Shown in pieces: positions 1-41,093 of a DNA stretch of 41,093 nucleotides (the stretch's first letter is position 1; each line of letters begins with the position of its first letter). The notes under the pieces were generated by a model. It was not told where the DNA came from. It saw only the letters and a program-made list of their open reading frames with translations, and searched no databases. Source of the stretch: Deltaproteobacteria bacterium (lineage in GTDB: Bacteria; Myxococcota_A; Polyangia; HGW-17); assembly GCA_016937155.1 (NCBI GenBank), contig JAFGWM010000040.1, positions 213,267 to 254,359 of the forward strand, given 5' to 3'. The position numbers and the translations under genes are program-made.

Positions 1-2403
1 GTTTATGAAATAGGAAAACAGCAAAATGGAAAAATCTGTTACATAATGAGACTTGTGAGGGGAAAAACCCTTTACCGGATGATTTATGAACGGGATTTTG
101 TAAAAAGGCTCGAACTGCTTCATAACTTTATTCAGATATGCAATACGATTGCTTTTGCACACTCAAAGGGTGTAATTCACAGGGATATTAAACCTGCAAA
201 CATTATGATAGGGGAATTTGGGGAAACAGTTGTTCTTGATTGGGGTCTTGCCAAAATAAAAGGAGAAAAAGATCCCCGAAAAAAAGATCTGGTGGTTGAT
301 GCTGACAGTTTAAGAAAGAATCTTGATGAAACCACAGATGGAACACTCATAGGAACTCCTCTTTACATGTCTCCTGAACAGGCAATGGGAAAACTGGAGG
401 AAATTGATGAAGCCAGTGATGTTTATTCCCTTGGGGCAATGCTTTATGAATTGATTTGTGGAAAGCCCGTCTTTTCAACTGTGGAAAAGCCTTCGGAAGT
501 GTTGAAAAAAGTAGTCAACGGGATGATTACACCTCCAAAGCGAATTGAAAAAAGAGTTCCAAGGGAACTTGAATCCATTGTGCTAAAGGCGATGTCATGG
601 AAAAAACAGGATAGATATCAAAATGTTAAGGAAATGTCTAAGGAAATTAAACAATTTCTGGCTGGTGGAGTTGTAAAAGCATATACATATTCACCCATTG
701 AGCTGGTTCTGAAGAAAATACGAAAACATTTTCTACCGATTTTTCTACTTGTTCTGGTTTTTTCAGGTGTTCTTGCAACCTGGTGGTGGAGAGGATTTAC
801 TGAAATGCAGACCAGGACAAGAATAGAGACCAGGGAAAATATTAATAATTTACCCAGAGCCAAATCAATTATATCTGATTTTTCGACAATGGAGTTTGTT
901 TCAGAGGAAATGATGGAACTTTACTCACGTAAGCTTGCCAGTATGAAGGGGGAGGCTATAAACAGAGTTCTTATTGATGCTCTGAATCACGTGGATAAAA
1001 ACATACGTATTCTGGCCACCAGAGTATGTGCAATTCAGAAGGAAGGTGAGTGTGCTATTAAAATAATTGAGGCTCTCAAGGGTGGCAGGGAAATAGAGAG
1101 CAGTGTAATTTCTGAAATGTTTTTGGCTCTGGTCAGTATTCAGAATCCAGTATATGCAACTGATATAATGGATATATTTAATAGTTTTGAAAAATACAGC
1201 CACATATGGATTAATGCGATAACACTGCTTACACATATTGCAGTTTGGCCTGAACCGGAGCTCAGGGAACTCAGTATTAGCACACATATGGAAAATTGTA
1301 TGGTTTTATGCAAATCAAAAAGGAACAACAGGTGTATAGAATGCATGAGATCTCTCCTCAGGCGTGACAATAATAATTTTAATGCTGTTCTTGAAATCGC
1401 CAGAGCAAATTTCAGAGCTGGCTTCAGAGATGAATCTGAAAAATATATAAATATTGCCATGAAAAATAATTCCAATCCTTCAGCTGTTTTTACACTGAAG
1501 GGAGAAATTGAACTTGAAAAAGGTAATTTAGGGGATGGTGAAAAATACCTTGATAAAGCAATCTCCTGGAATTCAAAAAACATACATGCATTGAAATTAT
1601 TAATATTATTAAAAGTATATCAGGAAAAAATTGTTACAGATGATTATCTGAATAAAGTTCTGATCGGTTTCCGGAACCAGCGTGATCTTCTAATAGAGTT
1701 TGCGGATTTTCTTATTGATCTCAATTATTTAAATGCTGTCGGAAGAATAATGAAAAATAATTTCTGGTCAAATGATGAACCATGGATAGAACTTCTAAGA
1801 TTTAAATACTCTCTTGCAACTGGAAAAGATGACGATTTGCTTTTAGCAGGTTCAAAAATACTGGAAAAAAAATATTATTTTCGCAGATATTCAGGTTATC
1901 ATGGAGCAATGGAAGTCAGGCTTCACAGGAGTATTCCAATTAGTCAGCATTTCCTTTATACAAGGGATCAGAAACTCAGGTATTTTATATCCAGAAATGA
2001 ATGTTCCAGAGTGTTGTCCATGAGAGATAAAAATACAGCATTTTTCAGCGCAATGTGTGTAATCTGTTCCATCAGAGCCGGGAGGTTTTGCAGTGACTGT
2101 GTAAGTGACAGAGTATTCAGGAATGATTTTTTCAATCAGTTCACCAGATTGATGGCTGAAATGGAAAAAAATTCAGACGGGTTTATGATTAAAACACCAG
2201 AACATTTGCAGTTGTATTTATTAATGGATGGCCTTAAGGATGAAAAAAACAACATAAATCCTTATGATAAATACACATACTGGCTCAGCAGATTCAACTC
2301 CACCAGTATCTTTCATAATTATGTCAGAGAGTTTGTGAGAAATAAATCAAGAGAAACAAATACTGGTTACTCTGATGGTGGAAAAAGAAAAACAGACAAT
2401 TAG
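1..2403 (+). CDS. Membrane-anchored Ser/Thr protein kinase with C-terminal TPR region (5' end missing)
   Basis: The frame is open to the first base of the window, so the gene starts upstream and the Met at 46 is internal. Numbering residues from base 1, the catalytic loop HRDIKPAN is at about 60-67, a DWG triplet replaces DFG at 80-82, and the activation segment ends in SPEQ at 124-127. These are hallmarks of bacterial Hanks-type (PknB-like) kinases; DWG is a common variant in large kinases of Myxococcota and Planctomycetes. The glycine-rich loop lies outside the window. A single hydrophobic segment at about 243-263 (HFLPIFLLVLVF, then WWW) should anchor the protein in the inner membrane, with the kinase in the cytoplasm. 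The roughly 540 residues beyond it are helical; about 440-550 looks like TPR repeats, and the part before may be HEAT-like. The extracytoplasmic part probably senses or binds partners. Its substrate is unknown. Confidence 0.88.
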   Translation, partial: VYEIGKQQNGKICYIMRLVRGKTLYRMIYERDFVKRLELLHNFIQICNTIAFAHSKGVIHRDIKPANIMIGEFGETVVLDWGLAKIKGEKDPRKKDLVVDADSLRKNLDETTDGTLIGTPLYMSPEQAMGKLEEIDEASDVYSLGAMLYELICGKPVFSTVEKPSEVLKKVVNGMITPPKRIEKRVPRELESIVLKAMSWKKQDRYQNVKEMSKEIKQFLAGGVVKAYTYSPIELVLKKIRKHFLPIFLLVLVFSGVLATWWWRGFTEMQTRTRIETRENINNLPRAKSIISDFSTMEFVSEEMMELYSRKLASMKGEAINRVLIDALNHVDKNIRILATRVCAIQKEGECAIKIIEALKGGREIESSVISEMFLALVSIQNPVYATDIMDIFNSFEKYSHIWINAITLLTHIAVWPEPELRELSISTHMENCMVLCKSKRNNRCIECMRSLLRRDNNNFNAVLEIARANFRAGFRDESEKYINIAMKNNSNPSAVFTLKGEIELEKGNLGDGEKYLDKAISWNSKNIHALKLLILLKVYQEKIVTDDYLNKVLIGFRNQRDLLIEFADFLIDLNYLNAVGRIMKNNFWSNDEPWIELLRFKYSLATGKDDDLLLAGSKILEKKYYFRRYSGYHGAMEVRLHRSIPISQHFLYTRDQKLRYFISRNECSRVLSMRDKNTAFFSAMCVICSIRAGRFCSDCVSDRVFRNDFFNQFTRLMAEMEKNSDGFMIKTPEHLQLYLLMDGLKDEKNNINPYDKYTYWLSRFNSTSIFHNYVREFVRNKSRETNTGYSDGGKRKTDN

Positions 2404-2429
2404 GGAAAAGACAGTCTAAAAGGTTGTAT

Positions 2430-3287
2430 ATGAACAGAGTAATTACCCTGGAATCAAAAAAATGTAAGAAATGCTATCACTGTGTACAGAGTTGTCCTGA
2501 GAATGTTTTTGAAATAGGAGAGGGAGGGTATCCTTCCGATGTGAGGGCGGATTTATGTATTTTTTGCGGTCATTGTGTTGCGGTGTGTCAGTACAGTGCA
2601 CTTACTCACTATGCTTTTTCAGTGGAAGAAATGCTTCCGGTTGAAAAATTCAATTTTTCCACAAGGGATACAAGAAATCTTTTGCAGACAAGAAGATCCA
2701 TAAGATCCTTTTCAGATAAACCTCTGGAATCAAGGATTATCAGGCATCTGATAGAGACAGCTCATATGGCTCCGAGTGAATACAATAATAAGGAAAGAGA
2801 ATACACTGTAATAACAGATTCAGAAAAAATATCAGAAATGGAGAAAGATATAGCAGAACATTATCAGACACTTATGCTAAAATTCAATCCATTGACCAGA
2901 AAAATTCTGGGGTTTGCCAAAAAGGATATCGCAGACCAGTTTGAAAAGGTTGCACCTGACCTGTTGTCACTGAGAAAACGGGTTAAAAACGGGTTAAATC
3001 CGGTCTTTAGACAAGCACCATGCCTTATTTTTATTCATGCACCCAGATGGAATATTTTTGGAAGAGACAACTGTACTCATGCTGCAGACTATCTTATGCT
3101 TTATGCTCACAGTGCGGGGATTGGAAGTTGCAGTGTTGGATATGCTGTTGCTGCAGAATCAATAGTCAGAAAACATGTGAGGATTCCTTCAGATCATAGG
3201 ATCTATTCCTGCATTGCTCTGGGTTATCCTGATGTTAAGTATTACAGGGATTTACCAAGATCAAAACCGTGTATCAGGTGGGTTTAA
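2430..3287 (+). CDS. Nitroreductase-family protein with N-terminal 2x[4Fe-4S] ferredoxin domain
   Basis: Two ferredoxin cluster motifs open the protein: CKKCYHCVQSCP at about residues 12-23 and CIFCGHCVAVC at about 44-54. A nitroreductase domain follows, beginning RRSIRSFSDKPLE at about residue 90, a typical FMN-contacting start of the family. Fused ferredoxin-nitroreductases are flavoproteins thought to pass electrons from the Fe-S clusters to FMN, and they are common in anaerobes; the substrate cannot be read from sequence. I chose the ATG at 2430 because AAAGG at 2419-2423 sits six bases upstream; a TTG at 2424 is also in frame. The gene follows the kinase by 26 bp. Its stop codon overlaps the stop of the convergent gene by four bases. 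Confidence 0.88.
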   Translation: MNRVITLESKKCKKCYHCVQSCPENVFEIGEGGYPSDVRADLCIFCGHCVAVCQYSALTHYAFSVEEMLPVEKFNFSTRDTRNLLQTRRSIRSFSDKPLESRIIRHLIETAHMAPSEYNNKEREYTVITDSEKISEMEKDIAEHYQTLMLKFNPLTRKILGFAKKDIADQFEKVAPDLLSLRKRVKNGLNPVFRQAPCLIFIHAPRWNIFGRDNCTHAADYLMLYAHSAGIGSCSVGYAVAAESIVRKHVRIPSDHRIYSCIALGYPDVKYYRDLPRSKPCIRWV

Positions 3288-3853
3288 AAAGACCAGTGCA
3301 GAGTAAAATGCATTCCAATCGGGAAATATATTTCAAGTCCGCTTTCGGTACCAAAGGAAGGTCCTATACCTGCAAACAACCCCAGACCAACGGAAATCGG
3401 ATCCAGATTGAACAGAATGCTTGCTTTTCCGAAAATTCCGGAAACAAGGGCTGTATCATCATCATCCCATTCATCATTATACCAGTATCCATTTTCAAAA
3501 TGGCTTATTCCGGCAAAAATACCACCTGTGAATACTGCATAGAGTCGTCTGTCCGGAGTTATGAAAAAATACCTGTTAAGACCTCCTGAAACAGTCAGTC
3601 CCCAGTCTTCGTAGCAGTAACCATTATGGCATTCATCATCACCACTGACATAACTGATGTCATAGGCCCAGTTGGTTGTACCCTTCAGTCCCGTGAGAAT
3701 TCCAATACTTAGTCTGACTCCATCAGGTGTATGCTGACCACCACTTTGCCATCCCAGTTCAACAGTTAATGATGTACCTGGCTGAAAAAGATTGGGCTTT
3801 TCAGGATTAATGGAATAGAGTGAAGATATTATGGCCAGTGTTATGGGTAGCAT
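3284..3853 (-). CDS. Small outer-membrane beta-barrel-like protein, function unknown
   Basis: A 189-residue protein with a short hydrophobic N-terminus (MLPITLAIISSLYS) that may be a signal peptide. Alternating hydrophobic and glycine-rich strands follow, and the C-terminus is HWSF with a terminal Phe as in many outer-membrane barrels. An acidic turn (DEWDDDD) in the middle could be a surface loop. I prefer the ATG at 3853 because AAGGAG lies just upstream; an in-frame GTG at 3874 would add seven residues but has no ribosome-binding site. It converges on the nitroreductase gene and diverges from the TonB-dependent receptor at 4037. I do not recognise the family. Confidence 0.7.
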   Translation of the reverse strand: MLPITLAIISSLYSINPEKPNLFQPGTSLTVELGWQSGGQHTPDGVRLSIGILTGLKGTTNWAYDISYVSGDDECHNGYCYEDWGLTVSGGLNRYFFITPDRRLYAVFTGGIFAGISHFENGYWYNDEWDDDDTALVSGIFGKASILFNLDPISVGLGLFAGIGPSFGTESGLEIYFPIGMHFTLHWSF

Positions 3854-3931
3854 CTGTTCTCCTTTTTTCAGCACTGTTACTACAGTAAAAAATACATTGT
3901 AAAATTTAATGAAAAAATTGGAAGAAAGTAT

Positions 3932-3962
3932 TTGTAAAATTATGGAATTCGAATACTATAAT
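3932..3962 (+). promoter_or_regulatory. Candidate promoter for the receptor-lipoprotein pair
   Basis: A perfect TATAAT at 3957-3962 lies 75 bp before the start codon at 4037, with TTGTAA at 3932-3937. The 19-base spacer is longer than ideal. A second possibility nearer the gene is TTGCGT (3975-3980) and TATATT (3997-4002) with a 16-base spacer. Both lie in the divergent intergenic region. Confidence 0.35.
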
Positions 3963-4036
3963 TAAGAAGCTCGATTGCGTTTCCGTTTGTAATTGTTATA
4001 TTCGTTTAGTCTGGGTTTAACCTGACCGGGAAAGTT

Positions 4037-6781
4037 ATGAAATATTACTATTATTTATTTGTTTTTATATTAATTCAGTCTTTTGGAGTTCAGTCTCAAA
4101 CAAAAAAACCATCTAAAAAACCCACAAAAGAGGAGATTGAAAAACTCAAGAAAAGAGTTATTTATCCAAAACTTCTCAAATATATAGCCGCCAAATACCC
4201 TGAAAAAGCTGTAAAGGAAAACAGGGAGGGGACTGTTCTTCTTACTGTTTCAATTGACGAAACAGGAAAAGTTATTGGAGTTGAAGTTAAGAAATCTGCC
4301 GGAAGTGATCTGGACGAAGCCGCCAAAGAAGCTGTTATGAAATTTCTTTTTACTCCTGCATCAATTGATGGCAAGGCTATCCCCGTAAAGATTCCTCTTG
4401 CCTATCCTTTTAAACTTAGAAAATCGGATACACAACCGGTTAAAAAACCGGATGATAAAAATGCAGTGAAGGTTGATGGCAAAAAGACGGATCCCGGTAA
4501 AACACAGGATAAAAAGCCTGATCAGAATTCAAAAAATCCGGCTATTGACGGTAAAACTACTTCAACAGTAAGGAAACCGCCTGAAAAGAAAAATGAAAAC
4601 AGTGAACTGAGCGGCAGATTATGGGAAAAAGGCCGCCGATTCCGTTTGAAGAATGCTCAGGTAAGATTATGGCAAGTCAAATCTGATGGAAGTCGCCTTG
4701 AAAATCCACAGGATGTGGTTTATTCGGATAACAAGGGTTTTTTCGGTTTTAAAAATGTTCCGCCGGGTAACTATTTTATTGAAGTCATAATAGAGGGTTT
4801 TAAAACCCTAAACGATAATGTTCTGATTCTTCCATCCTCAAAAGCCAGGGTCAATCTCTATGTTGAGCGTTCAACAAAGGATGATTACTCAATTATTGTA
4901 ACAGGTAAGGCTGACAAAAAGGAAGTTGCAAGATATTCTCTGGAACTGAGTGAAGTACAGACAATTCCCGGGACCCAGGGAGATGCAATCAGAGCTATTC
5001 AGAACATGCCGGGGGTTGCCAGATCTCCTTTCAATCTTGGGTTGATTGTTGTTCGCGGAAGTGCCCCTGGTGATACCAGAGTGTTTTTTGAAGGACATGA
5101 AATTCCACAATTATTTCATTTTCTTGGTTTGACTTCTGTTTATAACAGTGATTTGCTCAAAAAAATCGATTTCATTCCGGGAAATTTCAGTGTGAGATAT
5201 GGCAGGGCAACAGGTGGTATAATTGATGTTTATACACGAAATCCAAAAAAAGACGGGTTTCATGGTTATATCGATCTTGACATCTGGGATGCCGGAGCTC
5301 TTGTGGAAGGTCCCATAGGAGATGGATCTTTTGCCATCAGTGTCAGGAGAAGCTGGATAGACAGTATTTTAAGACTGATACCGGAAGTTGGGATAGCACC
5401 GGTTTATTATGACTATCAGGGAATTTTAAGTTATCCGCTGTTTGGGGGTAATTTCAAGTTCATGGTGTTTGGAAGTGATGACAGACTCTTTTTACTTGAA
5501 GATGATTCAACACCCTACATTACAAATTTTCAGAAGGCTATCGCCATATATTCCAAACGTGATGGTAAGAATTACTTCAAGGGCAGCTTTGGAGCTGGAA
5601 TCAATGATCTCACTTTTGGTGTAGATGAGTTTAATTTTAATCTGAATTACTACAGACTCAACTGGAGGAGTGAGTATACCAGGACTTTTACAAAGGACTT
5701 AAAACTTACTGTGGGTATGGATGGCGAATTCACTGATGCTGATGTCACCCTTACCTTTGAAAACAGGGCTGCAGTTACTGATGATAATCCCACCGGACAG
5801 ACAGGATTCAACGTTAAGGATTATCTTCTGAATCAGGCTTTATGGATGGAGGCTACCTGGAAACCATTCAGCAGATTAACTCTCATTCCAGGGATAAGAA
5901 CAGATTTTCTTAAGACTGAAACATCCAGATATGTTGTTGCAGATCCCAGAATCACCGCAAAAGTAGAAGCAAAAAAGGATACTCTCTTCATCAACGCAGG
6001 TATTGGAATTTTTCATCAGGAACCTGAACTTTATCAGTTATCCCCGGAAATTTTCGGAAATCCTGATCTGAAACAGGAGAACAGTGTTCACGCAAGTCTG
6101 GGATTTTTCTGGAAGATAATGCCATCAATGACTCTGGAGATGACTGGTTTTTATAAGAATATGTGGAATCTCATTGTTGAAAATCCCAATATAACTCAGG
6201 GCGATAACTCTGTTGTTACTGATTATATGGTTAATAAAGGGATTGGAAGAGTATATGGTGGTGAGTTTTTATTCAAGAAACAGACGTCCACCACTTGTCC
6301 CCCTATCTGGGGAATGCAGAAATGTTTCGGATGGCTGAGTTATACTCTTCTGAGATCAGAGAGAAAGGATAATGATGAAGAAGGATGGAAGCTTTTCGGC
6401 TTTGATCAGACTCATATTCTTACAGCAATATTTTCCGGTATATGGAATGGTGGATGGCAGGTTGGATTCAGGTTCCGGCTATCCACAGGGATACCCATAA
6501 CTCCAATTGTTGGCGGTATCTATGATGCTGATACCGGAAGATACATCGGGGTGGAAGGTAAGCCTTATTCAGAGAGAATGCCTCTTTTCCACCAGCTTGA
6601 TTTCAGAATTGATAAAAAATTCAAGTTTAATACCTGGTCACTGACTGTGTATCTTGATATACAGAATGTCTATAACTATCAGGTAAGCGAATTTCTAACA
6701 TATAACTTTAACTACACCCAAAGAACTACAGTAGCGGGTCTTCCCATAGTTCCATCAATTGGAATAAAGGGTTCATTCTGA
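4037..6781 (+). CDS. TonB-dependent receptor with N-terminal TonB C-terminal-like domain
   Basis: The 914-residue protein starts with a signal peptide (about 1-21). Residues about 40-130 resemble the TonB C-terminal domain: a YPEKA start, EGTVLLTVSIDETGKV, and the FTPAS segment that follows the second helix. A Lys/Pro/Asp-rich linker runs to about 190. A carboxypeptidase-regulatory-like fold follows (about 190-280, with DNKGFFGFKNVPPGNY). The plug is at about 287-404 (QNMPGVAR, VVRGSAPGD, GRATGGIIDV), and a beta-barrel ends in GSF. TonB-dependent receptors import bulky substrates across the outer membrane using energy from TonB-ExbBD. A TonB-like domain on the receptor itself is unusual. The downstream lipoprotein gene begins 8 bases after the stop, so the two probably act together. 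The substrate is unknown. Confidence 0.9.
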   Translation: MKYYYYLFVFILIQSFGVQSQTKKPSKKPTKEEIEKLKKRVIYPKLLKYIAAKYPEKAVKENREGTVLLTVSIDETGKVIGVEVKKSAGSDLDEAAKEAVMKFLFTPASIDGKAIPVKIPLAYPFKLRKSDTQPVKKPDDKNAVKVDGKKTDPGKTQDKKPDQNSKNPAIDGKTTSTVRKPPEKKNENSELSGRLWEKGRRFRLKNAQVRLWQVKSDGSRLENPQDVVYSDNKGFFGFKNVPPGNYFIEVIIEGFKTLNDNVLILPSSKARVNLYVERSTKDDYSIIVTGKADKKEVARYSLELSEVQTIPGTQGDAIRAIQNMPGVARSPFNLGLIVVRGSAPGDTRVFFEGHEIPQLFHFLGLTSVYNSDLLKKIDFIPGNFSVRYGRATGGIIDVYTRNPKKDGFHGYIDLDIWDAGALVEGPIGDGSFAISVRRSWIDSILRLIPEVGIAPVYYDYQGILSYPLFGGNFKFMVFGSDDRLFLLEDDSTPYITNFQKAIAIYSKRDGKNYFKGSFGAGINDLTFGVDEFNFNLNYYRLNWRSEYTRTFTKDLKLTVGMDGEFTDADVTLTFENRAAVTDDNPTGQTGFNVKDYLLNQALWMEATWKPFSRLTLIPGIRTDFLKTETSRYVVADPRITAKVEAKKDTLFINAGIGIFHQEPELYQLSPEIFGNPDLKQENSVHASLGFFWKIMPSMTLEMTGFYKNMWNLIVENPNITQGDNSVVTDYMVNKGIGRVYGGEFLFKKQTSTTCPPIWGMQKCFGWLSYTLLRSERKDNDEEGWKLFGFDQTHILTAIFSGIWNGGWQVGFRFRLSTGIPITPIVGGIYDADTGRYIGVEGKPYSERMPLFHQLDFRIDKKFKFNTWSLTVYLDIQNVYNYQVSEFLTYNFNYTQRTTVAGLPIVPSIGIKGSF

Positions 6782-6789
6782 GGTGTAAA

Positions 6790-7743
6790 ATGAAAACAGC
6801 ACTAATATTTACAGTTATAACCATTTTATTTACATTCGGCTGTTCTGAGGATTTCCCTGATGCCGGTGAACTGGGAAATGAAAACCAGATTCTGGCAATC
6901 AAAACTGAACCTCCTGAGGTTGGTATTGGGGATGAGACTCTTATTACTCCACTTGTTCACTGGCCACAGGGGGATGAAAATTATCTCTGGTTTATCTGTC
7001 TTCCTGATAAAAAAGACAAAACAGATAATCTCAGTACATGTATAATTGATATGCTTGAAGAACAGAATGGACAGGTGGATGATTGTGGAGTCAATCCGGA
7101 TGACAGATTGTGTATACTTTCCCATGAAAAAGAGCCTTCATACACAGTTCCTGACATTTTATGGTTTTCTGCATCCACTACCACTCAGTATTTTTATGCC
7201 ATGATGATTGCATCCGATCAGGGGGATCCTTTAACCGAATGCGACTCTGCATGGAGGGAAATGATACCTGATTCAAAATGTCTTCTTTCAGGGAAAAGGA
7301 TTGTTTATAATCCCGGTGTTATAACCAATCGAAATCCGGAAATAAACGGACTTGTTTTCGGAGAAGAAACAGCAGATCCCACAGGTATTTATACAATTTC
7401 AGGTGGTAAAGCTGTTTTTCATGTTGATTTTGATCTTTCCACAGTTGATGAGTTTATTCCTGATGTGGAAAATACTTTGAGACTACAGGTTTCATTTTTT
7501 ACAACATGTGGCACTATTGATCCCTGGAGAGAAAGTATTGTCTGTTCTTCTACAGGTGATCCTGAAACTGCGGGATGTGAGGCGCTGGAGATGGAGCTTA
7601 AGGCAGATGTGAGCGGTGAATGTGTTATTCACACAGTGTTGATTGATAAGAACTATTTTGGAGAGGATGCTGATGTGATTGAGGGAACTGATCCGTATGT
7701 TCCCGGATTAACATGGCTTTCCCAGAGGATTCTGATTCAGTGA
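6790..7743 (+). CDS. Lipoprotein co-transcribed with TonB-dependent receptor
   Basis: A 317-residue protein with a lipoprotein signal: a hydrophobic stretch ends in FTFGC, placing the lipidated Cys at residue 18. The mature part holds several Cys residues (for example SKCLL, CSSTGD, GCEALE) that suggest disulfides. No known domain is evident. A GAGGTG Shine-Dalgarno overlaps the receptor stop codon, five bases before the ATG, which indicates translational coupling. By analogy with surface lipoproteins encoded beside TonB-dependent receptors it may bind or deliver the receptor's substrate, but this rests on position alone. Confidence 0.8.
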   Translation: MKTALIFTVITILFTFGCSEDFPDAGELGNENQILAIKTEPPEVGIGDETLITPLVHWPQGDENYLWFICLPDKKDKTDNLSTCIIDMLEEQNGQVDDCGVNPDDRLCILSHEKEPSYTVPDILWFSASTTTQYFYAMMIASDQGDPLTECDSAWREMIPDSKCLLSGKRIVYNPGVITNRNPEINGLVFGEETADPTGIYTISGGKAVFHVDFDLSTVDEFIPDVENTLRLQVSFFTTCGTIDPWRESIVCSSTGDPETAGCEALEMELKADVSGECVIHTVLIDKNYFGEDADVIEGTDPYVPGLTWLSQRILIQ

Positions 7744-7791
7744 GAAAATCCTTATTCCTGCAGCCTGATTCAATACTTTCGGGAATTTTAT

Positions 7792-8409
7792 ATGCCGAGA
7801 AATATTAATTCTATTTTAAATCTGCAGAAAAAGTGCCAGATCTGTGAAAAGGTTTATCTGATATTACTTGTGATCGGGCTGATTTTTTCAATAGCTTTTT
7901 CAGTATATATGGTGGGTTTGACCCAAATAGGTGCTTTCGCTTTTTTACCTGTGATTTTTGTGGCTGGTTATTTCATCATCGTGGCACTGAAAGGTAAATA
8001 TACTGTTGCTGATTCCAGACTGCACTGTAACAACTCCATTCTTAAATTATCAGATAAGTCTGGAGAAATACTTATAGATCTTTCCAGTGAACACAGTTTT
8101 GAATGTACTCTTGTTCAGAATCAGGGACTGTTCAGAAAAAATATATATCTTTACTGCACACTGAAACAGGATGATAAGGAAATAAATCTGAGGATTCCTT
8201 TTTCAGATGATCCGCGGGGTAGAGTCAGTGACAGAATTCATCTTTTAACGGAGTATCTCAATGAACTACTCTGTGGTGTTGATTTTACAGATGAAATTCC
8301 AATTCAGAATGGTACTTTATATGAGATCGTACACCTGAATCTTCCACTTTTTTTACCTATTCTTGATTACTGGTCCAGCTTTTTTCCAAAAAACACTTCA
8401 GTGAAGTGA
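7792..8409 (+). CDS. Membrane protein with two N-terminal transmembrane segments, unknown function
   Basis: A 205-residue protein with two closely spaced hydrophobic segments at about 21-45 and 48-67. A hydrophilic beta-rich part follows, of the kind seen in PH-like membrane proteins (YTVADSRLHC, GEILIDLSS). An N-terminal CxxC (KCQIC) is present. It follows the lipoprotein gene by 48 bp, and its stop is 20 bp from the stop of the convergent receptor gene. Only a weak GGGA precedes the ATG. I do not recognise the family. Confidence 0.65.
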   Translation: MPRNINSILNLQKKCQICEKVYLILLVIGLIFSIAFSVYMVGLTQIGAFAFLPVIFVAGYFIIVALKGKYTVADSRLHCNNSILKLSDKSGEILIDLSSEHSFECTLVQNQGLFRKNIYLYCTLKQDDKEINLRIPFSDDPRGRVSDRIHLLTEYLNELLCGVDFTDEIPIQNGTLYEIVHLNLPLFLPILDYWSSFFPKNTSVK

Positions 8410-8429
8410 GTCGATATAGGCGATGGAGG

Positions 8430-11159
8430 TTATATAGATAACCTGATACCACTGTAAAAACAGCGACCCTCCAGAGGTCCCCATATATAAACCACATCCA
8501 GTGGGGTGGGGGCTCCACCTGCAGCGCCTGTTGAAGAAGGAAACATTAGCGGGCCTTCAATATCACTCTGATGATAATCCAGAATATTATTAATTCCGAA
8601 ATAGAAAGTTCCCTTTTTGCTGAAGTTATATTCTAAAACGATATTTCCGGTTCCCCACCATGGTGATTTCGAAAGCTTTGGGGAAGATGTGTCAGCTCCG
8701 ATAGTGGGATCGAGGAGTTGATCAGCAGATATTCCCTGAACAGGATTGTAGGCATATCCATAGACTTTTCTGAGATCAACCGGTGCCAGAAGCTTTGAGG
8801 TGAAATTAAGAGCAAAAGGTCCCTTTTTAAGAAAAACACCAAGGGTGAATTGCTGAGATGGAGGAGCACTCTGATTTACATTTGACGGATCCTTATAGTT
8901 GTAATGACCGTACCCCGCCTGAATTTTCATGAAAGAAAAAGGTTTACCCTGAATCTGGGCTTCAAAACTCACAACTTCAAGAGGTGTATCAACATTGAAT
9001 ACTCTTAAAAGTGCTCCATCATTAAGAGATTCCATGGCAATTGCATTTTCCACCCTGTTATAGGCTCCTTCAACTGTAAAGGTCCAGTTACGGATTCTGG
9101 AGATAACAACGCTTGCGTTTACACCCTTTGATGTTTCAGGATTATCTGCAGCCATTTCAACAGTATATCCGCCGGGATGAACACCGTGACTGTATTCATA
9201 AAAGGTGGTTGGTGCTCTGAAAGCTGTTCCGGTACTCGTTCTTATATTCACATCTTTGAATATCTCATACTTTAGGGCTATTCTTGGGGTTATAACTTTA
9301 CCGTAGGTGTTATGGTAATCGAAACGAATTCCATGCAGGAATTCAAATGAATTTTTATTTTTAAGGGATCCTTCGAGAAAAAATCCTGTAAGTTTATGAC
9401 TGTAATCAGCATTTGCCAGATTTTCTTCAAGATTTTCCAGCCTGAAACTTCCTCCCCCTGTGACAGAATACCATGATGAGGGTTTCATAATAAAGAACGG
9501 GTTGAAATAAAACAGATTCTGCACAGCGCGGTAATACTCACCTTCGTAATCACTATCCTGGAAGTGATACACAAATGCTGATTTAAGTCCGGCAGCAAAC
9601 TGATTTCGATTGTAGGTCAGAGTGAAGGCATTTTCAATTCTTCGGGACATTATTGATTCACTGATGCTTCTCATTCCATATGATGTGGATGGATCATAAT
9701 CGGTGATAACACCAAGAAAATCAGATGTTCCACCACCCTGTCTTGTTTCATTCAGGATTCCGGAACGGAATTTTAATTCAAGAGATTCAATAGGTGTATA
9801 ATGAAATGCCAATCCTGCACTTGATCTCTGCATCCAGGCTTTTTCTGTAACACCATCTCCATCACGATCAACTTTTCCGGTATTTTCGAAACTTGCATAA
9901 CTCAATATGCCGAACCAGTCGCCGTTTATAATAACATCATTTTTAAATCCGGTGGATACTGCACTAAGATAGTATTCATCATATGTACCCAGTCTGAATT
10001 CCACAGAGGTGATTCTTTTGGATGGTTTTTTTGTGATTACATTTACAATTCCTCCAATTGCGTCTGTTCCATAAAGTACACTAGAAGCCCCTTTGACTAT
10101 TTCAATTTTTCCTATCGAAGCAGCGGGAATACCAGCTAGACCATATGTGGAACCCAGACTGGAATAAAGTGGCATTCCATCAATAGTGTAAAGAGTATAC
10201 CTTCCAGGAAGACCACTGAGTCTGATGGATGTGGCCCCACAGATACTGCAGCCATTATCAACACTTACACCCGGTTCCATATCCAGAGCAGTTGTAAGAT
10301 TTACTGCTCCTTTTCTTGTGATCTGTTTGGATGAAATTACTTCTGTTTTAACTGGAACATCCTTGATTTTCCTTGCACTAAGAGTTCCTGTAACTACCAC
10401 TGTGTCATCATTTGAATCGTCAACAAGGAGTTTTTGTTTTATCTTTTTTGCAGCTGAAGCAGTTTTTTTCCTTAACTTAGGTTCTTTTTTATCAATAATT
10501 TTTACCGGAACAGGGTTTTTTCCCGCCTTTAACTCAGGGAGTTTTTTCTTTACGGGCTCAACAGGTTTAATTTTCGGGTTCTGTTTCGAAGGTTTACCAG
10601 GTGATTTATCCTTATTATTATCAACTATTTTAACTGGTTCAGGTATTTTTTCCGGTTGGTTTTTCCGGAGAACTTCTGTTTTATTTTCATTTTCACCGTT
10701 TTTCTTATTTTGTTTTGCTGAGTCCTTTACCGGTTCGGATTTTTTTTTCTTTTTGACACTAATTTTGAAGGGAATTTTGACAGGGATTTTTACAACAACC
10801 GGGATATTCTGGATTGACGCAGGTGAAAACTCGAATTTTTTTGCCGCCGTTATAGCGGATTTATCAAAATTTATACCTCCCGATTTGCCTATTTCAACGG
10901 ATATTACTTTTCCATCCTTACCAATTGTAAGATAAAGAAGTACCGTGCTTTCAACATTATTTCTGTATTCAGTAGGGGGATATTCAGGAGCAAAGTACTT
11001 TTTCAGGACAGGATGAACTATTTTCTTCTTCAGATTTTTCAGTTCCTCTTTTTTAGGAGGAATTGAACTTTTATTATGATTGCACCCTGAGTCTTTATCA
11101 GGACAGTTTTTATTTGGTACTTCAGAGAATAAAATACCAATCAGTAAAACATAAAGCAC
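8430..11159 (-). CDS. TonB-dependent receptor with N-terminal TonB C-terminal-like domain and long Lys/Pro linker
   Basis: A 909-residue protein on the minus strand, starting with GTG at 11159; AGGAG lies six bases upstream. After a signal peptide (about 1-15), residues about 40-135 form a second TonB C-terminal-like domain (FAPEYPPTEY, STVLLYLTIGKDGKV, FSPASIQ). A linker of about 110 residues very rich in Lys and Pro follows, as in the periplasm-spanning part of TonB. The plug then begins VVVTGTLSARK and contains RLSGLPGRYTLYTIDGMPLY and GGIVNVITKKP, resembling vitamin B12/siderophore or colicin receptor plugs. The remainder is a beta-barrel with RAPTTFYEYSHG. It lacks the carboxypeptidase-like module of the receptor at 4037, so it is a divergent paralogue sharing the same fusion. 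The ligand is unknown. Confidence 0.9.
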   Translation of the reverse strand: MLYVLLIGILFSEVPNKNCPDKDSGCNHNKSSIPPKKEELKNLKKKIVHPVLKKYFAPEYPPTEYRNNVESTVLLYLTIGKDGKVISVEIGKSGGINFDKSAITAAKKFEFSPASIQNIPVVVKIPVKIPFKISVKKKKKSEPVKDSAKQNKKNGENENKTEVLRKNQPEKIPEPVKIVDNNKDKSPGKPSKQNPKIKPVEPVKKKLPELKAGKNPVPVKIIDKKEPKLRKKTASAAKKIKQKLLVDDSNDDTVVVTGTLSARKIKDVPVKTEVISSKQITRKGAVNLTTALDMEPGVSVDNGCSICGATSIRLSGLPGRYTLYTIDGMPLYSSLGSTYGLAGIPAASIGKIEIVKGASSVLYGTDAIGGIVNVITKKPSKRITSVEFRLGTYDEYYLSAVSTGFKNDVIINGDWFGILSYASFENTGKVDRDGDGVTEKAWMQRSSAGLAFHYTPIESLELKFRSGILNETRQGGGTSDFLGVITDYDPSTSYGMRSISESIMSRRIENAFTLTYNRNQFAAGLKSAFVYHFQDSDYEGEYYRAVQNLFYFNPFFIMKPSSWYSVTGGGSFRLENLEENLANADYSHKLTGFFLEGSLKNKNSFEFLHGIRFDYHNTYGKVITPRIALKYEIFKDVNIRTSTGTAFRAPTTFYEYSHGVHPGGYTVEMAADNPETSKGVNASVVISRIRNWTFTVEGAYNRVENAIAMESLNDGALLRVFNVDTPLEVVSFEAQIQGKPFSFMKIQAGYGHYNYKDPSNVNQSAPPSQQFTLGVFLKKGPFALNFTSKLLAPVDLRKVYGYAYNPVQGISADQLLDPTIGADTSSPKLSKSPWWGTGNIVLEYNFSKKGTFYFGINNILDYHQSDIEGPLMFPSSTGAAGGAPTPLDVVYIWGPLEGRCFYSGIRLSI

Positions 11160-11189
11160 TAGAAACTCCTTTACAAAACGCAGTTGTAA

Positions 11190-11217
11190 GATATATCTAA
11201 CAGTCTATGGAAGTCAA
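11190..11217 (-). promoter_or_regulatory. Sigma70-type promoter for the minus-strand TonB-dependent receptor
   Basis: Reading the minus strand, TTGACT (11217-11212) and TATATC (11195-11190) are separated by 16 bases. The -10 element ends 30 bases before the GTG start, which leaves room for the AGGAG ribosome-binding site. This is one of the best promoter matches in the window. Confidence 0.55.
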
Positions 11218-11320
11218 TAGTTTTGTTATTCTGAAAATAAGGATATAAGTTTTTGATATTTTATGCTTAATATACCAATAATAATTATTATGAATAAAAT
11301 AATACTCAGGTGTTTTCAAT

Positions 11321-11713
11321 ATGGATACTAAATGCGGATGTACTCATACCTGGTATGAGAGGTGTTACAACGATGCTGACGATGATTTTGATGGAGCAGT
11401 TGACTGTGATGATGCCGATTGCAGACTGAGTGATTTTTGTGATTTGCCAGTCGAGCTGGAGATTTGTGACAATGGTTCTGATGATGATGGGGATGGCTAT
11501 ACAGACTGTGACGACATTTACTGCTCCACTTTTTACCCATGTATGCAGGTTAAAATGGATCCCGAAGGCCTGAATGATGATCTCGCAGGATGTTCAATGT
11601 CCAATCAGAGTACATTTCTGAGTTCAGGAACTGCCATGATTATGGTATTATTCTATGTTTTTTACTTTTTAGGGAAAACTTTTCTGAGCCGCAATCGTCA
11701 GGATCACCCTTAA
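11321..11713 (+). CDS. Short acidic Cys-repeat protein with C-terminal membrane anchor, possibly a truncated surface protein
   Basis: This 130-residue product contains two repeats of the form CxNxxDDDxDGxxDCxDxxC (NDADDDFDGAVDCDDADC and NGSDDDGDGYTDCDDIYC). The pattern recurs in secreted proteins of Myxococcota and resembles calcium-binding Asp-rich loops. The C-terminus has GCS at 90-92, a hydrophobic segment at about 104-118 and a basic tail, like a MYXO-CTERM sorting signal. There is no signal peptide: a TAA at 11300 closes the frame just upstream of the ATG, and a neighbouring-frame ATG at 11290 gives only 13 codons. The gene may therefore be the surviving 3' end of a longer gene, or contain a frameshift. 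Confidence 0.5.
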   Translation: MDTKCGCTHTWYERCYNDADDDFDGAVDCDDADCRLSDFCDLPVELEICDNGSDDDGDGYTDCDDIYCSTFYPCMQVKMDPEGLNDDLAGCSMSNQSTFLSSGTAMIMVLFYVFYFLGKTFLSRNRQDHP

Positions 11714-11830
11714 AATCCTCTATATTTTGAAATCTTTATTGAAAATCCTCTTTATTTGTATGCTGAATGGGAGTATTGTACCTCTCGGGTAGTAACACAT
11801 TCATCCAAAGGGTTTTTTCAGGAGTCTGAA

Positions 11831-12442
11831 ATGATTAATTTATATTGGGTTGCCTTCGGTTTTGGTGGAGTTTTTCTTGTCCTGACCACTTTTATGGGAG
11901 CAGATCATGATCACGATGGAAGTATGGATCATGATATTTCCGGCCATGATTTAGACACTGACACCGCTGATCTGGATCATATTCATGTGGATCACGGAGA
12001 TGTTTCTCATCCTGGAATACTGGATATTCTCTTTTTGGTGTTCAGTATAAGATTCTGGAGTTTTTTCATTGCCTTTTTCGGATTGACAGGGGTTGGAATG
12101 ACTTATATCCACGGACCTGGAATTGTAACATTCCTGATTGCTCTTGGGATGGGTCTCACTGCGGGCTTCAGTATCAGTTATCTATTCAGGGTTATGAGCA
12201 GAGGAAATGTTTCAAGTGAAGTCAGCAGCAGTGATATGCTTGGAAGAACCGGAAAAATAATTGTGCCCCTTTCACCGGGGGATAATGGCAAAATCAGACT
12301 GGTTATCAAGGGACAAATTTTAGACAGGATAGCAATTTCTGATGATGCAGAGTTTGAAATTGGTGATGAAGCAACTGTTGTAAAAGTTGAGGATAATAAA
12401 GTAAAAGTGATTAGTACATCGAAGAATATTTCTGAAAAATGA
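11831..12442 (+). CDS. NfeD-like membrane protein with His/Asp-rich loop and C-terminal OB fold
   Basis: A 203-residue protein whose start is set by AGGAG at 11820-11824, six bases before the ATG. Residues about 3-22 form a first transmembrane helix. A loop of about 35 residues (roughly 24-60) is dominated by His and Asp (GADHDHDG, SGHDLDTDT, DHIHVDHGD). Two further membrane segments span about 65-115. Residues about 135-195 form the OB-fold typical of NfeD proteins (MLGRTGKIIVPLSPG, GDEATVVKVEDNKVKV). NfeD-family proteins are encoded beside flotillins and cooperate with them in membrane microdomains; both downstream genes here are flotillins. The His/Asp loop could bind divalent metal, an inference from composition. 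Confidence 0.82.
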   Translation: MINLYWVAFGFGGVFLVLTTFMGADHDHDGSMDHDISGHDLDTDTADLDHIHVDHGDVSHPGILDILFLVFSIRFWSFFIAFFGLTGVGMTYIHGPGIVTFLIALGMGLTAGFSISYLFRVMSRGNVSSEVSSSDMLGRTGKIIVPLSPGDNGKIRLVIKGQILDRIAISDDAEFEIGDEATVVKVEDNKVKVISTSKNISEK

Positions 12443-12455
12443 AAGGAATTAGACA

Positions 12456-13736
12456 ATGACGGGATTACAGCCATTTTTTTATGGATTGGGGGCAGGAGTT
12501 GGAATTTATATTCTCCTCCGGATTGTTATCAGCTACTTCTTCTATATAGGGAAGCCAAACGAAGTCCTTATTTTCTCAGGGCGCAGTCACAGAGGGCCTG
12601 ATGGAGTTGTTAAAGGTTACCGGTATGTTATTGGTGGCTGGGCATTCCGCTTCCCCATCATTGAAGAAGTTGCGAGAATGGATCTTACAGAAATCCCAGT
12701 AAGTGTGAGTGTTACAAAAGCTTATTCAAAGGGTGGTATTCCAATTGATGTTACCGCTGTGGCAAATATAAAAATCAGTTCCAGACCAAACATCATGGAT
12801 GCGGCCATTGAGCATTTTCTCGGTCAGAGTAAGGAACAGATTGCCCATGTTGCAAAGGAAACACTTGAAGGACATCTTCGCGGTGTTTTGGCAACTATGA
12901 CGCCTGAGGAGATAAACGAGGAAAGAAATTCCTTTAGTACTGGTGTTGAAAAGGATGTTGTGCCGGATTTCATGAAACTGGGACTTCATCTTGATACCTT
13001 TAATATTCAGTCCATTTCTGATAATGAGGAATATCTTATCAGTGTTGGTAAAAAGAGAATTGAGGAAATCAAGAAGCTTGCAAATGTGGCTGAATCCGAT
13101 GCTAATAAACTTGCAAAAAACGTTGAAGAAGAGGCAAAGGGTATTGCAAAAGCCACCAATGAAGAAACAGATATGGTGGTGAGGCAGGCTCAGAATGAAC
13201 TTGATGCTTTTGTTAATAACGAACTGGCAAAAGTCACTTCAGAAGAGGAAAGAACCAAAGTGAGTGCTTTCCAGGCCAGGGCTGAGGCTGAACAGCAGCT
13301 CCAGCGTATCAGAACAGAGCTTGAAGGAAAAAGACGTGAAGTTGAAGAAGTGCTTCCTGCAGAAATTCAGAAAAAAGCCAGTGAAATTCTTGCTGTCGGT
13401 GAAGCTATTTATACACAAAAACGAGGTGAAGCAACTGCCAAGGTTCTTCAGATGACAAATGAAGTCTGGAAAGAGGCAGGACCGATTGCAAAGGATATCT
13501 ACATACTTCAGCAGATAGAATCCATTCTGAATCAGGTGGTTGAAAGTGTTAAAACTGTTCAGATGGGTGAAGTTAATATGCTTGATACAGGTGATGGTGA
13601 GACTATTCAGAGCCATGTTCAGGCTTATCCTGCGATGATTACAGCGGTGCTGCAGGAAATCAAGAAGATCACCGGAATTGATGTACCAGGGGCACTCAGT
13701 CCATCAGGTAGTAATATTTCAAGGCCAAGGATTTGA
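12456..13736 (+). CDS. Flotillin-like SPFH-domain protein (first of two)
   Basis: A 426-residue protein with one N-terminal membrane segment (about 6-28). It is followed by an SPFH domain (about 30-200: PNEVLIFSGR, GWAFRFPIIEEV, ATMTPEEINEER). A long Ala/Glu-rich coiled coil follows (about 205-345), as in flotillins/YuaG. The C-terminal part is short. Flotillins oligomerise on the inner membrane and organise microdomains. The ATG follows the NfeD stop by 13 bases with AAAGGAA in between, so the genes are one operon. It is clearly paralogous to the next gene. Confidence 0.88.
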   Translation: MTGLQPFFYGLGAGVGIYILLRIVISYFFYIGKPNEVLIFSGRSHRGPDGVVKGYRYVIGGWAFRFPIIEEVARMDLTEIPVSVSVTKAYSKGGIPIDVTAVANIKISSRPNIMDAAIEHFLGQSKEQIAHVAKETLEGHLRGVLATMTPEEINEERNSFSTGVEKDVVPDFMKLGLHLDTFNIQSISDNEEYLISVGKKRIEEIKKLANVAESDANKLAKNVEEEAKGIAKATNEETDMVVRQAQNELDAFVNNELAKVTSEEERTKVSAFQARAEAEQQLQRIRTELEGKRREVEEVLPAEIQKKASEILAVGEAIYTQKRGEATAKVLQMTNEVWKEAGPIAKDIYILQQIESILNQVVESVKTVQMGEVNMLDTGDGETIQSHVQAYPAMITAVLQEIKKITGIDVPGALSPSGSNISRPRI

Positions 13737-13749
13737 GGGAGGAATTGAT

Positions 13750-14994
13750 ATGTTTACATTTTTAGGCGGAGTTATTGCAATAATCGTGCTTTTGAGCATT
13801 GTAATCATAAGAAACGTCATCCATATTTGTCCACCCAATAAGGTCCTTGTATTTTCAGGGCGTTATAGATGGATTAGATACAGAATGAGTGATGGAAGTG
13901 AGTCAAGGGATCGTATTGGATACCGCATAATCAAGGGCGGCAGAGGTTTCAGATGGCCACTTTTTGAAACAGTTGATTCCATGGATCTCACAAATATGAT
14001 AATTGAAGTTCGTGTGGAAGAGGCATTTGCAAAGGGAGCAATTCCTCTCAGTGTTCACGGTGTTGCCAACGTAAAAATAGCAGGTGAGGAACCAACAATC
14101 AGAAATGCAATCGAAAGATTTCTTGGTAAACCCAGAGCTGAAATAATTAGAATTGCACAGGAAACCCTTGAAGGAAATCTTCGTGGTGTTTTAGCCACTA
14201 TGACTCCCGAACAGGTTAATGAAGACAGAATTGCATTTCTTAAGGGTCTTCAGAAAGAAGCTGATGAGGATTTGGCAAGGCTGGGTCTGATGCTTGATAC
14301 TCTTAAAATCCAGAATGTTTCCGACAAGGTTCAGTATCTTGACAGTATAGGGCGGATCAGAACTAGTGAAGTAAAAAGAGATGCCCGTATAGCAACAGCG
14401 AAGAACTGGGCAGAAGCTGCTGTTAGAGATGCTACAAACAGAAAAGAAAAGGAGCTTCTCAAAATTAAGGTTAACCGCAAAACTGCAGAAGCTGAGTTTG
14501 CAAAGAGATTCAAGGATGCAATAACAAAAAGAGAAGCGGTTATAGCTGAAGAAAAAGGTAAAATTGCAGCGATGGTTGCCAGAGCAGAAGCTGAGCTTGT
14601 TTTACAGGAAGCTAGATATGAACAGATGAAACATCAGTTGGAAGCTGACATCGTCAAACCTGCTTTGGCAAGTACAAATGCAGATATGGCGAAAGCTGAA
14701 GGTAGTGTAGCTCATCAGATTGAAGAGGGTAGAGCAAAAGCAAATGCTTTAAGGGCAATTGTACACACCTGGAAAGAATCAGGAGCTGCGGGCAGAGAGA
14801 TATTTGTTTTACAGAAACTTGATTCAATCCTACCTAATATTCTTGAGGTTCTTCATAATGTTCAGATCGACAGAATTACATATCTTCCGGGAAGTGATAC
14901 TGGAACAGGCCAGAAAAGTGCCAGGCTCGTTGAGGAAATCAAAGCGGCAACAGGAGTTGATCTAGCAAAAATAGGCAAAAAGTTTGAATCCTGA
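13750..14994 (+). CDS. Flotillin-like SPFH-domain protein (second of two)
   Basis: A 414-residue protein. The ATG at 13750 is preceded by AGGGAGG at 13736-13742, which overlaps the stop of the previous gene; longer in-frame starts inside that gene lack such a site. It has an N-terminal membrane segment (about 4-22) and an SPFH domain with PNKVLVFSGR, GGRGFRWPLFETV and RGVLATMTPEQVNEDR. An Ala/Glu/Lys-rich coiled coil and an LPNILEVLHNVQ tail follow. The conserved tract around ETLEGNLRGVLATMTPE is nearly identical in its upstream paralogue, so the pair arose by duplication. The two may form a hetero-oligomer with the NfeD protein. Confidence 0.88.
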   Translation: MFTFLGGVIAIIVLLSIVIIRNVIHICPPNKVLVFSGRYRWIRYRMSDGSESRDRIGYRIIKGGRGFRWPLFETVDSMDLTNMIIEVRVEEAFAKGAIPLSVHGVANVKIAGEEPTIRNAIERFLGKPRAEIIRIAQETLEGNLRGVLATMTPEQVNEDRIAFLKGLQKEADEDLARLGLMLDTLKIQNVSDKVQYLDSIGRIRTSEVKRDARIATAKNWAEAAVRDATNRKEKELLKIKVNRKTAEAEFAKRFKDAITKREAVIAEEKGKIAAMVARAEAELVLQEARYEQMKHQLEADIVKPALASTNADMAKAEGSVAHQIEEGRAKANALRAIVHTWKESGAAGREIFVLQKLDSILPNILEVLHNVQIDRITYLPGSDTGTGQKSARLVEEIKAATGVDLAKIGKKFES

Positions 14995-15088
14995 TTTTTC
15001 TTTTCCTTTCCCTTGGATTTTATTATTAAAATATTCTGAAAAACGCTAATCTGTTTCCGAATCATAAAGGAACTGGAGGTTTAATTTC

Positions 15089-16438
15089 ATGTATTTATTA
15101 ACGTCTCTGATGTTGCTGGTGTCGTTTTCAGGTCAGAATACAAAACCACAGGTTAAATCAACTGGTGTAATGAAGGATTCAGGGGATGTTGATATAGTGG
15201 TTCCCTTTGTGGATGCAGTAAAGTCTGTAAAGAAGAATACAGTTGAAAAGAAAGAGAGTGATTTCAAAATTTCATGGAGTGGGTTTGTGTGGCTTGATAC
15301 CAGATGGTCATCAAATGAATTGTTTCATCTTGACAGTCCTCTTTATGTTAAAACACCTGAGAATGACAGGGGAAGTGCATTGGGTTTCACTGCAAGAACA
15401 AGCAGAATAACCATGAAAATTGATGCACCGGATCTTTTTGAGGGTGTAAAAAACAAAGCGGTTTTTGAAGTGGATTTTTACGGCAATCTACCCTCGAGTG
15501 GTACAAGTATAAGGCAGCCTATGCCCAGGATGAGACTTGCTTATGCTGAGTTTGTTTATGGTGGAATGACTGTTCATGCGGGAAATGACTGGATGGTTGC
15601 AGCACCACAGTTTTCCTCAACACTTGATCCTTTCAATCTCTGGGGACAGGGAAATTTATGGATGAGATATCCTCAGATAAAGGGATTGTACAAGTTCAGA
15701 TTATCAAAAATAATGAATATTGAAGGTGCGTTAAGTGCTGGTAACTCAATGGGCGGTGACGGACCGAAAAACACGATGCTGAGAGATGGTGGTGTTGGTG
15801 AATTCAGTTCCATTCCCGTTGTTCAGAGCCGGTTGGCACTGAATTTTCTTTTGGGGGAAGGTAAATGGTCCACAATTGGCATAAGTGGTTCATATCAGAA
15901 GCTGGATCTTAAAGCTGCTATGAATTCCGATGGTTCAGTTCTTTTCTCGGATGAGGATGTAGCGATATTACGTGATCTCGGAAAGGATGAAATTCCTTCA
16001 TGGTTTGGTGCAGTTGATATGCAGTTAAACTGGAGTTTCCGAAAATGGAATTTCAAAGGAGTTGGAGAGTATCACTATGGTCAGAGTATAGCCTCCTACT
16101 GGGGTGGAATTTTGCAGAATTATGATATTGTGAGGGATTCATCCAATCTCTTAACTGACATAAGTCCAATTAAAAGCATGGGTTATTTTGGAGATTTAAC
16201 TATTGAGAGTCCTTGGGGTGTCGGAATGGTGGGTGGTTATGGTGTAAACTTCGTTGATGAGGATGATTTATATACTTCATCAAGATTGAAGAACACTATA
16301 ATCTACGGAAATATCTTTTATAAAAGAAAGGCTCTTTTTACAGGTCTGGGGCTGAATTATATGAAAACGGATTATACATTCAGCAAGGGAAGTCATGATG
16401 CTTTTAATATTCATCTGGTTATTGCACTGAAGTTCTGA
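15089..16438 (+). CDS. DcaP-like outer-membrane porin
   Basis: A 449-residue protein with a short signal peptide (MYLLTSLMLLVSFSGQ). Its beta-barrel ends in IALKF, the usual C-terminal Phe. Segments such as GFTARTSRITMKIDAP, FEVDFYGNLP and MRLAYAEFVYGGMTVHAGND follow the plan of DcaP-type porins, in which a short N-terminal region precedes the barrel. TGGAGG precedes the ATG. The stop overlaps the start of the helicase gene in a TGATG, so the two are translationally coupled although their roles seem unrelated. The transported solute is unknown. Confidence 0.75.
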   Translation: MYLLTSLMLLVSFSGQNTKPQVKSTGVMKDSGDVDIVVPFVDAVKSVKKNTVEKKESDFKISWSGFVWLDTRWSSNELFHLDSPLYVKTPENDRGSALGFTARTSRITMKIDAPDLFEGVKNKAVFEVDFYGNLPSSGTSIRQPMPRMRLAYAEFVYGGMTVHAGNDWMVAAPQFSSTLDPFNLWGQGNLWMRYPQIKGLYKFRLSKIMNIEGALSAGNSMGGDGPKNTMLRDGGVGEFSSIPVVQSRLALNFLLGEGKWSTIGISGSYQKLDLKAAMNSDGSVLFSDEDVAILRDLGKDEIPSWFGAVDMQLNWSFRKWNFKGVGEYHYGQSIASYWGGILQNYDIVRDSSNLLTDISPIKSMGYFGDLTIESPWGVGMVGGYGVNFVDEDDLYTSSRLKNTIIYGNIFYKRKALFTGLGLNYMKTDYTFSKGSHDAFNIHLVIALKF

Positions 16439-18420
16439 TGTTTTTTTCAAATCCGGAAGAAGTTTTCAGGGGATACCGCATTTTTGAAACCGGTGTAAAC
16501 TGTGTTTTCAGTTCTCCCACCGGTAGCGGAAAAACACATGCTTCGATGAAAAGACTCGTTGAGCTTTATGAAAATGAAGGTGGAATTTATATATACACGG
16601 TTCCCTTAAGAAGTCTGGCAATTGAACTTTACGAAAAATGGAAAAAAGAAAATTCCTGTATTGGACTTAATATTGGAGGATTAAAGCAGGGGAAAAAATG
16701 GGGCAAGAGCGGAATATTCATAATGACATGGGAAAAGCTGTTTGCTTATCTTCTCAACTGGAAAAGGTTCTATAATTTACTATCGAAAATAAGGGTGTGT
16801 ATTTTTGATGAAATCCATATGATTGATAATGATTTGAGGGGAGGTACTCTGGAAACCTGTATTCTTTTCCTGAGAATTATAAATCCTTTTACCAGTGTAA
16901 TTGCCATGAGTGCAACTCTTGGAAGGGAAAGAAAACTCACATCATGGCTTCATGCTGTAAGAATTGTACACAGTCTTCGCACCGTTCCCCTTGAGGTAAA
17001 TTTTATTCAGACAGATGAAGAAGATAAGTATCAAAGTGTTGTAAAAATTATTGAATCATCAACCCTTGTCTTTGTTAATTCCAGAAAGAAAAGTGAAAAT
17101 ATAGCCTCACAGTTAAGAAAAGATGGAATCAATGCACTTTGTCATCATGCCGGTCTTGGTTATGAAGTCCGTGGAAAAGTTGAAGAAGAGTTTAAAAATA
17201 AGACAACTGATGTTTTGGTATGTACTCCAACCCTTGAGAGTGGATTGAATCTTCCGGTGAAACAGGTGATTATTTATGATATTTCCACCAATGGGAAAAA
17301 AACTGACTACAGAGCTCTTCATCAGAAATGCGGTAGAGCAGGAAGAATGAATTTTGACGACAAAGGCAGGAGTATAATTTTATATACTCCCCGTGAAAAT
17401 TCGGTGAAACACCGTTTCAATGCCCCTTTTGAGGATCTGGTTTCCAGACTGGATGTAACAAGATTTACATTATCTGTTATCTACGCCGGGTTAGGGCGTA
17501 GGATAAATGAAATAAAAAGGGTATACGAGAAAAGTTACTCTATGCAAAGTGGCATTGATGTGGATATAGAGAAAATTCTTTTTGATCTGAAGAAACATGA
17601 TCTGATAACTCAAAAAGACGGCAGATATTATATCTGTGATCTGGGCGCATTTGTTCTCAGGCTTAATGTGAATCCCTATGTCTTTTCCGGAATATGCCAC
17701 AGTCTGATTTCGAACCCCTTTACCCCATTTGATCTGCTTGTTTTAAGCTGTGGTTTTGTATCAGAAACAAAGAATTTAAATCTCAGTTTTCCGATAAAAT
17801 TTAATTTCAGTGATGACATCAGAAGTATGATGGGGGATGAATTATCAAAAAACACTCTGTACCTGAAAGGAATACTGTGCCTAAATTTTATCTTTGGGGA
17901 ATATTCCGATATATATTCAAAGGACGACATAAAACATACACTCAGTACTGTACGAAGTGTAACCAGGATGATTTTCAACTATCTGAAGACAAAAATCAGT
18001 ATTCCGGAAAAAACACTCAACTGTGCATATTACATGGCGGAGGGATTTTCACTTAGAGATTCACTGGTAATTTCATCAGGAACTGTTTCCCTCAGAAAAT
18101 TCAGAAAATTCACCGAAGCAGAAAAAGAGTCTCAATGGGAAATATTAAAATCCACGGACAGTATTTATGAAGAAATATTTTTATCCGGGAAATTATTTCA
18201 GAATTATAAAAGTGTGAAAATTCTTGATGGCTACGATACAGCGAGGATTATAAGATCAATGAACCTAACTGTGAGAAAAATCGGCAATGGAGAATATGAA
18301 ATTTCGGGGGGCCAAGATAATCATGTTGTCACAGAAAATTCCTGTGACTGTATGGATTTTTCATCTGGAAATATCTGCAAACATATAATTGCATTGAGGA
18401 CTGGAATTGATACTGAGTGA
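16438..18420 (+). CDS. Ski2-like superfamily 2 helicase with C-terminal SWIM zinc finger
   Basis: A 660-residue protein with SF2 motifs in order: Walker A SPTGSGKT (about 26-33), DEIH at 124-127, SAT at 158-160 and HQKCGRAGR at 295-303, the last characteristic of the Ski2/Hel308 branch. The C-terminus carries CDC-x8-CKH (Cys636, Cys638, Cys647, His649), a textbook SWIM zinc finger that likely binds nucleic acid. The region between (about 340-610) is presumably winged-helix and ratchet-like but diverged. It may act in DNA repair or RNA processing; that is family-level inference. It overlaps the upstream porin gene by one base, so its expression is tied to that gene. Confidence 0.88.
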   Translation: MFFSNPEEVFRGYRIFETGVNCVFSSPTGSGKTHASMKRLVELYENEGGIYIYTVPLRSLAIELYEKWKKENSCIGLNIGGLKQGKKWGKSGIFIMTWEKLFAYLLNWKRFYNLLSKIRVCIFDEIHMIDNDLRGGTLETCILFLRIINPFTSVIAMSATLGRERKLTSWLHAVRIVHSLRTVPLEVNFIQTDEEDKYQSVVKIIESSTLVFVNSRKKSENIASQLRKDGINALCHHAGLGYEVRGKVEEEFKNKTTDVLVCTPTLESGLNLPVKQVIIYDISTNGKKTDYRALHQKCGRAGRMNFDDKGRSIILYTPRENSVKHRFNAPFEDLVSRLDVTRFTLSVIYAGLGRRINEIKRVYEKSYSMQSGIDVDIEKILFDLKKHDLITQKDGRYYICDLGAFVLRLNVNPYVFSGICHSLISNPFTPFDLLVLSCGFVSETKNLNLSFPIKFNFSDDIRSMMGDELSKNTLYLKGILCLNFIFGEYSDIYSKDDIKHTLSTVRSVTRMIFNYLKTKISIPEKTLNCAYYMAEGFSLRDSLVISSGTVSLRKFRKFTEAEKESQWEILKSTDSIYEEIFLSGKLFQNYKSVKILDGYDTARIIRSMNLTVRKIGNGEYEISGGQDNHVVTENSCDCMDFSSGNICKHIIALRTGIDTE

Positions 18421-18560
18421 ATTAGTTTTTTCTTTGGAAAAATCTCCACGTGTAATATAAGGGGCACAGTTTTAATGTGTTTTGCATTTTTAATCTTAGG
18501 TCCTGTAAAACACTAAGGAATCTTAGTAATTTATGTTTTCAGGCGGAATAATTAATATTC

Positions 18561-21089
18561 ATGAAAAGTATCTCCGGGTTTTTAAAAAAAGAAGTTTCTT
18601 CTCTGAATGTACTGATTCTGATTACACTTATGCTGACCCTCAGTGCAGCACTGTTTATGGATTCTGGTCTGAGAAACCGTAAACTTCCTGTTCATCCTTA
18701 TATTGAAAAAAGTGAAAATATACAGAAGGATATTGCACAAAATCATGAAAAGGAAAATGGCAGGCTCTTCATTTATTTCATAGACTGCCTGAGGTATGAT
18801 TATGCGATAGCCCACGATAAAATGCCGTATCTCAGCAGTTTGTTGAAGGAAAGCACCTGGGGAAAGGTTACTCCATGTCTTTCAAACATGACTGTACACT
18901 GTGTTGAAAGTGCATTCAGCGGAAGAGATCGTAGTTCTCTTCTGAGTTTCAGTGAAGATTTCCATCCGAGAAAAAGTCAGCATAAAGGCAACTGGTTTTT
19001 TCTAATGGCCAATGCAGGTTACAAAATAAGTGCAGTAAGTGATTATGTTATTCCTGCCCTTTATAAGGATGCTCTTACAAGAAGTCATGTTTATAAAAAA
19101 GGCAGTAAAATGAAGGAGCTCGTTGAAAAATCCATTGAATATTTTAATGAAAAAGGAAATACCGTAAGTATTGTTCATCTTTTAGGTCCTCATGATTTGG
19201 GTCAGGCTCATGGAACTGTTACTGCTCCTTACCTGAATTCACTCAGGGAAACTGATGATCTTCTGAAACTTGTGACAGCTCAACTCAGACCCGAAGATAC
19301 GCTGCTGGTATTTGGGGATCATGGTATAGATGACAAAGGAAAACATACTTACAATACAGATACACCAACCTTTTATCTGTACAGAGGAAGAAAATTCAGG
19401 AAAAATCACAAACAGGATATAAATATTCTATCCCATGGATTTTTTCTCTCCACTCTCTACAATCTTCATTTTCATCCTGATTATCAGGGAGAATTTTACT
19501 GGGATGCAATTACTGAAAATGCTTCATCTAAATATGGAGATGAAGCTCTTAAACAACTGAAAAGAGATAAAAATTCAACAAAAGTCAAGTTTAGTGCATC
19601 AGATATAACCCTGATGATTTTCTTTGTGGTAACCACAGTAATTCTTATTTGGCTGTATCTTGGTAAAATGGATTTTACAATGCCACTTTGGCTGGTTCTC
19701 TCTTCGTTTATTCTGTTTTCAGGATTTATGCTTTCAGGTTTTATCCGCACAATGCCACTGGTGTCATTTATTCTGATTTTTATCAGTCTGATAAAGAATT
19801 TTAAAACAGAAAAAAAACTACTATATCTGGGTTTATCAGTACTTATTACAGTTTTTATGATTTTAAAGGGGGCATTTTACACGACTGTGGATATTGCTAT
19901 CCATGAAATCCGAATCTACTGGATTTATGGATTTTATGTTTTTGAAATACTTTTATCATTTTTTATAGTTAAAACTTTAAGACCTGGAAAATCCAACATT
20001 GAGAACTTCTTAACAGGAGCTGCAATAAGTTCCCTTATGGGATTTGTTTTTCATTACAGTGCGCTCTATCATTATGGAATCATAAGGGCTATTCCATTTT
20101 TCCTCATAGTTTCCATCATAAGTTCAGGAATTCTTTTTTATTTGAAGAACCACCGAGTGAATCTGTTTGAGGGTTTGATAATTTTTATTTCAGTGGCTTT
20201 TCTGACAACGCAGATATCAATGTTTGTGGAGAATTTTAGAATTTTTTATTTTCCTTATGTTCCGGGAAAATCCGGATTAATTAATCTGGTATGGTCACTG
20301 AGTGTTTCTCTGATTCTTTTTTACGCTCTTGCTCAAAAATACTCCAGGTCAGGTAAGGAAAAACTGGTTTGGATCTTCGGATGGGCTGTTACAGCAGTTT
20401 TAGGATGGGGACTTATTAAATTCCCGCCACTATTTTATGCCGCTCTTCTTCCGGTTGTTGTAGGGGGTCTGTTTTATGGAATATTTATGAAAATCCCACG
20501 ATGGTTTCTACCATTTTTTATTGTAATAACCGGGGTTGAACTGGGATATATGTATGAATTTTCATATGGAAGTCTTTATCAACTTTATGGTTTTATTCTA
20601 ACTGCATTCACCATGGGATATTTTGCGGAAAAATCAGAATCTCTTCCACGACGTACCATTGTCAGCAGTTCATTTATTCTTGTTTCAATGATGCTTATAG
20701 TTACAGGTTTTGGATTCAGAACCTGCGGTATTGATTTTAAATTTGCTGTGCGATGGCTACCTGAACTATTTGAAAAACTTTGGGCATTTGTTACACTTAC
20801 AGCGTTTTTTAAATATTACCTCGGTATTCAGTTGGCCTTTCTGACTTATTCTTTTTCCCTCTCTGCAATAAAAATTCTTTTGAAAATTACCGGTATTATT
20901 GTAAGTGGTATGCTTCCTTTTGTCCTTGTACTTTATTTCAAGGGCGGCCGAGCCACTCTGATAATTGATTCTCTTGAAGAATTTTTATATATGCAGGGAA
21001 TCTTGCTGTTTATGACAGCTGCAGTTTATGGGGGAAGAAAATTCTTATCTTCTAATAACTCTGTGGTAAATTCCGAACGAAATAACTGA
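18561..21089 (+). CDS. Polytopic alkaline-phosphatase-superfamily enzyme resembling GPI ethanolamine-phosphate transferases
   Basis: An 842-residue protein with one N-terminal membrane anchor (about 17-36). An extracytoplasmic phosphodiesterase/sulfatase-fold domain follows (about 65-310), and about twelve hydrophobic helices fill residues 345-830. Metal ligands of the superfamily are visible: Asp75 in FIDCLRYD, a probable Thr nucleophile at 111 within TPCLSNMTVHC, and GDHG at 252-255 with His262. A single catalytic domain before many helices is the plan of eukaryotic PIG-N/PIG-O rather than of bacterial EptA or LtaS, which have few helices before the catalytic domain. It likely transfers a phospho-head group to an envelope glycolipid, but the substrate is unknown. 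The ATG lacks a close Shine-Dalgarno sequence; AGGCGG is 14 bases away. Confidence 0.75.
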   Translation: MKSISGFLKKEVSSLNVLILITLMLTLSAALFMDSGLRNRKLPVHPYIEKSENIQKDIAQNHEKENGRLFIYFIDCLRYDYAIAHDKMPYLSSLLKESTWGKVTPCLSNMTVHCVESAFSGRDRSSLLSFSEDFHPRKSQHKGNWFFLMANAGYKISAVSDYVIPALYKDALTRSHVYKKGSKMKELVEKSIEYFNEKGNTVSIVHLLGPHDLGQAHGTVTAPYLNSLRETDDLLKLVTAQLRPEDTLLVFGDHGIDDKGKHTYNTDTPTFYLYRGRKFRKNHKQDINILSHGFFLSTLYNLHFHPDYQGEFYWDAITENASSKYGDEALKQLKRDKNSTKVKFSASDITLMIFFVVTTVILIWLYLGKMDFTMPLWLVLSSFILFSGFMLSGFIRTMPLVSFILIFISLIKNFKTEKKLLYLGLSVLITVFMILKGAFYTTVDIAIHEIRIYWIYGFYVFEILLSFFIVKTLRPGKSNIENFLTGAAISSLMGFVFHYSALYHYGIIRAIPFFLIVSIISSGILFYLKNHRVNLFEGLIIFISVAFLTTQISMFVENFRIFYFPYVPGKSGLINLVWSLSVSLILFYALAQKYSRSGKEKLVWIFGWAVTAVLGWGLIKFPPLFYAALLPVVVGGLFYGIFMKIPRWFLPFFIVITGVELGYMYEFSYGSLYQLYGFILTAFTMGYFAEKSESLPRRTIVSSSFILVSMMLIVTGFGFRTCGIDFKFAVRWLPELFEKLWAFVTLTAFFKYYLGIQLAFLTYSFSLSAIKILLKITGIIVSGMLPFVLVLYFKGGRATLIIDSLEEFLYMQGILLFMTAAVYGGRKFLSSNNSVVNSERNN

Positions 21090-21746
21090 TACAGCAGCCC
21101 ATAACATTGCTGTTTTGAACATTATGGATTCTCTTATGCTTTTTTCTGATGCAGTCAGTTCATCTATTCTCTTCTGATCCTTTAACATTACTGCAGTGTT
21201 TGAAATAATCTTTTTCTGACTCACAATCTCAGTAACCTGATTTTTAAGTGCACTGGAAGAGTAGATGTATCCTGCTACAAATCCGGTTATACTGCTTATT
21301 ACCAGACCGACTAAAAGATACATGAAAAAGGAATGTGAAAGTATTGAACCAAGGGATGTGGATTTTTTTCTGGCACTGAAACTACCGGCTACCATATTCC
21401 GGAGTTCATTTTTCCGTTTTTCCTCATCAGGATCGTTTTCCACTGTATGAGCCTGGATTTTTTCCTCATTATTTCCGGAATTTCCGGCTAATGCAATTTG
21501 TTGATGATCATGGGTAAGTGCAATTCCCGGGGATGGTTGAACTGAAGAATTCTGAAATTCAACCACTTCGGATGATTTGTTTGCCAGCGGAATACTTACA
21601 TTATCCTGCACGGGGGAGACAGTATCGGTTTTATATCTGTCCTCCACAACAGCAATCTCCAGAGAAGAAGCTTTACTTCCCTCGGTGACTTTTCTGCCCT
21701 CACCTCCACCAAAATAACCATCAAACGAAGAAGGGTCTTTTGTCAT
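21045..21746 (-). CDS. Membrane protein with disordered N-terminus, unknown function
   Basis: A 233-residue protein. The first about 120 residues are polar and probably disordered. A hydrophobic segment lies at about 140-160 (FFMYLLVGLVISSITGFVAGY) and a second near the C-terminus (about 212-228), with a charged, probably coiled stretch between (SQKKIISNTAVMLKDQKRIDELT). GGGGAG lies seven bases before the ATG. The 3' end overlaps the convergent phosphotransferase gene by 45 bases, so both reading frames are constrained there. The molybdenum hydroxylase genes lie upstream on the same strand and end 34 bp before this start. I do not recognise the family. Confidence 0.65.
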   Translation of the reverse strand: MTKDPSSFDGYFGGGEGRKVTEGSKASSLEIAVVEDRYKTDTVSPVQDNVSIPLANKSSEVVEFQNSSVQPSPGIALTHDHQQIALAGNSGNNEEKIQAHTVENDPDEEKRKNELRNMVAGSFSARKKSTSLGSILSHSFFMYLLVGLVISSITGFVAGYIYSSSALKNQVTEIVSQKKIISNTAVMLKDQKRIDELTASEKSIRESIMFKTAMLWAAVSVISFGIYHRVIRR

Positions 21747-21780
21747 TGTGTTCTCCCCGGTGATAACGGTCCGGACCGCA

Positions 21781-24054
21781 TTAAGAATTCAGAATATCAA
21801 TAATTTTTTCAGGTGTTAGAGGGAGAGTATTGACATCTCTGCCGATGGCATCACTGACTGCGTTTAAAACAGCACCACCAACACTTATGAAGCTGGGTTC
21901 TCCAACACCTTTTGCGCCGAAGGGACCTTGGGGTTCAGGTTCCTGAATGAATTCCATATTCATGATGGGTGGAACATCCATACTTGTTGGAATACTGTAG
22001 TCAGTGAATCCTGCATTAAGCATTTTCCCGTTTTTAAGTTTGAAATCCTCCATCAAAGCCCAACCGAGACCCTGAACTGTTCCACCATGAACCTGACCTT
22101 CTATGGCTACACGATGAACAATCTGTCCAACATCGTGAACTGCTGTGGTTTCAAGAACATCCACAGCTCCGGTATCAGTGTCAACACGTACTCTTACAAC
22201 ATGGCCACCAAATGTGTAGTAAGCATAAGCTCTTCCCTGACCTGTTTCAGGATCATATTGTCTGTCTTCACTACGGTACCACCCGATTGCTGCCGGATTG
22301 ATTTTTTCCAGATAAAGTTTTTCAACCACTTCTTTCCATGAAACAGTTTTGGGGGATGCTGATGAACTGAAAACAGCGTTTACACAGTTAACAGAGTCTT
22401 CAGACACGCCGAGAATACCGGATGCAACTTTATAAAGCCGTGTGTTTAGTTGTTTTGCAGCATCAATAATTGCATTTCCACCACTCATTGTTGCTCTTGA
22501 AGCAACAGTGGGCCCACTGTCGGGGACCAGTGCAGTATCAACCTCTTCTATTCTCACCATACTTTCATCAACCCCAAGAGCATTTGAGCATATTGTTCTC
22601 ATGGCAGCCAGTGTGCCCTGACCCATTTCTGTGACGCCAACCCAGAGTGATATGCTGCCATCATTCAGAACAGTGACATAGCTTGCACCCCTGTCAAGTC
22701 TGGAGCCGCCCCAGTGAAGATTTACACCGTAGATTATTGTGGAAGCGCCAATTCCTTCCACAAATCTTCCATCAGAAGAGGATTTCAAACGATGTTTGTC
22801 CCAGCCACTTTTTTCTTTCATGATTTTAAGCATATCCTGATAAATATGAGGCTGAGAAAGTGTTTCTCCGGTTGAAAATATAGGTTTTTCAGAACTCAGT
22901 CCGTTTAACTGCCTGATTTTAAGTGGATCCATATTTATTGTTCTGGCAAGTCTGTCAATCTGAGCTTCATGGACAGCTCCAACCTGTGGAGCTCCAAACC
23001 CGCGATAGGGTCCACCGAAAAGATTGTTTGTATAAACAACCTTTGTATTAACATCCACTGCACCAATATTATATGGTCCTACAGCACTGGTATTTGCACG
23101 TTCCGCAACAACAGTGGAAAGTCCGGCATACCCTCCTGCGTCAACAAGTATATTAACTTTTACACCGAGAATAGTTCCGTCTTTTTTTGCGTACAGCCTG
23201 TGATTGATTTCCATGGAGTGTCTTTTTGTTGAGCACTGCATGTCATAATCTCTCGGAAGAACCAAGCGTACGGGTTTTGATGTGGCTTTTGAAAGAGCAG
23301 CTGCACACATAGCAGGTTCATCAGGATAGTCTTCCTTACCTCCAAAAGCTCCACCTGTGACAGTCTGGATAACTCTCACCATATTGTGGGGGAGTCCTAG
23401 CATTCTTGCAACTCTGAATCTGACATAAAAAGGGCACTGAGTTGACGAATAAATCCTGTAACTTCCATCATGGAATGGAACTGCGAGAGTACCCTGAGTT
23501 TCAAGGTATGCATGTTCCTGACCACCGATACTGTAATCATCCTCTATAACTATATCAGCCTTCACTACGGCATCTTCAATATCACCTCTTTTTACGAAAA
23601 ACTCCTTGAATACATTTGTTTTGGAATGAACAAGTGGTGAGTTTTCAGTTACAGCTTTTTTAACATCATAAACACCGGGGGTTTCTTCAATTTCCAGTAC
23701 TATTGCATCTCTTGCGGTTTTTGCAGCCTCAAGGGTGTCTGCAGCAATAAGAGCAATTCTGTCACCCACCATTCTTACGGTGTTTTTAACAAGCAGCTCC
23801 TGATCAGGAAAAACAAGACCGATGCTGTTATCTCCATCAAGATTATCAGCTGTTACCACAGCCTGCACTCCGGAAACTTCAAGGGCTCTGGAAACATCAA
23901 GTTTTTTTATTTTTCCGCTGGCAACGGGTGAATATAAAATCACACCATGGAGCATTCCATGAACTTTCATGTCAGGAAGGTAAACACTGTCTCCACAGGC
24001 TTTTGAAACGGCATCTGGTCTTGGAAGACCCTGATCGAGTGATTTCCTAGTCAT
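21781..24054 (-). CDS. Molybdopterin-binding subunit of a xanthine dehydrogenase-family hydroxylase
   Basis: A 757-residue catalytic subunit. The ATG at 24054 is chosen because AGGAGG lies just upstream; it overlaps the end of the preceding gene by eight bases. Family motifs include GVQAVVTADN near the N-terminus, GQEHAYLETQ, VTGGAFGGKEDYPDE, GPYRGFGAPQ and the C-terminal GPFGAKGVGEPSF, whose Glu (about residue 719) matches the catalytic base of xanthine oxidase. The length fits a stand-alone large subunit. Such enzymes hydroxylate purines, aldehydes or N-heterocycles at a molybdenum centre and pass electrons through 2Fe-2S clusters to FAD, which the neighbouring gene supplies. The substrate cannot be fixed, and no xdhC-like maturation gene lies in the window. 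Confidence 0.92.
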   Translation of the reverse strand: MTRKSLDQGLPRPDAVSKACGDSVYLPDMKVHGMLHGVILYSPVASGKIKKLDVSRALEVSGVQAVVTADNLDGDNSIGLVFPDQELLVKNTVRMVGDRIALIAADTLEAAKTARDAIVLEIEETPGVYDVKKAVTENSPLVHSKTNVFKEFFVKRGDIEDAVVKADIVIEDDYSIGGQEHAYLETQGTLAVPFHDGSYRIYSSTQCPFYVRFRVARMLGLPHNMVRVIQTVTGGAFGGKEDYPDEPAMCAAALSKATSKPVRLVLPRDYDMQCSTKRHSMEINHRLYAKKDGTILGVKVNILVDAGGYAGLSTVVAERANTSAVGPYNIGAVDVNTKVVYTNNLFGGPYRGFGAPQVGAVHEAQIDRLARTINMDPLKIRQLNGLSSEKPIFSTGETLSQPHIYQDMLKIMKEKSGWDKHRLKSSSDGRFVEGIGASTIIYGVNLHWGGSRLDRGASYVTVLNDGSISLWVGVTEMGQGTLAAMRTICSNALGVDESMVRIEEVDTALVPDSGPTVASRATMSGGNAIIDAAKQLNTRLYKVASGILGVSEDSVNCVNAVFSSSASPKTVSWKEVVEKLYLEKINPAAIGWYRSEDRQYDPETGQGRAYAYYTFGGHVVRVRVDTDTGAVDVLETTAVHDVGQIVHRVAIEGQVHGGTVQGLGWALMEDFKLKNGKMLNAGFTDYSIPTSMDVPPIMNMEFIQEPEPQGPFGAKGVGEPSFISVGGAVLNAVSDAIGRDVNTLPLTPEKIIDILNS

Positions 24055-25429
24055 TTGTTTTCCTCCTGTGGGAAGCCAGTTCCACTGCTTCAAAAATCTT
24101 TTCGTAACCGGTACAGCGACAGAGATTTCCACTGAGAGCCTCTCTGATATCCTCCCTGTTTATTTCATCCTCATTTACAACCAGAGAATGTGCGCTGATT
24201 TCAAAACCCGGGATACAGAATCCACACTGGACAGCTCCGGCATCCACAAATGCCTGTTGAACCAGTCCCGGTTTTCCGTTTTCCTTCAAGCCTTCAATTG
24301 TGGTTATTTCTCTTCCATCAACACCACCTGTAAGAATCATGCATGAATTTACGGCGACTCCATCGAGGAGTATGGTGCAGGCACCGCATTCACCTTCTCC
24401 GCAACCGTTTTTAGTCCCGGTCAATCCAAGTTCATCACGCAGATAATCCAGAAGTCTCATATTGAGATCACCGGAGAATGAATAGGATTTTCCGTTTACA
24501 GTTACATGTATTTCTCCTTCCGGGGTATTTCCGGTAATGGGTTTAGCAGTCACAATTCCTTTGGGAATACGTTTTTCAGCTCTTCCTTCCGGGGTATCAA
24601 TAAGATGATGTTTTAAAAATGATCCCGAAACATGAAGTCTGTATTTGGCACTTCCCCTTACATCATCAATGGGCTTGATTTCATTCCGAAGTACTTTTAC
24701 AGCCTCTTCAACAACATCTGTAGTTAGTTTCTTTCCCTTGAGAAAGTCTTCGGTTACATAAGCTCTGAATGGTACAGGAGCAACACTGGCAAGAGCTATT
24801 TTGGATGAAATCACAGTGTTTTCAGAATCAAGAAATGTTCTTGCACTGAGAGCACTTATGCTTATAACCTGAGCTTTTCTTGGTCCCATTTTATGAAAAT
24901 GTACAAGCTCCTTTGAAACATTTTCAGGTTTTGCAGTGTCTATTATCACAGTAGTGAGAATTTCGTCCTTTTCCATCACTGTTTTTCCCGGACCCATGAA
25001 AAATTTTTCAAGGGGCAGAGTTCTTTCACCACGTGTGGAAACAAGGGTGACACTTGCGTCAAGTGCCATAAGAGCACTCACACTGTCAGCTGCAGGGGAT
25101 GCATTGACAATATTTCCACCTATTGTTGCTCTGTTTCTGATGGGTGGTGCACCAAGCTGCATTGCTGCTTTTGCTAAAAGTGGTGCATGATCCCAGACTG
25201 TGGAATCTGCAATTATTGATGCCATTGTGGATAATGCACCTATTTTCAGAGAGCCTGATGAAAAAACAATATCCTTCAGCGGAAGATAGGTGATATCTAT
25301 TATATCATGGGGTTTAAAAAGGCCTTTTTCGATTCTGACCACCAGATCGGTGCCACCGGCAATTACCTTTGTATTTTCTCCCATAAGTGAAAGAGCCTCG
25401 GAAATACTAGAGGGTCTGTAATATTTCAT
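24047..25429 (-). CDS. Fused FAD-binding and 2Fe-2S subunit of a xanthine dehydrogenase-family hydroxylase
   Basis: A 460-residue protein. The ATG at 25429 has GGAGG six bases upstream. Residues 1 to about 290 are a CoxM/XdhB-type FAD domain with AGGTDLV at 24-30 and TIGGNIVNASPAAD at 102-115. The final about 155 residues are a CoxS/XdhC-type double 2Fe-2S domain: GCGEGECGACTILLDG near residue 341, then QCGFC near 400 and CRCTGY near 433. The usual fused small subunit has 2Fe-2S first and FAD second, so the order here is reversed. Electrons from the Mo subunit would pass through the two clusters to FAD. It is the first gene of the two-gene operon. Confidence 0.92.
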   Translation of the reverse strand: MKYYRPSSISEALSLMGENTKVIAGGTDLVVRIEKGLFKPHDIIDITYLPLKDIVFSSGSLKIGALSTMASIIADSTVWDHAPLLAKAAMQLGAPPIRNRATIGGNIVNASPAADSVSALMALDASVTLVSTRGERTLPLEKFFMGPGKTVMEKDEILTTVIIDTAKPENVSKELVHFHKMGPRKAQVISISALSARTFLDSENTVISSKIALASVAPVPFRAYVTEDFLKGKKLTTDVVEEAVKVLRNEIKPIDDVRGSAKYRLHVSGSFLKHHLIDTPEGRAEKRIPKGIVTAKPITGNTPEGEIHVTVNGKSYSFSGDLNMRLLDYLRDELGLTGTKNGCGEGECGACTILLDGVAVNSCMILTGGVDGREITTIEGLKENGKPGLVQQAFVDAGAVQCGFCIPGFEISAHSLVVNEDEINREDIREALSGNLCRCTGYEKIFEAVELASHRRKTND

Positions 25430-25461
25430 ATTTTTCCTCCGGGTAAGAATCATCTGACATC

Positions 25462-25489
25462 ATATAAGCATATGTGGCAGAAGGGAACT
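25462..25489 (-). promoter_or_regulatory. Possible promoter for the molybdenum hydroxylase operon
   Basis: Reading the minus strand upstream of the start at 25429, TTGATA is followed after 16 bases by TATGCT, which runs on into TATATG. The match is moderate. Between 25430 and 25636 there is otherwise no gene. A second feature there is an 8-bp inverted repeat, GCAGATAG with CTATCTGC, whose arms flank a 19-base loop at the 3' end of the next gene (25613-25647). Confidence 0.3.
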
Positions 25490-25636
25490 ATCAACCAGTG
25501 CATTGTGCAACCATTTTAAATGTCTAACAACATTTTTTTTGAAAACTGGACACCATGAAGGGAAAAAACAGTTAAAAAACCCGGTGTATCAGAACAGTTA
25601 AACTGAATTGCAGATAGAAAAACACAGAGCAAACAG

Positions 25637-28264
25637 CTATCTGCGGATGATTCTTTTTCTGAAAATTGTAGCAGTCAGCATGGAAAAAAATATGAAAAGT
25701 ATTCGGGAGGAATCAGGATTTTTATTTCCTGCGCTGGAAATACTGCAGTTGGTACCTTCAGCATCACTCATCCGGAAAACATCTCCACGTACCACAAATG
25801 TCACAGAGTCCAGATTATTTGAGGATACTGTAACAGTGTTGGCACCTTCTGATGGTATGAAACTGATTGATGCATATCCGTCAGCATCAGTTGAAAGTGT
25901 AACTTCAGAGCTGTTTTCATCTCCCAGAGTCCCTGAACCTTCAGAAACTGTGAATGTAACCTCTCTGAAGGCTACTCCCATGGAGTTTTCATTCAGTACT
26001 CTTATTTTCAGATCAGTATCAAGTTTTTCTCCAACTTTTCCCCACTGCTGATCTCCGGCAACTTTCAGGATATGATCAGCAGCCATTTCGTATACTTCAA
26101 ATTCGTTTGAAGCAGAAGTGACAATGCCATCTCCCGCATACAGGATGAATCCTGTTCCGGTATCCGTTGTTGCGAGATTCAAGGTTAATTTACCACCCGA
26201 AAGAGGGGGTGTGACATTTGGAGAAATAGTTCCGTTATTCATGGATAAAGCAAGGGGTTTATTATAACCGGTCAGCAGACGGTTGTTTTCATCTCTGGCT
26301 TCGAAAGTGACTGAAAACGCCTGTCCCTGATACTGTGGAGTAGGTATTTCAGATATTACTATGTGATCAGCAGCTTCATCATAATCATATGTAATTTTTA
26401 TGGGTCCCTGAACCGGAGTTATACTTCCGTCCCCGGAGAGAATAATCTTCATCATAATTCTTGGAATCAGGGGCAGATCCGGAAAAGAATATTCCAGCAT
26501 TGCACCGGTCATATGGTTCTGATTATCAGTTGCCTCAATCCATGAAGCACCATCATAATAAATCCAGGTTTCACCACCATCCTGACTGATCTGATATCCA
26601 GCCTCAGTTCCCGCAGGGAAATCAGATGGTTCATACATGGTTATTTCTTCCCAACCGTTGAATGTCCAGGGTACTTCAAATTCAGGTGTTATTACATATC
26701 CGGGACCCTTTTCAAATTTTGAAACTTCTCCGGTTGTTACGACGCCTGAAATTATTTCAGGATAAGTCACAGGGGTGAAATCCTTTATACTGTTGAGTTG
26801 TCGTTCATCCAGTAAGGATGCATCCTCATACATTGCCCACACCGGACCATCACAGATGAGATAATTACCTTCTGTAAGATTTGTCATACGAAGATGACCG
26901 GCAAAAAGCGGTGCATAAGCAGTTGTCTGAAGAGTCTGAATTTCAGTTCCGTCAGGGGTGATTTCGCTGCACCAGGTTCCACTGTGTTTTGCGCTTATAA
27001 GGGCATATCTCCCGTCCGAAGGAAATCTGAAAACAGTGGACATATGTTTTTCAGGAAGAAAAATAACTGCTTCACCTCCATCACCATCACCAATGCTAAG
27101 TGCTCCGATGGGTCCATCTGCAACCAATCTCATTGCATGACCGTCAATTCCATTTGTTATACCTGATTCAATTGCTGTGTATGTATCTGAATTGATTGTA
27201 TAGCTCTGGGTTGTACCATCGGACAGATAAACAGTAAGTGAAGTATTATCATTTACTGCGCTCACATAGGTTGTGCCTGTTGTGGCTCCCCAGAGGACGT
27301 TTGCTGCACCAACCATTGGATGGGCATCATTGCCGGAATCGGTTCGATGAGCAGCAACGATGGGTACAGATGAAACAATGTGATAATTTCCTGAAACATC
27401 GAGGGGGTAAAGTGTAACGGTTGAAGCATTCACGGTAACTTCACCAATTGTGGTGGAACCGATCATTACTGTAACAGTGGCATCCTCAGTGGGGGAATAT
27501 AAAACAAAAATATCGGAATCTCTCACTGCCCCATAGATGAATTCATCGGCCATGTATGAAAAGGGAACCACAGTATCTGTTCCTGTATCAGCACTGGACG
27601 CGGTGAAAGGACCGTTTGATGTGAGGGCAACTTCACCCATGATTTGATTAACAGACGATGTGTCGGTAATCGAAATAAGTGTTCCGTCCGATGTCTGAAT
27701 ATCAATGGGTGATTCAAATGAAAACAATGATACATCAGATTGTGCCCATGGCCAGAGTGCGGTTTCATTCATCTCCGGATATAGAAAAACACTCTGCCAG
27801 CTGCCTGCGGATTCAGCATCAGCATTTCCGAAATAAATATAATATACACTTGTTGTGCTATAGATTGTGGGAATCCTTACCCATAGAGTTCCTGTCATCT
27901 CGATGAAATTAAAATATTCAACCCATACTGTTGTGATGGGTGTTCCATCTTCTGCAAAAATACGGATATCACTTCCATCTATGTTTGATGAATCGAAAAA
28001 CTGTTGAGGAAGATTGGATAGATCTATTCTCACGGGAAAATTTGTAACCATTGTAGCATCATTCTGAACATAGAGTGTATATCTGAAGCTCCATCCAGGT
28101 GCATGCCATTCGTTTGTTGAACCCAAAAATGCACTGTTGTTATCAAGAACAATACTTTGTGAATGTTCATAATCCCCACTTTGTGCGGGTTCTGGATGTG
28201 AAAACTGGAACCAGCTTTCTCCGGTTACAGCAAGTATAAATGAAAAGAGATAAGTGGTAAGCAC
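25637..28264 (-). CDS. Large secreted surface protein with DUF2341, Big-like domains and MYXO-CTERM-like tail
   Basis: An 875-residue protein starting with GTG at 28264; AGGAG six bases upstream overlaps the stop of the preceding gene. After a signal peptide, residues about 50-145 match a DUF2341-type domain (FPVRIDLSNLP, GSDIRIFAEDGTPI, VYYIYFGNADAES), thought to bind carbohydrate. The middle (about 190-480) is beta-rich and resembles the repeated region of IgGFc-binding-like proteins. Residues about 640-830 look like two Big/Ig-like domains (LKIRVLNENSMGVAFREV, TLSTDADGYASISF). The end has a lone Cys at 840 (NCS), a hydrophobic segment at about 855-868 and RKRIIRR, the tripartite plan of MYXO-CTERM or PEP-CTERM sorting tails. 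It is probably an adhesin or cell-surface protein. Confidence 0.82.
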   Translation of the reverse strand: MLTTYLFSFILAVTGESWFQFSHPEPAQSGDYEHSQSIVLDNNSAFLGSTNEWHAPGWSFRYTLYVQNDATMVTNFPVRIDLSNLPQQFFDSSNIDGSDIRIFAEDGTPITTVWVEYFNFIEMTGTLWVRIPTIYSTTSVYYIYFGNADAESAGSWQSVFLYPEMNETALWPWAQSDVSLFSFESPIDIQTSDGTLISITDTSSVNQIMGEVALTSNGPFTASSADTGTDTVVPFSYMADEFIYGAVRDSDIFVLYSPTEDATVTVMIGSTTIGEVTVNASTVTLYPLDVSGNYHIVSSVPIVAAHRTDSGNDAHPMVGAANVLWGATTGTTYVSAVNDNTSLTVYLSDGTTQSYTINSDTYTAIESGITNGIDGHAMRLVADGPIGALSIGDGDGGEAVIFLPEKHMSTVFRFPSDGRYALISAKHSGTWCSEITPDGTEIQTLQTTAYAPLFAGHLRMTNLTEGNYLICDGPVWAMYEDASLLDERQLNSIKDFTPVTYPEIISGVVTTGEVSKFEKGPGYVITPEFEVPWTFNGWEEITMYEPSDFPAGTEAGYQISQDGGETWIYYDGASWIEATDNQNHMTGAMLEYSFPDLPLIPRIMMKIILSGDGSITPVQGPIKITYDYDEAADHIVISEIPTPQYQGQAFSVTFEARDENNRLLTGYNKPLALSMNNGTISPNVTPPLSGGKLTLNLATTDTGTGFILYAGDGIVTSASNEFEVYEMAADHILKVAGDQQWGKVGEKLDTDLKIRVLNENSMGVAFREVTFTVSEGSGTLGDENSSEVTLSTDADGYASISFIPSEGANTVTVSSNNLDSVTFVVRGDVFRMSDAEGTNCSISSAGNKNPDSSRILFIFFSMLTATIFRKRIIRR

Positions 28265-28273
28265 CTGAAACTC

Positions 28274-30445
28274 CTATTCAATTGGTCCGTCACAACCCTC
28301 ATCAGTCAGAGAGTGAAGATTGTTTGTTTCTATACATTCATTATTTGAGCCACCGTCAACACAATCAGGAAGAGTATTATCCACGCATCCTGATATATTA
28401 ATAATTTCAGGTGTTCTTGGGGGATCGTTCCATGTACAACTAATGGTTTCGCAATCACCCGGTTCAAGAGTCTGTGTGGTTACAGCACTTTCTTCGCAGA
28501 TAATTTCATTATTGGTTTCATTATCAAGGAAAGTGACGTTTACTCCGCCTCCGACTCTGAGATCACCGTCATTGCACACACTGACCATTATTTCCACACT
28601 GTCATAGCAGAGAGTTTTATCTATACTCAGAATTTCTAACTGGAGATCAGGAGCAGCGAAAACATTGTAGTCAGGCATGTTCTGTCTGAAGTTATTGAAG
28701 AGTAACCAGTTTGGAGGATTATCGTAAGGTGGTATTGTGCCATCCTCATTGATATTGGTTACATAATACATGTGCTGGTTCCATATTCTTCGGGTGGGTA
28801 CCCATCTGTCAGAGCTGTCACCCCATATTTCCACACCATGATCAGGACTTGAAGTGTTTGAGGTGTTTTCAATGAAGACGATTTCAGCATTTCCATCATT
28901 GTCAACATCAGCAATTATTGGATATTCAAGTCGTGTATGACTGGTATTGGGCTCTTCAAATAAAATGGTACCATCATTTCCGCTGAAGATTCTGAACATT
29001 GTTTCATCATTGTAGACAACTTCAGCGCTGCCGTCTCCGTCGAAATCAAAAACACTTGATCCGGTTACACGGCTGGAGCAGTCATTATTAGGAACACTCC
29101 ATCTTATTCCTGGAGCTTCACAATCCGCAGGGAGATTAATGGAATCGTTGCATTCAGGGAAGGAATCACAGCAGTCCAGATCAAAAACAACATAGAAATC
29201 AGCTCCGGCAACACCTATTTCACTTTTCCCGTCACCATCAAAATCGGCAACGGTGGGTGGTCCGCCTTCATTGTATGAGCAGTCGTCTCTTGGGATTGGG
29301 ATATGTGCAAAAAGTTCACCTTCATGGGTGAGAATCCATAAGTCACCACTTCTTACAATAACCACTTCACCTTCGGGATCATCATTGAAGTTACCTGCAG
29401 CACTGTAACCATCACAGGGATAACCACTGCTCTGGCATCCACTGGCTGAACTGGGATATTCGAATGTCCACAGTTCAAGGCCATCTGCCCGGTATGCGGT
29501 GTTTCCTGCTATAACTTCCTTCCGGCCATCCAGATTGATGTCTGCAGAAAAAGACATGGGACCCATAAAAGCATTGATTCCCATTCCGGCGACACCTTTC
29601 CATTTCAGGCTGCCATCGGTTCCGTTTAAAACAACCCTTCCCACAATTATTTCAGCTAATCCATCCCCGTCGAGATCATCAATAGCCGGCTGTGCAGCGG
29701 TCATAAGGTCTTCACCAACAACAGGATACGGACTCTGCCATTTAACATTACCGTTATTGTCATAGGCCACGGTTCCACTGGCTCCACTTACCTGTCTCAG
29801 CATTGAGACTATATCGGGTACTCCGTCTCCGTCGATGTCCCCAATGGCAATACCAGCTGAGTTATCCAGCACAGGATTATCAATACTGAAATGCTCCACT
29901 GGCTGACCATCATCACCACATTTTCCGCTGATTACTCTCAGTGTCCCCGGTGCATTACAGCAACTGACATTGCGATCATAGGAAATGAAAGCAATATCCG
30001 GAATATCTCTGGTGTCAACCACTCCATCACCATTATCATCAGTGAGATTGGCCACAACGGGGGTCATCACCACGTCGTTACTTAGAGGAAGATATGTAGG
30101 ATTATTCCACCTGCACTCCCTTACCGGAGAAAATTCACCTGGAGGAGGAATATACCAGCAGTTGGCAATACTTCCATCAGGTGTTACAACACCACCATCA
30201 GGTGATGTGAAAACATCATTTACGGAGCCATCACCACCGCTGTCGGTATCTGTGATAACATCGGTTATATCAGGAGTTGACGCATCATATTCAGTGTTTC
30301 CCTTTACACATATGTGCTCATTTAGGTCACATGTGCTTCCTTCGGGACAGTCCATAATTGATGAACATGGAATTGCCTGAGTGGAATCCTCACAACTGAA
30401 GAGAAACATAAAGCCTAGCAGTGGGATAAATAATAATTTTTTCAT
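28274..30445 (-). CDS. FG-GAP/VCBS-repeat lipoprotein
   Basis: A 723-residue lipoprotein with FLFSC giving Cys18 as the lipidation site. A small Cys-rich unit follows (CSSIMDCPEGSTCDLNEHIC), then a low-complexity Asp/Thr/Ser linker. Residues about 120-560 contain at least seven FG-GAP-like segments with calcium-binding Asp loops (DIDGDGVPDIV, DLDGDGLAEIIV, DFDGDGKSEIGV, DFDGDGSAEVVY, DVDNDGNAEIVF), consistent with a seven-bladed integrin-like propeller. The C-terminal about 130 residues resemble a CARDB Ig-like fold (LQLEILSIDKTLCYDSVEIMVSV) with many Cys. GAGG precedes the ATG. It lies 62 bp downstream of secG and is coupled to the next surface-protein gene. A surface role in adhesion is inferred. 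Confidence 0.85.
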   Translation of the reverse strand: MKKLLFIPLLGFMFLFSCEDSTQAIPCSSIMDCPEGSTCDLNEHICVKGNTEYDASTPDITDVITDTDSGGDGSVNDVFTSPDGGVVTPDGSIANCWYIPPPGEFSPVRECRWNNPTYLPLSNDVVMTPVVANLTDDNGDGVVDTRDIPDIAFISYDRNVSCCNAPGTLRVISGKCGDDGQPVEHFSIDNPVLDNSAGIAIGDIDGDGVPDIVSMLRQVSGASGTVAYDNNGNVKWQSPYPVVGEDLMTAAQPAIDDLDGDGLAEIIVGRVVLNGTDGSLKWKGVAGMGINAFMGPMSFSADINLDGRKEVIAGNTAYRADGLELWTFEYPSSASGCQSSGYPCDGYSAAGNFNDDPEGEVVIVRSGDLWILTHEGELFAHIPIPRDDCSYNEGGPPTVADFDGDGKSEIGVAGADFYVVFDLDCCDSFPECNDSINLPADCEAPGIRWSVPNNDCSSRVTGSSVFDFDGDGSAEVVYNDETMFRIFSGNDGTILFEEPNTSHTRLEYPIIADVDNDGNAEIVFIENTSNTSSPDHGVEIWGDSSDRWVPTRRIWNQHMYYVTNINEDGTIPPYDNPPNWLLFNNFRQNMPDYNVFAAPDLQLEILSIDKTLCYDSVEIMVSVCNDGDLRVGGGVNVTFLDNETNNEIICEESAVTTQTLEPGDCETISCTWNDPPRTPEIINISGCVDNTLPDCVDGGSNNECIETNNLHSLTDEGCDGPIE

Positions 30446-30457
30446 AATGGAACCTCG

Positions 30458-30469
30458 CAGGGTACCCTG
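30458..30469. promoter_or_regulatory. 12-bp perfect palindrome before the FG-GAP lipoprotein gene
   Basis: CAGGGTACCCTG is a perfect palindrome in the 62-bp gap between secG and the lipoprotein gene, just upstream of the GAGG ribosome-binding site. It could be an operator, or a short hairpin affecting translation initiation. The evidence is symmetry and position only. Confidence 0.25.
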
Positions 30470-30507
30470 AATTTTACCACTTTGTTGAGGAAAAAAAAGA
30501 AAAGAAA

Positions 30508-31242
30508 TTAATTCATTGGGGCGGTCATAGGAACCGGTTTCGGAGCAGGTTTTTTAACTGCGGGTTTTGCAGCCACCATCGGAGCGGTTTTTTTAACAAC
30601 CGGAGTCTTAGCAGCGGTTGCCGGTTTTTTGGTAATTTTAACTTCGGGATTTGCAACAGGAACAGTTGGTTTAACAGCAGCCATTGCAGGAACGCCTTTT
30701 GAAGGTACTGCAACTGGTGGAGCTTTGACCTCAGTTTTAACCGGAGTGGCATCCTTTGTCGCAGGAGCTTTGACCTCAGTTTTAACCGGAGTGGCATCCT
30801 TTGTCGCAGGAGCCTTTACTGTACCAGTTTTAACCGGAGTTGCATCTTTTGTAACTGGAACCTTCACATCGGTTTTTACTGAAGTGGCATCGCCAGTGGC
30901 ATTGGTCTGGGTCAGTGGTGTTGAATCAGTGGTATCCTTTTCATCAAGAATCTGTTCAATTGATGGAACAGGCTTACTGGATTTTTTCAAACGATCACTA
31001 CCACTTCTGGAAGAAGCCCATGAAAGTCCGAGGCTGGAAATCATGAAAATACTGGCTACAAAAGTGGTCATTCTTGTGAGAAAGTTACCAGCGGTCTGAC
31101 TTGAAAACATGCTCTGTGAAGTACTTCCACCGAATGCGATACCCATTCCGCCGCCTTTTCCGGCCTGAAGCAGAACGAGTAAAATAAGACTCAGACACAA
31201 AATAACGTGTAAAACTTTAATAATTGAGAAAAAAAGCAGCAT
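30508..31242 (-). CDS. secG: Preprotein translocase subunit SecG with long Lys/Ala/Pro-rich tail
   Basis: The first about 85 residues are a normal SecG: a membrane helix (LHVILCLSLILLVLLQ), the GKGGGMGIAFGG loop, SSQTAGNFLTRMT and a second helix. SecG assists SecYE in protein export. A tail of about 160 residues follows, rich in Lys, Ala, Pro, Val and Thr, with repeats of about 15 residues (PATKDATPVKTEVKA) encoded by near-identical 45-bp units. As SecG's C-terminus is normally periplasmic, the tail should lie outside the inner membrane. AAGGAGG lies nine bases before the ATG. Most SecG proteins are 70-130 residues, so 244 is long. Confidence 0.9.
   Translation of the reverse strand: MLLFFSIIKVLHVILCLSLILLVLLQAGKGGGMGIAFGGSTSQSMFSSQTAGNFLTRMTTFVASIFMISSLGLSWASSRSGSDRLKKSSKPVPSIEQILDEKDTTDSTPLTQTNATGDATSVKTDVKVPVTKDATPVKTGTVKAPATKDATPVKTEVKAPATKDATPVKTEVKAPPVAVPSKGVPAMAAVKPTVPVANPEVKITKKPATAAKTPVVKKTAPMVAAKPAVKKPAPKPVPMTAPMN
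30721..30810. repeat. Two tandem identical 45-bp repeats inside secG
   Basis: The 45-bp unit at 30721-30765 is repeated without change at 30766-30810, and a diverged, slightly longer copy follows. Each encodes a 15-residue unit of the SecG tail. Because the unit is a multiple of three, copy number can change without breaking the frame. Confidence 0.85.
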
Positions 31243-31587
31243 AGAGCCGTTCCTCCTTCTAAGGGGAACAGGAGTAACCTAATATTGCGAAACGTGCAAC
31301 GATTTTCCTCCAAAATATGTAATTTTTTGAAAAAATTAGAAAAAAAGCATGAATTCAAGGTAACCTTAGCAGTGCGCCTGCTTAGGAATAATCTATTGTA
31401 TTTAGTGAGATCTCCGTTTTAATATTTTTTGATAAAACAGTGCCCTCAGTTTATGACGCAGAGCGTCAAAAGATGATGATATAAAAAGACTTTTTCTTTT
31501 GATGATTTATTGATATATTTCGGTCTATTTGCTGCTCCAATCAGAATTTTGGAAAAATACTGATTTTAACTTTATAGAAATACAGTT
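31243..31587. other. Intergenic region between divergent secG and FadL-like genes, with two hairpins
   Basis: No gene is visible in these 345 bp. Two inverted repeats stand out: CCTTAGCAG / CTGCTTAGG at 31364-31386 (9-base arms, one mismatch, 5-base loop) and TGACGC / GCGTCA at 31454-31468 (perfect, 3-base loop). A possible promoter for the FadL-like gene is TTGGAA (31549) with TTATAG (31572), 17 bases apart, which would give an almost leaderless message. The AAGGAGG for secG lies at the left edge, on the minus strand. Confidence 0.5.
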
Positions 31588-32931
31588 ATGAACTTCAGAA
31601 TATACACTTTTTTTCTGCTGCTACTCCAAGTGACATCCTCTTATGCAAATCCATTTGATATATACGGTGTCTCCGGTTATTCGAGAGGCAGAAATGATGC
31701 TGGTGGTGTTTCCTCAAGAAACGGCGAATCTCTATATCTCAACCCGGGGTCTTTGGCTTTGGGAAAGGGAACAGTTTTTGAAGCTGGTACCGTTTTTCAG
31801 TACAGTTTTCTCAATACTCCTTATGGTGATCAGTCAATAAGAGACCCTTTTTACGTTAATTTCTCCCTTGCATTCAATATGCCTTTCAGGGGTTTTTTGA
31901 AGGACAGAATCAGGGTGGGCATTACAGGCATGACTCCGATAAACGAAATTGCCTGGGTCAGAACAAGACTGCCCCGTGAGATTTTCTATCCCTATTATGA
32001 AAATCGTACTCAGCGTCTTATTATAGTGCCGGGTGTGAGTTTTCTGATTTTTGATACAAAATCCCTTGGAAAACTTGGTATTGGATTCGGGATCAACTAT
32101 TTCAGCGGTCTTGAAGGAGCGATCATCGGTTATGAGGGTGCCACAAGGTCAGTGGAGGCCAGGGTATTTGAAGAACTTGAAGGAAGTTATGCAGTAACTG
32201 CCGGGATAAGCTGGGAAAGAGAAAAATTAAGGCTGGGTTTTACATACAGACAGGCATTTGGAGTGGACTTTCACAATGTATCCTTCAACCATGTGGCTGG
32301 AACAGATATCAATATAGACCTGACTGCGCAGGCACTTTATTCTCCACACACCGTGGTATGGTCTGCCGGATGGTTTGAACGGACATGGAACCTTGAACTC
32401 AATATAATCGAACAGCTTTGGAGTTACTATAAAACACCCTTCGTAAGTATGAGAAGTCAACTTCCACTTGTGGGAAGTCTTACCGGGGAACTGCCTGAAA
32501 GTGAATTTAATAATACCCTTGGAGTAAAAATAGGGGGTTCCTACAACTATGGTAATTTGACATTTTCAGGTGGAGTTGGTTTTGAGCAGTCATTTATCAC
32601 TCAACAGACCGGTGTTACAAATATAATGGATGGTCATAAATATTCGTTGTCCATGGGGCTTTCATGGGAGTTCACAAAAGGGATGAAAGTTCATGCTCAC
32701 CTGAGATATCAGGGACTCATAAGTGAAACTCACACAAAGAAAATTGTGACCACTGATGGAAGCTGCGGCGAGATTCCTGTTGGTGATTCAAATGTACTCA
32801 TTGATGAAATTCCCTGTGTTGTTGATGATCCATCCACGTACGGTTTTCAGACCTCAAATGGTGGTTATCCTTCTGTAACAAGCGGCGGAGGTATTATTTC
32901 CGGAGGTTTAAGTCTGGAGGTGACAAAATGA
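31588..32931 (+). CDS. FadL/OmpP1-like outer-membrane transport protein (first of two)
   Basis: A 447-residue protein with a signal peptide ending near SSYA-NPFD. The mature N-terminus (NPFDIYGVSGYSRGRNDAGG, then SLYLNPGSLAL) matches the start of the FadL/OmpP1/TodX family, whose members form 14-strand barrels that take up fatty acids and other hydrophobic compounds. Repeated amphipathic strands follow. The C-terminus is LSLEVTK without the usual terminal aromatic residue. No clear Shine-Dalgarno precedes the ATG. It overlaps the next gene in an ATGA and is evidently its paralogue. Confidence 0.8.
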   Translation: MNFRIYTFFLLLLQVTSSYANPFDIYGVSGYSRGRNDAGGVSSRNGESLYLNPGSLALGKGTVFEAGTVFQYSFLNTPYGDQSIRDPFYVNFSLAFNMPFRGFLKDRIRVGITGMTPINEIAWVRTRLPREIFYPYYENRTQRLIIVPGVSFLIFDTKSLGKLGIGFGINYFSGLEGAIIGYEGATRSVEARVFEELEGSYAVTAGISWEREKLRLGFTYRQAFGVDFHNVSFNHVAGTDINIDLTAQALYSPHTVVWSAGWFERTWNLELNIIEQLWSYYKTPFVSMRSQLPLVGSLTGELPESEFNNTLGVKIGGSYNYGNLTFSGGVGFEQSFITQQTGVTNIMDGHKYSLSMGLSWEFTKGMKVHAHLRYQGLISETHTKKIVTTDGSCGEIPVGDSNVLIDEIPCVVDDPSTYGFQTSNGGYPSVTSGGGIISGGLSLEVTK

Positions 32932-34205
32932 GAAGTTTTGTCATCCTCATAGGTTTATTGCTGGTAAGTTCAAATGTTATTGCAAATCCATCGGATATTT
33001 TTGGTCTTGATCCCAGAACCAAGGGTATGGCACAGGCAGGTTCAATTCTTGTTCCTGAGTTGTGGTCAGCTGCAATTCATAATCCTGCTGCTCTGGGTGA
33101 TATAAAAACTACAACAGCAGGGGCTTCATACAGTTACGGATATTTCAACCTTAATGTTAATGGAAAAGATCCCAATATAATTGATTATCACGGTACTGAT
33201 CTGGGAATAGCAGTGCCACTCGGCAAAATCCTTGGAATTCCCGTTGCAGTGGGAACAACTATGCATCTTCCGGATCAGATGATAGTCAGGGTACAGGCAA
33301 TTCCGGCTTCGGAACCAAGGTTTATTCTATATGACAATTATCCCCACCGTCTTGAAACCGGATTTGGTTTGGCAATAAAGCCACTTTCATGGCTCAGTGC
33401 AGGTGTTGGTATCAACGTAATGATGGATCTTATCGGCCGCTCACTGCACCTTAATGTTGGTAGTAAAGGTGGTACAAAAGTTTCTGAAATGGAGATAGAT
33501 GCCAATCTTCCCTATCACTATGTTCCATACGGCGGAGTTATTATAAATTCACCTCCGGGTCTTAAAGGACTTAAGTTCGGGCTCTTTTTCAGGGAAGAGT
33601 ATTCTTTCAAACTTCGGATGAATATTCTTGCAGATGTGGATGTTGCGGGAATTGTCACCGGTGATGCCATAATCGCTCTCAAAATGTTTGATCATTTCAG
33701 CCCGAGAAAAATAAGTGCTGCTTTATCATATGATTTCACAAGGGAGTTTTCAGTATATACTTCTCTTGATTATTATCAGTGGAGCAGTTTTGATGCCGGA
33801 ATATCTCTTGTAAAAATTCTGGTGGATCTCGGTGTCAATCCCCCCCTTGTGGAGGCTGTTTTGCCATCGGATAACTTTCATGATGTTTTTGTCCCCCGTA
33901 TTGGAGTTGAATTCAGAACCAGCGGTATAGCTTTAAGGGGAGGGTATGCATATTATCCAACTCCTACTCCTCTTCAGACAGGAATTTCCACTCTGATGGA
34001 CAATGATCGACATATTTTTGCCCTTGGGGCCAGTTGGGATTTTAAAGGTCCTTCATTCTGGCCCTGGCCTGGAAAAATTCATTTTTCCTATCAGGGACAT
34101 ATTCTCAGGGACAGACTTGTAGAAAAGGTAAACCCTACACTGCTTAATATACGGCATGGTGGAAGTATCCATCAGGTAAGTGCCGGTATATCGATGGATT
34201 TTTGA
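32928..34205 (+). CDS. FadL/OmpP1-like outer-membrane transport protein (second of two)
   Basis: A 425-residue protein with a signal peptide ending at VIA-NPSD. The mature start (NPSDIFGLDPRTKGMAQAG, then AAIHNPAALGD) is a FadL-family signature, and the C-terminus is GISMDF with a terminal Phe. Its start overlaps the upstream gene's stop by four bases, so the two are translationally coupled. It probably moves a hydrophobic compound across the outer membrane. The substrate is unknown. The next gene, a lipoprotein, begins one base after its stop. Confidence 0.82.
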   Translation: MRSFVILIGLLLVSSNVIANPSDIFGLDPRTKGMAQAGSILVPELWSAAIHNPAALGDIKTTTAGASYSYGYFNLNVNGKDPNIIDYHGTDLGIAVPLGKILGIPVAVGTTMHLPDQMIVRVQAIPASEPRFILYDNYPHRLETGFGLAIKPLSWLSAGVGINVMMDLIGRSLHLNVGSKGGTKVSEMEIDANLPYHYVPYGGVIINSPPGLKGLKFGLFFREEYSFKLRMNILADVDVAGIVTGDAIIALKMFDHFSPRKISAALSYDFTREFSVYTSLDYYQWSSFDAGISLVKILVDLGVNPPLVEAVLPSDNFHDVFVPRIGVEFRTSGIALRGGYAYYPTPTPLQTGISTLMDNDRHIFALGASWDFKGPSFWPWPGKIHFSYQGHILRDRLVEKVNPTLLNIRHGGSIHQVSAGISMDF

Positions 34206-34206
34206 A

Positions 34207-35688
34207 ATGGTAAGGAAGATATATATATTTACAGTGGTTATTATCGCAATGATGGGTGGCTGTACCATGCAGTCTCAGGATCATTACAGCGGTGTATATA
34301 TTGAATCCGGAGCAGGGCCATGGGAGGATATGGGACCGCTGGAGATGTGTATCGGATACCACCGCATTGCTCCTCCTGGTGTTCCTCTTGGCGGTTTTTG
34401 TCAGAAGAGAGATAATCCTGTCCCTGATACATGTGTCTACGATTCCCAGTGTAATGGAAGAATGGCATGTGTCTGCGGTCAGTGTACCGTTAAATACTGC
34501 ACCAGAAGCGATGAATGTCCCGAGAACATGAAATGTGATTTTAACTCAAAACGCTGTGTAATTTCCTGTGAAACAGACTGTGATTGCCCTGGAGCAAATC
34601 CGCGATGTGATCTTGGTATGTGTCAGCAGATGTGTATTGTTGACGGGGAATGTCAACAGGGGGAAATATGCTCACTTTCCATGGCCCGATGCATTACAGC
34701 TCCATGTTCCAATGATTCTGAATGTTATGATGATGAGGAATGTGTTATTCAGATGGAGCCGAGAATAGCAAAGGAAGTGTCAACAGTTCCCGGTAATGAC
34801 GGCTATTTGTGGATGTTCCTTGAAATGGATCAGGGAAGTTTTGAAAGAAGAGTTATCTTCCGTGCCAGAAGTTTTGACGGAAAAAGATGGGAGATGTTTC
34901 CCGCAGCCCCTGTAATTGAGTCCTTTGAGCAGGATAACTATCAGGTGGGTTCACCCAGTGTTGTGTTCACTCAGGGTCGGTATATTATGTATTTCGAAAT
35001 AGGAGATGGTGAGGGAATCGGCAGAGCTGAAAGTACTGATGGAAGAAACTGGACAAGGGATGCACTCCCTGTGATATCTCCAGCAGATGGTGAGTTTGAA
35101 GTACGTAATCCCAGCGCTGTTGTTGAACCACTCAGTGGTTTGATCAGAGTGTATTTTGATACCGGTGATGGAGCGGAGATAAAAGCTCAGCAGAGTGTGG
35201 ATGCTCTTGGTTCTCTGTTTGAGGATCCGGCCAACGATTTTTCAGTGCGGAAATCAGTACTCAGACCTTCATATCTTGATGATGGTATTTTATGGCGTGG
35301 TCTCAGCAGGGTAAGGTCAGCTTTTGTGATGGTGGATGAAGATGACAATGGGGACCCTTTGTTTCTTATGTGGGTTGCAGCAAAGGGATACGAAAGTAGT
35401 GAAGCATCTTCCTTTGGAACAGTGGATCAGGTCAGGGCAAATTATTCAGTTGGATTTTTAGCATCCCGAGATGGCTACCAGTTTACACCTTATCCGTTCA
35501 ATCCTGTTTTTGATACAATTGAGCCCAATTCCTTTGTGAATCACTTATCGGAAATTTCCCCGAGCGTAATTAAAACGGGTTCAGGGTATTTCCTCTACTA
35601 CGGCGGGAGTGATGCGGATCTGACTGAATATTCAAACATAAGCTGGGCACGTAATCCACCAACCCATTCTTTCCCTGATACTCTTTGA
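34207..35688 (+). CDS. Cys-rich lipoprotein with C-terminal beta-propeller-like domain
   Basis: A 493-residue lipoprotein. The ATG at 34207 is chosen because it gives a compact lipoprotein signal ending MMGGC (Cys19); a longer in-frame start at 34180 would begin inside the previous gene. Residues about 70-185 contain tandem Cys-rich units of about 25 residues (CVYDSQCNGRMACVCGQC, CTRSDECPENMKCDF, CIVDGECQQGEICSL), found in large secreted proteins of Myxococcota. The rest resembles a five-bladed propeller of the glycosyl hydrolase 43/32 type (RARSFDGKRWE, GSPSVVFTQGRYIMYFE, GRAESTDGRNW), but catalytic residues cannot be assigned. It is probably coexpressed with the two FadL-like barrels. Confidence 0.75.
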   Translation: MVRKIYIFTVVIIAMMGGCTMQSQDHYSGVYIESGAGPWEDMGPLEMCIGYHRIAPPGVPLGGFCQKRDNPVPDTCVYDSQCNGRMACVCGQCTVKYCTRSDECPENMKCDFNSKRCVISCETDCDCPGANPRCDLGMCQQMCIVDGECQQGEICSLSMARCITAPCSNDSECYDDEECVIQMEPRIAKEVSTVPGNDGYLWMFLEMDQGSFERRVIFRARSFDGKRWEMFPAAPVIESFEQDNYQVGSPSVVFTQGRYIMYFEIGDGEGIGRAESTDGRNWTRDALPVISPADGEFEVRNPSAVVEPLSGLIRVYFDTGDGAEIKAQQSVDALGSLFEDPANDFSVRKSVLRPSYLDDGILWRGLSRVRSAFVMVDEDDNGDPLFLMWVAAKGYESSEASSFGTVDQVRANYSVGFLASRDGYQFTPYPFNPVFDTIEPNSFVNHLSEISPSVIKTGSGYFLYYGGSDADLTEYSNISWARNPPTHSFPDTL

Positions 35689-35881
35689 TTATTGTTCCTG
35701 GTATTCATATGAAATTATACGGAAATCAAGATTCCGGGGAATTGTGCTCAGTCGTTCCTGCATGTAGTTTTTACGGATGCCTTTGTCATATCTGATATAC
35801 CTGTATTTGCTGAATAAAAGAAGGCTAAAGACACCGGTGGACTCTCTTTCGGTAACAAACATTTTATCCAACAAAATAATG

Positions 35882-35911
35882 TTGACATAACCAATGTCAT
35901 GACTGAAAATA
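35882..35911 (+). promoter_or_regulatory. Promoter with overlapping operator-like inverted repeat before the RCC1 lipoprotein gene
   Basis: A consensus -35 hexamer TTGACA is at 35882-35887, and an A/T-rich -10 candidate (GAAAAT or AAAATA) is 17-18 bases downstream. The -35 is embedded in a perfect inverted repeat, TGACAT-AACCA-ATGTCA (35883-35899). A repressor bound there would block the promoter. The gene starts at 35938 after GAGGG. The rest of the 249-bp gap holds no convincing gene. Confidence 0.45.
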
Positions 35912-35937
35912 TTTGAACAAATCTTGAGGGAAAAATC

Positions 35938-38900
35938 ATGAAAAAAAAATATCTTATCAGTTTAGTTTTAGTTATTTCAGTATTTTATTCATGTGATGAT
36001 TCAAAAGGTGCTAAAAGCTGTGGTGACGGTTTTATTGATATTGGGGAAGAGTGTGACTCAGACGACACAGGGAATACCACCTGCGGTTCCCTGGGATTTT
36101 ATGAGGGCAGTTTAAAATGCAGTGATACTTGTACCATCATAGATACAGAATGCAAGGGATACTGTGGTGATGATGTAATTCAACTTATGTATGCAGAGCA
36201 CTGTGATGGAAGCAACATGAATGGCGAGACATGCAGAAGTCAGGGGTATCATGATGGTGTTTTAAAATGCACCGACAGTTGTACTTTTGATACCTCACTG
36301 TGTACAGGTATTGGAAATCAGAAGCCTGTTTTTAATTCAACCCCTCCTTTGAATGCGGAAGAAAATCATCAGTATCTGTACAGTGTTACATGCACTGATC
36401 CCGAAGGTGATGAACTTACGATTGAAAAAGGTGAAAGTGATACATGCGGTGGAGAACTTACCGCTGCGGGGGGAAATGCCACATATATTTTCACCCCTGA
36501 TGAATCCCAGGGCGGTACAAACTGCACAGTGCATCTTAAATGCTCCGACGGGGAACTCATGGAGCAGCAGCTGCAACTGGTGGCGATACAGGAGGAAAAC
36601 CAGCCACCTTCCATTTCGAACCTTCCAGAGGAAATAAATGCTCCATGGGCTGTGGTGACAAATTTCGATGTTCACTATACTGATCCGGATATTCCTGATA
36701 ACGCCATAACCTGGGAGATTACCAATTCCACATGCAGTTTTGATTCAAATATCAATACATACGGCAGGGTTTCCTTCACATGTGATTCCGAGGATGAAAG
36801 TTGTGAAATTACTATCAGAGCAACGGATAATGGTACAGTTGCTCTTTCGGATACCCAGATTCTCAGTGTGAACTGCATGAATCTTCCACCTGTTATCTCT
36901 TCCACTCCGGCGGGGGCTGTGGATGAACTTCAGAATTATTCATACCCCATTGAGTGTGATGACAGTGATGGTCAGGAACTTATACTTTCAAGGGGAAGTG
37001 ATACATGTGGTGGAACTTTCACTTATATTTCCTCAGGTGAGGCTTCCTATGAATTCACTCCTGCGGAACACCAGGGGGGTGAGGAATGTAGCGTTGTTTT
37101 TTACTGCACTGACGGATTTGAGACAGACACTCAGAGTGTTACATTTACCATAAATGAAACAAATTCCGATCCCGTATGGGATAATCTTCCATCAGCGGTT
37201 TCAGTTAACTGGGGAGAATCCGGTACAGTGTTTCTCTCAGGTCACGATACGGATGTTCCGGTTCAGAGTGTAAGCTATGGTTTTTTATCAACTGACTGCA
37301 GTTTCGGTTTCACAGTTGATCCTATTTCCGGAGAGGTTGAATATACCTGCGCTGAACCTCAGGTGTGTGAAGCTGAGTTTTCAGTCATGGACAGTCTCGG
37401 TGGAACAACTTCCGAAATACTTACGGTGAACTGTGAAAATACTGCTCCATATTTTGTTACTTCCATTCCCTCTTTTGGCAGAAACGTTGAGGAAAACAGT
37501 TTTCCTGTTCAGTGCCGGGATCTCCAGCAAAATGCCCGTGAAATAACAGTTGGTCCGGCAGATAGTTGCGGTGGAACGATAAATGACTCTGGAAACGGTT
37601 TTGCAACATACAGTTACACAACATCTGAAGGTGATACTTCCTGCACTGTTGATATCCTGTGCAGTGATGAATATCTTGAAACATCTCAGTCAGGGACAGT
37701 TTCACTCTCGGATCCCTTTTTGGGAGTTACTCAGATTGTTGTCGGGGGGAACTTCAGTTGTTCACTCGCCTCAGGAAAAATTTACTGCTGGGGCTACAAC
37801 AATATTGGTCAACTTGGAAATGGCACCACCACAGATAATTTTTCCCCAACTGAAATTGCAGGTTCTTTTTCGGACTGGGAAAAAATAAGTGCAGGTTGGA
37901 CCCATGCATGTGGAATCAGAAATGGTCAGGTATACTGCTGGGGTAACAACAGTAATGGTCAACTGGGAACCGCCAATTTAAACCCTTCAGATATTCCTGT
38001 TTCAGTTGATTCATTGACTGATGTCACTGATGTTTCATGTGGCGGATCTCACACATGTGCAATATCCGGTGGCCATATGTACTGCTGGGGTAACAACTCA
38101 ACCGGGCAGTTAGGCGATAATACCACTTCATCCTATAGAAACTATCCAACTGAAGTATATTATCACTTTTCAGACTGGGAAAAAATTAGAGCAGGGTCTT
38201 CTCATACATGTGGAATAAGAGGAGGAAGACTCTACTGCTGGGGTTATAATAATTATGGTCAACTGGGAAACGGCACCACATCCGACAGGAATTATACTGT
38301 AGAAATTACTTCATATTCTGACTGGACAGACATCAGTGCAGGGATCTCTCACACATGCGGAATAAGAGGCGGTCATGCATACTGCTGGGGTAACAACAGT
38401 AATGGTCAACTGGGAGTTAACAGCACAGTAAATTATACATCTCCCCGTGAAGTATACGGATCCCACAGTGACTGGACTTTTATTGAAAATGGTGACGCTC
38501 ACACATGTGGAATAAGAGGCGGTCATTTATACTGCTGGGGTCGTAATAATTACGGTCAACTGGGGGATGGTTCAACATCTGACAGATATTCCCCCGCGGA
38601 AGTTACAGGATCCCACAGTGACTGGATCATGGCTAGTGGGGGTTTCTATCCAAGCACATGTGGTATTCGTGGTGGGCATGCATACTGCTGGGGTAATAAT
38701 ACTTATGGTCAACTTGGTACAGGTGACAAGGTTTCCAGTATTCTCCCGGTTCTTTTATTTGAACGAAAAAAACGTTTTGAATTCTACCACGAATACGGAA
38801 GTAAAAAATGTGCAACAAGGTCCGGGAAAGCATACTGCTGGTCCGGAACTGATTTACCGGCACCACTTAATTCAGAAAGAACCGATTGGGTTAAAATAAG

Positions 38901-39693
38901 TATTGGCTCTTCAAAAAGTTGCGGTCTAGCTGATGGAAAAATTTATTGTTGGGATGATCCGACAGTTGTTCCGACACAGTTGTCACCAGAGTTTTCAGAC
39001 TGGGAGGAAATCAGTTCAGGCAACGACTCTTACTGTGCAGTAAGGCAGGGAAGAAGGTACTGCTGGGGAACAAACAACTACGGTCAACTGGGAATCGGAA
39101 ACAGTGTTACTAAAAATGTTCCGACGGAATATGACAGTACCGATACCGGTTGGACAACACTTTCTTCCGGAAACTCTTATCACTGTGGTCTGAAAAATGG
39201 GCAGCTTTACTGCTGGGGTTATAATAGTTCCGGTCAACTGGGAGATGGAACATATACCAGTCGGAATGTGCCTGTTGAAAATACACTGGGTGGAAATGAC
39301 TGGGTAAAGGTCAGTGCCACAAATGAACTCAATTCTCATACCTGTGCACTGAAGGGCAGTTCACTTTACTGCTGGGGCTACAATGTTTTCGGCCAGCTTG
39401 GAGATGGAACCATCACCATGTCAAATCTTCCGGTGAATGTTGATACACTGTACAATGACTGGACTGATATTTTTACACTTACCTCAGGAAGTTGTGCCAT
39501 ACGAAACGGCAGGATGTACTGCTGGGGTAGGAATGATTCCGGTCAACTGGGAGATACCACACTTATCAACAGGTATACCCCCGTTGAGGTTCAGGGAAAT
39601 TATTCCGACTGGAAAAGCAGATATGACAATACAGGTATCAGGGCAGACAGTTACTGGACAATAGGTCAGACACTCACAGAACTTGACTACTAG
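35938..39693 (+). CDS. Giant lipoprotein with Cys-rich, alternating Ig-like and RCC1-repeat modules
   Basis: A 1251-residue lipoprotein (VFYSC, lipidated Cys19). Residues about 27-122 are two Cys-rich units (CGDGFIDIGEECDS and CGDDVIQLMYAEHCDG), like the DUF4215-type repeats of myxobacterial surface proteins. Residues about 125-595 are five cadherin/Ig-like modules, each starting near a PPV/PPS/APY motif and carrying Cys pairs. From about 600 on there are 13 RCC1-type repeats with the core YCWGxNxxGQLG; two near residues 960-1005 are degenerate. Each repeat also has a conserved Cys about eight residues before YCWG (CGIRGGHAYCWG), suggesting a disulfide per blade. Thirteen or so blades would fill about two seven-bladed propellers. 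It probably works at the cell surface; the ligand is unknown. GAGGG precedes the ATG. Confidence 0.9.
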   Translation: MKKKYLISLVLVISVFYSCDDSKGAKSCGDGFIDIGEECDSDDTGNTTCGSLGFYEGSLKCSDTCTIIDTECKGYCGDDVIQLMYAEHCDGSNMNGETCRSQGYHDGVLKCTDSCTFDTSLCTGIGNQKPVFNSTPPLNAEENHQYLYSVTCTDPEGDELTIEKGESDTCGGELTAAGGNATYIFTPDESQGGTNCTVHLKCSDGELMEQQLQLVAIQEENQPPSISNLPEEINAPWAVVTNFDVHYTDPDIPDNAITWEITNSTCSFDSNINTYGRVSFTCDSEDESCEITIRATDNGTVALSDTQILSVNCMNLPPVISSTPAGAVDELQNYSYPIECDDSDGQELILSRGSDTCGGTFTYISSGEASYEFTPAEHQGGEECSVVFYCTDGFETDTQSVTFTINETNSDPVWDNLPSAVSVNWGESGTVFLSGHDTDVPVQSVSYGFLSTDCSFGFTVDPISGEVEYTCAEPQVCEAEFSVMDSLGGTTSEILTVNCENTAPYFVTSIPSFGRNVEENSFPVQCRDLQQNAREITVGPADSCGGTINDSGNGFATYSYTTSEGDTSCTVDILCSDEYLETSQSGTVSLSDPFLGVTQIVVGGNFSCSLASGKIYCWGYNNIGQLGNGTTTDNFSPTEIAGSFSDWEKISAGWTHACGIRNGQVYCWGNNSNGQLGTANLNPSDIPVSVDSLTDVTDVSCGGSHTCAISGGHMYCWGNNSTGQLGDNTTSSYRNYPTEVYYHFSDWEKIRAGSSHTCGIRGGRLYCWGYNNYGQLGNGTTSDRNYTVEITSYSDWTDISAGISHTCGIRGGHAYCWGNNSNGQLGVNSTVNYTSPREVYGSHSDWTFIENGDAHTCGIRGGHLYCWGRNNYGQLGDGSTSDRYSPAEVTGSHSDWIMASGGFYPSTCGIRGGHAYCWGNNTYGQLGTGDKVSSILPVLLFERKKRFEFYHEYGSKKCATRSGKAYCWSGTDLPAPLNSERTDWVKISIGSSKSCGLADGKIYCWDDPTVVPTQLSPEFSDWEEISSGNDSYCAVRQGRRYCWGTNNYGQLGIGNSVTKNVPTEYDSTDTGWTTLSSGNSYHCGLKNGQLYCWGYNSSGQLGDGTYTSRNVPVENTLGGNDWVKVSATNELNSHTCALKGSSLYCWGYNVFGQLGDGTITMSNLPVNVDTLYNDWTDIFTLTSGSCAIRNGRMYCWGRNDSGQLGDTTLINRYTPVEVQGNYSDWKSRYDNTGIRADSYWTIGQTLTELDY

Positions 39694-39759
39694 GCCACCA
39701 TAATCTGCAGATCTCTCTCCACGCGACCCGTCCATATTACTCTTACTGTCCTATTAGCA

Positions 39760-39792
39760 GTTTCAACCCACGCCTTCCCGTGGGAAGGCGAT
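39760..39792 (-). repeat. Orphan type I-C-like CRISPR repeat, also terminator-like
   Basis: The plus-strand text begins GTTTCAACCCACGC and continues into a perfect 9-bp stem, CGCCTTCCC / GGGAAGGCG (39771-39790), then ends GAT. This matches the layout of type I-C repeats (GTTTCAATCCACGC, then stem, then GCGAC) in all but one of the first 14 bases. On the minus strand it ends GTTGAAAC, like a crRNA handle. No second copy lies at spacer distance on either side. The hairpin is followed by ATTTTAATAATATTTT, so it could also end transcription of the gene that stops at 39693. Apart from this hairpin I see nothing clear in 39694-39923. Confidence 0.55.
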
Positions 39793-39923
39793 TTTAATAA
39801 TATTTTAGCATCATGGTTATAGCTAGGTTTAAGATGACAACTACCCAGTCACTCCCATAACTGCCGATCTTCACACATAAATCACTGACAGCAGGAAAAA
39901 TAATAAAACCTAGTTAGTCTCTT

Positions 39924-41093
39924 TTTTCAATGGTGCCACTTCTCTTTGGAAGTGGAAATGAGGCGGGGATCAGATAGGTCAGTCAGCCTGTGCCAGCTTC
40001 AATGGTGCCACTTCTCTTTGGAAGTGGAAATGTAGCTATCCCGGTAGATATCTACAACATCGTCCACAGCTTCAATGGGGCCACTTCTCTTTGGAAGTGG
40101 AAATATATTTCCGGTGTGTCTCCGGATTCCATATAACTATGGCTTCAATGGGGCCACTTCTCTTTAGAAGTGGAAATTTTAGGCAGTGGAGAGCCGTTAG
40201 ACAGCGACACAAACGCTTCAATGGGGCCACTTCTCTTTGGAAGTGGAAATTCTCGCCTATTCGGTCTTCCGCCTCGTCCCCATCGCTTCAATGGGGCCAC
40301 TTCTCTTTGGAAGTGGAAATATAGTTCAAATGATGGGGCGAACTTGCAAGTATCGTTGCTTCAATGGGGCCACTTCTCTTTGGAAGTGGAAATTGCAGAT
40401 ATTTCATTTATATTCCCAGATAGCACAGCGGCTTCAATGGGGCCACTTCTCTTTGGAAGTGGAAATAGCCATTGGAAACGCTCAATTAATAACCTTTCAA
40501 ACGCTTCAATGGGGCCACTTCTCTTTGGAAGTGGAAATGCATTGTCCTTAATGGCAGTAATTACCCGCTATGCTTGCTTCAATGGGGCCACTTCTCTTTG
40601 GAAGTGGAAATCAGAGCGGATCTGAACGTAAGAAACTGCCTAGGACGCTTCAATGGGGCCACTTCTCTTTGGAAGTGGAAATACAATCCAATTGTCTGAA
40701 GTTCCCCCGGCTGCGGTGCTTCAATGGGGCCACTTCTCTTTGGAAGTGGAAATGTGTTTTCAGCTAATGGTAAGTCAATAATGGCAATTCGCTTCAATGG
40801 GGCCACTTCTCTTTGGAAGTGGAAATTTCAAAACGGAGAGGAGGCGCATCAGGAGCGCTTGGCTTCAATGGGGCCACTTCTCTTTGGAAGTGGAAATTTT
40901 TAAGAAGGTGAAAAAATGAACTCCAGATTTGAGAGCTTCAATGGGGCCACTTCTCTTTGGAAGTGGAAATGGATACAAGACCACGAACTGATTGACGATA
41001 TTGAGAGCTTCAATGGGGCCACTTCTCTTTGGAAGTGGAAATATAGACTATGGACGCACCACCATGGCGGAATTATTGATGCTTCAATGGGGC
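39924..41093 (-). CRISPR. CRISPR array: 16 complete 36-bp repeats plus one cut by the window edge, 16 spacers
   Basis: Repeats start at 39924, 39996, 40069, 40142, 40215, 40285, 40358, 40431, 40503, 40576, 40647, 40718, 40791, 40862, 40935, 41007 and 41081 (the last only 13 bases). Spacers are 34-38 bp and all differ. The plus-strand repeat opens GCTTCAATGGGG, has the stem CCACTTC / GAAGTGG around TCTTTG, and ends GGAAAT. Repeat 1 has three changes (TTTTCAAT at its start and a T at position 11), repeat 2 has that same T, and repeat 4 has one A. Degeneracy at the left marks the old, leader-distal end. On the minus strand the repeat ends ATTGAAGC, close to the classic ATTGAAAC handle of types I and III. 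Transcription is therefore probably leftward. No cas gene is in the window, so the type is unassigned. Confidence 0.97.

Follow-up and report, generated by a model that had tools for sequence, protein, structure and literature searches.

A TonB C-terminal domain at the periplasmic N-terminus of myxococcal TonB-dependent receptors: a possible docking or selectivity module

Results

Two receptors in the window begin with a TonB C-terminal domain

The window (the whole stretch of 41,093 nucleotides analysed here) contains, at 4037–6781 on the forward strand, an open reading frame of 914 amino acids that Pfam, AlphaFold and Foldseek identify as a TonB-dependent receptor with an N-terminal TonB C-terminal (TonB_C) domain. 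Its parts, all read on the forward strand, are a probable signal sequence (aa 1–21, 4037–4099; recognised by eye from a hydrophobic start ending in VQSQ), the TonB_C domain (aa 44–126, 4166–4414; pLDDT 84–97), a disordered Lys/Pro-rich linker of 61 residues (aa 127–187, 4415–4597; 28% K+R, 12% P, pLDDT mostly below 50), a carboxypeptidase-regulatory (transthyretin-like) domain (aa 188–277, 4598–4867), the TonB box DYSIIVTG (aa 283–290, 4883–4906; DDYSIIVTG with the residue before it) immediately N-terminal to the plug, the plug itself (about aa 301–400, 4937–5236) and, in the AlphaFold model, a beta-barrel (aa 401–914, 5237–6778).

For the first domain, PF03544 (TonB_C) matches aa 53–126 at 62.3 bits against a cut-off of 24.6 (E 6e-17, Pfam), and TIGR01352 (tonB_Cterm) concurs. 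This agrees with an earlier note on this DNA, which had placed a TonB C-terminal-like domain at residues of about 40–130 and had named STN or another receptor N-terminal domain as the alternative; STN (PF07660) gave no Pfam match in this receptor at E 0.01. The plug profile (PF07715, aa 317–394, E 1.1e-4) scored 23.1 bits in hmmscan, 0.8 below its cut-off, and 27.4 bits in the genome search, above it. The carboxypeptidase-regulatory profile (PF13620, aa 224–275) stayed below its cut-off (21.9 against 32.3 bits), and the domain was also assigned by fold comparison; each of these two profiles matches 21 of 24 homologues. Inner-membrane transducers have an anchor helix, a linker and a terminal TonB domain, and this is not the layout found here, as TonB_C is N-terminal and a plug and barrel follow. 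That an extra domain stands at the periplasmic N-terminus of an outer-membrane receptor is thus firm as anatomy; its function is what we infer below.

A second such receptor of 909 amino acids (8430–11159, reverse strand; ORF, Pfam, NCBIfam) is not mentioned in the earlier note and is convergent with the first. Its TonB_C domain (aa 58–133, 10761–10988; PF03544 E 8.2e-12) is followed by a Lys/Pro-rich linker of 117 residues (aa 134–250, 10410–10760; 31% K+R, 11% P), the TonB box DDTVVVTG (10386–10409) just N-terminal to a plug match at aa 265–371, the plug and the barrel. A lipoprotein gene without any Pfam match (6790–7743, forward strand) starts 8 bases 3' of the first receptor.

Other features of the window were recorded in passing. 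Two adjoining proteins at 12456–14994 resemble SPFH/flotillin-type coiled-coil proteins, by eye only, and 30508–31242 (reverse strand) encodes a SecG (PF03840, E 2.1e-20) whose long Lys/Pro/Ala/Thr tail is repetitive, in units of about 15 amino acids. Towards the window end lies a CRISPR-like array (39919–41049; 16 copies of the 36-nt repeat GCTTCAATGGGGCCACTTCTCTTTGGAAGTGGAAAT at a spacing of 70–73 bases), and the open reading frames listed within it are artefacts.

TonB_C was found in three of the eight receptors that the plug profile detects in this genome, the third lying elsewhere (L039). The genome also has an ExbB-ExbD pair (C76) and a TonB-like protein of 327 amino acids (C61) with a weak TonB_C match (26.5 bits). 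Its protein C14 we take to be TolA-like, and further TonB_C proteins to be GltG/GltJ-like, also by domain content. A short fragment with TonB_C and linker adjoins an integrase-like gene (L040:4874-5323, reverse strand) and is probably a decayed receptor copy.

The domain has the fold of receptor-bound TonB

The full-length AlphaFold model (mean pLDDT 88; alignment of 77 sequences) has FecA, PqqU and PfeA as its best Foldseek matches (E about 1e-22). TonB_C is modelled confidently at about aa 41–126 and superposes on TonB in its complexes with FoxA (6i97_D, Z 12.6, rmsd 1.7 over 89 residues) and BtuB (2gsk_B, Z 11.3, rmsd 1.6). The second domain resembles transthyretin-like carboxypeptidase domains (5aq0_B, Z 13.4) and the N-terminal extension (NTE) of SusCdex (9hfj, Z 11.5), which, with the profile matches among homologues, bears out the carboxypeptidase-regulatory fold that the earlier note had also proposed. 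The model shows disorder in the linker and no structure in the TonB box (pLDDT about 57). A model of the fragment aa 28–300, with the plug omitted, again gave two separate domains (pTM 0.46), and in neither model does the TonB box form a strand or pair with TonB_C in cis, as judged from secondary structure and confidence only. The note had hoped for both a significant TonB_C match and a predicted contact of the domain with the box; the match was obtained and the contact was not, the box being unstructured and the linker disordered.

The layout is widespread and under constraint

Every one of the 59 sampled relatives has a homologue. The identified relatives are Myxococcota (Myxococcus, Corallococcus, Sorangium, Minicystis, Nannocystis and Polyangium), and some of the metagenome-assembled genomes are labelled just Deltaproteobacteria, Proteobacteria or bacterium. 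TonB_C is present in 24/24 members of the first homologue alignment and at 69 of 80 Myxococcota loci (at least 3 of the 11 loci without it end at contig edges), and the layout is conserved over much of the phylum. In the phylum sample, families f33 and f45 have TonB_C in frames of 719–1148 amino acids and 19 genomes of five others (f36, f47, f32, f44, f48) have no TonB_C frame of at least 700, so the fusion looks lineage-restricted.

Only the plug is better conserved than TonB_C, which has a median pairwise identity of 0.39 (plug 0.50, barrel 0.34, carboxypeptidase-regulatory domain 0.27). Among closer pairs its dN/dS was 0.09–0.19 in five and 0.33–0.44 in two; between the window receptor and that of L009 its synonymous sites are saturated, at an amino-acid identity of 0.80. 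Purifying selection and conservation together mean that the domain is maintained. The TonB box is likewise retained across homologues (consensus YxTVVxG), and a flexible stretch separates it from TonB_C in nearly all members. The length of the linker varies from 2 to 109 amino acids (median 19), mostly without Lys enrichment; the Lys/Pro-rich character that the earlier note had described is therefore true of both window receptors and not of the linkers in general. One relative (L144:1010-4741) has two tandem TonB_C domains ahead of its carboxypeptidase-regulatory domain.

As for how the domain arose, we considered whether the TonB domain of each operon had recently been copied into its receptor and set this aside, since the domain tree, at weak support, separates most receptor domains from TonB domains. 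The tree is compatible with one origin of the receptor domains and with several.

Ton genes and a lipoprotein gene accompany many of the receptors

At 20 loci exbB and tonB lie beside the receptor (directly upstream on the same strand at 19, downstream at 1), and 17 of these loci yielded exbD as well. Two genomes from the same family as the window (L224, L225) and one from the same order (L226) have the order exbB-exbD-tonB-receptor. No exbB-exbD-tonB set adjoins the receptors in the window's genome or in its sister genome (L234). Because separate tonB genes adjoin many such receptors, we rejected, as a general reading, the idea that TonB_C replaces TonB. At one locus of the same order (L238:3019-7978) the genes run exbB-exbD-receptor-lipoprotein; this receptor bears TonB_C, and no tonB was detected in the interval that separates it from exbD.

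Order-level relatives conserve the lipoprotein gene together with the receptor. The receptor-lipoprotein order is kept in L225 (where the lipoprotein gene comes next after the receptor), L234, L235 and L238, and in L234 the receptor, the lipoprotein and a second TonB_C-bearing receptor are successive on one strand. The lipoprotein at 6790–7743 is a possible partner of the receptor.

Many neighbouring TonBs carry an additional segment

Many TonBs encoded beside TonB_C receptors have a conserved segment of the type GLSxxSFxxGxGLSVxxGNT ahead of their C-terminal domain; in those of L103, L109, L122, L174 and L205 this Gly/Ser-rich stretch (GLSxxS...GLSVxxGNT type) follows the Pro-rich linker and precedes the C-terminal domain. 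Outside the training set, its profile scored at least 5 bits at 10 of 14 loci. It matched none of the TonBs at five loci whose receptor is without TonB_C, the 10/14 and 0/5 being counts in which the relatedness of loci is uncontrolled (at a sixth such locus no TonB was found), and none of 16 TonBs from families in which TonB_C receptors were not seen among the sampled genomes. The association may come from ancestry alone, since TonB subtypes differ. Loosely similar segments also occur in TonBs away from receptors, and the profile misses variants. At L228, a segment-bearing TonB stands beside a receptor without detected TonB_C, whose start may be cut off. The TonB-like proteins of the window's own genome do not have the segment.

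Net charge was also compared. The receptor TonB_C domains are mostly acidic, with a median net charge of -4. In 19/20 operons the TonB has a C-terminal domain that is more positive than the receptor TonB_C. As a control, the receptors' carboxypeptidase-regulatory domains were found to be similarly acidic; the difference therefore does not show charge complementarity between the two domains, and that idea is weakened.

Discussion

The receptor combines features of several known systems. Its first domain has the family (PF03544) and fold of the TonB C-terminal domain, as bound to FoxA (6i97) or BtuB (2gsk), but in TonB this is the C-terminus of an inner-membrane protein and here it is the N-terminus of an outer-membrane receptor. 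Like the STN transducer receptors (FecA, FpvA, FoxA), it has a small extra periplasmic domain ahead of the TonB box, although this has the TonB_C fold and the Pfam scan gave no match to STN. With the Oar- and SusC-type receptors it shares a carboxypeptidase-regulatory domain just ahead of the TonB box, whose fold matches the SusCdex NTE; unlike them, it adds TonB_C in front. No TonB_C was found in six large Oar-like receptors (1079–1178 amino acids) of this phylum that adjoin Ton genes, whose kinship with Oar is judged by size and setting only. A further resemblance is to the model of a myxobacterial receptor, the myxochelin siderophore receptor MxcH (NCBIfam NF038079), positions 2–107 of which match residues 44–157 here. 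At 79 bits (cut-off 925) the receptor is not MxcH, and it has the added carboxypeptidase-regulatory domain.

The MxcH model appears to contain an N-terminal TonB_C domain, so the architecture is already present in databases. In papers the layout is apparently undescribed: a survey of 34,893 TonB-dependent transporters recognised five N-terminal architectures, composed of CarboxypepD_reg, STN and AMIN domains, none with TonB_C (PMC6434023), and our search of the openly accessible literature turned up no description of a receptor that bears TonB_C. The survey paper also applied a bacterial two-hybrid assay to Oar and TonB1.

We tentatively favour, at a probability of roughly 0.38, the reading that these proteins are ordinary energised importers and that the additional periplasmic domain is a docking or selectivity module for their Ton machinery. 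TonB_C does not replace the transducer, because the receptor's TonB box is still in place and a separate TonB usually accompanies the receptor. Judging from its anatomy, the receptor would draw its energy from the inner membrane by way of its own TonB box, and the flexibly tethered TonB_C would act in the periplasm, most likely touching the partner TonB at its C-terminal domain or linker. The correct TonB among several could in this way be kept near the TonB box before it grips and pulls. Genomes of Myxococcota have several TonB_C proteins each, which would make a selectivity device useful, and the authors of work on SusC suggest that its carboxypeptidase-type N-terminal extension might confer specificity among TonB orthologues (PMC7782687); these two points make docking or selectivity the most economical reading. 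Against it, in the window's own genome exbB-exbD-tonB genes are absent from the neighbourhood of these receptors, and the TonB-like C61 is only a weak match to TonB_C.

The other readings differ in what TonB_C would hold. It may cap its own receptor, its third strand pairing with the TonB box in cis and hiding the box until ligand binds. The close superposition on receptor-bound TonB (rmsd 1.7 to 6i97_D and 1.6 to 2gsk_B) and the presence of a TonB box, with a flexible stretch between it and the domain in nearly all members, fit such a cap, but the box is unstructured and of low confidence in both models; this is not decisive, as AlphaFold can miss weak strand additions, and we regard the cap as rather doubtful. 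In a more specific form of contact with TonB, each partner would hold the other, the receptor TonB_C gripping a dedicated TonB by a strand of that protein's periplasmic linker while TonB grips the TonB box; the segment found in neighbouring TonBs is a candidate for that strand, and we consider this two-handed coupling distinctly unlikely.

Binding to peptidoglycan is reported for TonB C-terminal domains, and TonB_C and a Lys-rich linker might instead fasten the receptor to the cell wall. Both window receptors have Lys/Pro-rich linkers; across homologues, though, the linker is variable in charge and in length (2–109 amino acids) and the receptor TonB_C is mostly acidic, which leaves an anchor improbable. 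We hold it just as improbable that TonB_C works in trans, gripping a TonB box that belongs to a receptor nearby or to another outer-membrane protein such as the lipoprotein, so that clusters form: two TonB_C receptors lie close together in the window and in the sister genome and the adjacent lipoprotein gene is co-conserved, but many loci have a single such receptor. Finally, a TonB domain captured by fusion could now be a leftover without a specific role. The loci without TonB_C would accord with this, some of them being cut by contig ends, yet the domain is under purifying selection and more conserved than the barrel, and we think a leftover very unlikely.

The finding bears on two open questions, how the appropriate TonB comes to a given receptor out of many and how the TonB box stays ready. 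In these bacteria the receptor itself bears the domain by which TonB grips a receptor, and it does so in much of the phylum, under selection and often beside a complete Ton system.
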